Shown piece after piece: positions 1 through 64,000 of a stretch of 64,000 nucleotides of DNA. Origin of the DNA: a bacterium (GTDB lineage Bacteria > Pseudomonadota > Gammaproteobacteria > GCA-002705445 > GCA-002716945); assembly GCA_029979505.1 (NCBI GenBank), contig JAPOHH010000005.1, positions 1-64,000 on the forward strand. Direction: 5' to 3'. The translations under genes were made by a program, and so were the position numbers. A model generated the notes under the pieces. It made no database searches, had not been told where the DNA came from, and worked only from the letters and a program-made list of their open reading frames with translations. Position 1 is the first letter of the stretch; each line of letters begins with the position of its first letter.

Positions 1-140
1 AAACTGCTAAGCGTAAAGTAGCTAAGAAAAAAACTGCTAAGCGTAAAGTAGCTAAGAAAAAAACTGCTAAGCGTAAAGTAGCTAAGAAAAAGACTGCTAA
101 GCGTAAAGTAGCTAAGAAAAAGACTGCTAAGCGTAAAACT
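1..140 (+). repeat. 30-bp tandem repeat (aaactgctaagcgtaaagtagctaagaaaa), about 4.7 copies
   Basis: Copies 1-30, 31-60 and 61-90 identical; 91-120 has one substitution; 121-140 partial; in frame with the basic protein. Confidence 0.97.
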
Positions 141-149
141 AGACGTTAA
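1..149 (+). CDS. Histone H1-like Lys/Ala-rich protein, C-terminal part (5' end outside window)
   Basis: Frame ending TAA at 147-149 reads (TAKRKVAKKK)n ... TAKRKTRR*; low-complexity basic tail typical of bacterial H1-like proteins. Confidence 0.75.
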   Translation, partial: TAKRKVAKKKTAKRKVAKKKTAKRKVAKKKTAKRKVAKKKTAKRKTRR

Positions 150-166
150 TTTATAAACTAGTTATG

Positions 167-196
167 GAAAAGGCCCTGAAAAGGGCCTTTTTTATT
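167..196. terminator. Rho-independent, probably bidirectional terminator
   Basis: AAAAGGCCC-TGAAAA-GGGCCTTTTTTA hairpin with T tract, between the H1-like gene and the convergent ilvA end. Confidence 0.85.
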
Positions 197-1712
197 TCAA
201 AAACTGCCGATATGCAATATTGCTAGATTCATTATGGAATTCATACTTAAGGGTGCTAAAATGCCGTTCTAGGCTGCTTAATTCACTCTCCTTTGCCTGT
301 AAACCAATCAATACCCTTCCAAAGTCTGCGCCATGGTTTCTGTAGTGAAATAAACTAATGTTCCATGTTGAACCGATTGCATTTAAAAAGTTCAGAAGCT
401 CTCCCGGTTTTTCAGGAAACATAAATCTATAAATACGCTCATCTTTAGCATTATTACTTGCTCCACCAACCATGTATCTAATATGTGTTTTTGCCATTTC
501 ATTATCTGTAAAATCATGACACTTATATTTTGATTTTTTTAATTTTGAAATTATATCTTTTCTTTCTTGATCTCCCTTCGTGGTCTTTATACCAACAAAG
601 ACCTGTGCATTTTTATCATTAGAATACCTATAGTTAAATTCAGTAATTGAGCGTTTACCGATAATAGAACAAAATTTCTTAAAGCTACCTGGTTTTTCAT
701 TAATAGTAACTCCTAGTATAATTTCACTACTTTCTCCTATATCTGCTCTTTCTGCAACATGTCTTAATCTATCAAAATTCATATTTGCACCACAGAGTAT
801 TGTGGCTATGCTCTTTCCTTGTATATTATGATTAATTAAATATTTCTTCATACCTGCAAGAGATAAAGCTCCTGCTGGCTCTGCAATTACACGTGTTTCA
901 TCATAAAGATCTTTAATAGCAGAGCATATTTCATCAGTAGTAACAGTTAGGCTATAATCAACAATGTCTTTAGTGAGCTTAAATGTTTTAGAACCTATTT
1001 TCTTAACTGCCACTCCATCTGCGAATATACCAACATGTTTTAATGAGGTAGGCTTGCCACATTTATATGCTAGATTGAAACATGCAGAGTCTGAGGCTTC
1101 AACTGCAATTATCTTTATTTTAGGATTAATTTCTTTCAAATAAACACTCATACCTGCTAACAATCCGCCTCCACCAACAGGTATAAAAACATAATCAGGA
1201 TGTTCTTTTAACTGATCAAGAAGTTCTACGCCAACTGTACCCTGACCAGCTATGACATCTATGTCATCATATGGATGAACAAATTCATAGGCATTCTTTT
1301 GAGAATATTTTATCGCATAGTCATATGCTTCATCATATGTATCACCAAACAGTATAACTTTTGCACCAAGTTTACGTACAGCATTGATTTTAATAGAGGG
1401 TGTTGTAGAGGGCATCACAATAGATGTGCTAATTTTGAGTTTTTTGCATGTCATTGCTACACCTTGAGCATGATTACCAGCAGATGCAGCAACAATATGT
1501 TTAGGATTATTTAACTTAGATATTTTATTGTATGCCCCTCTAAGTTTAAATGAGAAAACAGGTTGTAAATCCTCTCTTTTAATGAATATCTTATTTTTTA
1601 GTCTTGATGATAATTTAGGTGCAAACTGTGTAGGACTCTTGATTGCAACATCATAAACAGTTGTTGCTTCAAGTATTTTTTTATAACAATTCTTGATGTA
1701 GTTATCTTTCAT
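192..1712 (-). CDS. ilvA: Threonine ammonia-lyase, biosynthetic
   Basis: 506 aa; PLP motif FKLRGAYNK, SAGNHAQGVA, GGGGLLAG; C-terminal ACT-like regulatory repeats. Confidence 0.95.
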   Translation of the reverse strand: MKDNYIKNCYKKILEATTVYDVAIKSPTQFAPKLSSRLKNKIFIKREDLQPVFSFKLRGAYNKISKLNNPKHIVAASAGNHAQGVAMTCKKLKISTSIVMPSTTPSIKINAVRKLGAKVILFGDTYDEAYDYAIKYSQKNAYEFVHPYDDIDVIAGQGTVGVELLDQLKEHPDYVFIPVGGGGLLAGMSVYLKEINPKIKIIAVEASDSACFNLAYKCGKPTSLKHVGIFADGVAVKKIGSKTFKLTKDIVDYSLTVTTDEICSAIKDLYDETRVIAEPAGALSLAGMKKYLINHNIQGKSIATILCGANMNFDRLRHVAERADIGESSEIILGVTINEKPGSFKKFCSIIGKRSITEFNYRYSNDKNAQVFVGIKTTKGDQERKDIISKLKKSKYKCHDFTDNEMAKTHIRYMVGGASNNAKDERIYRFMFPEKPGELLNFLNAIGSTWNISLFHYRNHGADFGRVLIGLQAKESELSSLERHFSTLKYEFHNESSNIAYRQFLK

Positions 1713-1760
1713 ATGCTTGTGTCTTATAGTGTATACTATAAAAATAATATTTTTTTAAAA

Positions 1761-2426
1761 ATGGATCAAAATACTAAGAAACATAGAGTTGCTGAATCTG
1801 TTCTAGATTTAATTGGTAACGATGAAATATTAGGAATAGGTTCCGGATCAACAGTAAATATTCTCATAGACCACCTACCTAAAATGAAGAATAAAATTAG
1901 TAAAGTTGTTTCAAGCTCAATAAAATCAACTGAACTGCTTAAGGCTAATGGTTTCGAAGTATCTGAGCTAAAAAGTGTCGGAAAGTTATCTACATACATA
2001 GATGGCGCTGATGAGATAAATGGATATTTACAAATGATTAAAGGTGGAGGTGGCGCATTAACTAGAGAAAAAATTCTTGCTCATAGTTCTAAAAGGTTTA
2101 TCTGTATAGTAGACGACTCAAAGAAAGTTAATATTTTAGGAAATTATCCCTTACCTATCGAAGTAATCCCGTTGGCCCAAAGTGCAGTAGCATTAGAGCT
2201 GATAAGGATGGGAGGTAGGCCTGTCTTGAGACAAAATTTTACTACTGATAATGGAAATATTATTTTAGATGTTCACAATTTCATGATTTCTGAACCTTTA
2301 AAATTAGAAAAAGAAATCAATAATATTCCTGGTGTGGTTACTAATGGGATATTTGCACTAAATCACGCAGACATGCTATTAAGTGCAGGTGATAATGGAG
2401 TGGATATATCTGAACCTATCGTTTAG
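1761..2426 (+). CDS. rpiA: Ribose-5-phosphate isomerase A
   Basis: GIGSGSTVN, DGADEIN, KGGGGALTREK motifs; start placed at internal Met (MDQNTKKHRVAE) rather than ORF start 1713. Confidence 0.95.
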   Translation: MDQNTKKHRVAESVLDLIGNDEILGIGSGSTVNILIDHLPKMKNKISKVVSSSIKSTELLKANGFEVSELKSVGKLSTYIDGADEINGYLQMIKGGGGALTREKILAHSSKRFICIVDDSKKVNILGNYPLPIEVIPLAQSAVALELIRMGGRPVLRQNFTTDNGNIILDVHNFMISEPLKLEKEINNIPGVVTNGIFALNHADMLLSAGDNGVDISEPIV

Positions 2427-2802
2427 AGAATTGTGTGGCTTTTCTTGCTTTTCTCAAACCAACTTTCTTACGTTCTACTTTACGGTCATCTCTAGTAACA
2501 AATCCTTCTCTTTTTAGAGTAGGGAGCAAATCATTTTGATATTTCACGAGCGCTCTTGTGAGGCCATGTACAATAGCTCCTACCTGTCCACTTTTTCCTC
2601 CTCCATTCACAGATATAGTAAGGTTAACTTTATCTTGCATTTGGGTTTTGGTTAATGGTGCTAGAAGATTAGCAGTCAGAGTTGCAGATTTTGTGAATTC
2701 ATCAACACCTTGTGTATTGATTTTTATTTCACCTGTTCCGCTAGAAAGATATACTCTAGCGCTTGATGTTTTCCTTCTTCCTGTTCCGTATGTTTTATGC
2801 AT
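2416..2802 (-). CDS. rpsI: 30S ribosomal protein S9
   Basis: TGRRKTSSARV...; C-terminal GLRKARKATQFSKR. Confidence 0.98.
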   Translation of the reverse strand: MHKTYGTGRRKTSSARVYLSSGTGEIKINTQGVDEFTKSATLTANLLAPLTKTQMQDKVNLTISVNGGGKSGQVGAIVHGLTRALVKYQNDLLPTLKREGFVTRDDRKVERKKVGLRKARKATQFSKR

Positions 2803-2808
2803 ATCTCT

Positions 2809-3222
2809 TTATATCTCTAAAGCCATTGGTTTCTGCGCACTATGTCCATGATTCTCATTATCGTAGATTTTTAGTTTTTTAATCATGGATCTGCCTAAAG
2901 GATTTTTTGGAAGCATTCCCTTTACTGCATTTTTAATTACAAAATCAGGCTTCTTGTCTAACATTTTACCAAGAGGGGTCTTCTTCATGTTACCAACATA
3001 ACCAGTGTGCTTATAATAGATTTTATCAGAGAGTTTGTTGCCAGTAACTCTTATCTTTTTTGCATTAATCACGATTATATAATCACCCTCATCTGTATGA
3101 GGTTGATATTGAGGCTTGTGTTTACCTTTGAGCATATGAGCAACCTTTGATGCTAATCTGCCAAGAACAACATCTGTCGCATCAATTACATACCATTCTT
3201 TATTACTATCATTTATACTCAC
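2809..3222 (-). CDS. rplM: 50S ribosomal protein L13
   Basis: WYVIDATDVVLGRLAS...VKGMLPKNPLGR. Confidence 0.98.
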   Translation of the reverse strand: MSINDSNKEWYVIDATDVVLGRLASKVAHMLKGKHKPQYQPHTDEGDYIIVINAKKIRVTGNKLSDKIYYKHTGYVGNMKKTPLGKMLDKKPDFVIKNAVKGMLPKNPLGRSMIKKLKIYDNENHGHSAQKPMALEI

Positions 3223-3296
3223 GGATAGAGATTTTACTCATTTAACGAAATCTATACAAGTAATTATTTAAGAATATAGTAAATGGAGCCCTATAT

Positions 3297-3902
3297 ATGC
3301 CTAATTTGGACGTCATATTAAAAGAAATCGACTATGCATTGAATATACTTTTTGAATCAAACAACACAGATGGCGAAGATAATCAGCTAACTGATTGCGA
3401 TAAGATAAAATCACAAAGGGTCATGAGGGTAAATCACATGGGTGAAGTTTGTGCCCAAGCACTATATCGAGGGCAAGCATTGACAACTAAGGATGATGCG
3501 ATGATTGAAATAATTAATAATATGTGTGAAGAGGAGAAGGATCATTTAGTCTCACTAAACCAAAGATTATCAGAATTGTCTGGTAGACCAAGTAAGCTAA
3601 ATTCATTATGGTACCTATCCTCATTTTTACTCGGAGCATATGTAGGTACATTAGAAAAAGATAAGTCATATGGGTTTATTTATGAAACTGAAAACCAAGT
3701 TGAAGATCATCTTGATGAGTACTCGAAGAAACTTCCTTATAAGGACTTAGAGAGTAAGACAATTCTTGAAGAAATTAAAATGGATGAGATAAAGCATAAA
3801 AATACAGCTAAAAATCATGGGTCGACTGAGTTGAGTAAATTTAGTAAAAGTCTTATGTCATTGACTTCAAAGGTGATGAAAAAAATCAGTTACTATATCT
3901 AG
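3297..3902 (+). CDS. coq7: Ubiquinone biosynthesis hydroxylase Coq7 (di-iron)
   Basis: RVNHMGEVCAQALYRGQA, EEEKDHL, ETENQVEDHLDEY motifs. Confidence 0.93.
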   Translation: MPNLDVILKEIDYALNILFESNNTDGEDNQLTDCDKIKSQRVMRVNHMGEVCAQALYRGQALTTKDDAMIEIINNMCEEEKDHLVSLNQRLSELSGRPSKLNSLWYLSSFLLGAYVGTLEKDKSYGFIYETENQVEDHLDEYSKKLPYKDLESKTILEEIKMDEIKHKNTAKNHGSTELSKFSKSLMSLTSKVMKKISYYI

Positions 3903-4546
3903 ACTAGGTACTGAGAAAGGTAACTGGCAAATTCTGGTACATTTATTTTTTCTTTTTTCTTAATTAATTTATAGTGCTTGAATGATTCAAAAGAATCATC
4001 TGCTTCCAAATCAAAATCTTTGAGGTGATTTTTGAAGAATAAGTTTAGTATTTGTTGATCACCTTCAAGTTGTTCTAAATTTATACCTCTATGAAAAAAG
4101 TCTAACGTTAATGCATCATAATTATTAAACAAATTATTATTCACTAGATTATCTAAAATTGAATAAACATTTTTTCTACTACATGATGACACATGAAGTT
4201 CCAACCTTAGAATAATGATATTATTTATAGAATTTTCAAAATATGAATGAAAACTTATGTGACTCTCATTTAAATGAGCTACACCTGATGCGCCAAAAAT
4301 GACATCATCAGATTCTATTATTGAACTCAAGCTCGTGCCACTAGGATTAAAGGAGTGTTGCGATGTATGCAAAATTTTTGTATTTAGAGTTTTTGATATG
4401 CCATTAATAATATCCATGAGGTCATGAACACAATATCTTTGTTCTATCTCTCTATTTTTATGTAACCTATTCTTATCATTACAAGAATAGCCATAATAAG
4501 AATTTAGAATTAGTGATTGACTTGTATTTGTTATATTAGGTTTCAT
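3899..4546 (-). CDS. speD: S-adenosylmethionine decarboxylase, class 1A-like, divergent
   Basis: VAHLNESHISFHSYFE resembles the E. coli SpeD pyruvoyl-site VAHLDKSHICVHTYPE; HVSSC resembles VSTCG. Confidence 0.75.
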   Translation of the reverse strand: MKPNITNTSQSLILNSYYGYSCNDKNRLHKNREIEQRYCVHDLMDIINGISKTLNTKILHTSQHSFNPSGTSLSSIIESDDVIFGASGVAHLNESHISFHSYFENSINNIIILRLELHVSSCSRKNVYSILDNLVNNNLFNNYDALTLDFFHRGINLEQLEGDQQILNLFFKNHLKDFDLEADDSFESFKHYKLIKKKEKINVPEFASYLSQYLV

Positions 4547-4928
4547 TGCTTAATGTAGGATGCCACAATATTTGCAGAATATTACCATCTGGATCCTTTA
4601 CATAAAAGCTAATAGAGCCATCTCTATGTATTTTTTTTTCTTTATGAATTTTTATATTATTGTCCTTCATATGATTCAAATAAATATCAATATCACTCTC
4701 GCTCTTCACAAATATGCCGAAATGATCCAGTCGAGAATCATTTACATCATCAGATACAGTACTATCATAATGGAGTGCTAAATTATCAGAGCCATTTGTT
4801 AGGTAAGCATTATTATCATCAGGTCTCCAGTCAACTTTCATACCAAGAATTTGAGTATAGAAATTAAAACATTCCTCAAAATTTTTGACTTTGAGAGCTA
4901 GGTGTCTCATACCTAAGTTATTCTCCAT
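4536..4928 (-). CDS. VOC (glyoxalase/bleomycin resistance/dioxygenase) family protein
   Basis: MRHLALKVKNFEECFNFYTQILGMKV...DHFGIFV...VKDPDGNILQI. Confidence 0.85.
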   Translation of the reverse strand: MENNLGMRHLALKVKNFEECFNFYTQILGMKVDWRPDDNNAYLTNGSDNLALHYDSTVSDDVNDSRLDHFGIFVKSESDIDIYLNHMKDNNIKIHKEKKIHRDGSISFYVKDPDGNILQILWHPTLSNET

Positions 4929-5694
4929 TTATTAAAACCTCTATTTCATTCATTATATTTTTAGATTTTACCAAATGCTCACCAATTAAAAATGTAAATA
5001 TTCCAGCATTATTAAGCTTTATAATATCTTCTCTACTATGAATACCACTTTCACTCACTAAAACTATATTATCGTCATTCACAAATTTAGATAGTTTTTC
5101 GCTCGTATTTATGTCTACGTCAAAGGTTTTTAAATTTCTATTATTGATTCCAATTAATTTGGCTTTGTATGATAGAGCAAATTCAAGTTCATTCTCATCA
5201 TGAACTTCTGTAAGAACATCTAAGTTAAGTTCGTATGCTAGATCAGCAAGTTGTTTATACATGGCAGGTGATAAAGCAGATACTATTAATAGAATGCAAT
5301 CTGCTCCAAGCATCTTACTTTCGTAAATCTGAATAGGGTCTAATATGAAATCTTTTCTGAGTATTGGTATGTTAATTAAACTCTTAGCTGATAGTAAATC
5401 ATCATTAGATCCATTAAAGTAATTTTTTTCTGTTAACACTGATACACAAGAAGCTCCGCCGGCTTCATAACGTCTAACAATTTCAGTTACATTTAGATTA
5501 TCATTTAAAACTCCTTTACTTGGTGATTTTCTTTTAACTTCAGCAATAATAGAATTTTTTTTATTATTTTGATTTTTAAGTAAGTTCTTATAAAAGCTTG
5601 TTGTTTTTCTTTCAAATTTTAGATTCGAAATATCAAGCTCAGTTTTTAGTTTTTCAACTTCAATCAATTTACTTTTAATTATCTCATTTAGCAT
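4918..5694 (-). CDS. trpC: Indole-3-glycerol phosphate synthase
   Basis: IIAEVKRKSPSKG, LRKDFILDPIQIYESK, GINNRNLKTF, VSESGI. Confidence 0.97.
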   Translation of the reverse strand: MLNEIIKSKLIEVEKLKTELDISNLKFERKTTSFYKNLLKNQNNKKNSIIAEVKRKSPSKGVLNDNLNVTEIVRRYEAGGASCVSVLTEKNYFNGSNDDLLSAKSLINIPILRKDFILDPIQIYESKMLGADCILLIVSALSPAMYKQLADLAYELNLDVLTEVHDENELEFALSYKAKLIGINNRNLKTFDVDINTSEKLSKFVNDDNIVLVSESGIHSREDIIKLNNAGIFTFLIGEHLVKSKNIMNEIEVLINGE

Positions 5695-6715
5695 CTTTTG
5701 AGACCTGATTAGTAAAATCTATGTATTGATTAAATTTATCTCTAACGAGATAATTTTCTAAGGAGTCTTTACATTGTGTAATAGCATCTTTAAGGTCAAT
5801 TTCTTTATATAACATGACAAGAAGCGCCGCATTAAGAATTGATATTTTTCTTGAGTCGGAATTTATATTGTTAATGACGGAATAAATAATATCAAGACTA
5901 CTCCTTTCATTATTAGTTTTGATAGTATCAATGTCATCTCCAGCTAAATCATATTTAGTTGGATCTATAGTATAACTGGTAATATTATTATTTTTAATCT
6001 CCAAGACATCCGTTATATCGTATATACTTGCTTCGTCCAAACCATCTCTAGAATTTATAATCAACGCTCTTGTTGTTCCTAACTCCAAAAGTGCACTAGC
6101 AATCAAATTCATTGCATCATTATTGTAAGTGCCTATTAATTGAATTTTTGCATTTGCTGGATTAGTAATAGGACCCAACATATTAAAAATTGTTTTTTCT
6201 GGAGCAAGACTTTTTCTAGAGTTAGCAACATTCTTCATAGCCGCATGGTGAAGCGGTGCAAACATAAATCCAAAGTTAATATGCGAAATACATTTACTTA
6301 CTTGTTCAGGTTCCAAGTCAATTTTAGCTCCAGCATCATGAAGCAAATCAGCACTTCCTGATGAACTTGTAATAGCCTTGTTTCCATGTTTTGCTACTTT
6401 GACATCACATGCAGCTGCAATAAATGATGCGCAGGTAGAAATGTTAAATGTGCCTATTCCATCACCGCCTGTTCCACAGCTGTCAATAACTTTATCATTA
6501 ACGTCAACTTTGGTAGAAATCTTCCTCATAGCTGTGGCGAAACCAATTAATTCTTGTGAACAAATTTTTTTCTTATTTAACATAAGAAGTATTTCTTTTA
6601 TTTGATTATCATCTAAAGAACCTTCAAACATTTTTTCAGAAACAAAGCATGCTTCATCAACAGATAAATCTTTTCCTTTTTTTAAACTTGTTTGTATATT
6701 TTCAATATTATACAT
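5684..6715 (-). CDS. trpD: Anthranilate phosphoribosyltransferase
   Basis: DSCGTGGDGIGTFNIST, KHGNKAITSSSGSADLL. Confidence 0.97.
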   Translation of the reverse strand: MYNIENIQTSLKKGKDLSVDEACFVSEKMFEGSLDDNQIKEILLMLNKKKICSQELIGFATAMRKISTKVDVNDKVIDSCGTGGDGIGTFNISTCASFIAAACDVKVAKHGNKAITSSSGSADLLHDAGAKIDLEPEQVSKCISHINFGFMFAPLHHAAMKNVANSRKSLAPEKTIFNMLGPITNPANAKIQLIGTYNNDAMNLIASALLELGTTRALIINSRDGLDEASIYDITDVLEIKNNNITSYTIDPTKYDLAGDDIDTIKTNNERSSLDIIYSVINNINSDSRKISILNAALLVMLYKEIDLKDAITQCKDSLENYLVRDKFNQYIDFTNQVSKDAK

Positions 6716-7283
6716 TTAAAAAATTCTCTAAAAGCTTATGTCCAAATTCTGTTAAAATTGATTCCGGATGGAATTGTACACCAAATAGATTATATTCTTT
6801 ATGTCGCAATCCCATAATTTCAGCATCTAAATTACTATCATCTGTTCTTGCTGTTATCACAAGTGAATCAGGAAACGACTCTTCTTGAATAACTAATGAA
6901 TGATATCTTGTTGCTGTAAATTGCTGAGGTATGTTATTGAATAAGTAGTCTGCGTCATGAGTTATTTTTGATGTTTTACCATGCATGATATTTTTTGCCG
7001 AAACAATTTTGCCACCAAATGCTTGTCCAATTGTTTGGTGGCCTAAGCAGACACCTAGAATTGGTTTCACTTTATAATACTTTTTAACTACTTCGATAGA
7101 TATACCTGCTTCATTTGGTGTGCAAGGCCCTGGTGATATAACAATTTTTTCTGGATTAATTTTATCTATTTCATCTAAAGTTATTTTGTCATTTCTTTTT
7201 ACTAATACATCAGCACCTAATTCCCCTAAATACTGAACAATATTAAATGTAAATGAGTCATAATTATCTATCATCAAAATCAT
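6708..7283 (-). CDS. trpG: Anthranilate synthase component II (glutamine amidotransferase)
   Basis: DNYDSFTFNIVQYLGELG, GVCLGHQTIGQAFGG, GVQFHPESI. Confidence 0.96.
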   Translation of the reverse strand: MILMIDNYDSFTFNIVQYLGELGADVLVKRNDKITLDEIDKINPEKIVISPGPCTPNEAGISIEVVKKYYKVKPILGVCLGHQTIGQAFGGKIVSAKNIMHGKTSKITHDADYLFNNIPQQFTATRYHSLVIQEESFPDSLVITARTDDSNLDAEIMGLRHKEYNLFGVQFHPESILTEFGHKLLENFLNV

Positions 7284-8740
7284 TCTTTTTCTCTAAGTTT
7301 CTCTAATGCTCTAATTATAGCTTTGCCTTTATTAATTGTTTCATCCCACTCTAGTTCAGGTATAGAATCGTAAACAATACCTGCTCCACACTGGATATGT
7401 AGTTTATCAGATTTGATTACGCATGTTCTTATAGCTATAGCAGTATCCATATTACCATTCCAACCTAAATATCCAATTGCTCCAGCATATATTCCTCTTT
7501 TTATATTCTCAAGCTCAAAAATAATTTGTAGTGCTCGGATTTTTGGCGCACCCGACACGGTTCCTGCAGGAAATGTTGCTCTTAGTACATCAAACATTGT
7601 AAGATTTGGATTGATTTTACCCTCTACATTAGAAACCATATGCATAACATGAGAGTATTTTTCTATAATCATCTTATCTGTAATTTTTATTGATCCAGCT
7701 TTACATATCCTTCCAATGTCGTTTCTTCCTAAATCAATTAGCATCAAATGTTCAGCCAGCTCTTTTTTATCATCTAATAAATCAATTTCATAATTATCAT
7801 CCTGTTGCTTGTTAATTCCTCTTGGACGTGTTCCAGCAATGGGTCTAACAGTAACATTGTCATTTTCTAACCTTGCAAGTATTTCTGGAGAAGATCCAAC
7901 CACAGTATAATCTCCCATATTTAGATAATACATATAGGGTGATGGGTTTATTTTTCTGAGTTCTTTATAAAACTCAATCGGCTCCTCTTTAAAATCTATA
8001 GTTATTCTTTGTGAGAGAACGACCTGCATTACATCGCCATTATTTATATAATTTTTAATTTTATCTACAGCAGACATAAAATCTTTTTTTTCAAAGTCAT
8101 ACTGTATATCCATACTATATCGATTTTTATTTGTTACCTTCTTATTCAGTTTTTTGTTTAACTTCAATGAGTACTCATCGATTTTCTTGATACTGTATTC
8201 GTAATCTTCTTTTGTATTATTTGAAAAAACTACAATAAAAACCTTACTATTTACTTTGTCAAATACGATAAAATCTTTACATATTATCAAAGATATATCT
8301 GGAGCATTAATGTCATTCTCTTGCGCACTCTTTATAACCTTATCTTCAAAATAACATATTGATTCAAAAGAGAAGTGTCCTACTAACCCGCCACAAAATG
8401 ATGGAAGATTATGAGGAATAAAAACTTTATATGAAGAGAAGTGCTCCTCTATCCACCCAAAAGGATTTGAGTTTGTATGTTCTCTCTCCAATAGAAAGTT
8501 ACGATACTGCTTTATATTGTTACCATAAACATTAATATAATCTCCGGATGAACATCCAATTATTGTATACCGACTCCAATTTTTATCACCTTCAAGTGAC
8601 TCAAAAAAAAATGATTTCGTCTCATCAAAATGTTGGCTATAAACATTAATAGCGTCATATTCATTTGAATCTATTTCTTTGATGATAGGTATGAGTGTGA
8701 AGCCGTCTTTAACCTTTTTTAAAAAATCTGAAAATTCCAT
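7280..8740 (-). CDS. trpE: Anthranilate synthase component I
   Basis: PIAGTRPRG, DLGRNDIGRI, AGTVSGAPKIRA, GAGIVYDS. Confidence 0.96.
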   Translation of the reverse strand: MEFSDFLKKVKDGFTLIPIIKEIDSNEYDAINVYSQHFDETKSFFFESLEGDKNWSRYTIIGCSSGDYINVYGNNIKQYRNFLLEREHTNSNPFGWIEEHFSSYKVFIPHNLPSFCGGLVGHFSFESICYFEDKVIKSAQENDINAPDISLIICKDFIVFDKVNSKVFIVVFSNNTKEDYEYSIKKIDEYSLKLNKKLNKKVTNKNRYSMDIQYDFEKKDFMSAVDKIKNYINNGDVMQVVLSQRITIDFKEEPIEFYKELRKINPSPYMYYLNMGDYTVVGSSPEILARLENDNVTVRPIAGTRPRGINKQQDDNYEIDLLDDKKELAEHLMLIDLGRNDIGRICKAGSIKITDKMIIEKYSHVMHMVSNVEGKINPNLTMFDVLRATFPAGTVSGAPKIRALQIIFELENIKRGIYAGAIGYLGWNGNMDTAIAIRTCVIKSDKLHIQCGAGIVYDSIPELEWDETINKGKAIIRALEKLREKE

Positions 8741-8749
8741 TTACCTTGA

Positions 8750-9418
8750 TTAAGATTGAGAAATAAGTTTTCTCATTTGAGAAATAGTTTTTTTGTAATC
8801 TTCTGATTTAAATATTGCAGATCCAGCTACAAAAGTATCTGCACCACACTCAGCTACTTTTGCTATATTATTCAGATTTATACCACCGTCAACTTCTAAT
8901 CGTATGTTAGGATTAACAGCATCAATTAATTCTCTCACCTCTATAATTTTTTCATAGGTTGAATCAATAAATTTCTGGCCAGCAAAACCAGGATTCACAG
9001 ACATAAGCAAAACCATATCTATTTGCTCAAGACAATATTCAAGTACAGACACACTTGTTGCTGGATTAAGAACAACCCCTGGCATACATCCTTGGTCTTT
9101 AATTAGCTTGATTGTTCTGTCGACATGTCTTGTTGCCTCTGGATGAAAAGTAATATAATTTGCTCCGGCTTTAGCAAACTGAGGGATAATTTCATCTACA
9201 GGACTTACCATCAAGTGTACATCAATAGTTGACTTTATTCCGTACGCTCGAAGAGCATCGCAAACTAATGGACCAATAGTCAAATTAGGAACATAGTGAT
9301 TGTCCATTACATCAAAATGAATGAAATCAGCTCCTGCTTCAACGACATCAGATACATCTTTTCCTAGATTTGCAAAATCTGCAGATAAAATTGATGGGGC
9401 TATTATATAATCTTTCAT
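8750..9418 (-). CDS. rpe: Ribulose-phosphate 3-epimerase
   Basis: [45 protein letters not shown]. Confidence 0.97.
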
Positions 9419-9529
9419 TTAATATCGGTGGTTGAAGTCAGTATAAGTCATTCATTGGCTTAATTAAAATTATTTTTTTATGATAAAATATGCTTACAAA
9501 ATTAATATGGAACTTTATAAGGAGAAATC

Positions 9530-9982
9530 ATGGAAATAACAAGAAAGTTACTTATGCTTGTAATATTTATTATAAGTATTCCAGTTAATGCAGCAGATCA
9601 TACAATAGAAATGCTTAGTTCATCAAATGGTCAAATGATGGTTTTTAAGCCTGCTGTTCTTAAAATTAATCCGGGAGATACAGTTACATGGAAGGCAACA
9701 AATCCTGGTCACAATACTGCATCTATTGAACAAATGAGTGCAGACCCAGCTCTTAAATGGAATGGTAAAATCAACGAAGAGCTTAAGATTACCTTTACCA
9801 AAGAAGGTGTATATGGTTATAAATGTACTCCTCACTATATCCTTGGTATGGTAGGCGTTATATCAGTTGGAAAAAACTTAGACAATCTATCCGCTTCTAC
9901 AGATTTTGCAATTGCTGAAGAGAAAAAGTTTGCAACAAACAAAGATAGATTTTCAAATTATATGAATGAGCTTAAAAATTAA
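9530..9982 (+). CDS. Pseudoazurin-like type 1 copper protein
   Basis: N-terminal signal peptide; NPGDTVTW, GHNTASIE, YKCTPHYILGMVGVI copper-site pattern; AAGGAG Shine-Dalgarno upstream. Confidence 0.88.
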   Translation: MEITRKLLMLVIFIISIPVNAADHTIEMLSSSNGQMMVFKPAVLKINPGDTVTWKATNPGHNTASIEQMSADPALKWNGKINEELKITFTKEGVYGYKCTPHYILGMVGVISVGKNLDNLSASTDFAIAEEKKFATNKDRFSNYMNELKN

Positions 9983-10839
9983 TGGTTCAAAATGAAAACT
10001 TCTTCCTGGAGAATAAACCTTTATTCTCCGGGAAAATCAGGGAAATATTCAACTACTCTGAAGATAAACTAATCATTAAAACATCAGATAAAATATCTGC
10101 TTTTGATTTTGTGTTCGATGATGAAATTCCATCTAAAGGAAAGTTACTTACTAAAATAGCAAAGTTTTGGTTTGATAAGACCAAACATATAATTAAAAAC
10201 CATATTCTAGATGACTCGATGCTTACTAGTGTTAATCCTGAAATATCAGAGTCTTGTCTTGTTGTAAAAAAATGTAAGCCAATAAGAATAGAGGCAATAG
10301 TCAGAGGATACATATCTGGATCTGCATACAATCAGTATGTTAAGGACGGCATGGTCTCTAATATTAAAATGGAAGATGGTCTTAAACTTAATGATAAGCT
10401 TGAAACTCCAATATTTACTCCTTCAACAAAAGCAGAAGTTGGTGAAAAAGATGAAAATATTACATTTGATGAAATGATGAATATAATTGGTGAAGAAAAA
10501 GCAAGTTATATAAAAAATAAGAGTGTTGAACTGTATAAATTTGCACATGAATATGCGCTAAGAAAAGGATTATGTCTCATAGATACAAAATTTGAATTTG
10601 GTTGTGATAATAATGGTGATGTCATTTTAATTGATGAAATATTTACACCTGACTGTTCAAGATACTGCTTAGCAAAAGATATTAGTAATCAAGACGTAGA
10701 ATTCTTTGATAAACAATTTTTCAGAAATTATTTAAAAGAAATTAAATGGAATGAAACTCAAATAACTATTCCAGAAAAAATAAAAAATATTATTATATCT
10801 CGGTATGAAAAAGTTTACCTAATGCTAATCGATGAGTAA
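9982..10839 (+). CDS. purC: Phosphoribosylaminoimidazole-succinocarboxamide synthase
   Basis: SGKIREIF, EAIVRGYISGSAY, LIDTKFEFG, IDEIFTPDCSRY. Confidence 0.95.
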   Translation: MVQNENFFLENKPLFSGKIREIFNYSEDKLIIKTSDKISAFDFVFDDEIPSKGKLLTKIAKFWFDKTKHIIKNHILDDSMLTSVNPEISESCLVVKKCKPIRIEAIVRGYISGSAYNQYVKDGMVSNIKMEDGLKLNDKLETPIFTPSTKAEVGEKDENITFDEMMNIIGEEKASYIKNKSVELYKFAHEYALRKGLCLIDTKFEFGCDNNGDVILIDEIFTPDCSRYCLAKDISNQDVEFFDKQFFRNYLKEIKWNETQITIPEKIKNIIISRYEKVYLMLIDE

Positions 10840-11479
10840 GTATATTTTCATAACAGGTACAAACACAGATGTAGGCAAGACGTATATTGGAACAAAGTTA
10901 ATAAAAATATTACATAAGAAGCATGGATTTTTAGCGTTTAAACCTATTGAAACTGGGTGTAAAAAAATCAAAAAAATGCTTATACCTGCAGATTCAACAA
11001 TTTATCATGACGTATTAAAAAATTATCAAACTTTAGAAGAACTAAACCCATATAGATTTATACCTCCTGTATCTCCTTGTTTAGCTATTAGAGATGCAAA
11101 CAAAAAAATTTATATGAAAGATTACTTAAAAAAACTAAAATCGCTACGCTATGATTCACCAGTTTTGATAGAAGGAGCAGGTGGAGCTTTTTCGCCATTA
11201 GCTTTAGATGGTTTAAATATTGATTTCATGAAAATAGTAAGATCAATAAATATTTTAGTCATTAAAGATGAGTTGGGATGTATCAGCTCAGCGATATCAA
11301 ATATTTTAGCATTCGAAAAATATAAGGTGCGTTTAGATTTATTAGTTTTGAACACAAAAAACAAAAATAAAATGGATAACCTAAATGAAATTAAGAAGTT
11401 TACTAAAATTCCAATAGTAAATTACACAAATACCACTTCAATCACAATGATTGAGAGCATAATTAGTAAACTATTATAG
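10832..11479 (+). CDS. bioD: Dethiobiotin synthase
   Basis: FITGTNTDVGKTYIGT, KPIETGCKK, VLIEGAGGAFSPL. Confidence 0.94.
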   Translation: MSKYIFITGTNTDVGKTYIGTKLIKILHKKHGFLAFKPIETGCKKIKKMLIPADSTIYHDVLKNYQTLEELNPYRFIPPVSPCLAIRDANKKIYMKDYLKKLKSLRYDSPVLIEGAGGAFSPLALDGLNIDFMKIVRSINILVIKDELGCISSAISNILAFEKYKVRLDLLVLNTKNKNKMDNLNEIKKFTKIPIVNYTNTTSITMIESIISKLL

Positions 11480-12487
11480 ATCTCCTACAGATGACATAGA
11501 ACATCGACTGGCTCTTTCAATCAATATGCTCTGTGATTTGTTTAAATTTTCATCTTTTCCCAACCATGCAGACAATGCAGCAGCTTGAATGGCTCTAGCA
11601 TATGAAAATGTTACTCTCCAAGGAAGTTCATTGTTTTTATTCATGATATTAAGATGTTCTTCTGCTTCAGTGTCAGATTGGCCACCTGATAAAAATGCTA
11701 TTCCAGATGTATTATTTGGGACACATTCTTTTAGACAATCAATTGTCATCTTTGCAACTTGCTCTTTATTAGCTCTAGAAGAATTATCCTCTCCAGAAAT
11801 CACCATACTAGGCTTAAGAACAGTACCTGGCAGGTAAACATTCAACATGTCTAAATTTCTAAAAAGTGAATCAAGAGTTAATCTTGTTACCTTATCACAA
11901 TCTTCAATAGAATGCGGACCATTGATAAGTACTTCGGGCTCAACAATCGGGACAAGGTTATTCTCTTGACATAAAGATGCATATCTTGCTAGTGCATTCA
12001 TATTTGATTCTATACAACCATTTGTCGGTATGTCTTTACCTATAGTTATTACAGCTCTCCACTTACAAAACTTTGCGCCATCATCATAATACTTTGCAAG
12101 TCTCTCTCTAAGTCCGTCTAATCCCTCTGTAATTTTTTCATTAGGATGGCATGATAAATCTTTTGCCCCTTTATCAACTTTAATCCCTGGAAGAATACCT
12201 ATGGAGTTTAAATAGTCTCTAAAAAGAGTTCCGTCATTCATCTTCTGATTAAATGTTTCTTCAAATAATATTGCTCCGCTTATGTATTTCGAAAGATCAG
12301 GCGATGTAACAATCAATTCTCTGTATCTTCTTCTATTAGTTTCATTATTCTCAACATTGATGGATGCAAGACGTTTAGCAATAGTTGGACTACTCTCATC
12401 CATGGCAAGTATACCTTTAGGACGAGCCATCATTTTTTTTGCTGTTTCTTGTAAAATATTCTTATCCACACTTTCTCTCCTATTCAT
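11474..12487 (-). CDS. Fructose-bisphosphate aldolase, class I
   Basis: GILAMDESSPTIAKRL, GIKVDKGAK, FCKWRAVI, IVEPEVL, LKPSMV, FLSGGQSD. Confidence 0.95.
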   Translation of the reverse strand: MNRRESVDKNILQETAKKMMARPKGILAMDESSPTIAKRLASINVENNETNRRRYRELIVTSPDLSKYISGAILFEETFNQKMNDGTLFRDYLNSIGILPGIKVDKGAKDLSCHPNEKITEGLDGLRERLAKYYDDGAKFCKWRAVITIGKDIPTNGCIESNMNALARYASLCQENNLVPIVEPEVLINGPHSIEDCDKVTRLTLDSLFRNLDMLNVYLPGTVLKPSMVISGEDNSSRANKEQVAKMTIDCLKECVPNNTSGIAFLSGGQSDTEAEEHLNIMNKNNELPWRVTFSYARAIQAAALSAWLGKDENLNKSQSILIERASRCSMSSVGDL

Positions 12488-13919
12488 TAATCTCTAACAT
12501 ATTACCAACTTCAACAACTTTCATTGCATTTGTTCCACCACTGGTACCTAGTAAATCTCCTTTTGTGATGATTACATAATCACCTTTTCTAACTGTGCCA
12601 ATTTCTTTCATAAGTCCTATAACCTGTAAATTAGCTTGAGCATGATTTTCCTCTAATTTATCAAGTTTTATTGACTGTACACCTTTGTATAAACATATTC
12701 TTCTACTAGTTTTTATATTTTGCGTCATTGCATATATAGGAATATTTGACTGGACTCTAGACATCCACAATGCAGTTGAGCCAGTTTCAGTTAATGCGGC
12801 AATAGCTACGACTTTAGTTAGTTTAGCACTGTAGACCGCTGATAATGCAATCACCTGATCAACAGGCAATGTTTTTGGCACCACTCTATCTACAGATAGA
12901 GGTCGAATATAGGCACCCTCTGATTCAACACATATTCTACTAGCCTCACCAATAACTTCAGATGGATATTTACCGATAGCTGTTTCAGCAGAGAACATTA
13001 TCGCATCTACACCTGAACTGACGGCATTAGCAACATCAAACACTTCTGCACGTGTAGGGACTCTATTAGAAATCATTGATTCCATCATTTGAGTCGCGAC
13101 AATAACTAACTTATCAAATGATATCGCTTTTCTTATCAAAAATTTTTGTGCTGCTGGCAATTGTTCAATGCCTATTTCAACACCTAAATCACCTCTAGCT
13201 ACGAGAAGACCATCAGATTCTTTAGTTATCTTGTCTATATTTTTTAAGGCCTCATTTCTTTCAATCTTTGAAATTATTCGTATATCTTTATTTTTAATTA
13301 TTTTTTTTATCTCTTGAATATCTTTCTCATCTTTAACAAAAGATACAGCTAAATAATCGTATTCATAAGATAGAGATTTTCTTAAATCAGACTTATCTTT
13401 AGCTGTTATCCCTGATAGTGATAGACCTCCTCCTTTTTTATTTAAGCCTTGATAAGGCTTAAGCTTTCCACCACGATCAACTATAGTGTGAATTTTTTTA
13501 GATATTACGCTTTCAACTTTTAATTTAATTAAAGCATCGCTCAATAAAAGTTCATCGCCTTGTTTAACATTTTTATAAAGGTCTTTGAAAGTCACACCAA
13601 CTTTTTTTTGAGTACCATTATCTTGCAAAGATGAATCAATGATAAATTTATCTCCAGTTCTTAACGTAATATATGGTTTTTTTGAAAAACCTTTGATTCT
13701 TACTTTTTGTCCCTGAAGATCAAGCATTACAGCTACTGGCCTTCCTAACTTTTGCTCTTTATTCCTTACTAGCTCAATAATATTTTTAGCTTCTTCAATT
13801 TTTGTATGAGAAAGATTAATCCTGAATACATCTGCTCCTGCAAGCATCATTTTTTCTAATTTTGCTCCATTTGAAGAAGAGGGGCCAAGCGATGCTATTA
13901 TTTTAGTTCTTTTTTTCAT
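12480..13919 (-). CDS. pyk: Pyruvate kinase
   Basis: RTKIIASLGPSS, DVFRINLSH, LLVARGDLGVEI, ATQMMESMI. Confidence 0.96.
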   Translation of the reverse strand: MKKRTKIIASLGPSSSNGAKLEKMMLAGADVFRINLSHTKIEEAKNIIELVRNKEQKLGRPVAVMLDLQGQKVRIKGFSKKPYITLRTGDKFIIDSSLQDNGTQKKVGVTFKDLYKNVKQGDELLLSDALIKLKVESVISKKIHTIVDRGGKLKPYQGLNKKGGGLSLSGITAKDKSDLRKSLSYEYDYLAVSFVKDEKDIQEIKKIIKNKDIRIISKIERNEALKNIDKITKESDGLLVARGDLGVEIGIEQLPAAQKFLIRKAISFDKLVIVATQMMESMISNRVPTRAEVFDVANAVSSGVDAIMFSAETAIGKYPSEVIGEASRICVESEGAYIRPLSVDRVVPKTLPVDQVIALSAVYSAKLTKVVAIAALTETGSTALWMSRVQSNIPIYAMTQNIKTSRRICLYKGVQSIKLDKLEENHAQANLQVIGLMKEIGTVRKGDYVIITKGDLLGTSGGTNAMKVVEVGNMLEINE

Positions 13920-13920
13920 A

Positions 13921-15051
13921 TTATAAATTCAGCTTATCAAGTATTGGGAGAGATTCTCCCTCCAGGTAAGTTAGAAGCGATCCTCCGCCTGTTGAAAGAC
14001 AACTATATTGGTCTTGTAAATTTAAGTTTTCGATGATAGGTAGTGTATCACCACCTCCTATAATAGAAAAACAATTATGCTTTGCAATAGTCTGTGCTAC
14101 TTCAATAGTTCCGTTGTCGAATGGCTTCTTTTCAACAAAACCAAGGGGGCCATTCCAAAAAACAGATGCTGATTTATTTATAAGTTCTTTTATCTCATTT
14201 AGACTAGTTTCACCAACGTCGTAAATACAATCTTCTTTGTCAATACTTCCAATGTCTATATTTTTTGTTATGTTTTTAGATTCACAAAGTAAATCAGATG
14301 GAATAATTATTCTAGATGCTAGCTCAGAGTTTAATATATTCTCTGCTTCATCAACCAAGTCCTTTTCATATAGTGACTTTCCAATCTCATATCCTTTGGC
14401 TTTTAAAAAAGTATTTAAAATGCCACCCCCTAAAATCATGTAATCACATTTATTTAATAGTTTTTTTATAACAACTAATTTTGTTGAAACCTTTGCACCG
14501 GAAATTATAATTGTCATTGGTCGAGAATCTTCTTTAATAAGTCTATCAATTGTAGAAATCTCATGTTTAATATTCATGCCTGGATAAGTTTTTAGATATT
14601 CACTTACTCCATATGTAGAGCTCTCTTTTCTATGCGCGACCCCAAATGCATCAAAGATAAATACATCTGCTAGGGATGCATATTTTTTTGACAACAATTC
14701 ATCACATGATTTTTCACCAATATTAAATCTTGTATTTTCCAGCAAACAAATTTCATAATTATTAAAGGAAATTTCTTCGTCTAATGTATTAATCAACTGA
14801 ACATCAATTGATAATAACTCTGATAAATAAATTGCTATTGGTTTAAGTGAGTTAGCTTCACTATATTCCCCTTCCTTCGGTCTACCTAGATGAGACATAA
14901 TAATTAATTTATTTTTATTTTTTAAAAGGACTTTGATAGTTTCAAGTGACTGTTTAATTCTAAAATCATTTACTATCTTTCCTTGATTCATTGGAACATT
15001 AAAATCAAATCTAATGAGAACTCTTTGTGAAGATATTGAATCAAGAGTCAC
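13921..15051 (-). CDS. pgk: Phosphoglycerate kinase
   Basis: RVLIRFDFNVPM, MSHLGRPK, ENTRFNIGE, GGGDTLPII, STGGGSLLTYLEG. Confidence 0.97.
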   Translation of the reverse strand: MTLDSISSQRVLIRFDFNVPMNQGKIVNDFRIKQSLETIKVLLKNKNKLIIMSHLGRPKEGEYSEANSLKPIAIYLSELLSIDVQLINTLDEEISFNNYEICLLENTRFNIGEKSCDELLSKKYASLADVFIFDAFGVAHRKESSTYGVSEYLKTYPGMNIKHEISTIDRLIKEDSRPMTIIISGAKVSTKLVVIKKLLNKCDYMILGGGILNTFLKAKGYEIGKSLYEKDLVDEAENILNSELASRIIIPSDLLCESKNITKNIDIGSIDKEDCIYDVGETSLNEIKELINKSASVFWNGPLGFVEKKPFDNGTIEVAQTIAKHNCFSIIGGGDTLPIIENLNLQDQYSCLSTGGGSLLTYLEGESLPILDKLNL

Positions 15052-16059
15052 TTATTTAACCCAATGCATTGTCACATCTAACATTCTGTTCGAAAATCCC
15101 CATTCATTATCATACCAGGCACATATTTTATAAAGTTTATCTTCTGATGCTCTTGTCAGACTCTCGTCAAACACAGATGAATAAGAAGAATGATTAAAAT
15201 CCACAGATACTAATGGCAGATTATTATAACCTACAATATCTTTCATATCAGAATTGGAAGATTCTAATACAAGATTATTTAATTCATCTACAGATGTTGA
15301 TTTACTAGTATTAAAGCATAAGTCAACAACAGAAACATTTGTAGTTGGAACTCGTATTGCAAAACCATCCAGTTTACCGTTCAGTTCAGGCATTACTAAA
15401 CCTACTGCAGCTGCAGCTCCAGTTTTTGTTGGTATCATTGACTGAGTTGCTGAGCGAGCCCGTCTTAAATCGGTATGATATACATCTGTTAAAACCTGGT
15501 CATTCGTATATGCATGAATAGTTGTCATTAACCCATTTGTAATATCTAAATTTTTATGAATATTTTTAATAACAGTTGCAAGACAATTTGTAGTACATGA
15601 TGCATTAGAAATTACCTCATGATTATTTGTCAAGGTATCATGGTTAACGCCATAAACAACAGTATTGTCAACTTCTTTACCTGGTGCAGATATAATAACT
15701 TTCTTAGCGCCTGCTTCTATGTGACCTCCGGCTTTATCTTTTGTTACAAAGATGCCTGTACATTCATAAACAACATCAACTTTAAGTTTTCCCCAAGGAA
15801 GATTCTTAGGGTCTCTTTCAGACGTAACCAAAATTTCATCTGAATTATCTATAATAATCTTATCGTCTTTTACTTCTACAGATGTATTAAACTTTCCATG
15901 GACAGTATCATGCACTAGTAGATGTGCATTTATTTGACTATCGCCAAGATCATTAATAGCAACAATCTGTACATCTCCGTATTTATCATTCTCATATTTG
16001 GCCCTTAGTATGTTTCTTCCTATCCTGCCAAAACCATTTATTGCTACTCTTATAGTCAT
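15052..16059 (-). CDS. gap: Glyceraldehyde-3-phosphate dehydrogenase
   Basis: [39 protein letters not shown]. Confidence 0.98.
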
Positions 16060-16063
16060 TTAA

Positions 16064-18058
16064 TCACCTATTTTTTTTTATTAATTTTTGTATCTGTTTT
16101 TTCACATTGCTAATTGTAAAACCAAAATGCTTCATAACATCATTGCCTGTACCGGATAATCCAAATGTTTCCATGGTTATCATAGAACCTTTTTTACCAA
16201 TATATTTATACCAACTGTCACCTTTGGCTGCCTCAATAGCGAGTATATTATCAAAGTTTTTGGGTATACATTTATTTTTGTAGGACTCTTTTTGTCTATC
16301 AAATAATTCCTGACATGGCATAGATACAACTTGAATATCTATGTTTTTATTACTAAGTTCTTGAGCTGCCTTAACTGCTAACGATACCTCGGAACCAGAT
16401 GCGAGAATAATACCGTCTGGAGAGTTACTCTTACCATAAATTATGTATCCGCCTTTATTCATGTTTATTATTTGTGATTTTGTTTTGGGTAATTCTTCAA
16501 GCGTTTGTCTAGTTAAAGCAAATGCTGATGGTGTTTCTTCACTTAGTAATGCATGTTTCCATGCTGCTGTTGTCTCTTGAGTATCGGCTGGTCTCCAAAC
16601 GTCTAAATTTGGAACAAGTCTAAGGGAAGTTACTTGTTCAACAGCTTGATGAGTAGGTCCATCTTCACCAAGGCCTATAGAGTCATGTGTAAATATATAA
16701 ATGATTGGCAACTTCATCAAGGATGACATTCTTATTGCGTTCTTTGTATACTCAGAAAAAATTAGAAATGTACTAGCAAAAGGTCTCATTGCTCCATGTA
16801 AATTTATTCCATTAGATATTGCTGACATACCAAACTCTCTAACACCATAGTAGATATATTTACCAGAAGTGTTATCAGGACAGAATGTATTCATATCATC
16901 ATAGTATGAAAGATTTGACCCTTTTAGATCTGCTGAGCCACCAATTAGTTCTGGCATGTACTTTCCAAAAGTTGTCATAACGACTTGTGATGATTTTCTT
17001 GTCGCCATTGATTTATGGTTTTTAGACATACATTTATCTAAACTAGAAATTACTTTATTGGGCAACTTGCCCTTAATTCTTCTCATAAGTTCTAGATAAT
17101 CTTTTTTATGATGCCTTTTATATTTCTCTACTTTTTTGAACCACTCGCTCTCCAGTTTCATTCCCCTAAGAGAAGCGTCCCAATTTTTATAAATTTCCTT
17201 TGGAATAACAAATGGTTTACTCTTCCATCCCAACCTTTTTCTTACTACATCAGCTTCGTCACTACCGATTGGAGCTCCATGTGAAGCACTTGTTCCTTGG
17301 TATTTAGGTGAACCATAGCCTATAACTGTTTTGCAACAGATTATAGTTGGTTTACTTGATTCATTTCTTGCATTCCTAATCGAATCCCTAATGCTTTTAA
17401 AGTCATGTCCATTTACATTTTTTATAACATTCCATCCATAACTCTTAAATCTACCTGATATATCTTCTGTGAACCAGCCATTGACATTCCCGTCTATAGA
17501 TATGCTATTCATATCATAAAACATAATTAGTTTATTTAGTTTTAATGTCCCTGCAAGTGAGCATGCTTCATGAGAAACACCTTCCATTAAACATCCATCG
17601 CCAGCAAATACGTATGTGAAATGATCTATTAGATTATGTCCTACCTTGTTATATTCTGCTGCCAAATTCTTTTCTGCAATAGCCATACCTACTGCATTAG
17701 CTAGGCCTTGACCCAGTGGACCTGTCGTTGTCTCTACCCCGTCTGTAATATCACACTCAGGATGCCCAGGTGTTAGAGAATTAATCTGTCTGAAATTCTT
17801 TATGTCTTCAATGGATAATCTGTAACCAGTCAAATGTAGTAATGAATATAACAGCATAGATCCATGACCGTTGGAGAGAACAAACCTATCTCTGTTGAAC
17901 CAGTTTGGGTTCTTTGGATTATGCTTGAGAAATTCTCTCCATAATATTGTAGCAATATCCGCCATGCCCATTGGGGCACCTGGGTGCCCTGAATTGGCCT
18001 TATTTACAGCATCGATACTGAGAAATCTAATTGCATTTGCTAGTGTACGATTATTCAT
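16064..18058 (-). CDS. tkt: Transketolase
   Basis: RFLSIDAVNKANSGHPGAPMGMADIA, GDGCLMEGVSHEA, GLGEDGPTHQAVE. Confidence 0.97.
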   Translation of the reverse strand: MNNRTLANAIRFLSIDAVNKANSGHPGAPMGMADIATILWREFLKHNPKNPNWFNRDRFVLSNGHGSMLLYSLLHLTGYRLSIEDIKNFRQINSLTPGHPECDITDGVETTTGPLGQGLANAVGMAIAEKNLAAEYNKVGHNLIDHFTYVFAGDGCLMEGVSHEACSLAGTLKLNKLIMFYDMNSISIDGNVNGWFTEDISGRFKSYGWNVIKNVNGHDFKSIRDSIRNARNESSKPTIICCKTVIGYGSPKYQGTSASHGAPIGSDEADVVRKRLGWKSKPFVIPKEIYKNWDASLRGMKLESEWFKKVEKYKRHHKKDYLELMRRIKGKLPNKVISSLDKCMSKNHKSMATRKSSQVVMTTFGKYMPELIGGSADLKGSNLSYYDDMNTFCPDNTSGKYIYYGVREFGMSAISNGINLHGAMRPFASTFLIFSEYTKNAIRMSSLMKLPIIYIFTHDSIGLGEDGPTHQAVEQVTSLRLVPNLDVWRPADTQETTAAWKHALLSEETPSAFALTRQTLEELPKTKSQIINMNKGGYIIYGKSNSPDGIILASGSEVSLAVKAAQELSNKNIDIQVVSMPCQELFDRQKESYKNKCIPKNFDNILAIEAAKGDSWYKYIGKKGSMITMETFGLSGTGNDVMKHFGFTISNVKKQIQKLIKKNR

Positions 18059-18059
18059 T

Positions 18060-18611
18060 TCATCTCCACTTAATTGAACACCCGACGCTGGGAATTTGTT
18101 TTGCAGGCCCGATTCCGGTTCTAGCTATCTCTATCATACCTTTAAACATTTCACTCGAGTTAGCTGACATTTGTTTAGACATCTTTCTATCATCAAATCT
18201 TCCGCGATATTGTAACCTAAGATTTTCATCAAAGCCAAAAAAGTCTGGAGTACACACAGATTTATAACTTCTGGCTACCGACTGAGATTTATCAAGTAAG
18301 TAAGGAAAACTAAAACCCAGTTTTTTTGAAATTATTTGCATGTTTTCAAAAGAGTCGTCTGGATATGTATCATAATCATTAGAATTGATTGCTACACAAC
18401 CAACACCTTTTTTTTGTAAGACGCTTGCCTCGACAACTAATTGTTCAAGAATTGATTGTACATAAGGGCAGTGGTTACAGATGAACATTACTAAAGTTGC
18501 CTTTTTACCTCTACATGACTCTAGACTATAGAGCTGTTCGTCTACCCCCTTGAGCTCAAAGCTAGGCGCTTGCATATTATAATCACACTCAGGCGTATAA
18601 GTTTCGGTCAT
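18060..18611 (-). CDS. Thioredoxin/AhpC-TSA-fold protein
   Basis: APSFELKGVDEQLYSLESCRGKKATLVMFICNHCPYVQS... Confidence 0.82.
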   Translation of the reverse strand: MTETYTPECDYNMQAPSFELKGVDEQLYSLESCRGKKATLVMFICNHCPYVQSILEQLVVEASVLQKKGVGCVAINSNDYDTYPDDSFENMQIISKKLGFSFPYLLDKSQSVARSYKSVCTPDFFGFDENLRLQYRGRFDDRKMSKQMSANSSEMFKGMIEIARTGIGPAKQIPSVGCSIKWR

Positions 18612-18689
18612 GAAATATCTTGAAATCTACAAAAATGACCCCAATATTAACTGGAAATCATAATTTATTATTATTTACAATATTATTAG

Positions 18690-18698
18690 TGATATAAT
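18690..18698 (+). promoter_or_regulatory. Candidate extended -10 promoter (TGATATAAT) upstream of rpoD
   Basis: TG-N-TATAAT at 18690-18698, 28 nt before the rpoD ATG; no convincing -35. Confidence 0.4.
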
Positions 18699-18725
18699 AG
18701 CTCACTTTCGAAGAAGAATATATCA

Positions 18726-20561
18726 ATGCCAAGCAATAATTTATCTAAAACTAAACAAAAAGAAATAAAAGATCTCATAGAGAAGGGAAGAAAACAGGGA
18801 TTCCTAACAATTGGAGAAATAAATGATCTTTTACCTACCAATCTTTATGATGCTGATCAGATTGATGGAATCATAAAACTTATCACAGACCTCAAAATAA
18901 AAGTTGTTGAGAGTAACAAAGATATAGAGACAGAAGTTGTCATCGGAGACGAAGAAATTACGGATGATGATGATAATGAAATTACAGAGCAAGAAGCGGT
19001 TGAAGTGCTGTCAAACCTTGATGAAGAGTTTGGAAGGACATCAGATCCTGTCAGGATGTACATGAGAGAAATGGGAACAGTTGAACTTTTAAACAGAGCT
19101 GGTGAAATTGTAATTGCAAAGAAGATAGAGGAAGGACAGAAATTAATATACAAAGCCATACAGCGGTTTCCTGAGTCAGTAAGCTTTTTCTTGAAATTAT
19201 TTAAAAATGAAGATGAGATTGAATCCCTGATATCTGATTATATACTAGACGTAAAAGAAAAAGCAGATGAAGAGTTTAAAACCGAACAAATACCCGAAGA
19301 AAGTTCATCAGATGACAAAGAAGAAATAGAAGATTCAGATGATGAAGAGATTATAGATAATTCACCTGACAGAGAACTGGTAGCCCAAAAAATAGAAACA
19401 ATAAAAATACTCTTCGAAAAGTACAAATCACAAAAAGAGCCTAATAAAGCAGAAAAAATATTTGATAAAATTAGAAATGAGATTTCTACGTTTAAATTTA
19501 CAAGCTTGTTTATTGAAAAGTTAACAGCAAGAATAGAAGATATATCTAGAAATATTATTAAATATGAAAAAGATATATTCTCTCTTTGTTTGAAAGATAC
19601 AAATCTATCTAAAAAAGAATTTCTAAAAATTTTTAAAAACAATGAAACAGATATAAATACTCTGGAAAATATAAAAACTAATTACCTAAAAAAAGGAACA
19701 GATGCAGAACTCTTCACAAAAGAATTCACAAAAATCAATAAAAAATTAAGTTTAATTGAATCAAGTCAAAGAATAACAATTCAAGAGATAAAACTAATCA
19801 ATAAAGATAGGAGATCAGGAGAAATTAAAGAAAGAAATGCTAAACGTGAAATGGTTGAGGCAAACCTTCGTCTTGTGATTTCTATTGCTAAAAAATATAC
19901 CAACCGTGGGTTGCAATTCCTAGATTTGATACAAGAAGGTAACATTGGACTAATGAAAGCTGTAGATAAATTTGAATATAGAAGAGGTTATAAATTTTCA
20001 ACTTATGCTACATGGTGGATTAGGCAAGCTATCACACGTTCTATCGCAGATCAAGCGCGAACAATACGTATACCTGTTCATATGATTGAGACAATCAATA
20101 AACTAAATAGAATTCAGAGAAAATTGCTTCAGGAAAATGGTAAAGAAGCTACACCTGAGGAATTAGCTGAACACATGGATATGACCGAGGAAAAAGTTAG
20201 AAGGGTACTTAAAATTGCAAAAGAACCAATTTCTATGGAATCACCAGTAGGAGATGATGAAGATTCTCACCTTGGGGATTTTATCGAGGATGAAAATGCT
20301 GAGAAGCCACTAGATCAAACTATAAATGATGGGCTATCTGATTCTACACGTGACATATTATCTAGTCTCACACCAAGGGAAGCAAAAGTGTTGAGAATGA
20401 GATTTGGAATTGACATGAACACAGATCATACACTAGAAGAAGTTGGTAAACAGTTTGATGTAACAAGGGAAAGAATAAGACAAATCGAAGCTAAGGCTTT
20501 AAGAAAACTAAGACATCCATCTAGAGCACAAAACCTCAAGAGTTTTCTAGATAATGACTAA
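18726..20561 (+). CDS. rpoD: RNA polymerase primary sigma factor (sigma-70)
   Basis: [61 protein letters not shown], region 4 [20 protein letters not shown]. Confidence 0.98.
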
Positions 20562-21018
20562 TCTAGCAGTATTTGCAGCAGGTTGTTTTTGGGGTATTGA
20601 AGAGAAGTTTTTAAGTACTCCTGGTGTACTTAATACGGAAGTTGGATATACAGGAGGTATAACTAATAATCCTAGTTATCAAGATGTATGTTCAGGCACA
20701 ACAGAACATGCAGAAGCTGTCAGAATAAGTTTTGATTCAGATAAGATTTCATTTAAAGAGCTTGTTATAATATTTTTCAGTATTCATGATCCAACAACAT
20801 TGAATAGACAAGGACCAGATATAGGTACTCAGTATAGATCAGAAATTTTTTGTTTAGATGATGATCAATATCTGATAGCAGATGCTGTTAAAAGAAATTT
20901 AAATAAGGAAATGTTTAATGGTAATATTGTTACCTCAGTAAGTAGAGCTGAAAAGTTTTGGATTGCTGAAGAGTATCATCAAAAATACATTAGAAAAAAG
21001 AAAAATATGATTTTATAA
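20554..21018 (+). CDS. msrA: Peptide-methionine (S)-S-oxide reductase
   Basis: [41 protein letters not shown]. Confidence 0.96.
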
Positions 21019-21031
21019 TTAAAATTACATC

Positions 21032-21105
21032 GGGCCTGTAGCTCAGTTGGTTAGAGCAGTGGACTCATAATCCATTGGTCGCAGGTTCGAGTCCTGCCGG
21101 GCCCA
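21032..21105 (+). tRNA. tRNA with CAT anticodon; probably tRNA-Ile2 (CAT, lysidine-modified), elongator tRNA-Met not excluded
   Basis: Cloverleaf: GGGCCTG/CGGGCCC acceptor, anticodon loop CTCATAA, GCAGG-TTCGAGT-CCTGC T arm; TTGGTC variable region; no encoded CCA. Confidence 0.92.
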
Positions 21106-21113
21106 AAAAGAAT

Positions 21114-21881
21114 ATGGATAATCTTGAAGATCTAAAAAAAAGAATAGACGAATTAAAATACAAAATTTATAACCACAAACTTTTTTGTACAAGACTTAAT
21201 ATTCAACAAGTAAGGTACTTTATGGAATCTCATATATTTTCAGTATGGGGCTTTATGAGTATCTTAAAATCTATACAATTTAATTTATCAACGACGACGC
21301 TTCCGTGGACACCGACAGATAATACCAGAAACGGGCTTACTAATTTTATAAATGAAATAGTATTATCTGAAGAGAGTGATTATATAGAAGGTATTGGTTA
21401 CACGTCACATTTTGAGATATACCTTGATGCTATGAAAGAAATAAATGCTGACACTTCACAGATTCTATTACTTTTAAAAAACATTAAAGATGATGGGTAC
21501 ATATATGAACATGTAAATAGATTAAATATTCTAGATGAAGTTAAGGCTTTTATTAAATTTGATATGGAAACATCAATATCAGGTAATCTTCCAAAGCTTG
21601 TAGGTAGTTTTACATTAGGTAGAGAAAAAGTTATACCTAATATGTTCGAACATATCATATTAAGTGTTAATGATGTTGCTTCAACCAGTAAGTTTATTAC
21701 ATACTTAAATAGACATATTGAAGTTGATGGTGATAGACATGGACCTTTATCTTCTGAGCTTTTAGAAAAAATATGTAGTTCTGATCAAGATATGCTTCTA
21801 TCTTATCAATTTGGCATAAAATCTTTAAAATTAAGGCTTAAAATTTGGGATAAGATTTCTGAAGATTTATGTATTGCATAA
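21114..21881 (+). CDS. DUF3050 family protein
   Basis: NIQQVRYFMESHIFSVWGFMSILKSIQ...TLPWTP...; start set at ATG 21114 because the longer ORF start lies inside the tRNA. Confidence 0.72.
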   Translation: MDNLEDLKKRIDELKYKIYNHKLFCTRLNIQQVRYFMESHIFSVWGFMSILKSIQFNLSTTTLPWTPTDNTRNGLTNFINEIVLSEESDYIEGIGYTSHFEIYLDAMKEINADTSQILLLLKNIKDDGYIYEHVNRLNILDEVKAFIKFDMETSISGNLPKLVGSFTLGREKVIPNMFEHIILSVNDVASTSKFITYLNRHIEVDGDRHGPLSSELLEKICSSDQDMLLSYQFGIKSLKLRLKIWDKISEDLCIA

Positions 21882-21931
21882 GTATAATTATATGATAATA
21901 TACTTATATACAAACCTCCTCCGTATATGAT

Positions 21932-21955
21932 AAGCCGACAAGATGTCGGCTTTTT
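21932..21955. terminator. Rho-independent terminator between DUF3050 gene and convergent gpmA
   Basis: AAGCCGACA-AGA-TGTCGGCTTTTT hairpin plus T tract. Confidence 0.88.
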
Positions 21956-22509
21956 CATTCTACTAATAAATATGTACCTGTACGAATCTCATAGGAAGAT
22001 ACATCCTCTTTGCTGTTAATACCAAGAATAACGCTTATAGCTCTGATTGTATTACCGTGAGAAACAACTAAAATATTTCCTGCTACAGGTAGAGATTCAA
22101 TAAAACTAGTAACTCTAGCACTTACGTCTTTTAAACTTTCACCATTAGGTGGACTGGTGTCCCAACCTCTTCTTGCTGAGAAAAAAGAGTCTTCACCTAT
22201 TTGCTCCTTCACTTCAGACTTATTTAAACCAGACCAATCGCCATAACTGCGCTCTTTCAAACGATCGTCATATTCTATATTATTTTTGTCTCCTACTATA
22301 CACACTGCTGTTGTGGCTGCTCTCAAAAGTGGTGAACTATACACGTGATTGAACTTTATATTTGATAATTCATTTTGAAGATTTACAGCAGCAGCCATTC
22401 CCTTCTCGGTGAGATGCGGATCATGCCAACCAGTAAATAGCTGCTTTTCATTATATTCGGATTGTGCATGTCTCACGAACCATATTTTTCTAGGCTGTTT
22501 ACTATTCAT
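21955..22509 (-). CDS. gpmA: 2,3-bisphosphoglycerate-dependent phosphoglycerate mutase (compact form)
   Basis: FVRHAQSEYNEKQLFTGWHDPHLTEKG, ERSYGDWSGLNK, VVSHGNTIRA. Confidence 0.9.
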   Translation of the reverse strand: MNSKQPRKIWFVRHAQSEYNEKQLFTGWHDPHLTEKGMAAAVNLQNELSNIKFNHVYSSPLLRAATTAVCIVGDKNNIEYDDRLKERSYGDWSGLNKSEVKEQIGEDSFFSARRGWDTSPPNGESLKDVSARVTSFIESLPVAGNILVVSHGNTIRAISVILGINSKEDVSSYEIRTGTYLLVE

Positions 22510-22510
22510 A

Positions 22511-23299
22511 TTAATCTTTGTTAGCTATGTCATTATATACTTCTTCAGTTTCTTTAGAAGTTTTTCTTATTTTGAAGAATTTTGAGGCATACAAGCCTAA
22601 TTCATAGAGTAACCACATTGGTAATGCAAGGAGAATTTGGGAGATAACATCAGGTGGAGTCAACAGCATACCTAAAGTAAAAGCTCCAACAATAATGTAT
22701 GGTCTTTTTGATATTAGTTTATCTTTAGTTGTGATTCCAGATGTGATTAATAAAACAGTAACAATAGGAACTTCGAATGAAAATCCAAAAGCAAAAAATA
22801 ATGCAATCACAAAATCAAGATATCTCCCAATATCAGTCATTACTGCTACATCTGTAGGTGCAATTCCAACGAAAAAAACGAATATTAGTGGGAAAACTAC
22901 GAAGTAAGCAAATGCAGCACCTAAGTAAAATAAAACACTACTTGAGAGAATCAATGGAAAAATAAGCTTCTTTTCATGTGAGTATAAACCAGGAGCAATA
23001 AAAGACCAAAGATGATATAGAATATAAGGTATGACAATAAATATAGAAAGATAAATCACTAATTTGAAAGGTATTAAAAATGGTGATGCTACGTCAATAG
23101 CAATCATTTCACTGCCTTGTGGCAATGCATTAAGTAAAGGTATAGATAAAATATTGTATATTTGACCTGAAAATGGGATAAGTAAAATAAAAATAACAAG
23201 AACAAACAATAATACTTTTGAAAGTCTATTTCTAAGTTCTATTAGGTGTGGTACAAATGAGTTTTTATTTTGATTTATCTGATTCTGATTCTTCACCAC
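22511..23299 (-). CDS. tatC: Twin-arginine translocase subunit TatC
   Basis: PHLIELRNRLSKVLL, multi-TM, LWSFIAPGLYSHEKK, FGFSFEVP. Confidence 0.96.
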   Translation of the reverse strand: MVKNQNQINQNKNSFVPHLIELRNRLSKVLLFVLVIFILLIPFSGQIYNILSIPLLNALPQGSEMIAIDVASPFLIPFKLVIYLSIFIVIPYILYHLWSFIAPGLYSHEKKLIFPLILSSSVLFYLGAAFAYFVVFPLIFVFFVGIAPTDVAVMTDIGRYLDFVIALFFAFGFSFEVPIVTVLLITSGITTKDKLISKRPYIIVGAFTLGMLLTPPDVISQILLALPMWLLYELGLYASKFFKIRKTSKETEEVYNDIANKD

Positions 23300-23540
23300 T
23301 AGCCTCTTTAATTCTTTGTTGCAATTCTGATATTGATAGCTCTTGATCTTTCAATATTGATTTAATATCTGTACTGTCAACTTCATCATCAATTTGACTT
23401 TTGACATTATTAAAATATTTCTGAACCTTGCCAAATTGCTTACCAAGAAATGAGGCGACTTCAGGAAGCTTCTCTGGACCTAAGACAAATAAAGTTAGTA
23501 AGAATAGAAAAAATAATTCCCAGAAACCAATATCAAACAT
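23265..23540 (-). CDS. tatB: Twin-arginine translocase subunit TatB
   Basis: MFDIGFWELFFLFLLTLFVLGPEKLPEVA. Confidence 0.94.
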   Translation of the reverse strand: MFDIGFWELFFLFLLTLFVLGPEKLPEVASFLGKQFGKVQKYFNNVKSQIDDEVDSTDIKSILKDQELSISELQQRIKEASGEESESDKSK

Positions 23541-23542
23541 TT

Positions 23543-23734
23543 CTAAGAATTTTTATTTTGGTTGTCATCATCAATTGTTTTATTATTTGATGACTCCTCT
23601 CTAGAGGATTTCTTAAAACTTTTCATCGCTGCTCCTAGATCTGCTCCGACGTTTCTAAGTTTTTTGGTACCAAATAATACAACAACTATGATTAAAATAA
23701 GTAGTATTGACCATGGAGATATTCCGCTTAACAT
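23543..23734 (-). CDS. tatA: Twin-arginine translocase subunit TatA
   Basis: [37 protein letters not shown]. Confidence 0.95.
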
Positions 23735-23743
23735 TCTATTTCC

Positions 23744-24058
23744 TCATCTTTTTCTATTATTCTTTTCTTCTATTCCTGAAGTTCCAAATCTTTTTTCTAA
23801 CTCTTCTAATATCGTATCATATTTAATGTCTTGTGAAGCTAATAATACTAAAACATGGAATAATAAATCTGCAGCTTCATGTACCATATTTTCTTTATTT
23901 TGCGATGAGGATTCTATTAACTCTTGAGATTCTTCAATTATCTTATCACAAATATGCTTATTCCCTTTTCTATATAACGTAGCCACATAGGATTTATCTG
24001 AATTTGAGATTTTTCTTTCTTCTAAAATTTTTTCTAATCTATAAATAATGTCGTTCAT
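23744..24058 (-). CDS. hisE: Phosphoribosyl-ATP diphosphatase
   Basis: DKSYVATLYRKGNKHICDKIIEESQEL...HEAADLLFHVLVLL. Confidence 0.92.
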   Translation of the reverse strand: MNDIIYRLEKILEERKISNSDKSYVATLYRKGNKHICDKIIEESQELIESSSQNKENMVHEAADLLFHVLVLLASQDIKYDTILEELEKRFGTSGIEEKNNRKR

Positions 24059-24076
24059 TTTAAAGTCTTGAGGGAT

Positions 24077-24832
24077 TTATCTTACTAAAATACCTTTTCC
24101 TTTCAAGTATTCTTTTGCTTGATTAATTGTAAACTCACCAAAGTGGAATATACTTGCAGCTAAGACAGCATCTGCATTGCCTATTTCAATTGCATCATAT
24201 AGGTGTTCTAGTTTTCCAGCACCTCCAGAAGCAACCACAGGTATATCTATAGTACTTGATATATTGTTAAGTATTTCCAAGTCAAATCCATCTTTAGTGC
24301 CATCTTTATCCATACTGGTTAATAAGATTTCACCGGCGCCTCTTTTCTGGCATTCGATACACCAATCATACGCTCTAAGGTTGCTATTTTTTCTGCCTCC
24401 ATGAGTAAAGACCATATATTCATTATTAATTTTTTTTACATCTACAGCAATAACTATGCATTGCCTTCCAATCTTTTCGGTCACATCATTAATAATGTTT
24501 GGGTTTGATACTGCAGCAGTGTTTATAGTAACCTTATCAGCACCAACAGAAAGCAGTTCCCTGACATCATCAAAGCTACTCACTCCACCACCAACAGTTA
24601 ATGGAATAAATACTTCGTTAGCAACTTTTTCAACAACATCTAGTATAGTATCTCTCCCTTCATGTGAGGCTGTAATATCTAAAAATGTAATTTCGTCAGC
24701 ACCTTCACTATCATATTTTTTCGCAATTTCAACTGGATCACCTGCATCAATGATATCTATAAAATTAGTTCCTTTTACTACACGCCCCTTGTCGACATCC
24801 AAACAGGGAATGATTCTTTTAGCGACACTCAT
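24077..24832 (-). CDS. hisF: Imidazole glycerol phosphate synthase cyclase subunit
   Basis: [21 protein letters not shown]; start set at [12 protein letters not shown] (24832) rather than ORF start 24880. Confidence 0.97.
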
Positions 24833-25544
24833 TGATAACCTCAGTGAGCGATATGGATTGTTCGTAAAGAGCTTTTCCAATAATCATTCCATCAACTATT
24901 GATTTGTTCATACCGAGAATATTCTGTACATCTTCTTTTGTGGTTACGCCACCAGAAATAATAGCTTTTGTTGTTACTGATTTTAAAACAAATTCTATAG
25001 AGTTATTATTTATTCCTTGCATCATTCCATCCTTACTAACATCTGTAATAACGAACATTTTAATATTATGTGATTCAAGAAACTTTATAAATGATGCAAC
25101 ATCTTCGCTTTCAGTATTTTCCCAACCGTCTCCAGCTAATGCTCCATCCTTAATAGCAATATCTATTGCTATATATTTTCTCATATCATTATCAAGCTTA
25201 TGAATGAACTCTTTGTTTTTGAGTATTTTTGTTCCAAGGATAATTCTATTAATCCCATGAGATAAATATTTTTCAATACTGGCTATGTCCCTGATGCCTC
25301 CTCCGACTTGTATAAATATTTCAGGAAATAGTCTTCTAATTGCAATAATTTTTTCGAAATTTACAGTCTTACCAGTTTTAGCACCATCAAGATCAACAAT
25401 ATGTAAATACTTTGATCCAGCCTCTATCCAGTTTTTAGCAATATCTTCAAGGTTATCAGAATATACTGTCTTTTGAGAATAATCACCTTTGGTTAGTCTT
25501 ACACATTTGCCATCTATAATGTCAATTGCAGGATATATAATCAT
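24819..25544 (-). CDS. hisA: ProFAR isomerase
   Basis: [39 protein letters not shown]. Confidence 0.97.
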
Positions 25545-26173
25545 TCAATACTCTCCGAGTAACTTATAAAGTTAGATAATAATTGCAAGCCATTCGCTGA
25601 ACTTTTTTCTGGGTGAAACTGGCATGCGAAAATATTATCTTTAATGACAGATGATGTAAAGTTTATACCATAGTCTGTTGTAGACAGTTCTCTAGATGAA
25701 TCATTTGCTTTTGCATAGTAACTATGGACAAAATAGAAAAAAGAATTATTAGATATATTGTCCCAGATTGGATGATCCTGTTGTTGATTGACCATATTCC
25801 AACCCATATGTGGTACTTTATATTTACTATCAATGTCATTTCTAAAATCATTAACAGTGCCATCAATTATAGAAAAACAATTCACTCCTCCATCTTCAAA
25901 TGATTTGTTGAATAATATTTGAAAGCCCAAGCAAATCCCAAGAAAAGGTTTGTTAGCAATATGCTTTTCTAAATCAGGAAATTTTGATTTAAGTCTATCC
26001 ATACATGAATTTACAGCACCTTGTCCAGGTAATATAATTATGGAAGCACCCTCTAAATCTTTTGAAGAATTAGCAACAGACAAAGCATATTTTTTGTCTG
26101 TAACTTTTTGAAATGATTTAAATACACTATGGAGATTACTCATTCCATAATCTATTACAGAAATTTTTTTCAT
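25541..26173 (-). CDS. hisH: Imidazole glycerol phosphate synthase glutaminase subunit
   Basis: VIDYGMSNLHSV, LPGQGA, GICLGFQILF, CQFHPEKS. Confidence 0.96.
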   Translation of the reverse strand: MKKISVIDYGMSNLHSVFKSFQKVTDKKYALSVANSSKDLEGASIIILPGQGAVNSCMDRLKSKFPDLEKHIANKPFLGICLGFQILFNKSFEDGGVNCFSIIDGTVNDFRNDIDSKYKVPHMGWNMVNQQQDHPIWDNISNNSFFYFVHSYYAKANDSSRELSTTDYGINFTSSVIKDNIFACQFHPEKSSANGLQLLSNFISYSESIE

Positions 26174-26766
26174 TAAAGAAATTCTTTAGTAGATGGTATT
26201 TTATCTATATTTTTTTCATCGATTGAAATTGCCATCTTGATTGCTTTACCAAACGATTTAAAAATTGTCTCTGCTATATGATGGGCGTTTTTCCCTCTGA
26301 TATTATCTATGTGAATTGTAGCTTTTGCATGGTTACTAAACCCCTGAAAGAATTCACCAAGGAGTTCGATATCAAATTCACCTACCCTTGCTCTTGGATA
26401 TGTAACATTATATGTAAGTCCTGGTCTACCTGAAAAATCTATTACAACTCTAGACAATGCCTCATCTAGAGGAACATACGCATATCCAAACCTTTGGATA
26501 CCTTTTTTATCACCAAGCGCTTTATCAAATGCCGCTCCTAATGTAATACCAATATCTTCAACGGTATGATGTGCATCAATTTCAAGATCGCCATCAGCCT
26601 TTAAATCAAGATCGATAGATGAATATCTAGTAGTTTGATCAAGCATATGTTCTAAAAAGGGTAAGTTTGCATTCAGACTACTTATACCCTTGCCGTCCAA
26701 GTTCAATGATAGCGTTATATCTGTTTCCTTAGTTTTTCTTGTTTCTTTAATGCTTCTCATTGCCAT
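26173..26766 (-). CDS. hisB: Imidazoleglycerol-phosphate dehydratase
   Basis: [41 protein letters not shown]. Confidence 0.97.
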
Positions 26767-26777
26767 ATATTAATATA

Positions 26778-27560
26778 TTATTGAGAAGTTAGCCATTTCT
26801 TTACAGCGGCTATCAATTCTGAGCTATTATCCTCATGATAATGATTTGATGACTTAATCTGAATTTGTCTAGACTTACTGTTCATCCTTTTGATTTGCCT
26901 CTTCCTTTCATTAGCATTACTGATTACATAATTAAAATCGTATTCTCCATATATGTCTAGCATAGGCACTGTAATTTTTGAGTACGGATATTGATAAATT
27001 AATTTTTGGTCTTTGTCTACAGCACCACTTCCTATCAGTACTATTGAACTGATTTTTTCAGATAATTTTTCATTATGAACAAAAGACATTAGCATATGAA
27101 CACCGCAGCTATGAGCAACTATTATTAGTTGTTCATTCTTGCTTAATATATGCTTAATAGCAGCTTTTATTCGTTCATCAGAATCATAAAAAATATTTGT
27201 GTAATCATAATACGTAGATAATTTCTTTAATACAGGCAGTTGTATACTGTAAGTATTATATTTATTACTAAACTCAGTTCTTATTGGGAATGCTAAGTTT
27301 TGCTCGTTTGGATGTAATCCACGCCCATGTAGATACAGTATTGCACTTTTTTTATTTCTATCGAATATTTCAACTATAGAGAATTTTCCATACTTATAAT
27401 CAACATAAAAATGATTACCATCAAATATTTCCTCTAGATTTTGCTGATAAATTATTGCTTCTCTTTCTAGATCTGGACTTTTTTTAGTACTGCTACAACC
27501 TATGATAATGACCATAGAAAATGCGAATGTTATTAAGTATCTACTTAATATCATTTTCAA
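26778..27560 (-). CDS. Alpha/beta-hydrolase-like lipoprotein (DUF3530-like)
   Basis: Lipobox-like IIGCSS near N-terminus; ILYLHGRGLHPNE, IVAHSCGVHML. Confidence 0.65.
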   Translation of the reverse strand: MKMILSRYLITFAFSMVIIIGCSSTKKSPDLEREAIIYQQNLEEIFDGNHFYVDYKYGKFSIVEIFDRNKKSAILYLHGRGLHPNEQNLAFPIRTEFSNKYNTYSIQLPVLKKLSTYYDYTNIFYDSDERIKAAIKHILSKNEQLIIVAHSCGVHMLMSFVHNEKLSEKISSIVLIGSGAVDKDQKLIYQYPYSKITVPMLDIYGEYDFNYVISNANERKRQIKRMNSKSRQIQIKSSNHYHEDNSSELIAAVKKWLTSQ

Positions 27561-28473
27561 AGATGTTGAGTATTTCTTTGCTTATTGTAGGTTCCAACAA
27601 TGAATGACCAGAATCTTTAGCAACTATAAGTTCTGCTTTATCATATACCTTATCTAAATCATAGGCCTGACGCATGGGGCAAACTATATCATATTGTCCA
27701 TGTACGATTTTACACGGAATGTCTCTAATTTTATCTATGTCTTCTATTATTTGATTCTCTTTAATAAAGCAGTTATTAATGAAAAAATGTGACTCAATTC
27801 TTGCCAAAGATACCGCACATCCATCAAAAGAATTTATTACTTCAGACGATGGAACTAGACATGATGATTTTCCTTCCCAAAGTGCCCATTCTTTGCATGC
27901 TGTATTTGAAGTAGATTCATCATCAGAAAAAATCATTTCATGATATGCAGATAAAATATCTTTTCTTTTAGTTTTATCCACAATAGAAATATAACTCTCC
28001 CAATACTTTGGATATAACTCAGACGCTCCATTTTGATAAAACCAATTTATATCTTTTTTGCGGCACAGAAATATACCTCTTAGTATTAAAGAAATAACTT
28101 TTTCGGGATATGCCTCAGCATATAATAATGCTAGTGTAGAGCCCCATGATCCGCCATAAATATGTGTCTTTCTGATATTAAAATGCTGTAATATTAGATT
28201 TATATCCTCAATAAGATTCTGAGTCGTATTTTCTGCAACTTCACCATACGGCGTTGATTTACCGCATCCCCTCTGGTCAAACATTATTAAGTGATATTTG
28301 TCGGGGTTAAAATACTGCTGAAAGATAGGCGATGTTCCTGCTCCAGGACCCCCATGTAAAAATAAAACAGGGATTCCGTTTTTGTTGCCATACTCATTAA
28401 CATAAATAGTATGGATATCACTCACCTTCAACATATACTCACTAATGGGATTTTCTATAGCGTAGAATTTCAT
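27541..28473 (-). CDS. pip: Proline iminopeptidase
   Basis: LFLHGGPGAGTSP, FDQRGCGKSTPYGE, GGSWGSTLALLYAEAYPE; start set at MKFYAIENP. Confidence 0.92.
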   Translation of the reverse strand: MKFYAIENPISEYMLKVSDIHTIYVNEYGNKNGIPVLFLHGGPGAGTSPIFQQYFNPDKYHLIMFDQRGCGKSTPYGEVAENTTQNLIEDINLILQHFNIRKTHIYGGSWGSTLALLYAEAYPEKVISLILRGIFLCRKKDINWFYQNGASELYPKYWESYISIVDKTKRKDILSAYHEMIFSDDESTSNTACKEWALWEGKSSCLVPSSEVINSFDGCAVSLARIESHFFINNCFIKENQIIEDIDKIRDIPCKIVHGQYDIVCPMRQAYDLDKVYDKAELIVAKDSGHSLLEPTISKEILNIFENDIK

Positions 28474-28474
28474 A

Positions 28475-29455
28475 TTACTTTTCCTTATAAATATCGCTTC
28501 CATCTGGTCTATGTTTATAGATTCTAAGAGTCCACATGTATTGCGTTATGTCTATTCCTATCTGTTTTTCAAGAATAGAATTTACTTTAGCACAATCAAT
28601 GTTTATATCAGTGGATGGAAAGTCTTTAATTTCAGAAAATACTTTAAAAAAATATCTATGAGAATTCATATTGTATGTACATATACAAGGTAGGACTTTA
28701 GACTTTGTGATTTTAGCAAGTTTACTGACTGATTTCAGAGAGGCTTTTTTAGTATCAAAAAATTTACTAAATACAGAATCCTCTGCACTTATGTCCTCAT
28801 CTGCTAATAAGTAAAGGACGCTCGGCTGATTCATATTCCTAATAATTGATTTCATACTTTGCATATTTCTTGGGTATATAATAGCCTTGTCAGATTCTTT
28901 ACAACATCTAGCTCTACCGACAAACCAATTGATTAATTTATTCTTGAATGGCTTATACATACTTAGAACATCATATCCAGATATTGCCCTGCCGCCAAAT
29001 TCCAATGAAAGCGAGTGAGGAGCTAGTAAAATTACACTTTGATTATTCTGTAATACTTCATCAACTAATTTCATACCTTCTTTGTCTATAATTTTTTGAA
29101 GTGAGGCATCGGATTTCCACCACAGTAGTGGCAGATTGAGATACATACAGCCAAGATTTTTAAAATATGACTCACATATATTATTTACTTCACTTTCTCT
29201 AATATTTTTAAATGTTTCTCTAAGATTTTTTTTTATAATCTCTTTTTTATTTTTTTCATACCTATTCATCAGCATACCAATTAGAGAACCCATGAAATCC
29301 CTGAGAGAAGCTGGTAAGTAGGCAATTGGATATGAAATTAGAAGAAAAATCCAAGTTAACCAATATTTGGGGGCAATGTATTCAAAAGAAAATCTTTCGC
29401 CTTTTATGTACTTATCACCAAAAGGATTTTTAATTGATATAAATGGTTTACTCAT
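28475..29455 (-). CDS. Lysophospholipid acyltransferase family (LpxL/HtrB-type lipid A acyltransferase)
   Basis: NLRETFKNI, ILLAPHSLSLEFGG (HX4E), YLLADED. Confidence 0.85.
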   Translation of the reverse strand: MSKPFISIKNPFGDKYIKGERFSFEYIAPKYWLTWIFLLISYPIAYLPASLRDFMGSLIGMLMNRYEKNKKEIIKKNLRETFKNIRESEVNNICESYFKNLGCMYLNLPLLWWKSDASLQKIIDKEGMKLVDEVLQNNQSVILLAPHSLSLEFGGRAISGYDVLSMYKPFKNKLINWFVGRARCCKESDKAIIYPRNMQSMKSIIRNMNQPSVLYLLADEDISAEDSVFSKFFDTKKASLKSVSKLAKITKSKVLPCICTYNMNSHRYFFKVFSEIKDFPSTDINIDCAKVNSILEKQIGIDITQYMWTLRIYKHRPDGSDIYKEK

Positions 29456-29458
29456 CTT

Positions 29459-30898
29459 TTAATATTTCCAAAAATATTTTGTTATTAATATCACAAAAGT
29501 ATATATCTCTAACCTGCCCACAATCATCATCAACGATAACACTGCTTTTGAAAAGTCATTTAGTGCAGAGTAGTTTCCATATGCATCACCTAATGCCGGA
29601 CCAAGATTGTTTATACATGCGGCAGTTGCAGATAATGATGTTAAGAGATCGTGACCAGACATCATAATGAGCAAAGCTGAAATCAAAAACAAGATAATAT
29701 ATAAGATTATAAATGATAATATTGTCTCAATTGTTATGTCTTCAACCTTTTTATTATTTACTTTGATGGATATTTGAGCCTTTGGGTGAATAACTTTCAA
29801 TAGTTGTTTTTTAATAGATTTAAGTGCTATTGTAATTCTAATGACTTTAATTCCACCTCCTGCAGAACCTGAACAAGCGCCAATAAAACTAGATAAAAAG
29901 ATTAGGGTGATAACAAAAGCAGGCCATGATCCATAGTCTGAGACAGTAAATCCAGAAGTTGTAACAAAAGATAGAATATGGAATATCAAGTCAATATTAT
30001 CAATCTTTGATAATTGTCCACCAAATGAGAAAACTGAAATAAATATAACTAATGAAATAATGATAGTTACAAATGATTTAGTTTCTGAATTTGTGAAATA
30101 ATTGTGAAAAGATTTAGTTTTGTAAAATAAAAAGTGAAGGACAAAGTTCAGGGCAGAGAGAAACATAAATAATATACATATTACTTTAATATAGCTATTT
30201 GAATAAAATCCTATACTTTCAGTATGAGTTGAAAATCCTCCTATGGATACTGTTGAGAAGCTGTGTCCAATTGCATCGAAAAGGTTCATGCCGGCTAAAT
30301 AATAAAAAGCTGCGCATGTGAGTGTTAAAATCATGTAGACACCCCATAAGCTTTTTGCTGTTTCAGTAATTCGTGGAGATAATTTATTATCTTTTATGGG
30401 TGATGAGGTTTCAGCTTTATACAAATACATACCGCCAACACCTAATATTGGTAGGATTGCTAAAACTAAAACAACAATACCTATACCTCCTAACCACTGT
30501 AATAATTGTCTGTATAAGAGTAATGGACGACTGAGAGATTCAATGCTGGTCATTATAGTAGCACCAGTAGTAGTCCAGCCGGATGTAGACTCAAAAATTG
30601 CATCTATGACAGATATATTAAGTTGTGAATCAAATAGAAATGGAATAGATCCGAATATACTTAGCACAAACCAAAAAATAGTAACAATCAAAAAGCCTTC
30701 TTTAATCTTAATTTGTGATTTTTCTCTTTTATTTGGAAGGTAAGTTAATAAGCCAGCGAAAAATATAATTAGGAATGATTTAACAAAGTTATCAATATTA
30801 TCACCATAATACACGGCTACAGATAGAGGTATTAATAAAAAGAAACTAAATATTAGAAGAATAATTCCTGTAATTTTAAGAATTTGATAATAGTTCAT
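29459..30898 (-). CDS. trkH: Trk potassium uptake protein TrkH
   Basis: Multi-TM; FESTSGWTTTGATIM, GGFSTH, TTSGFTV, GACSGSAGGGIKVIR. Confidence 0.95.
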   Translation of the reverse strand: MNYYQILKITGIILLIFSFFLLIPLSVAVYYGDNIDNFVKSFLIIFFAGLLTYLPNKREKSQIKIKEGFLIVTIFWFVLSIFGSIPFLFDSQLNISVIDAIFESTSGWTTTGATIMTSIESLSRPLLLYRQLLQWLGGIGIVVLVLAILPILGVGGMYLYKAETSSPIKDNKLSPRITETAKSLWGVYMILTLTCAAFYYLAGMNLFDAIGHSFSTVSIGGFSTHTESIGFYSNSYIKVICILFMFLSALNFVLHFLFYKTKSFHNYFTNSETKSFVTIIISLVIFISVFSFGGQLSKIDNIDLIFHILSFVTTSGFTVSDYGSWPAFVITLIFLSSFIGACSGSAGGGIKVIRITIALKSIKKQLLKVIHPKAQISIKVNNKKVEDITIETILSFIILYIILFLISALLIMMSGHDLLTSLSATAACINNLGPALGDAYGNYSALNDFSKAVLSLMMIVGRLEIYTFVILITKYFWKY

Positions 30899-32287
30899 CT
30901 AGAAGAAGCCAATGCTAACCTGAAAAAGCTTTGCTAACTTAGAAAAATCTTTTTTATGTAGCAAGTAAATGATTAGTCGATCGTTACTCAAAATAATTGA
31001 ATCATCGTGAATTAACATTACTTTTCCATCTCTATATATTGCTCCTATCTTACATCCAGAGGGAAGATCTAGTTCAGAAACGTTTCTTTCTACAACTTTA
31101 GAGGTTTTCTTATCACCATGAATTAGAATTTCAAATATCTCAGCCTCTCCAAATCCCAAAGAGTGTACTTTGACAACATCACTTGTTCGAACAGATGTGA
31201 GTAGCGAACCAATTGTTACATCCTCTGGTGAGACAACAATGTCGATTTCCTTTGAAACTAACTTTCTATATGAAAGTTTATTTATTATCGCAATGGATTT
31301 ATTTGCCCCTAAATCTTTTGCTAACTTTGCTGATAGTATATTCATTTGATCATCATTTGTAACACTACAAAAAAAATCAACATTCTCAATGCCTTCATTT
31401 TCTAGCAAAGATTCATCAGAGACATCATCGTTTAATACTACAGTCTCCTCTAAAGATTCTGACAAAAATTTTGATCTAATAAAGTTTTTTTCTACAATTT
31501 TTGTAGAGAATTTTTTTGATAACTCATGTGCTAATGTCATTCCAACATTACCGCCACCAGCAATCATGATATTTTCTATACGAGATTGATTTTTACTTAA
31601 TTCACTTATAAATCTCATATTTTCAGGAGTTGCTAAGAAAAAAACATCATCTCCAATTTCTATAATGGTTGATCCGTTTACAGGGATTGTTTTACGATCA
31701 CGATAAAGCGCTACAACTTTAACATCTACATTAGGAAGATGTTTTTTAAATTCTGATAATTTTTGTCCAGCTAATGGTCCATCTTTTAGGACAGTGGCAC
31801 CTATGACTTGTAATTTTCCATCAGCAAAATCGAATGCCTGAAATGCTCCAGGATGTTCAATAATATTTTTTATAAAATCAGTTACTAACTTACTTGGACT
31901 TATTATCGAATCAATAGAGAATAAATCTAAATCAAAACCTGATGTGCTTACTTGATATTCTGAGTTACGTAATCTTGCTATTACAGTTGGAACATTGAAC
32001 ATATTTTTTGCTAGGTGACAAGACACTAGATTGACTTCATCGCTACCTGTAATAGCAATTAATATATCACAGTCATTTACTTCAGCTTGTTCAAGAATAG
32101 ATGGTGATGATGCATTCCCATGGATTGTTTTAATATCATTATCCTCTTGAAGATCCTCTAATACTGATGAGTCAATATCCACAAGGGTTATATCATTTCC
32201 ATCATCGGTAAGAATCTTTGCTAGCGATGAACCTACCTGTCCTCCACCTAATACTGCTATCTTTTTCATTGGTATGTCTTGGTGCAA
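30899..32287 (-). CDS. trkA: Trk potassium uptake regulatory protein TrkA
   Basis: Duplicated TrkA-N GGGQVGSSLAK / GGGNVGMTLAHEL and TrkA-C domains. Confidence 0.94.
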   Translation of the reverse strand: MHQDIPMKKIAVLGGGQVGSSLAKILTDDGNDITLVDIDSSVLEDLQEDNDIKTIHGNASSPSILEQAEVNDCDILIAITGSDEVNLVSCHLAKNMFNVPTVIARLRNSEYQVSTSGFDLDLFSIDSIISPSKLVTDFIKNIIEHPGAFQAFDFADGKLQVIGATVLKDGPLAGQKLSEFKKHLPNVDVKVVALYRDRKTIPVNGSTIIEIGDDVFFLATPENMRFISELSKNQSRIENIMIAGGGNVGMTLAHELSKKFSTKIVEKNFIRSKFLSESLEETVVLNDDVSDESLLENEGIENVDFFCSVTNDDQMNILSAKLAKDLGANKSIAIINKLSYRKLVSKEIDIVVSPEDVTIGSLLTSVRTSDVVKVHSLGFGEAEIFEILIHGDKKTSKVVERNVSELDLPSGCKIGAIYRDGKVMLIHDDSIILSNDRLIIYLLHKKDFSKLAKLFQVSIGFF

Positions 32288-32325
32288 TTCTACATCATAA
32301 AATATTTAAATTATAATGTTTTATA

Positions 32326-33270
32326 TTAAATGTTTAGCTTTGCATTAATAATCTTTTCCTTAAGTTTTGCATGAGAATTAAACAAATCTCTAGAAGAAAT
32401 AGCCTGTTTACCCTCAAGCTGTAGAATCTCTATCGATAAAAATCCTTCTGATGCCGCTATCACTAATTCGTTTTTATCAAATTTGATAACTTGGCCAGGA
32501 ATAAATTTATGATCAGCAATTGTACATTTTGCCCTTAAGATTTTTATTTGCTCCTCATAAAGATCTATGCGAGCTATTGGCCATATATTTAATGCTCGTA
32601 TTTTGTTGTACATAGATCTCACTGACATTCCCCAGTGCAAGATACCATCTTCTTTTGAGATTTTTCTTGCATAATTTATTTTTTGTAACGGAGGACTTCC
32701 AATAAAATTTTTTTTACACATCAATTCAATTGCCTCTTGGCAATTTTTTACTGCAATACTTGTTAAGCTGTCTTGTACACTCATACAGTCATCTAGTTCT
32801 TTAATAGTATATTCTTCTGTTAAAATAATTTTACCATCATCAAGCTTTTCATTTATTTCAAAAAATGTGATGCCAGTTACTTGTTCATTATTCATGATTG
32901 CATGTTGGACAGGTGCAGCACCGCGATAATTTGGCAACAGAGAACAATGTAGATTCATAATTCCTGTTTTAAACTTTTTAATAATTTCTTTTGGAATTAT
33001 TTTTCCATAGGCATATATAAAGCCTAGATCTACATTCTTAATTACTGAATCAGAAAAAATATTCTCATCAAGTGTTGATGGAGTAATGCATTGAATATTA
33101 TTTTTCTTACAATATTCATATATAGGTGTATTAACCAACTTTCCTCTTCTATTTTTTTTTGCCCCTTGCGTTACTACCAATGAAACAACATGCCCCAATG
33201 AAATAATTTTTTCTAATAATGGTATAGAATAATACGGACTACCAAAGAATATAATTTCAAGTTTAGTCAC
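32326..33270 (-). CDS. fmt: Methionyl-tRNA formyltransferase
   Basis: IFFGSPYYSIPLL, MNLHCSLLPNYRGAAPVQHAI, GITFFEI. Confidence 0.96.
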   Translation of the reverse strand: MTKLEIIFFGSPYYSIPLLEKIISLGHVVSLVVTQGAKKNRRGKLVNTPIYEYCKKNNIQCITPSTLDENIFSDSVIKNVDLGFIYAYGKIIPKEIIKKFKTGIMNLHCSLLPNYRGAAPVQHAIMNNEQVTGITFFEINEKLDDGKIILTEEYTIKELDDCMSVQDSLTSIAVKNCQEAIELMCKKNFIGSPPLQKINYARKISKEDGILHWGMSVRSMYNKIRALNIWPIARIDLYEEQIKILRAKCTIADHKFIPGQVIKFDKNELVIAASEGFLSIEILQLEGKQAISSRDLFNSHAKLKEKIINAKLNI

Positions 33271-33803
33271 TTTATATATGGATTGACTGTTCTTTTAATT
33301 TGTGTGGAATGTTGTTTTTGTTTCACAAGACCTTTTTCAATCTTAGATTTTTTCATATCAGATAAATAATCTACAAATAGTTTTCCATCCAAATGATCAA
33401 TTTCATGTTGTATACATACAGCTAACAACTCAGATGCCTCGTCTTCAAATTCTTTACCATTAACATCCTGGGCTTGATATCTAATATAATTGTACCTCTC
33501 TACCTTTTCATAAAAACCAGGGACTGATAAACATCCTTCATCAAACAGTATTGGGTCTTTTTTCTCAATAATTATTGGATTAATGAGTACCATTTGGTTG
33601 TCTTGTTCTTTTGAGACATCAATCGTTATAACCCTTGTAGCAACATTTATCTGTATCGCAGATAACCCAATGCCTTTTTCGAAATACATAGTCTCAAACA
33701 TGTCAGAAACAAGTGTTTTCAAATCATCATTAAACAAATCATGATTAGGGCACTTTTGTCTCAATCTATTATCAGGATAATGTAAAATTGTTCTTAATGT
33801 CAT
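33267..33803 (-). CDS. def: Peptide deformylase
   Basis: GIGLSAIQI, EGCLSVPG, QHEIDHLDGKLF. Confidence 0.96.
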   Translation of the reverse strand: MTLRTILHYPDNRLRQKCPNHDLFNDDLKTLVSDMFETMYFEKGIGLSAIQINVATRVITIDVSKEQDNQMVLINPIIIEKKDPILFDEGCLSVPGFYEKVERYNYIRYQAQDVNGKEFEDEASELLAVCIQHEIDHLDGKLFVDYLSDMKKSKIEKGLVKQKQHSTQIKRTVNPYIK

Positions 33804-33883
33804 TTTTTTAATCTAATATCTTGTACTTATTGTTATTTTGATAGTATAAAGTAAAAAAAAGAATAATTAAGCCTAGGATAGCT

Positions 33884-36199
33884 ATGAAAAACTTGATGAT
33901 AGTAGAATCACCAACAAAGGTTAAGAGCATTGAAAAGTTCTTAGGCCCTGATTTTAAAGTAATTGCTTCTGTTGGTCATGTTAGGGACCTTGTATCTTCG
34001 GCCAGAAAAGGAATAAATGTTGATGATGGTTTTAAGCCTGTTTGGAAAGTATCAAATAATAAGAAAACAGTTATAGATGATATTAAGAAGTATACAAAAG
34101 ATGCCGATGTAATTTATTTTGCTACTGACCCTGATAGAGAAGGTGAGGCAATATCGAAGCATCTCTATGATATTCTAGATAAGGCAAAGATCCTAAAGGA
34201 TAAGGAAACCCATCGTGTTGTTTTCAATGAGATTACTAAAAATGCGGTCACAGATGCACTAAAGAAGCCTAGGTCAATTTCAACATCATTATGGGATGCA
34301 TATCTTGCACGAAGAACGCTTGATTATCTAATGGGATATGATATCTCAGAATTTTTATGGAAAAAAGTTAGTCGAGATGCAAGAGCTGGAAGAGTTCAAA
34401 GCCCGGCTTTAAGACTGATAATGGAGCGTGAAATCAAAATAAATGAATTCAATCCTATTGAATATTGGAATATTTTTGCAAATGTTTCAAATAGTAAAAA
34501 AGATATACAAATTGAGTTATCTCACATAGAGGGAGAGAAAATAAAAAAGGATAACATAACTAATATATCCAATTCAGGTGATGCAGAGGAAATAAAATCA
34601 AGAATAGAAAAGTATAAAAGTATAAAAGTTACAAATATTAAAGAAGGACAGAGGAAAACCAAACCAAAGGCCCCATTTACGACTGCCTCTCTTCAGCAAA
34701 CAGCATACACAAGCCTTGGGTTATCCGTAAAACAAACTTCAGCTATAGCTCAAAGGCTTTATCAAGGCATGGATATAGGGACAGGGCAGTCAGAGGGTCT
34801 AATTAGTTACATGAGGACAGACTCAACTAATCTCTCTAAAGATGCTCTTGATGACATATCATCATACTTACAAAAAAATCATCCTGGCCTTGCTGAAAGC
34901 CAAACAAGAGTATACAAGAGTAAATCAAAAAATGCTCAAGAAGCTCATGAAGCAATAAGACCTACGTCTATGAAAAATACGCCTGTTAGTGTAAAAAAAT
35001 ATTTAGAAGAAAATGATTTTAAACTATATGATTTAATTTGGAAAAGGGCTTTAGCGTCTCAAATGAAAGACTCCATAAGCAAAACTGTATCAGTTGAATT
35101 ATCAATGGATAATGAGTTCACTTTCAAATACTCCGGCTCATATCTTGAATACCCAGGGTTTAAAGAAATATATAGCTTCAGTGATAATGATGAGAAAGAA
35201 AAAGATAATAAAAAAATACTTGAGAGCTTAAAGGTAGATGATGAACTGATGCTTAGTACTATTGACATTGAACAGAAATTTACACAACCTCCTGCAAGAT
35301 ATAACCAAGCAAGTCTCATACAGGCTTTGGAAGAACTTGGTATTGGCAGACCATCGACATACGTGACAATAATTAATAAAATAATGGAAAGCAATTACGT
35401 TGATCCTGAAAAAAGTAATTTCCAGCCAACAGCACTAGCAAAAGTCGTTTACGAAACTCTGATTAACCATTTTAAAGATGACTTAGTTGATTATGAATTC
35501 ACTGCAAGACTTGAGGAAGATTTAGATAAAATAGCTAACGGAGAGAAAGAGTACATGGAGTGTGTCGAAACTACATATAAACCTTTTAAAACAAACCTTG
35601 ATGACAAAATTAAAACAGTTGATATTTCAGAACAAAGAGAGTTAAAAGATTTAGGATTTCATCCAGAAACTAAAAGGCCTGTAACAGTAAGATTAACTAG
35701 ATATGGTCCCACTATTCAGATGGGTACAAAAGAAGATGAAGAAAAACCAAAATGGGCAGCACTTACACCGGAACAAAAGAAAAATATCGACTCTATTACA
35801 CTTGACGATGCGATACGTTTGTTTAAGTTACCTGAAAAAATTGGAGAGTTTGAACATGAAGATATACTAATAAATATCGGGCCATTTGGACCATATGTAA
35901 AATGTGGCAAAACAAATGTTTCTATGAAAGACATTGATATTTTTTCACTAAGTGAATCTGATGCAATTGTAAAAATTGAAGAAAAAAGAGAAATTGATGC
36001 TAATAGAGAAATAAATATTTTTGAATCATCTGGTATAAAAGTTCTTAATGGAATGTATGGTCCTTATGTAACGGATGGCAAAAAGAATGCACGTATACCA
36101 AAAGATGTTGATCCTAAAACATTGGATGAGATGACATGTGTTGAGATGATTAAAAACGCTCCAAAAAGAAGAGCTCGAAGAGCTCGATCTAAAAAATGA
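33884..36199 (+). CDS. topA: DNA topoisomerase I
   Basis: VESPTKVKSIEKFLG, TDPDREGEAIS, SYMRTDSTNLS; C-terminal topoisomerase repeats and RRARRARSKK tail. Confidence 0.97.
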   Translation: MKNLMIVESPTKVKSIEKFLGPDFKVIASVGHVRDLVSSARKGINVDDGFKPVWKVSNNKKTVIDDIKKYTKDADVIYFATDPDREGEAISKHLYDILDKAKILKDKETHRVVFNEITKNAVTDALKKPRSISTSLWDAYLARRTLDYLMGYDISEFLWKKVSRDARAGRVQSPALRLIMEREIKINEFNPIEYWNIFANVSNSKKDIQIELSHIEGEKIKKDNITNISNSGDAEEIKSRIEKYKSIKVTNIKEGQRKTKPKAPFTTASLQQTAYTSLGLSVKQTSAIAQRLYQGMDIGTGQSEGLISYMRTDSTNLSKDALDDISSYLQKNHPGLAESQTRVYKSKSKNAQEAHEAIRPTSMKNTPVSVKKYLEENDFKLYDLIWKRALASQMKDSISKTVSVELSMDNEFTFKYSGSYLEYPGFKEIYSFSDNDEKEKDNKKILESLKVDDELMLSTIDIEQKFTQPPARYNQASLIQALEELGIGRPSTYVTIINKIMESNYVDPEKSNFQPTALAKVVYETLINHFKDDLVDYEFTARLEEDLDKIANGEKEYMECVETTYKPFKTNLDDKIKTVDISEQRELKDLGFHPETKRPVTVRLTRYGPTIQMGTKEDEEKPKWAALTPEQKKNIDSITLDDAIRLFKLPEKIGEFEHEDILINIGPFGPYVKCGKTNVSMKDIDIFSLSESDAIVKIEEKREIDANREINIFESSGIKVLNGMYGPYVTDGKKNARIPKDVDPKTLDEMTCVEMIKNAPKRRARRARSKK

Positions 36200-36741
36200 T
36201 CCCCAAAGCTGACACGTTAGAAGCATCGAATATAATTAAAGAGGGAGGTATAGTGATATATCCGACTGAGGGTATATATGGGTTAGGCTGTGATCCGCTT
36301 AACAGTGATAGCGTTGACAATATATTTCAACTAAAGGGAAGAGAATACGACAAACGCTTCATTATATTAAGTTCAAGCATAGGATTCTTAAATGGTATCA
36401 TCGATAGTTCTTTAGGTGATGATGCAAGGCTTAATTCTAATGATTTTCTTACATGGATTGTACCAGCTAATAACAACTGTCCGCCATGGTTGAAAAGCAA
36501 AAATAATGTTGCAATTAGAATAACTCAACACCCAGTGGTGGTGGATTTATGTAACAAATTACAAGGTCCAATAATTTCTACAAGCGCCAATTATTCGGGC
36601 CAAAAATATATAAATGATATAACTATAATTGAAGAATTATTTGATGGAAAAGTAAGTTGTATTGTTAATGGTAAGCTTGGTGACGAAAAAAAACCATCCA
36701 GCATTATAGATATCATCTCGAATGAAGTATTAAGAGGATAA
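36196..36741 (+). CDS. tsaC: L-threonylcarbamoyladenylate synthase (Sua5/YrdC family)
   Basis: GGIVIYPTEGIYGLGCDP, STSANYSGQ. Confidence 0.9.
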   Translation: MIPKADTLEASNIIKEGGIVIYPTEGIYGLGCDPLNSDSVDNIFQLKGREYDKRFIILSSSIGFLNGIIDSSLGDDARLNSNDFLTWIVPANNNCPPWLKSKNNVAIRITQHPVVVDLCNKLQGPIISTSANYSGQKYINDITIIEELFDGKVSCIVNGKLGDEKKPSSIIDIISNEVLRG

Positions 36742-36743
36742 AA

Positions 36744-37628
36744 ATGAGAACAAAGGAAATAAAAAAATCTTTTAAAAAAACTCAAAGTGAAATAATAAAA
36801 AAACTTATTAACCTTGATACATCTTGCAAGATACATGATGTCATATGGAAACATAAACAAGGAGGCGGTGGAAAAAGCTGTGAGATAATAGGAAAAAAAT
36901 ATATCGAAAAAGCTGCTGTTAATTTCTCGAGCATCACAGGCCAACATTTGCCAGTAAGTGCATTAGAAAAGACTGGCATGAAGGGTTTAAAAAGTTTCAA
37001 CGCAACTGGAGTATCAGTCATAGTGCATCCATGGAATCCTAAGATTCCATGCTCACATATGAACATAAGGTTTTTTGAAGCAAGTATAGGTTCTAAAAAT
37101 GTTTGGTGGTTTGGTGGAGGATTTGATCTAACGCCCTACTTCATAGGAAAGAAAGACATATTATTCTGGAAGAACGCTGCAAAAGCATTATGCGATAGAT
37201 ATAATAAAAGTTTTTACAAAGAATATAGCAATACTTGTAATAATTATTTTTACTTGCCACATAGAAAGGAGCCACGAGGCATAGGAGGGATTTTCTATGA
37301 TCAACTTAATAGGCTTGATTACACGCAATGTAAAGATTTTTCTTTGGAGTGTGCTGAGATATTTATCGATTCATATTCAACTCTATTTAATAAAAAGAAA
37401 CTTTTAAAATTTACAAAAAAAGAAAGAGCGTTTCAGCTTTATAGAAGAGGGAGATACGTTGAATTCAACTTACTTTATGATAGAGGTACATTATTTGGAT
37501 TACAGTCAGGAGGTAGATCAGAATCTATATTAATGTCTATGCCGCCGATTGTTTCATGGAACAAGGATTATGATTTTAAACATTATGAAAATAAATTATT
37601 AAAAATGTTCGAACTAGCTAGAAAGTAA
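36744..37628 (+). CDS. hemF: Oxygen-dependent coproporphyrinogen III oxidase
   Basis: GKSCEIIG, HPWNPKIPCSHMNIRFFE, WWFGGGFDLTPY, GRYVEFNLLYDRGTLFGLQSGGRSESILMSMPP. Confidence 0.97.
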   Translation: MRTKEIKKSFKKTQSEIIKKLINLDTSCKIHDVIWKHKQGGGGKSCEIIGKKYIEKAAVNFSSITGQHLPVSALEKTGMKGLKSFNATGVSVIVHPWNPKIPCSHMNIRFFEASIGSKNVWWFGGGFDLTPYFIGKKDILFWKNAAKALCDRYNKSFYKEYSNTCNNYFYLPHRKEPRGIGGIFYDQLNRLDYTQCKDFSLECAEIFIDSYSTLFNKKKLLKFTKKERAFQLYRRGRYVEFNLLYDRGTLFGLQSGGRSESILMSMPPIVSWNKDYDFKHYENKLLKMFELARK

Positions 37629-38090
37629 GCTATCTACTAGCTTAATATTTTTTTCTTTCTCATCTTCTTTTAAATTTACAATCGCAGTAGTAAGTCGTGA
37701 TACACAATTCATCTTGCCTGCTTCATTAAATATTTCGATATTCCATACATGTACAGATTTGCCAAGTGCAACAGCTTTAGTTATACCTGTAACTATACCA
37801 GATCGAACTGGCCTTATGTGGTTTGCATTGATTTCTAGGCCTACAGCTTTTTGTTTTTTCATATCAAGGCATAGATTTGAGGCAATACTACCAAGGGCTT
37901 CCGCTAGCACACAAGAAGCACCTCCATGTAACACACCTCTAGATTGTCGTGTAAAGTCCTCAACAGGCATAGTAGCAGTTATTGAGTCGTCAGTAATTTC
38001 TGTAAACTTTATGCCTAAATGCTTATTTAAATTGTTATCCCTCAGAGCAATTACGTGCTTAAGAGTATAATTTTCATGCCAAATTCTCAT
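37614..38090 (-). CDS. Hotdog-fold thioesterase (PaaI/MenI-like)
   Basis: DFTRQSRGVLHGGASCVLAEALGSIAS, GLEINANHIRPV. Confidence 0.85.
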   Translation of the reverse strand: MRIWHENYTLKHVIALRDNNLNKHLGIKFTEITDDSITATMPVEDFTRQSRGVLHGGASCVLAEALGSIASNLCLDMKKQKAVGLEINANHIRPVRSGIVTGITKAVALGKSVHVWNIEIFNEAGKMNCVSRLTTAIVNLKEDEKEKNIKLVDSLLSS

Positions 38091-38144
38091 CTAAAACCCT
38101 CATATGTTAAAACTTGATAGATTAATATATCATCTTCTCTTAAA

Positions 38145-39161
38145 ATGAAAAGGCAAATGAAAAACTTATCAAAGCAAAATTTTCCCAAACTAAGAATGCG
38201 TAGACTTAGAAGTTCCGATAGTATTCGTAAGTTAGTTATGGATACCTCATTATCACCTCATAACCTCATACAACCTATGTTTGTTATAGAAGGTAAAAAT
38301 AAAACAGAAAAAATTAACTCACTACCAGGTATTTATAGATACTCTGTAGATAATCTTCTAAAAGAAATAAAAAAGATGATGTCGCTAGGAATAATTGCAA
38401 TAGCATTATTTCCAAAAATTTCAAACAAATTTAAAACAGAAGATGGAAGTGAAGCGTTTAATGAAAATGGTCTTATTCAAGATTGTATCAAGCGAGTAAA
38501 ATATAAATTTCCAAATTTAGTTGTAATAAGCGATGTAGCTCTGGACCCTTTCACATCTCATGGTCAAGATGGCGTTCTAGACAAGACAGGTTATATATTA
38601 AATGATGCAACTAATGCTATTCTACTTAAACAAGCGCTTAGCCATGCTGCGGCTGGATCAGATATTATTGCTCCGTCAGATATGATGGATGGAAGGATAA
38701 AAGTCATTAGAAATGGATTAGAAAGAAATAGATTCTTTAATACAAAACTACTCTCTTACTCAGCAAAGTATGCATCTAACTACTACGGTCCATTTAGAGA
38801 TGCAGTTGGTTCAGCATCTTCACTCGGAAAAGCAGATAAGAAAACTTATCAAATGGATTATTCTAATAAAACTGAAGCCTTAAGAGAAGTTGATTTAGAT
38901 CTTAGAGAAGGGGCGGACATTGTTATGGTTAAACCTGCACTACCATACTTAGACATAATATCATCTATTAAAGAATCTTTTAAAATACCAGTGTTTGCAT
39001 ACCATGTCAGTGGTGAATATTTAATGATAAAAGCAGCTGCTAGAAATAAAACTATTAATGAAAAAGCTCTTGTAATAGAGACTTTGACTTCTATACGCAG
39101 GGCTGGAGCGTCATCGATTCTTACTTATTATGCTAAAGAAGTTGCGAAATGGCTAAGCTAA
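38145..39161 (+). CDS. hemB: Delta-aminolevulinic acid dehydratase (Mg-type metal motif)
   Basis: SDVALDPFTSHGQDGVLD, APSDMMDGRI, YSAKYASNYYGPFRDA, HVSGEY. Confidence 0.96.
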   Translation: MKRQMKNLSKQNFPKLRMRRLRSSDSIRKLVMDTSLSPHNLIQPMFVIEGKNKTEKINSLPGIYRYSVDNLLKEIKKMMSLGIIAIALFPKISNKFKTEDGSEAFNENGLIQDCIKRVKYKFPNLVVISDVALDPFTSHGQDGVLDKTGYILNDATNAILLKQALSHAAAGSDIIAPSDMMDGRIKVIRNGLERNRFFNTKLLSYSAKYASNYYGPFRDAVGSASSLGKADKKTYQMDYSNKTEALREVDLDLREGADIVMVKPALPYLDIISSIKESFKIPVFAYHVSGEYLMIKAAARNKTINEKALVIETLTSIRRAGASSILTYYAKEVAKWLS

Positions 39162-39955
39162 ATTTTGCTGTAATAGGTAACCCTATTAACCACAGCTTGT
39201 CTCCAGCAATACACAAATATTTTGCCTCACAATTTAATTTAAATGATTTCGTGTACGATAAAATAGAGACGACCCAAGATAATTTAGGTAAGACCATAGA
39301 AGCCTTTTTTTCATGTGGAGGCAAAGGTTTAAATATAACAATTCCTTTTAAAATACATGCATTTAATATCTGTCATTTACTAGATACGTCAGCTATCCAG
39401 TGTGGGAGTGTAAACACACTTATGAGTGAGTCAAATAAAATTAAAGGTTTCAATACAGATGGTATAGGTTTTCTCGATGATTTAAACCAGAAAGGAATTG
39501 AATATAATAATTCAAATATACTAATTATTGGTGCCGGAGGATCTGCAATGAGTATAATAAGTTCTATCCTTCAAAAATCAAAAAAATCAAATATTTCAGT
39601 TTTCAATAGAACAAAAATTAATGCTGAAAATTTAATAAAACTCTTTAACAATAATAAACTAAATTTGCATGACCATGATACATGTTATGATTTAGTTGTA
39701 AACACCACACCTATAAGCATGTCTGAAGAAAAGATAAATCTACCTAATAAATTGATTAGATCAAAGACGATTTGCTATGATCTATTTTATAACAGCAAAA
39801 GAACGTCATTCCAATCCTGGGCTTACGATAACGGTGCAGAAAGATGTTATGACGGGCTAGGAATGTTAATTCAACAAGCAAAACACTCATTCACAATATG
39901 GAATAACTTGACTCCTGAGATAAACGGTTTAGAGGATAAATTAAGAAAACTCTAA
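39149..39955 (+). CDS. aroE: Shikimate dehydrogenase
   Basis: VIGNPINHSLSPAIHKYF, GLNITIPFK, FNTDGIGFLDDL, IIGAGGSAMS. Confidence 0.95.
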   Translation: MAKLNFAVIGNPINHSLSPAIHKYFASQFNLNDFVYDKIETTQDNLGKTIEAFFSCGGKGLNITIPFKIHAFNICHLLDTSAIQCGSVNTLMSESNKIKGFNTDGIGFLDDLNQKGIEYNNSNILIIGAGGSAMSIISSILQKSKKSNISVFNRTKINAENLIKLFNNNKLNLHDHDTCYDLVVNTTPISMSEEKINLPNKLIRSKTICYDLFYNSKRTSFQSWAYDNGAERCYDGLGMLIQQAKHSFTIWNNLTPEINGLEDKLRKL

Positions 39956-40468
39956 AAAGTCATTCTTTGTATTAACATAATGTTGAGCAGAATATTTTAA
40001 AAACTCAATCTCAGAGATTTTTAATGGTCTAATTTTCTTACATGGAGAGCCCATGTAAAGGTAGCCTGATTCTAGGATTTTCCCTGAGGGTACCAGAGAT
40101 TTTGCACCTATAATTACATTTGACTGAATTATTGAGCCATCAAGTAGCACACTGCCCATTCCAATCAATGCCATATCTTTAATCGTACACGCATGAATTA
40201 CGCATGCATGTCCTATAGTTACATCAGATCCAATAGTGCATGGGTAGCCTGAAGAGTAATCGCTTTTATGTGTGACATGGACAATACTGCCATCTTGCAA
40301 ATTTGTTCTACTTCCTATAGTAATCGGATTTATATCTCCTCTTACTACTGATTGAGGCCATATGCTCACATCATCTCCGAGTGAAACATCCCCAATAACT
40401 GTTGCTTGTTCATCAACAAATACATGATTTCCAAGTGACGGGGTAAATTCTTTAAATTTTCTTATCAT
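39941..40468 (-). CDS. Gamma carbonic anhydrase family protein (hexapeptide repeat)
   Basis: VFVDEQATVIGDVSLGDDVSIWPQSVVRGD, IGHACVIHACTI. Confidence 0.92.
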   Translation of the reverse strand: MIRKFKEFTPSLGNHVFVDEQATVIGDVSLGDDVSIWPQSVVRGDINPITIGSRTNLQDGSIVHVTHKSDYSSGYPCTIGSDVTIGHACVIHACTIKDMALIGMGSVLLDGSIIQSNVIIGAKSLVPSGKILESGYLYMGSPCKKIRPLKISEIEFLKYSAQHYVNTKNDFLEFS

Positions 40469-40534
40469 AATGTATGTTTAAATAATTATGTAAAAACTAT
40501 ATCATAGTCAAAAAATTAAAAGTAGGAGTAGATA

Positions 40535-41083
40535 ATGAGCGAAAAAATGATAATGCGTGTAGGTGAGGCTCTTGTAGCAGGGGGGCCGGCTGGAACAGCT
40601 GCGGAGCCTGAAGTAATCATTGGAGAACTAGATGGGCCCTTTGGTACTGCTTTTGCAAATCTTTTAGGTGACCAAGCAAAAGGGCATTCAAAAGTACTAG
40701 CAATTATGAACACAGATATCATGGTTAAACCAGCAACGTTAATGGTAAGTAAAGTGTCAGTGGATAATACTAGATATACAAATATATTAATGGGGACTGT
40801 TCAAGGTGCTATTGCGAATGGTGTTTTGGATTCAGTTAGAGACGGAATTATTGATAAAAATAAAGCTAATGAGCTTGGTATTATAGTCTCTGTTTGGCTT
40901 AATCCAAGCGTGTCTAAAGATGATAACTTAGACCATAAAATACTTTTTGATATTCATAGAAAGGCAACATATCAAGCAATTAAGAAAGCTATGAATAATG
41001 AACCATCAATTGATTGGTTATTAGAAAATCAAGATGATTTGATTCATAAGTATTATCAAATGGGCCTTGATGGAAAAATATAA
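40535..41083 (+). CDS. Formaldehyde-activating enzyme (Fae) family protein
   Basis: VGEALVAGG...IIGELDGPFGTAFANLL...GHSKVLAIM...KPATLMVSKV...GTVQGAIANGVLDSVRDGII resembles Fae throughout; GGAG Shine-Dalgarno upstream. Confidence 0.85.
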   Translation: MSEKMIMRVGEALVAGGPAGTAAEPEVIIGELDGPFGTAFANLLGDQAKGHSKVLAIMNTDIMVKPATLMVSKVSVDNTRYTNILMGTVQGAIANGVLDSVRDGIIDKNKANELGIIVSVWLNPSVSKDDNLDHKILFDIHRKATYQAIKKAMNNEPSIDWLLENQDDLIHKYYQMGLDGKI

Positions 41084-41942
41084 AGTGATGGAACAAATTA
41101 ATAACTATTTGTTGTTAATGAGACTTAACAAACCAATAGGAATTTATTTATTATTATGGCCGATGCTGTGGGCATTTTTTATTGCATCGAATGGCCAACC
41201 TAATCTATTTATCATGTTTCTGTTCATAGTAGGTGTTATTCTGACTAGATCAGCAGGTTGCGTTATTAATGACTTTTTTGATAAAGAAATTGATTCTAAA
41301 GTGGAAAGAACAAAAGAAAGGGTACTTGCAAACGGCAAAGTAAGTACTAGCGAAGCTCTGATTTTATTTTTTTTTCTTATTTCCTTATGCATTTTATTGC
41401 TCCTAATGATTGGGTTTGATATTTTAATTTATGCAATAATATCATTTTGCTTATTAGTGATTTATCCATTATCAAAAAGAGTTATCAAAATTCCACAACT
41501 AATCTTAGGAATAGCTTTTGGTTCAAGTATCCCAATGGTATACATTGCTGAAATAGGTGAGGTAACTGCGTCGTGCATGCTATTATATCTTGCTACAATA
41601 TCATGGGCTATAGCATATGACACCTACTATGCTATTGCAGACAAAACAGATGATTTAAAAATAGGAAACAAATCATCTGCCATCCTATTTGGCTCAAAAG
41701 ATATAAGCTATCCTTTCAACCTTCATGTAATAACTATAACCTTGTTATTTACAGTTGGAATAATAAATAACCTTGAATTATTTTTTTATATATCTCTACT
41801 AATTGCTCTTATGTTATCTGTTTATCAGAAGATACTCGCTGCAAAAAGAATACCTTATCAATGCATATCTGCATTTGAAAATAATAATTATTTTGGATTA
41901 ATAATCTTTTTTGGACTACTATTAAGCTACATTTATGAATAA
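41067..41942 (+). CDS. ubiA: 4-hydroxybenzoate polyprenyltransferase
   Basis: [74 protein letters not shown]. Confidence 0.95.
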
Positions 41943-42879
41943 AAACTTGAAGAAATGGACACTGGAAGAAATTACAGATTTATATCGATTACCCTTTAAC
42001 GATTTAATTTTTCAAGCCCAAACTATTCATAGAGAAAACCATGATCCAAATATGATACAGGTCTCTACCTTAATGTCTATTAAGACCGGAGGTTGCCCAG
42101 AAGATTGTAAATATTGTTCACAAAGCATCAAATATAATACTGACGTTGAAATAGAAAAGCTCCTCTCTGTAGATGATGTTATTGAACAAGCTAAAGCAGC
42201 GAAGGCATCTGGGGCATCAAGGTTTTGTATGGGTGCGGCATGGAGAAACTTGAACGATAGCAATCTTGAGAAAATTAAAGATATGGTCAAAGCTGTAAAA
42301 AATCTTAAACTAGAAACCTGTCTTACTTTAGGTATGCTTAAAAAGGAACAGGCTGAATCATTGAAAGAATGTGGTTTAGATTACTATAACCATAACCTAG
42401 ACAGTTCTGAAGAATATTACAGTAAGGTAGTGTCAACTAGAACCTATCAAGATAGATTAAATACCCTTGGGTATGTTAGAGATGCAGGTATAAAAGTATG
42501 CACTGGTGGAATATTAGGGTTAGGAGAAGAAAATATTGATCGCCTTAAACTAATCGAAGTGTTATGTAACATGGACGAGCAACCAGAATCAGTCCCTATG
42601 AATAAGCTTGTTAAGATTGATGGCACACCTTACTCAGAAAATGAGAATGTAGATAATTTTGATTTTATAAGAATAATTGCTATTTCCAGAATTACAATGC
42701 CTAAAACATTTGTAAGGCTATCTGCTGGAAGAGATAGCATGAATGATGAAATGCAAGCATTGTGCTTTTTTGCAGGTGCTAATTCAATATTCTATGGTGA
42801 TGAACTCCTCACAACTAAAAATTCATCAATAAACCATGATAAAGTTCTTATGGATAAGCTAAACATTAAAACTTTGTAA
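41935..42879 (+). CDS. bioB: Biotin synthase
   Basis: [17 protein letters not shown] radical SAM CX3CX2[21 protein letters not shown]. Confidence 0.97.
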
Positions 42880-42881
42880 TT

Positions 42882-44051
42882 TTGAAATTATTCAAAGAGC
42901 AATTAAAGAAACTAAAAACCTCTGGTTATTTACGTAAGCGTGACATCATTGACAGTGAACATTCATCACAAGTAAAAATTAGAAACAAATTCGTGACATC
43001 ATTTGCAAGTAATGACTACCTTGGAATGTCTAAAAACTCTAGAGTTATATCAGCTCTTTTGAAATCAGCAAGTGATAACGGCGTTGGATCAGGCTCCTCA
43101 CCATTAATTACCGGATACTCGAAATCACACCACTATCTTGAAAAAGAGATTGCGGAATATTTATCTGCTGAATCATGCATAGTAGTTAACAGTGGATATA
43201 TGGCAAATCTTTGTGCTCTAAATATTTTTGACAAAGAAATAAATGTTTTACAAGATAGAGAATCTCATAACTCAATAATAGAGTCCTCTAAGATTAACAA
43301 GGTAAAAATGACAAGATACAAACATCTCGATGATATTGAACTTGAGCAATATCTAGATCCTCAGAATACGAATATTATATTTAGCGAAGCTGTATTTAGC
43401 ATGTCTGGTGACATTGCAAATTTAAGACTGCATAAACAACTAAAAAATAAATATAAGTCATTATTATTCATAGATGATGCTCACGGATTTTGTGTTGCTA
43501 AATGCACTAGTGCTAATGACGATATTGAGAATTCATGCTCATCAAATGGTATTTCTCTCTCACAGGTTGATGCGTATATTGGGACGTTTGGAAAGGCTGT
43601 TGGAACGTTAGGTGCATTCATATGTGGTAGTAAAGATATAATAGAAATGATTGTTCAAAAAGGTAGACCTTATATTTACTCTACCGCATTGCCACAATGT
43701 ATAATTGACGCCACAAGAAAAAGTTTAAATATTCTAGCTTCCAATAAAGCAAGAATTAATAAATTGCACAGAAATATTGAATATTTCAATCAAGTTTCTA
43801 GTAGTAAAAATATAAACACAAACTTATCCAGTACACCCATTAAAACAATAACTCTTGGTGATCCAGTATCAACGATAGCCCTTCGAGATGAATTTTTAAA
43901 ATATGGAATTTTAGTACAAGCTATAAGATATCCTACGGTTCCGAGAAATCAGGATAAAATAAGAATTACTCTTACTTCTAATCATACGAAGAAAGATATT
44001 GATAAACTATTGAATACACTAGAAAATATACACTGTGAAAAATTTAAATAA
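42882..44051 (+). CDS. bioF: 8-amino-7-oxononanoate synthase (TTG start)
   Basis: FASNDYLGMSKN, GSGSSPLITG, DDAHGF, GTFGKAVGTLGAFICG. Confidence 0.94.
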   Translation: MKLFKEQLKKLKTSGYLRKRDIIDSEHSSQVKIRNKFVTSFASNDYLGMSKNSRVISALLKSASDNGVGSGSSPLITGYSKSHHYLEKEIAEYLSAESCIVVNSGYMANLCALNIFDKEINVLQDRESHNSIIESSKINKVKMTRYKHLDDIELEQYLDPQNTNIIFSEAVFSMSGDIANLRLHKQLKNKYKSLLFIDDAHGFCVAKCTSANDDIENSCSSNGISLSQVDAYIGTFGKAVGTLGAFICGSKDIIEMIVQKGRPYIYSTALPQCIIDATRKSLNILASNKARINKLHRNIEYFNQVSSSKNINTNLSSTPIKTITLGDPVSTIALRDEFLKYGILVQAIRYPTVPRNQDKIRITLTSNHTKKDIDKLLNTLENIHCEKFK

Positions 44052-45255
44052 TAAAAATATATTGCTCGGAATTACAGGAAGCATAGCCGCATATAAAGCA
44101 GCAGAACTTGTTAGTAATTTAATAAAAAAAGGTGCGAATGTTAAGGTTATAATGACAAAAGCATCGACATCATTCATTACAGAAAAAACTCTTGAATGTA
44201 TTTCAAAGAATAGTGTGATGGTGGATGAATCAGAATATGATGACTCCTTTTTACATTTAGACCTCTCAAAATGGGCTGATATAATACTTGTTGCCCCGTG
44301 CACTGCAAACTCACTGAATAAAATTATATCTGGTTTGGGAGATGATTTACTATCAACCAGTTGCCTAGCTTTTAAAAATAAAATTTACTTAGCACCTGCT
44401 ATGAATCCTAACATGTGGAATAATACTGTTCTGCAAAAGAATTTGAAAATTATATCAAAAGATAAATTTGAGATTATAGGCCCAGATTATGGAAATCATG
44501 CTTGTGGTGATGTTGGCTATGGAAGAATGTCTTCACCAGAAATGATAATTGATCATTTAAGTAAATCTCTAGGTTATGGAGAATTAGATGGAGTGAGTAT
44601 TCTTGTAACTGCAGGCCCCACAAGGGAACCTATAGATCCTGTTAGGTTTATTAGCAATTATAGTTCTGGGAAAATGGGATATGCCATTGCAGAGTATGCT
44701 AGAGATTTAGGAGCAGAGGTAAAATTAATTAGCGGACCTGTAAAAATAGAAAAGCCTGATAAAGTTTTATGCATAGATGTTGAGACATCTATGGAAATGT
44801 ATGATCAAGTGATTAGCAACATATCTGATTGTGATATTTTTATATCTGCTGCAGCTATTTCAGATTATAGACCGTCGAACACACTGAATCATAAACACAA
44901 AACTGAAGATGGTGAACTCAACATAAACCTAATAAGAGGTAGGGATATATTAAAAGCTGCTAAGACAGAAAACAGTAAAGTATTCGCTGTAGGCTTTTCT
45001 GCAGAAACAAAAGATATTAAGAAGAATGCAAAATTAAAATTAAAAAATAAAGGAATAGACATGATAATTGCCAATGAGGCAAATCATCAAAAGGGTATAG
45101 GGTTTGAGTCCGATAATAATGAAATCATTATAATTGATAGAAATGAAATTATACCAGTGCCAATGAACACAAAAAAAGAATTAGCTAAAGTAATAGTAAA
45201 TAAGATTGCATCTAAATTTAAAAATAATGCGCTCAAAATCAAGAATGCTAAATAA
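44035..45255 (+). CDS. coaBC: Phosphopantothenoylcysteine decarboxylase / phosphopantothenate-cysteine ligase (GTG start)
   Basis: [55 protein letters not shown]. Confidence 0.96.
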
Positions 45256-45694
45256 AATTACTGTTAAGATTGTCAATAAAATTATTAAAAAATTACCAAC
45301 TTACGCATCAGATGGCTCTGCTGGATTAGATTTGTGCGCAGCTATAGCTAACAGTATAATCCTGAAACCTCAAGAGACTATTCTTATTCCAACAGGTATA
45401 GCAATTTATATTAAAGATAAAAATTATGCGGCAACAATACTTCCACGCTCAGGTTTAGGTCATAAAAAAGGAATCGTACTGGGTAATCTGGTAGGATTAA
45501 TAGATTCTGATTACCAAGGTGAATTAATGATATCATGTTGGAATAGAAGTAATGATTCATATCAAATTGAACCTTTAGAGAGAATTGCACAAATAATTTT
45601 TTTAAAAGTTGAACATCCTAAATTTGAATTAGTTGATGATTTTATATCAACACATCGAGGAGACAAAGGTTTTGGCTCTTCAGGTAAAAAATAA
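45245..45694 (+). CDS. dut: dUTP diphosphatase
   Basis: [52 protein letters not shown]; start among several in-frame Met, MLNKITVKI chosen. Confidence 0.95.
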
Positions 45695-45699
45695 TTCTA

Positions 45700-47067
45700 A
45701 TGAATGAAAATATTTTTAGAGCATATGATATCAGAGGAATATATCCGCAGGATTTGAATGAGGAAGTTGCTTATAAGATTGGAATCGAATTATCAAAAAT
45801 AATAAATGATCCCAGAGTTATCGTAGGAATGGATGGTAGGTTAAGTGGGCCAAGAATTAAAAGTTCATTGATAAACGGTCTCATTGACAATGGAGTTGAT
45901 GTAATAGATTGTGGCGCTATACCTTCGCCAATGCTATATTTTGCTACTAAAATATTATCAGTACCAAATGGCTTTATGGTGACAGGAAGTCATAATCCAA
46001 AAGAGTACAATGGTATAAAAATGATTGTTAACGGTAACCCTTTATTTGGTAAAGATATTTATGAACTAAGAGATAGAATTAAGCATAACAAATTGCAGCC
46101 TCGAGGTGTTAAGATTGGGCAAGTGAAGATATATTCGGATCTTGTCAGTCAATACATACAGAGACTAAAAGAAGATTTACTTATTAATTTTAACGGTAAA
46201 ATTATCATAGATTGTATGAATGGTGTCACAGGAAACGTAATTGAAGATATTGTAAATTCATTAAATATTAATTCTGAATTAATTAATAAAAAGGTTGATG
46301 GAAATTTTCCAAATTGCCACCCAGACCCAACTAAAGAAGAAAATCTAAAATACCTTAAAGAAAAAATACAAAGCTCAGGTGGAGACTATGGAGTTGCATT
46401 TGATGGAGACGGAGATCGGCTCGTAGTTATAAGAAATAATGGTGATGTAATCTGGCCTGATGAATTAATGATATTGTTCTCGAAATCAATATTATCCAAA
46501 AATACAAATGCAAAAATTGTGTTTGATGTTAAGTGTACTCGTAACCTAAGAGAAACTATTGAAAATTGTGGAGGCATACCAATTGAATCAAGAACTGGCC
46601 ATTCCTACATTAAACAAACTATTCAAAAAGAAGATGCTCAGCTAGGTGGAGAAATGAGCGGGCACATATTTTTTAATGATAAGTGGTATGGTTTCGATGA
46701 TGGGATATATGTATTTCTACGATTTTTAGAAATACTATCTAATCAACCTCATATGATAACAGAACTAACGAAACTTCCTAAAACTCACCTCACTCCTGAG
46801 ATAGATATAGACTTCCCTAAAAATGATCACTTCACATTTATTGAATCCTTTAAAAAGAAAATTAGTTTTACAAATTATGATGTATCTTATCTTGATGGTA
46901 TAAAGATATCAGATTCTCAATCATGGGGATTAATTAGGGCATCAAATACCTCGCCAAAAATAACACTCAGGTTTGAATCATTGACCGAAAAAGGCTTGAT
47001 TAATATTAAAAATGAAATTAAAAATGCTATTCTTGATATTGATAATACGTTAAACTTACCGATTTGA
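45700..47067 (+). CDS. Phosphomannomutase/phosphoglucomutase
   Basis: YDIRGIYP, VTGSHNPKEYNGIKM, AFDGDGDRLVVI, GEMSGHIFF. Confidence 0.95.
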   Translation: MNENIFRAYDIRGIYPQDLNEEVAYKIGIELSKIINDPRVIVGMDGRLSGPRIKSSLINGLIDNGVDVIDCGAIPSPMLYFATKILSVPNGFMVTGSHNPKEYNGIKMIVNGNPLFGKDIYELRDRIKHNKLQPRGVKIGQVKIYSDLVSQYIQRLKEDLLINFNGKIIIDCMNGVTGNVIEDIVNSLNINSELINKKVDGNFPNCHPDPTKEENLKYLKEKIQSSGGDYGVAFDGDGDRLVVIRNNGDVIWPDELMILFSKSILSKNTNAKIVFDVKCTRNLRETIENCGGIPIESRTGHSYIKQTIQKEDAQLGGEMSGHIFFNDKWYGFDDGIYVFLRFLEILSNQPHMITELTKLPKTHLTPEIDIDFPKNDHFTFIESFKKKISFTNYDVSYLDGIKISDSQSWGLIRASNTSPKITLRFESLTEKGLINIKNEIKNAILDIDNTLNLPI

Positions 47068-47071
47068 AATT

Positions 47072-47968
47072 ATGAATAAGAAAGTTGAACTAAGAAAGAA
47101 TACTGCAAACATCCCTTCTACAGCTAACGTGCTTATAGAAGCGCTGCCTTATATCCAGAAACTTGCAAATAAAGTAATAGTCATTAAATTCGGTGGCAAT
47201 GCCATGATTGATGACAAACTCAAAAATAATTTTGCAAGAGACGTTGTGCTATTAAAACAAGTTGGTCTACACCCAGTTATTGTTCATGGTGGTGGGCCAC
47301 AGATTACTAGTTATCTCGAACAGATGGGCATAAAGAGTGAATTTGTTGATGGAATGAGAGTAACAGATGAAAAGTCAATTGATCTTATTGAAATGGTTTT
47401 GGGTGGCTCAATAAATAAAGAAATTGTAAATTTAATAACTAGCCATGGTGGTAGGGCTGTTGGCTTGTCTGGAAAAGATGGTGGACTTATCAGAGCAAAA
47501 AAAATGATTGGTGAAGGTAAAAATAAAAACTTTGACTTTAAGAACACTGGCATGGTTGCAAGCATAGACCCTAGTGTTGTGAATCTTTTAGATTCGACAT
47601 CCTTCATACCAGTAATTGCACCTATTGGGATTGGTGATGACTATAAAACATATAATATTAATGCTGATATTGTAGCAGGCAAGATTGCAAAAATACTACA
47701 AGCAGGTAAATATGTTGTGTTAACAAATACCGCAGGGATTTTCGATGACAAAGGAAATCTTATAAAATCTATGAATGCTGAACAGGTAAGACAATATGTT
47801 CAAAAGGGGACTATATCATCAGGCATGCTTCCAAAAGTTGAATCTGCACTTGAAGCAGTGTCGGCAGGTGTCCACAATGTTCAAATCATTGACGGAACAA
47901 TAGAGCATGCTCTTCTGCTTGAACTCTTCACAGATGAAGGTGTAGGCACAATGATAAGAAGAACGTAA
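47072..47968 (+). CDS. argB: Acetylglutamate kinase
   Basis: VIKFGGNAMID, VIVHGGGPQI, GLSGKDGGLIRAKK, GMLPKVESALEAV. Confidence 0.97.
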   Translation: MNKKVELRKNTANIPSTANVLIEALPYIQKLANKVIVIKFGGNAMIDDKLKNNFARDVVLLKQVGLHPVIVHGGGPQITSYLEQMGIKSEFVDGMRVTDEKSIDLIEMVLGGSINKEIVNLITSHGGRAVGLSGKDGGLIRAKKMIGEGKNKNFDFKNTGMVASIDPSVVNLLDSTSFIPVIAPIGIGDDYKTYNINADIVAGKIAKILQAGKYVVLTNTAGIFDDKGNLIKSMNAEQVRQYVQKGTISSGMLPKVESALEAVSAGVHNVQIIDGTIEHALLLELFTDEGVGTMIRRT

Positions 47969-47971
47969 GAT

Positions 47972-48700
47972 TTGGAATATATTTTATTATTTTTCATTTC
48001 TTTTTTATCAAATTTATTTTCTGCATTCTCAGGTGGTGGAGCAGGTATCATTCAACTACCAGCTATCTTACTATTATATGAAATAAGTTTCCCGGTAGCT
48101 TTAGCTACACATAAGATTTCTACTGTTTTATTAGGCGTCGGAGCTTCAATTAAATTCTTCGAAAAAAACAAGCCTGATAAAAGAATTTTACTAGAAAGTT
48201 TAATAGTAGGCCTCCCAGCAGTAATAATAGGTGCTTTTTCAATACAATTTTTATCAGAAGAAATTTCTAGAAAAATGTTGGGAGTACTAATCCTTGGTGT
48301 TTTTGTTCTGTCTTTTGTGAAAAATAGTAATGATTCAGCTAGAAGAGTAGATTCAATAGTGATATATCTTTTGTTGTTTTGTATTGGCTTTCTCAATGGC
48401 TCATTATCTGCTGGAACAGGTTTACTTTATACAATTATGCTAACAAAGCTATTCAACATGTCATTTAAAATGGCTGTAGGATACACTTTATTAGTTGTAG
48501 GATTATTCTTTAACTTGATAGGAGCAATAGTTTTATATTTAATATCTACGATTGATATTACGATTCTACCTATTCTGCTAATTGGATCTTTGATTGGAGG
48601 TTACGTTGGAGCAATGATAGCAATAAGTAAATCAAATTTAGTTATTAAAACTTCTTATCAAATTGTAACTATTATTGTTGCCTACAAGCTACTTTTCTAA
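47972..48700 (+). CDS. Sulfite exporter TauE/SafE family membrane protein (TTG start)
   Basis: Multi-TM; FSGGGAGIIQLPAILL, ALATHKIST, NGSLSAGTGLLYTI. Confidence 0.85.
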   Translation: MEYILLFFISFLSNLFSAFSGGGAGIIQLPAILLLYEISFPVALATHKISTVLLGVGASIKFFEKNKPDKRILLESLIVGLPAVIIGAFSIQFLSEEISRKMLGVLILGVFVLSFVKNSNDSARRVDSIVIYLLLFCIGFLNGSLSAGTGLLYTIMLTKLFNMSFKMAVGYTLLVVGLFFNLIGAIVLYLISTIDITILPILLIGSLIGGYVGAMIAISKSNLVIKTSYQIVTIIVAYKLLF

Positions 48701-49338
48701 GAAACTTTATATCTAGAAATATATGCTTCCATGGCTTGTACATGTTTTTTATATTGTGAGTTAGATTTTACATAATCATAAATATCATCAAGATTAATTA
48801 AATAATGTGTTTTTATATCATAATTATCAGAAATCTCTTGAGCTGCCATAAGCTTATTGCCTACTTCCATTCGGTTGAACGCCACTAATATATCACTACA
48901 TATTACATTATGCTTAGCTAATAAATTGTATGATTCAATTATTGAAGAACCTGAAGATATGACATCATCGACTATCAAGGCTTTACCTTTGATTTCACAG
49001 CCTACAAAACTTCCTATATCACCGTGTGTTTTTTTCTCTTTTCTATTAAACGCATAACTAGAAATAATTGAATATTTATTAAACAAACTTTGTGAAATTG
49101 ATGAACAAAGAGTAATGCCTTTATAAGCTGGTCCGAAGATAAAATCATAACTAAGTGGATAATTTTGAATATAGTCAGCATAATATGATGTCAGTTCTGC
49201 TAGTAATTTACCGTTATTACACAGTCCGGTATTGAAAAAATATGGACTATGTCTACCTGATTTCAATGTAAAATTACCAAAATTTAGAATCTTTTCATTA
49301 ATGGTAAATTCAATAAATTCTTGTTTTTTATTAAACAT
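48697..49338 (-). CDS. pyrE: Orotate phosphoribosyltransferase
   Basis: GNFTLKSGRHSPYFFNTG, FGPAYKGITLC, KALIVDDVISSGSSI. Confidence 0.95.
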   Translation of the reverse strand: MFNKKQEFIEFTINEKILNFGNFTLKSGRHSPYFFNTGLCNNGKLLAELTSYYADYIQNYPLSYDFIFGPAYKGITLCSSISQSLFNKYSIISSYAFNRKEKKTHGDIGSFVGCEIKGKALIVDDVISSGSSIIESYNLLAKHNVICSDILVAFNRMEVGNKLMAAQEISDNYDIKTHYLINLDDIYDYVKSNSQYKKHVQAMEAYISRYKVS

Positions 49339-49371
49339 AGTGGACGACCATATTTTAATGATAACATAACC

Positions 49372-50151
49372 ATGAAAGCAAAAATGAAAGTTATAACAAT
49401 AAATGTTTGTGGGATAAGAGCTAGTGAAAAGAAAGGGCTGTTTGAATGGTTAAGAAAAGTTAAAGCAGACTTCATATGTATGCAAGAAACAAGAGCTTTA
49501 GAAGAGCAGATTAGTGAAGAGAACTTCTTAATTAAAGGATATTCAAGATATTTGAATGTAGCAGAAAAGAAGGGGTATAGCGGCGTTGCAATATATACAA
49601 AGCATAAGCCCTTAAAAATTCAAACTTCCTTCTCAAAATCAGTCTTTGAATCAGAAGGTCGGTTTATACTTGCTGATTATAAAGACTATTCGATAGCTTC
49701 TGTATATTTTCCATCCGGATCGTCTGGTGAGATAAGACAGAATCTTAAATATGAGTTTATGAGTCATTTTGAAAAATTCGTCAAGAATCAAATAAAAAAG
49801 AAGAAGAGGCTAATTATTTGTGGTGATTATAATATTGCTCATACAAAAGATGATATAAAGAATTGGAAGTCAAACCAAAATAATTCAGGCTTTCTTCCTG
49901 AAGAAAGAGAGTGGATGACAAGATTAATAAACAAAATAGGTCTTAAAGATGCGTTCAGGATAAAATGTAAAAAAACTGATGTCTATACATGGTGGTCAAA
50001 CAGAGGAAATGCATATAATAATAATGTAGGATGGAGGATAGATTATCAGATGATTACAGATAATTTTTCTGACAAAGTTAAAAGTGTTTCTGTTTACAAG
50101 GACAATAAATTTTCTGATCATGCTCCACTTATTATAAATTATGATATTTGA
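49372..50151 (+). CDS. xth: Exodeoxyribonuclease III family
   Basis: NVCGIRASEKKG, FICMQETRA, GYSGVAIYTK, ICGDYNIAH, KFSDHAPLII; start within ORF 49321..50151. Confidence 0.93.
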   Translation: MKAKMKVITINVCGIRASEKKGLFEWLRKVKADFICMQETRALEEQISEENFLIKGYSRYLNVAEKKGYSGVAIYTKHKPLKIQTSFSKSVFESEGRFILADYKDYSIASVYFPSGSSGEIRQNLKYEFMSHFEKFVKNQIKKKKRLIICGDYNIAHTKDDIKNWKSNQNNSGFLPEEREWMTRLINKIGLKDAFRIKCKKTDVYTWWSNRGNAYNNNVGWRIDYQMITDNFSDKVKSVSVYKDNKFSDHAPLIINYDI

Positions 50152-51403
50152 TTCGATAAAAGATACTTTAAGGCCATACTCAGATAAAAAAATATTTATA
50201 TCTCTGCTAATGGGTTTTGTTGCAGGCTTACCATTATTGTTAACAATTACACTATTACAAGCTTGGTTAACAGACGTCAATGTATCTAAATCAACTATCG
50301 GCTTGTTCGCGCTAATAGGTTTACCATATTCTCTAAAATTCCTATGGGCACCTCTTTTTGATAGATATGTTATTAGTAAACTTGGAAGAAGGCGAGGGTG
50401 GCTTTTACTTGCTCAAACGCTTTTAATAATTTCTATTTTTCTTCTTGGGAAATCTAATCCGTCTATTGATTTGTACAATGTCGCAATTCTCTCATTAGCT
50501 GTGACTTTTTTTTCAGCATCTCAAGATATTGTGATTGATGCATACAGACGGGAAAGCCTCTCAGAAAAAGAACAAACTATTGGAGCATCAGCATATGTCC
50601 TTGGTTATAGATTTGGTGCATTAGCAGCCGGAGCAGGAGGACTTATCCTTGCAGATATATATACATATTCATTTGTTTACTCATTGATGTCACTCATTAT
50701 GCTTATTGGCGTTTTTACAACTTTACTATCAGAGGAACCAAAAGTTACATCGAAACCGAATACGCTTAAAGAATCAATTATAGATCCCTTTAGAGAATTT
50801 TTTAGTCGATACGCAGAAGACAATCACTCTCTAAATAAATATGTACCATATTTAATTTTATTTTTCGTATTATTGTATAAAGTAGGTGACACAATGGCCC
50901 ATTCACTAAGTACCAATTTTTACTTAGAGATAGGCTTCACAAAAACAGAGATCGGTACCGTTGTAAAATTTTTTGGACTCGGAGCAACTCTATTGGGTGC
51001 TTTTATAGGTGGTGCATTATCACTAAAAATTGGTCTATACAAATCTCTAATTTATTTTGGTCTATTTCAGCTTATAGCAACACTAGGATTCACAGCTCTA
51101 TACTATGCGGGTAATAACATGATGATGTTAATTACTGTGATTACATTAGAAAACTTAGCAGCAGGTATGGGATATACTGCATATCTCGCTTTTATAGCTC
51201 ATATGACATCTAAGCAATTTACAGCTACACAATTTGCACTTATGACCGCACTTATGTCTTTACCAAGAACATTTTTATCTGGTACTTCTGGTTTTCTAGT
51301 AGAATTATTGAATTGGGATATATACTTTATTTTTTGTTCTTTAATAGCCATACCTGCTCTGTTAATATTAAAAAGAATCAAATTTATAATTAAAGATGAA
51401 TGA
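50141..51403 (+). CDS. MFS transporter, AmpG-like (muropeptide permease type)
   Basis: LMGFVAGLPLLLTITLLQAWL, PYSLKFLWAPLFDRY, ASQDIVIDAYRRE. Confidence 0.88.
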   Translation: MIFDSIKDTLRPYSDKKIFISLLMGFVAGLPLLLTITLLQAWLTDVNVSKSTIGLFALIGLPYSLKFLWAPLFDRYVISKLGRRRGWLLLAQTLLIISIFLLGKSNPSIDLYNVAILSLAVTFFSASQDIVIDAYRRESLSEKEQTIGASAYVLGYRFGALAAGAGGLILADIYTYSFVYSLMSLIMLIGVFTTLLSEEPKVTSKPNTLKESIIDPFREFFSRYAEDNHSLNKYVPYLILFFVLLYKVGDTMAHSLSTNFYLEIGFTKTEIGTVVKFFGLGATLLGAFIGGALSLKIGLYKSLIYFGLFQLIATLGFTALYYAGNNMMMLITVITLENLAAGMGYTAYLAFIAHMTSKQFTATQFALMTALMSLPRTFLSGTSGFLVELLNWDIYFIFCSLIAIPALLILKRIKFIIKDE

Positions 51404-51872
51404 ATTTAACACAGCTGACTTATGCGATGTGCATGATTTAAAGATAGCAAAGCCAATATTTAAATCCTTTGGTCTTAATACACATTGTTATGGACAGATA
51501 AGAACAGTAGAAGCAATAGAAGACAACTCGTATGTAAAAAAACTTCTTCAGCAGGATGGTTCGGGATACGTCATGGTAGTAGACGGGCAAGGATCCCAGA
51601 ATTGTGCATTAGTAGGTGATAATTTAGCAGCATTAGGTGCTAAGAATAACTGGTCTGGTATCATTGTAAATGGATGCATAAGAGATAGTTTAGAAATAAA
51701 TAATATAAATATTTCTATTAAAGCTCTAGACTTAGTGCCAAATAAAAGTGAAAAAAAAGATATTGGAAAATATGGTTTAGATTTAAAATTCGCTGATGTT
51801 ACTTTTATAGAAAATCAGTACCTATATTCTGATCCGGACGGAATAGTTCTGTCTGCAACAAAACTATTCTAA
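51396..51872 (+). CDS. rraA: RraA family (ribonuclease E activity regulator)
   Basis: TADLCDVH, GQIRTVEAIEDNS, GALxGDNLAALGAKNNWSGIIVNGCIRD-like block. Confidence 0.92.
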   Translation: MNEFNTADLCDVHDLKIAKPIFKSFGLNTHCYGQIRTVEAIEDNSYVKKLLQQDGSGYVMVVDGQGSQNCALVGDNLAALGAKNNWSGIIVNGCIRDSLEINNINISIKALDLVPNKSEKKDIGKYGLDLKFADVTFIENQYLYSDPDGIVLSATKLF

Positions 51873-51874
51873 AA

Positions 51875-52468
51875 GTGGATAAAGCTATTATAAGTCTTGA
51901 AAATGTTGGCCTTATTAAGCAAGACAAGCAAATACTAAAAGATGTTTCAATGCAAATCTCGTTAGGAGATAAAATTAACATTTATGGCGGTAATGGTGTA
52001 GGCAAAACTTCACTATTAAAAATTATTTCAGGTATTACATCACAGTATTCAGGTGAAATTAATATTGTCGATTCTATTAGTATCAGTGAAGACCTATTTT
52101 ATATAGGGCACAAGTATGGCTTAAAGAATGAGCTTACTGTTAAGGAGAATCTTGAATTTATAGTTAAATTTAATAATAATCAAAATTCCCTAAAATACTT
52201 AAATGATGAATTAAACTATTATGAGATACATCATGCTATAGATAGTAAAGTTAAGTTTCTCTCGCATGGTCAAAAAAAAATTATAAGCTTAATTCAGCTG
52301 ACATTATTATCTACTAAGATATGGGTTCTTGATGAACCGTTCACAGGTCTTGATGAAAAAATGTTTGATAAATTTTTTAAAAAAATTGAGGAGCATGTTA
52401 GTAATAACGGTATAGTCATTTCAACTAGTCATAACTCAAAAGATAATTTTATAAATTTTAAATTGTGA
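51875..52468 (+). CDS. ccmA: Heme exporter ATP-binding protein CcmA (GTG start)
   Basis: Walker A GGNGVGKTS, FLSHGQKK signature, WVLDEPFTGLD. Confidence 0.87.
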   Translation: MDKAIISLENVGLIKQDKQILKDVSMQISLGDKINIYGGNGVGKTSLLKIISGITSQYSGEINIVDSISISEDLFYIGHKYGLKNELTVKENLEFIVKFNNNQNSLKYLNDELNYYEIHHAIDSKVKFLSHGQKKIISLIQLTLLSTKIWVLDEPFTGLDEKMFDKFFKKIEEHVSNNGIVISTSHNSKDNFINFKL

Positions 52469-53136
52469 TGAATTCATTTATTTCAATAATACATAGAGAT
52501 ATGAGAGTAATTATAAACTCAGGCAATAAAATATTTATGCCAATTATATATTTATTACTTATACTTACATTTTTTTCAATAAGCTTAACAAATTCAATTT
52601 CTGGCGGCTATGAACGAATAGTGCCTCAAATTATTTGGTTAGCATGTTTATTAGTAAGTCTTATCAATATGGAAACTTTATTTAAAGAAGATTTTGAAGA
52701 TGGAACGCTTGAGAATATTGTAATTAATTCAGATGCGCTAGAGATTAATGTGCTCGCAAAAGTTTTATCATATTGGTTATTTACAATAGCACCACTAGTT
52801 ATTGTTGGATTTATAATGAATTATCTTCTTACATCTGATTTTAATATATCACTTGTTCTCTTTGTAAGTTTAATTTTAGGTACATTAACAATTTCTCTCA
52901 TTGGTGGGATAGCTGCATCACTAACATTAAGCATTAAAGGTAATAATCTTCTCCTATCAACAATAGTTCTTCCTATGGATGTACCCATTATAATATTTGG
53001 AACAAGCTGTGTTTTTAATGCTACATCAGGAGTTAGCTATGATTCTGAAATATTAATTTTAGTTATGCTACTTTTATTATTTTTAATAATCTCACCTTTT
53101 GCGTCTGCACAAGGCTTGAGGAACAGTTTAGACTAG
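52465..53136 (+). CDS. ccmB: Heme exporter permease CcmB
   Basis: Multi-TM; LFKEDFEDGTLENIV, adjacent to ccmA; LPMDVPIIIFG. Confidence 0.88.
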   Translation: MMNSFISIIHRDMRVIINSGNKIFMPIIYLLLILTFFSISLTNSISGGYERIVPQIIWLACLLVSLINMETLFKEDFEDGTLENIVINSDALEINVLAKVLSYWLFTIAPLVIVGFIMNYLLTSDFNISLVLFVSLILGTLTISLIGGIAASLTLSIKGNNLLLSTIVLPMDVPIIIFGTSCVFNATSGVSYDSEILILVMLLLLFLIISPFASAQGLRNSLD

Positions 53137-53853
53137 TTTAGTCCACGATTTATTCTTTTCGTTGTGTAGTAGCATGTTTTGTGCTGATTTGAACATAGCG
53201 CCAAGAAAGAAAAAGGTAAATCCTAATGCTGTAATGATAAGTGGTGTTAACATTTCTGTAGCGATACTTGGTGAACTGAGTTTTATCACAGATGGTCCCT
53301 GATGAAGAGTGTTCCACCATTCTACGGAAAAATGTATTATTGGTATGTTTATAAAACCAACAATAGCCAAGATATTGACAGATGTTGATGCTTTTCTTTT
53401 ATCTTCAAAAGATCCATGTAGCAATAAAATTGATACGTATATAAAAAATAATATGAGTTCTGATGTGAGTCTAGCATCCCATGCCCACCATGTTCCCCAC
53501 ATAGGCTTACCCCATATAGCTCCAGTGATAAGTGTGAAGAAAGTAAACATAGCCCCAATCTTACATGATGCTAGTAGCATTAAATCATAAACTTTTATAT
53601 GCCAAATAATTGATATTAATGCAGAAAAGAAGACTAATGAGTACGCAAAAAGAGAAATCCATGCGCTGGGAACATGAACATACATAATCCTAAAAGCATC
53701 TCCCTGTTGATAATCAGACGGTGCAATAAAAAGGCCTTGATAAAGTCCTAGACAGATGAATATCAATGATAGAAATAAAAGCCATGGTATTATTGTATTA
53801 GTAAATTTATAATAGCCTTCAGATGAAATAGTTGTGAAAAGTTTCTTTAACAT
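53128..53853 (-). CDS. ccmC: Heme exporter protein CcmC
   Basis: WWD motif WGTWWAWDARLTSELILFFIY; MYVHVPSAW; multi-TM. Confidence 0.95.
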   Translation of the reverse strand: MLKKLFTTISSEGYYKFTNTIIPWLLFLSLIFICLGLYQGLFIAPSDYQQGDAFRIMYVHVPSAWISLFAYSLVFFSALISIIWHIKVYDLMLLASCKIGAMFTFFTLITGAIWGKPMWGTWWAWDARLTSELILFFIYVSILLLHGSFEDKRKASTSVNILAIVGFINIPIIHFSVEWWNTLHQGPSVIKLSSPSIATEMLTPLIITALGFTFFFLGAMFKSAQNMLLHNEKNKSWTKLV

Positions 53854-53887
53854 AATTATTAAAAAATGATAGCATACAATTAATTTT

Positions 53888-54028
53888 ATGACTGAAAATA
53901 AACTAAGAGACTACGAAAAATCCATGTCTACATGGTGCAAAAGTTTGCAGGGAAAGTATCGAATATTGAAAAAACTTAACAAAAAAGCTTTTATTAAGTC
54001 TATTAAATCAAAGAAAGACACTCCATAA
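53888..54028 (+). CDS. Possible 46-aa basic small protein (MTENKLRDYEKSMSTWCKSLQGKYRILKKLNKKAFIKSIKSKKDTP)
   Basis: ATG-to-TAA ORF divergent from ccmC and overlapping the cysQ 3' end; no clear Shine-Dalgarno. Confidence 0.3.
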   Translation: MTENKLRDYEKSMSTWCKSLQGKYRILKKLNKKAFIKSIKSKKDTP

Positions 54029-54815
54029 TACAATTTTTATGAAAATCTAAATTCCCATTTATAATAAAAAAAGGGCCATTAAGAAATCTGTCGTTGTGGC
54101 CGTAAGAGAATCTGTTGAGGTATTTATCTAAGAATAAACCACCACTTTCTTCTACTATACATTGTCCAGCAGCAGTGTCCCACTCATGGGTTGGACCTAG
54201 CCTGATAGAAAAATGACCTTTACTTTCAGCTATTCTCACAAATTTAACAGCGCTAGACATATATATAAGTTCAGAACCTTCAAAGTGTTTATGTAGAATA
54301 TCTATGACACTTTTCCTTATGACAGTGCTTACATAAATATTATTTCTTGAATTACTCATATTCGTGATTTTTTGTGCATTGATACCAGGCTTAATGATAT
54401 ATGCGCCATGCCCTGCAGATGCATAAAAAAATTCTTTTGTTGAGGGAATATAAACTATACCAAATACTGGATAACCGGATACTATGTATGAAATACATAT
54501 GCAAAAGTTTTTACCTCCTTTGATATAGTTTTTAGTTCCATCTATTGGATCAACTAGCCAATATTCTTTTTTTTGATTTGGCTTTACAGAGTTTTCCTCA
54601 GAAATAATTACATCATTTTTAAATGTACTTGATAAATAATTTGTGATCATCTCATTAGAATCTATATCTATATTTGTCACGGGGCTGTTATCTGATTTCA
54701 CATTAATGTCTAAATTATTTTGGCCATTAATTTGAATATCTCCGACATTTCTGCAAAGTTGAACAAAATCAGGTATATATTGATTAAAATCTTTATTTGT
54801 CATAGTTTTTGACAT
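54003..54815 (-). CDS. cysQ: 3'(2'),5'-bisphosphate nucleotidase CysQ (inositol monophosphatase family)
   Basis: VDPIDGTKNYIKGGKNFCICI, EWDTAAGQCIVEESGG; start set at internal Met. Confidence 0.92.
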   Translation of the reverse strand: MSKTMTNKDFNQYIPDFVQLCRNVGDIQINGQNNLDINVKSDNSPVTNIDIDSNEMITNYLSSTFKNDVIISEENSVKPNQKKEYWLVDPIDGTKNYIKGGKNFCICISYIVSGYPVFGIVYIPSTKEFFYASAGHGAYIIKPGINAQKITNMSNSRNNIYVSTVIRKSVIDILHKHFEGSELIYMSSAVKFVRIAESKGHFSIRLGPTHEWDTAAGQCIVEESGGLFLDKYLNRFSYGHNDRFLNGPFFIINGNLDFHKNCIMECLSLI

Positions 54816-55317
54816 AATGAATTGCAGCAAATACTCTAGAGTCAATTATAGGTTCTTTGCTTAGAAATGTAGTTGCATCATTACTTTTTACTCTTACTAT
54901 TTCAAGATCTTCAGGTTCATCACCTTGAAGGTATGAGGGTGTAAGATTAGTAGCCAACATAACATAAGTAATATGATCAATATATCCAGGAGCAAGATAT
55001 ATTTTGTTAATGAGTTTAATGTTATCTGATTTGAAACCAACTTCTTCTTGCAGCTCACGATTTGCGGTTTCTATTAACTCCTCACCTTTGTCAATCTTCC
55101 CTTTTGGCAATGTAATCATATAATCATCAACTGCGGCAGCATATTCTCTAATAAATATAATTTCATCATCGATTATAGGAACTATGATAACAGCGCCTTG
55201 ACCAGTGCCAGATATAATTTCATATTCTAAGATTTGATGATTGAATTCAATCTGAGCCTGCTTAATATTAAAAAGACGAGATTTAAAAATTGATTTTTCT
55301 TTAATGATTTTTGGCAT
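54793..55317 (-). CDS. nudE: NUDIX hydrolase (NudE-like, ADP compounds)
   Basis: Nudix box GKIDKGEELIETANRELQEEVGF; start set at MPKIIKEKS. Confidence 0.87.
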   Translation of the reverse strand: MPKIIKEKSIFKSRLFNIKQAQIEFNHQILEYEIISGTGQGAVIIVPIIDDEIIFIREYAAAVDDYMITLPKGKIDKGEELIETANRELQEEVGFKSDNIKLINKIYLAPGYIDHITYVMLATNLTPSYLQGDEPEDLEIVRVKSNDATTFLSKEPIIDSRVFAAIHYVKNYDK

Positions 55318-55355
55318 TGTATACTCTGAATAACAAGGATGATACATTATGAATT

Positions 55356-56003
55356 ATGATATTTAAAGATATAGAATGTATGTTAATAGACATGGATGGC
55401 GTTATCCTTGATAATACATATGATAATAACTTCTGGCAAAATCAAATACCTGCGGTTATTGCTAAGAATAAGGGTATATCATTTGAAGATGCTAAACGAC
55501 TAGCTATTCAAATTTTTAACTTCAAGAAAAATACAAAGGACTGGTACGATATTGATTATTGGTCAAATATGCTTAATGTAGATATTGAAGCTGAAAAAAG
55601 ATCCTCGCTAAGTTTTGACAGAATTAAATTATATGAAGGTGTTACTGAAACATTAAATAAACTTAAGAATAGATACAGATTACTCTTAATAACAAACGCT
55701 CATAGGAAAACTCTTAATATAAAACTAGAAAAGTATGATCTCGCTCCATACTTTGAAAACATGTTGTGTGCACATGAACTTCATTATGTTAAAGAGAATG
55801 TACAACTTTGGTATATGTTGAGAAGTAAATTTCAATTGAATTATACTAAGACAGTTTTAATAGAAGATACTATTAATAATATCAACATCGGATTATCGGC
55901 AGGAATATCCCGTGCTATTTACTTAGGAGATGAAAACTACCAACCATCTGAAAAGATTATTAAGCTATCATCAATAAATGATATTTTTTCTGCACTCAAC
56001 TAG
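55356..56003 (+). CDS. HAD family hydrolase (YrfG-like nucleotidase)
   Basis: LIDMDGVILDNTYDNNFW, LLITNAHRKTL, VLIEDTINNINIGLSAG. Confidence 0.85.
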   Translation: MIFKDIECMLIDMDGVILDNTYDNNFWQNQIPAVIAKNKGISFEDAKRLAIQIFNFKKNTKDWYDIDYWSNMLNVDIEAEKRSSLSFDRIKLYEGVTETLNKLKNRYRLLLITNAHRKTLNIKLEKYDLAPYFENMLCAHELHYVKENVQLWYMLRSKFQLNYTKTVLIEDTINNINIGLSAGISRAIYLGDENYQPSEKIIKLSSINDIFSALN

Positions 56004-56480
56004 AGATAGTTGCTCATAATTATTTCTCTTAGGAAATGTTTCTTCGACTCTTATGACTACATTATTTCTTTTGAAGAGCGTAACTCTCAAGACATCATTA
56101 TGGGTTATATAGTAATAAATAGCGTCTCTCGAAAATTTTTCTCTTCGGAAAAGTAGTGTAGCTAATGATTTATCCTTAAGAATCTTTATAGAATTGATTC
56201 GACCTTTTATTGCCCATACTGGCGTATAAGAGACTGCTTTAATAGGGGAACTAAGATTACCTTTTAGCTCAACCTTTCTCTCATATTGATATATTTTTGA
56301 GTCCTTTTTAGAATTATTTTTCAATTTTATTTTAGTTGATATTAGCCTAACTTTTCCCTGATTATTTTTGATTATTCTCTTGGTTAAGGAGGAGTTGTCG
56401 ATTAATATTCTTTTAAGGGCTATGGGCAGGTCTTTTAGCTTTCTCTCTATCGCCCATTTATTTTTATAATTGAACTTCAT
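55971..56480 (-). CDS. ubiC: Chorismate lyase, divergent
   Basis: LIDNSSLTKRI, YERKVELKG, AVSYTPVWAIKGRINSIKILKDKSLATLLFRREKFSRDAIYYY. Confidence 0.75.
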   Translation of the reverse strand: MKFNYKNKWAIERKLKDLPIALKRILIDNSSLTKRIIKNNQGKVRLISTKIKLKNNSKKDSKIYQYERKVELKGNLSSPIKAVSYTPVWAIKGRINSIKILKDKSLATLLFRREKFSRDAIYYYITHNDVLRVTLFKRNNVVIRVEETFPKRNNYEQLSLVECRKNIIY

Positions 56481-58512
56481 CTATTCTTTTTACTTTCCAA
56501 AGTTTTTTTAGACCATTGACTTCAGATGATGATAATTCATATTTAAAATTTTTGATATATGAAATATTGTTCATGATATCATTTATACTACACACACGAT
56601 AATTATCAGGCATTCCAGATTGTTTATTGCCCATATAAGTTCCTGTTCCCCTTATCTTTAAATCGTACTCTGCAACATCAAAACCAGAGTGATGAGTTTC
56701 AAGATACTTAAGCTTATCAATTACATCAGGCCCAGAATTTGTGGAATGAACAAGATAACAGTATCCTTTACTGGCCCCTCTGCCTACTCTTCCTCTAAGC
56801 TGATGTAACTGTGCTAAGCCAAATAATTCTGAATTCTCAATTACAAGGCAATTAGCGTTTGGACAATCTATGCCAACTTCAATAACACTAGTTGATATTA
56901 GTATATCTATTTTACCGAGTCTGAAATTACTGATAATTTTAACTTTTTCATCAGCTGACATCTTTCCATGCAAGATGCTAACATTATAGTTACTATATAT
57001 TTTTTTAATATTTTCAGAAAATACATTAATAGAATGCTTATCATCATCCTCTGAATTTTCTATTCTTGTACAAACCCAATATATTTGCATGCCATCTGAT
57101 AAATGTTTTAATACAATATTTTGAATTTCCGTTCGTGAATTATCACTATAAGTAACCGTTTCAGTTATTTCTCTATTAGACGGTTTATCAGATATGGTTA
57201 TATAATTCATGTTTTCGTATAGTACCAAAGCAAGTGTTCTAGGAATTGGTGTTGCAGACATATAAATTAAATGTGGTTGTTTTGTATAATTAGAAGATAT
57301 CTTCTCTCTCTGTTTTACTCCAAATTTATGTTGTTCATCAATGATCACGATAGCTAATTTATTGAAAATATAATTATTAAACAAAAGTGAGTGTGTACCA
57401 ATTATTATTGATATTTCACCCGTTAACAATTTTTGTTTGATAATAGTTTTCTCTGCTAATGTACTTTTACCGCTGACCATAGCAACCTTACAATATTCTC
57501 TAAGATAAAAATTAAATGTTTCAAAGTGTTGTAAACAAAGAACTTCAGTAGGCACCAGTACCATACACTGAGAATTATTTTTGATTGCATAAAAGCAAGC
57601 AATAATAGCAACAATTGTTTTGCCACATCCAACATCTCCCTGTATAAGCACCTTAGATGGTGAGCTGCTTATAAAAGATTTTGATATGGAGTCAACAGCA
57701 TCACGTTGACCTTTTGTAAGATTGAATGAAAAAGAATTACAAAATAGCTCAAGATCCTTCTTACTGATATCAAGTAAATATGTTTGTTTTTTATTATATT
57801 CATTTACTATCTTGAGAAATTCATGTTTATGTAGATATATTTCTTCAAAAGCTAAGCGTTGCCTCGCAGTATAATATTCATCTAGAGCAACATTAAAGTC
57901 TCCTTGTGGAAAGTGAAGTTTTTTTAAAGCTTTTAATAAAGACATTGAATTAAATTCTTTATGAAAATAATTATCGAGGCAAGAGAATCTGTAATTTGTA
58001 GATAATATTGAGAATGCTTGCTTTATAAATGATCTAAATTTAGCTTGTGAGACCCTGCCTCTTATAGAATATTTAGGTATAATTTTTTCTAATGTATGAC
58101 CATCCTTTATTATTTCAATCTCAGGATGAATAAATTCAGATTTATTTTTTTTATAAATTAAGTTTCCAGATACTCTAATTCTCATTCCTCTTTGAAGGTT
58201 CATAAAAATTATAATTTTATGGATAAACCTAACAGTAAATATTCCGATTTTTGATGAGACTGTTAATATGTAATTTGGTCTGGCACTGCGAGTTTTTACT
58301 GTTTTTATAATTTCTCCTGAAACAACAATATAATTGCCGTCTTCAAAATTATGTTTAGATGTTTCCTCTTTGTTAATTAAATCTATAGGAATAGTAGATA
58401 AAAGGTCAAATAATGAATCTATTCCAACTTCACATAACAGTGATTTAGTTTTTAAGCCAACACCTTTTAATAGACTTATATCCTGAGAAAGTTCATCAGA
58501 ATATTTATCCAT
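56464..58512 (-). CDS. recG: ATP-dependent DNA helicase RecG
   Basis: LIQGDVGCGKTIVA, IIDEQHKFGVKQR, MSATPIPRTLA, QLRGRVGRG. Confidence 0.96.
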   Translation of the reverse strand: MDKYSDELSQDISLLKGVGLKTKSLLCEVGIDSLFDLLSTIPIDLINKEETSKHNFEDGNYIVVSGEIIKTVKTRSARPNYILTVSSKIGIFTVRFIHKIIIFMNLQRGMRIRVSGNLIYKKNKSEFIHPEIEIIKDGHTLEKIIPKYSIRGRVSQAKFRSFIKQAFSILSTNYRFSCLDNYFHKEFNSMSLLKALKKLHFPQGDFNVALDEYYTARQRLAFEEIYLHKHEFLKIVNEYNKKQTYLLDISKKDLELFCNSFSFNLTKGQRDAVDSISKSFISSSPSKVLIQGDVGCGKTIVAIIACFYAIKNNSQCMVLVPTEVLCLQHFETFNFYLREYCKVAMVSGKSTLAEKTIIKQKLLTGEISIIIGTHSLLFNNYIFNKLAIVIIDEQHKFGVKQREKISSNYTKQPHLIYMSATPIPRTLALVLYENMNYITISDKPSNREITETVTYSDNSRTEIQNIVLKHLSDGMQIYWVCTRIENSEDDDKHSINVFSENIKKIYSNYNVSILHGKMSADEKVKIISNFRLGKIDILISTSVIEVGIDCPNANCLVIENSELFGLAQLHQLRGRVGRGASKGYCYLVHSTNSGPDVIDKLKYLETHHSGFDVAEYDLKIRGTGTYMGNKQSGMPDNYRVCSINDIMNNISYIKNFKYELSSSEVNGLKKLWKVKRIDEVQL

Positions 58513-58515
58513 AAT

Positions 58516-58899
58516 CTATTGCTTAAACAAGATTGCATCAATCTCAATTTCGACGTCTTTTGGAAGCCGGCTAACTTCAACTGCTGCTCTTGCAGGATAT
58601 GGTTTTGATAAATACTTATCCATAACGGTATTGACTGATACAAAATTTTCAAGATCTTTTAAATAAACAGTAAATTTCACGCAATCATTTAGAGAACAAT
58701 CAGCTTCCAAAGCAATGTTTTTTATATTATTCATAACTGTTTCAACTTGCTCTTCGAATGAGCCTGACATTACGGTCATATCTTTATAATTAAGTGGTAT
58801 TTGACCAGAAATAAAGACAAAATTACCAACAGATATTGCTTGTGAATATGTACCAATTGCTGACGGCGCTGTGCTGCAAGTAATTACTTTCTTGCTCAT
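58516..58899 (-). CDS. ridA: RidA family protein
   Basis: STAPSAIGTYSQAISVGNFVFISGQIPL...PARAAVEVSRLPKDVEIEIDAI. Confidence 0.95.
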   Translation of the reverse strand: MSKKVITCSTAPSAIGTYSQAISVGNFVFISGQIPLNYKDMTVMSGSFEEQVETVMNNIKNIALEADCSLNDCVKFTVYLKDLENFVSVNTVMDKYLSKPYPARAAVEVSRLPKDVEIEIDAILFKQ

Positions 58900-59252
58900 G
58901 GTTTTTTCCTAATGTGTCCAGCTTCTTTTAATCTTTCCAAGTAACTGTGCCAATTTTCTTTGTAGTTTTTGCATAAATTATATAAATGTTCCCATGAGTA
59001 TAAACCTGTGTCATGCCCATCATCAAATACTATTCTCACAGCATAGTTCCCAACAGGCTCAAGTTTGTCGATGACAACATTTTCTTTGTCAATTTGTAAT
59101 ATCTCTTGTCCCGGTCCGTGTCCTTTTACTTCAGCTGAAGGTGAGAAACATCTTAGATATTCTGATGTTATATCGCCACTGAATCCGTCTTCAAATGTGA
59201 TTGATAAAGTATTTGTTTTTTTTATGTATCTTAGCTCTGTAGGTTTGATCAT
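58896..59252 (-). CDS. DUF971 (GBBH-like N-terminal) protein
   Basis: [51 protein letters not shown]. Confidence 0.92.
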
Positions 59253-60583
59253 AATATATACCTGCTTAAGTCCTCGTTTTCAGCAAACTCATTGAGATAT
59301 TTATCAACATAGTCTGCGTCAATTTTAATTTTGTTCTGGCTAATATCGCTAGCTTCAAATGATAGTTTTTCAAGAAGTCTTTCCATAATGGTATGTAGCC
59401 TTCTAGCACCAATATTCTCTGTTTTCTCATTTACAGTCCAAGCAATTTTGGAAAGTCTAGTTATAGCGCTTTTATCAAATGTAACATCAATACCCTCAGT
59501 TTTCATTAACGCAATGTACTGTTCAGTTAATGAATAATCTGGTTCTTTCAGAATTCGTTCAAAGTCATTAACTGATAATGCACTTAATTCTACTCTAATG
59601 GGCAGCCTTCCTTGCAATTCGGGGATTAAATCAGATGGTTTTGATAAATGAAAAGCACCAGATGCAATAAATAAAATATGATCAGTTTTAATAGGCCCAT
59701 GTTTAGTGTTAACAGTTGACCCTTCTACAAGAGGAAGCAAATCTCTCTGAACACCTTCTCTTGATACATCTGCACCTCCTGCATTAGACCTTGATGCAAC
59801 TTTATCAATTTCATCGATAAAGACTATTCCATTCTGTTCAACGAGTCTAATAGCCTCTTGTTTTAAATCATTGTCACTAATCAATTTTCGAGCTTCTTGT
59901 TCAGACAACACTATCAAAGCATCCTTAATTTTCATTTTTTGTTTTTTCGTTTTATTGTTCGAAAGATTTTTAAACATACCTTGTAGTTGATCTGTCATCT
60001 CCTCCATTCCAGGTGGAGCCATGACTTCAAATGATGGCATATTCGCACTGACATCTATCTCAATTTCTTTCTCATCAAGTTTGCCTTCTCTAAGTTCCTT
60101 TCTTAGGGCCTGTTTAGTTTCTTTTGAATTGCTATCACTATCAACTGTTATATTAAAGCTGTCATCTCGGCTAGGAAGTAAAATGTCTAAAACTTTTTCT
60201 TCAGCTAATTCTTCTGACCTATGACTCACTTTAGACATCGCCTTTGATTTTACCTGATTAATAGAAATTTCAGTTAAATCTCGTATAATAGAATCTACTT
60301 CTTTTCCAACATAACCTACTTCAGTAAATTTAGTTGCCTCAACCTTAATAAAAGGAGCTTGTGCAAGATGTGCTAACCTTCTTGCGATTTCTGTCTTTCC
60401 GACGCCGGTAGGTCCTATCATGAGAATATTTTTTGGTGTAATCTCATTACTTATCTCTTCATCTAACTGGAGTCTTCTCCATCGGTTACGCAATGCTATA
60501 GCAACAGCTCGTTTAGCATCTGTTTGCCCTATGATATGTTTATCAAGCTCTTGTACAACTTCCCTAGGAGTCATCTCAGACAT
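59249..60583 (-). CDS. hslU: HslU ATPase subunit of HslUV protease
   Basis: [60 protein letters not shown]-type Walker [14 protein letters not shown]. Confidence 0.97.
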
Positions 60584-61123
60584 TTATCTTCTCTATAGTA
60601 AGATTAGAATTAGTATATATGCATATTTCAGATGCAATATGTAAAGACTTTTAACTATATCTTCTGCAGATAAATCAGTGTTTTCATAAAGAGATTTAGC
60701 TGATGCCTGTGCAAATGAACCTCCCGAACCTATCGCTATTATAGAGTCTTGTGGTTCTATCACATCTCCATTACCTGAGATGAGCAGAGATACATCTTTA
60801 TCGGCAACAATCAACAATGCTTCAAGGTTACGAAGCATCTTGTCAGTTCGCCAATCTTTAGCTAATTCAACTGCAGACCTTGTTAAATGACCGCTATATT
60901 TCTCTAACTTGCCCTCAAATTTCTCAAAAAGAGTAAATGCATCTGCTGTTGCGCCGGCAAAACCAGCAAGGACTTGATCTTTGTAAAGCCGTCTAACTTT
61001 TTTTGCATTATTTTTCATTACAGTATTACCGAGTGTGACTTGGCCATCACCGCCTACTACAACTTCATTATCTCTTCGTACTCCAATAATTGTTGTGCCA
61101 TGAAATGTTTCTCTTGTATTCAT
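60576..61123 (-). CDS. hslV: HslV peptidase subunit, frameshifted near the 3' end (apparent 1-nt deletion in T run 60649-60652)
   Basis: [31 protein letters not shown] track ends [18 protein letters not shown], but the other frame encodes [24 protein letters not shown] ending TGA at 60576. Confidence 0.9.
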
Positions 61124-61127
61124 TTTC

Positions 61128-62027
61128 TTATGCTCTTGGGTGACTACTTTTATAAACTTTATTTAAATGTTCAAAATCCATATTTGTATATATCTGTGTT
61201 GTGCTTATATCTTCATGGCCTAAGAACTCTTGTACAGCTCTAAGATCTCCAGAAGCTTCTAATAAATGTGTTGCACAACTATGTCTTAATGTATGGGGTG
61301 ATATCTTACAATTCAAGCCTTGTTTTTTCACCCAGAAATTAATTCTATTCTGAATCGACCGATTTGATAGTCTGTCACCAAATTTATTTATAAATAGTGC
61401 GTCCGTTGTAGGTTGGTCATTGGATCTTTTTTCTATCCATACATGTAGAGCATTCAATGCTTTAGAACCAAAAGGTAATATCCTTTCTTTTTGACCCTTC
61501 CCCAATACTTTGACAAAGCTAGAAGTCATATCAATAGAATCTAAATCAAGTTGAGATAATTCACTTAATCTGAGTGCTGAACTATACATTAACTCTATAA
61601 TAGCCTTATCCCTAATAGCAACCATAGAGAGCTCTTTGATATCACATAATGTATCTATATCAGAGATTGATAGGATATTTGGAAGCTTCTTTGAAAGCTT
61701 CGGTGTTTTAATACCAGACATAGGAGTTACTTTAATTTGCGATGTTTTCAAAAGATATGAATAAAATGACCTTAATGTAGAGGCCTTTCTTGCCAATGAC
61801 GTTGAGGATAAACCTAGACTATGAATATAAATAAAAAATTTTTCAATATGCTGCTTGTTTATATCCTCAATAGAATGATTACCTTGATAAAGGTAGTCTG
61901 AATATTGTTTTAAATCAATTTTATAATTTATAAGCGTATCTTTAGTATATAACTTCTCAAATTGTAAATAATTAATAAACTCATCAATATATATATCATG
62001 ACTACTCAAGATTCCCTTCCCCTTCAA
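61128..62027 (-). CDS. xerC: Tyrosine recombinase XerC
   Basis: [67 protein letters not shown]. Confidence 0.95.
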
Positions 62028-62859
62028 TAACGCTAGGCCCTATAAGCTCATAGCTATCTGGATTATATGATTTTATTACTGTTAGAATGCCGCCTTTTTG
62101 TTTTATGGTAATACAAGAACTATCAACCTTACATTCATGTTCAAGCTCATACAATTTAAACATACAAATTGCAGCTGCTGTTGCTCCACTACCACATGAC
62201 GTTGTATATCCAGCTCCTCTCTCATTCACTATAAGATCAATAGTTGTCTTATGTTTATTTATAAAATCTTTTGCATTAGATATAAAGCCAATGTTCATTT
62301 CTTTATTAAATACTTGGTCTATGATAGATGAAATTTCATCCTTATGCTTTATGCAGTTATCAGAAAATACTACACAATGCTTGTTACCTATTGATAGTGG
62401 TATAAAAGAAAAAGTCAATTTATCATTAATAGATTCTATTGTTACAACTAAATCAGACTGTATGATTTTTAATTTATCATTTTGGTAATCGTTATTTATA
62501 TTTATATATGTAGCTTGACCCATATCAATGGATATAGCGTTATCCTTCATTTTAGCTCTATAGGAAAAGTCACAAACTATTAAATTAGTCTCTTTGATAT
62601 TATATTTTTCATAAAGAAAAAGCATAGTAGCTCTTAGTCCATTACCACATTGACATGCCTTACTGCCATCCTGATTATAAACATCGCATAATACATGAGA
62701 TTGATTAGATGTGTTAATAATAAAAAATTGATCACACCCAATTACATCACGGCTTGAGTAGTGCTTTATATCATCAACTGTTAGATGATTTGAGCACTTA
62801 TTGTTTTCAACAAGTATAAAGTCATTCCCCTGACTATTTAATTTAGTATATGTTGTCAT
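62002..62859 (-). CDS. dapF: Diaminopimelate epimerase
   Basis: KLNSQGNDFILVEN, ACQCGNGLRA, ERGAGYTTSCGSGATAAA. Confidence 0.95.
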   Translation of the reverse strand: MTTYTKLNSQGNDFILVENNKCSNHLTVDDIKHYSSRDVIGCDQFFIINTSNQSHVLCDVYNQDGSKACQCGNGLRATMLFLYEKYNIKETNLIVCDFSYRAKMKDNAISIDMGQATYININNDYQNDKLKIIQSDLVVTIESINDKLTFSFIPLSIGNKHCVVFSDNCIKHKDEISSIIDQVFNKEMNIGFISNAKDFINKHKTTIDLIVNERGAGYTTSCGSGATAAAICMFKLYELEHECKVDSSCITIKQKGGILTVIKSYNPDSYELIGPSVIEGEGNLE

Positions 62860-63511
62860 CGCTTGTTTCTATATTAACAAAAAAATGTCTGTCTGAAACA
62901 GGTTTGATATTAAACGATATATTTTTGTAATAATTCAGCTGCTCTGTAACTTCATTTATTGTATAAGCAGCTTTTAGAGAGTTTTTAAAATCCTCCAACA
63001 AAACATGGTCGTTGCCGCCATATTTTGATAGAAGTGCCATTAGTTCTTTATCTGAATTAGGTCGTATGAGATCCATTAGACATATAACACCTTTTTTCTT
63101 AGTTAATCGGAAGAGTGTTTTCCAAAACAAAGTTATATCTGAAATATGGTGAAGTACACTATTACAAAGAATTATATTAAATGTTTTCCCTGGAAATAAT
63201 GTATGGTCAATAAGATTTTTGTGTAATGAGATATTTTTGATATTATTTTTTTTCATCTTTATCATAAATTGGTCCAACATTGCTTGAGAACCATCAATTG
63301 CTGTCATATGACATTGGCTTTTTTTAAATATTGTCAAAGGTATTTCACCATCCCCGCAGCCAACATCCAAAAGTTGACTATTAGGATTAATTTCTACATA
63401 TTTAAATGTTGTATTGATAAAAATATTATTTGATTCAGTAAAATCTGCATTAGCATATGATAATGCTTGATTTTCATTAATCATTAGCTCTGTCTCAGGA
63501 ATTCGAATCAC
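62843..63511 (-). CDS. Class I SAM-dependent methyltransferase
   Basis: LLDVGCGDGEIPLTIFK, MTAIDGSQAML, NIILCNSVLHHI, CLMDLIRP. Confidence 0.88.
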   Translation of the reverse strand: MIRIPETELMINENQALSYANADFTESNNIFINTTFKYVEINPNSQLLDVGCGDGEIPLTIFKKSQCHMTAIDGSQAMLDQFMIKMKKNNIKNISLHKNLIDHTLFPGKTFNIILCNSVLHHISDITLFWKTLFRLTKKKGVICLMDLIRPNSDKELMALLSKYGGNDHVLLEDFKNSLKAAYTINEVTEQLNYYKNISFNIKPVSDRHFFVNIETSDDNIY

Positions 63512-64000
63512 AAAAGTTCATTGGCTAGAATTTGGTCCAGCGTATCCGCTGATCTGATTATATTTATATTGCCATTGCTAATAATGTATTCAGCGGGTTT
63601 TGGTCTAGTATTATAATTAGAAGATAATACAAACCCATACGCACCAACATCTTCAACAACAACTAGATCAGAAACATCAACATTCATAGGTCTATTTTTG
63701 CCTAGAAAGTCTGCGCTTTCGCAAACAGGACCGACAATATCATAATTTTTATACATAGATTCTTTTTTATAAACTGGTGTTATATTATGGTATGCATCGT
63801 ATAGAGGTGGTCTTATTAATTCTGACATACTCGCATCCAGAATTAAGAAATTTTTATCATCTGTCTCCTTTATATATTGAACCTGGCTAACTAATATACC
63901 ACAATCACCAACAACTGACCTCCCAGGCTCAAATAGAATTGTTATGTTTAAATCATTCAATTCATCAATAATAGTACTTATAAAAACATCTTTGTTGATA
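63508..64000 (-). CDS. lysA: Diaminopimelate decarboxylase, C-terminal part (5' end beyond window)
   Basis: FEPGRSVVGDCGILVSQV, LILDASMSELIRPPLYDAYH, VGPVCESADFLGKNR; frame stays open to the window edge. Confidence 0.94.
   Translation of the reverse strand, partial: INKDVFISTIIDELNDLNITILFEPGRSVVGDCGILVSQVQYIKETDDKNFLILDASMSELIRPPLYDAYHNITPVYKKESMYKNYDIVGPVCESADFLGKNRPMNVDVSDLVVVEDVGAYGFVLSSNYNTRPKPAEYIISNGNINIIRSADTLDQILANELL

Follow-up and report, generated by a model that had tools for sequence, protein, structure and literature searches.

A non-canonical Fae-like paralog with glutamate at the histidine position of Fae, encoded alongside a canonical Fae in a 0.9-Mb gammaproteobacterial genome

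Canonical Fae, the formaldehyde-activating enzyme (5,6,7,8-tetrahydromethanopterin hydro-lyase), condenses formaldehyde with tetrahydromethanopterin (H4MPT). The role of the related Fae2 and Fae3 proteins of methylotrophs is a question of many years' standing. The Fae-like groups 2–4 are of unknown function, and sensing, regulation or tetrahydrofolate (H4F)-linked transfer have been suggested for them (PMC11748545; PMC3728764). Fae3 of Methylotuvimicrobium alcaliphilum 20ZR does not complement the fae deletion of Methylorubrum extorquens, and loss of fae3 causes no growth defect in its own host (PMC11748545). Similarly, deletion of fae2 or fae3 has no growth phenotype in Methyloversatilis universalis FAM5; fae3 of this species is upregulated about 10-fold on methylamine, and the knockout grows normally on that substrate (PMC5023235). 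In Methylobacterium aquaticum 22A, deletion of fae2 leads to slower growth on methanol (PMC7356819). Methylotrophs are already known to have one formaldehyde sensor that is not an enzyme, EfgA (PMC8153426). We rejected EfgA as the same protein, as it belongs to another family (DUF336), and use it only as a comparison of the mode of action. The Fae2 and Fae3 paralogs have thus long been described with their function unexplained, and the gene analyzed here is a further member: like Fae3 of 20ZR and FAM5, it is a Fae-like paralog that exists beside a canonical Fae.

The gene lies in the window, the whole 64-kb stretch of DNA that was analyzed (Table 1), and has a ribosome-binding site rated as good (AGTAGGAGTAGATAATG). 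Its product matches the Pfam family PF08714 over the full length (residues 9–173; 197.9 bits against a cut-off of 27, 1.4e-58) and Fae of M. extorquens AM1 (1y5y) at 1.4e-18, while identity to canonical Fae is generally about 28–37%. The AlphaFold2 model (pLDDT 87.2) has the Fae fold, with TM scores of 0.82/0.88 to chain 1y60_D of the methylene-H4MPT-bound Fae (E 2.9e-16, 29% identity). The profile match and the model bear out the Fae-like identity assigned in the preliminary description of this DNA. As a separate observation, the "Avd" chains of nine PDB entries (8ub7_B and related ones) contain a stretch (residues 127–286) matching M. extorquens Fae, presumably due to a fusion or a mislabelled chain.

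Table 1. Coordinates of the Fae-like gene, its elements and its neighbours in the window.
Feature	Positions	Strand	Basis
Divergent hexapeptide-repeat (gamma-carbonic-anhydrase-like) gene, upstream neighbour	39941..40468	-	PF00132
Leader of the Fae-like gene with putative ribosome-binding site	40517..40534	+	GGAG a few bases 5' of ATG
Gene for the 182-aa Fae-like paralog (group A; probably equivalent to the published "Fae3")	40535..41083	+	PF08714, TIGR03126, Fae fold
Glu24 codon, at the position of M. extorquens Fae His22	40604..40606	+	Alignment to 1y5y and family-wide alignment
ubiA (PF01040), co-directional 3' neighbour	41067..41942	+	Profile match

Scanning a set with one genome for each species, we obtained 80 relatives with 61–98% identity in gamma-, alpha- and betaproteobacteria and in Planctomycetes. 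Together with further loci from whole-genome searches, they form a family set that we sorted into group A, which includes the window gene, group B, and group C, the canonical Fae. In the tree, each group lies on one side of a branch (support 96/96 for A, 95/86 for B, and 100/100 for C); A pairs with B and is distant from canonical Fae, with long branches and a rooting that is not fixed. The window protein falls outside the canonical clade, with the split supported at 100/100.

We take His22 (Met1 numbering) of M. extorquens Fae to be the catalytic residue and proposed acid, following the work on 1y5y and 1y60. A HMMER alignment to 1y5y, the second of its two lines being VGEALVAGGPAGTAAEPEVIIG, places Glu24 of the window protein opposite His22, as a by-eye alignment in the preliminary description had done; no histidine occupies the active position. 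In the family-wide alignment, this column is Glu in 93 of the 93 readable group A orthologs (one further ortholog is truncated at position 24), Met in 10/10 proteins of group B, and His in 38/38 canonical Fae. Moreover, E24-P25-E26 is fixed in every readable group A ortholog from three proteobacterial classes and Planctomycetes. Glu24 is therefore a clade signature and not a local mutation. The loop near Glu24 is indeed two residues longer than in 1y5y, also as claimed, but this carries little weight because canonical Fae vary in length there too, including the one encoded in the same genome (VTEGGDNEISHIDL).

The substitution is one of many. Among the columns at least 95% fixed in both group A and canonical Fae, 24 differ, that is, His22 and 23 more, and 17 agree, such as E11, K71, G85, Q88, and H164. 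From canonical Fae to group A, the segment QAVQMFGPAQ becomes YTNILMGTVQ, and GVFIHW becomes SVWLNP. Thus, the window protein lacks His22 and 23 further residues that are fixed in canonical Fae. The NCBIfam equivalog TIGR03126 still accepts it (131.8 bits, above the cut-off of 118.05), so an automatic pipeline would label it as Fae, and paralogs probably inflate the number of annotated "fae" genes in methylotrophs. As the amino acid at position 22 alone (His, Met, or Glu) separates the three groups, a rule based on this position could stop such annotation from counting paralogs as working Fae. The same position is the one to swap in a laboratory methylotroph.

The sister clade, group B, can be linked to a described protein: plasmid pMaq22A_1p, on which fae2 of M. 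aquaticum 22A is located, has a single Fae-like gene, and this falls there. The clade of this Fae2 shares T21, P25, E26, G34-P35, G37, H51, W121, and P124 with the window protein and differs in having Met at the His position, in all ten group B proteins; the identity of Fae2 to the window protein is 35.6%. With Fae2 in group B, A is left as the other type and is probably the published "Fae3". By naming and distribution, Fae3 of M. alcaliphilum 20ZR and M. universalis FAM5 probably belong to the group of the window gene.

The host assembly consists of 15 contigs with a total length of 917 kb and is 90% complete. It contains a second gene, fae1, at the end of contig C13, which is canonical, with a His-bearing motif (EISHIDLLMGPRG) and a TIGR03126 score of 234.4 bits. 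Contig C15 opens with the start of a fae having ∼120 bases in common with the C13 gene, with two differences as read by eye; the two are probably the same gene, although the contigs are not joined. It is followed on C15 by citG-like and ATP-grasp genes, mch, another ATP-grasp gene, mtdB (PF09176), and a beta-RFAP-synthase-like gene, and then, on the opposite strand, by fhcB, fhcA, fhcD, and fhcC. NCBIfam scores of FhcB, FhcC, and beta-RFAP synthase are below the cut-offs, but the gene order and neighbours leave little doubt about their identities. C13 also bears a dihydropteroate-synthase-like gene and a methylofuran-type gene. Hence the H4MPT pathway of the host looks complete, with its own Fae.

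This changes the meaning of two earlier statements, that the window gene is stand-alone and that no gene of the H4MPT pathway is found near it. Both describe the neighbourhood correctly, as we found no H4MPT genes in the 64-kb window. However, the gene is not stand-alone at the level of the genome, and the absence, a consequence of the window size, is misleading as a clue: the single mch and ftr of the genome sit on another contig. Of the genes proposed for a genome-wide check, mtdB, mch, fhc, and a second fae were found, along with beta-RFAP synthase. The window gene, lying outside the H4MPT cluster unlike canonical fae, is not the sole fae copy accompanying a complete pathway, and its product is very unlikely to be the working Fae of the host.

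In the same 90% complete genome, there is no PQQ methanol dehydrogenase above the cut-off and no gmaS, and among 274 gammaproteobacterial genomes 6-phospho-3-hexuloisomerase (HxlB) above the cut-off is present in four, the host not being one of them. The only GCV_T-domain protein of the host is a 305-aa frame of YgfZ size. Thus, a bacterium with a genome of ∼0.9 Mb has full H4MPT-dependent formaldehyde oxidation with no PQQ methanol dehydrogenase above the cut-off, no GmaS, and no evident source of formaldehyde.

To see how the paralog is distributed, we turned to the same 274 genomes, sampled evenly across families and thus not fully independent as lineages. Fae-family matches are present in 39 of them and mch in 38. 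Group A occurs in 18 genomes, and in 17 of these it is accompanied by canonical fae1 and mch; the exception, G008, is 75% complete. The association of group A with mch is strong (Fisher p about 1e-15, with relatedness not taken into account). It is one-sided, as 21 genomes have Fae-family genes and lack group A. On the other hand, we observed no association of group A with PQQ methanol dehydrogenase (10/18 vs. 15/21, p = 0.34) or with GmaS (7/18 vs. 6/21, p = 0.52). The window gene is therefore a non-canonical Fae-like paralog that co-occurs with canonical Fae, as Fae2/Fae3-type proteins do.

The knockouts of fae3 with no growth phenotype in two methylotrophs could be taken to mean that the paralog is a redundant or decaying copy of Fae with no selected function. 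The substitution pattern already contradicts this. The window gene differs from its relative L004 by 71 synonymous and 4 non-synonymous changes (dN/dS about 0.008), indicating strong purifying selection; in addition, the clade-specific residues are fixed. Each of the four sampled genomes of ∼0.9–1.1 Mb with fae1 (G000, G255, G142, and G039) has also retained group A, and none of them has a PQQ methanol dehydrogenase above the cut-off. We consider redundancy highly improbable: retention in such genomes argues for a real function, and for one not tied to methanol.

As to what this function may be, the preliminary description proposed a possible paralog with a role other than that of canonical Fae, such as aldehyde binding or sensing. 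That it is a paralog stands, given the His-bearing fae1 and mch, mtdB, beta-RFAP synthase, and fhcBADC in the host. Very probably, the protein does not condense formaldehyde with H4MPT efficiently, because the proposed acid and many canonical positions have changed and a probable member of the group fails in complementation. With moderate confidence, we favour an accessory role for this non-canonical paralog (group A, Fae2/Fae3-type) at the formaldehyde/C1-pterin node, beside Fae1 and not replacing it. The protein keeps the Fae fold, and its altered pocket might, less certainly than the loss of condensation, bind formaldehyde or a C1-pterin and so could buffer, gate, or report the C1 load to the oxidation pathway; a sensing role is possible. 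The co-occurrence and the sparse gene linkage are what suggest an accessory role. The absence of a growth defect in the fae3 deletions of M. alcaliphilum and M. universalis counts against it, and so does the fact that Glu24 could in principle act as a general acid.

If it does, the protein may be a second working Fae, with Glu24 in place of His22 as the general acid, providing extra or condition-specific capture of formaldehyde on H4MPT. Glutamate is ionisable, unlike the methionine of group B, the fold is intact in the model, TIGR03126 accepts the protein, and group A nearly always accompanies the H4MPT pathway. All this would fit, but the 23 other canonical positions have changed as well, and Fae3 of M. 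alcaliphilum, probably of group A, does not complement the M. extorquens fae mutant; hence we regard a second working Fae as unlikely.

The gene neighbourhood adds some hints in favour of the accessory role. The tight run from the Fae-like gene to ubiA-bioB-bioF-coaBC-dut is real, and the ubiA ATG is likely at 41089, five bases past the fae stop. It is common to only about 17–19 close loci, with other neighbours elsewhere, and we found no neighbour of group A genes conserved across orders. As this neighbourhood is confined to close relatives, we reject a functional link to ubiA, bioB, or bioF. Elsewhere, the group A gene is mostly alone, and where it is not, its neighbours suggest a connection with C1 metabolism. 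It adjoins fhcC-fhcD in five loci of Methylococcales (L040, L044, L051, L053, and L057), and in two Methylobacterium loci, L071 and L153, the mgsABC-gmaS genes of the N-methylglutamate methylamine pathway lie directly 5' of it. L071 is the second group A copy of M. brachythecii, and L153 is located on plasmid pLVM1 of Methylobacterium sp. DM1 (CP029174.1). The latter linkage fits the methylamine induction of fae3 in M. universalis, though it is a minority pattern.

The two Methylobacterium loci and this induction are also what one would expect if group A proteins let folate-borne C1 enter H4MPT oxidation, either by transferring C1 units between H4F and H4MPT or by setting formaldehyde free from methylene-H4F, as was put forward for Fae3 (PMC5023235). 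Yet the fae3 knockout of M. universalis is normal on methylamine (PMC5023235), group A and GmaS are not associated among the 274 genomes, and the host itself has no gmaS. This makes transfer between the two pterins a doubtful explanation. More speculative still is a broader scenario, in which group A would be a Fae adapted to a new task: its Glu-Pro pocket would handle tetrahydrofolate or report the C1 load, and in streamlined marine bacteria having no PQQ methanol dehydrogenase the protein would route folate-borne C1 into H4MPT oxidation.

In 14 Methylococcales loci, an uncharacterised radical SAM gene with weak similarity to viperin/MoaA is divergent from the paralog. We rejected it as a partner, as it is present in only 4 of the 18 group A genomes among the 274 and also in genomes lacking mch. 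Finally, pLVM1 is typed as a conjugative plasmid, and the position of its group A fae directly after mgsABC-gmaS suggests that a methylamine module containing a group A paralog is mobile.
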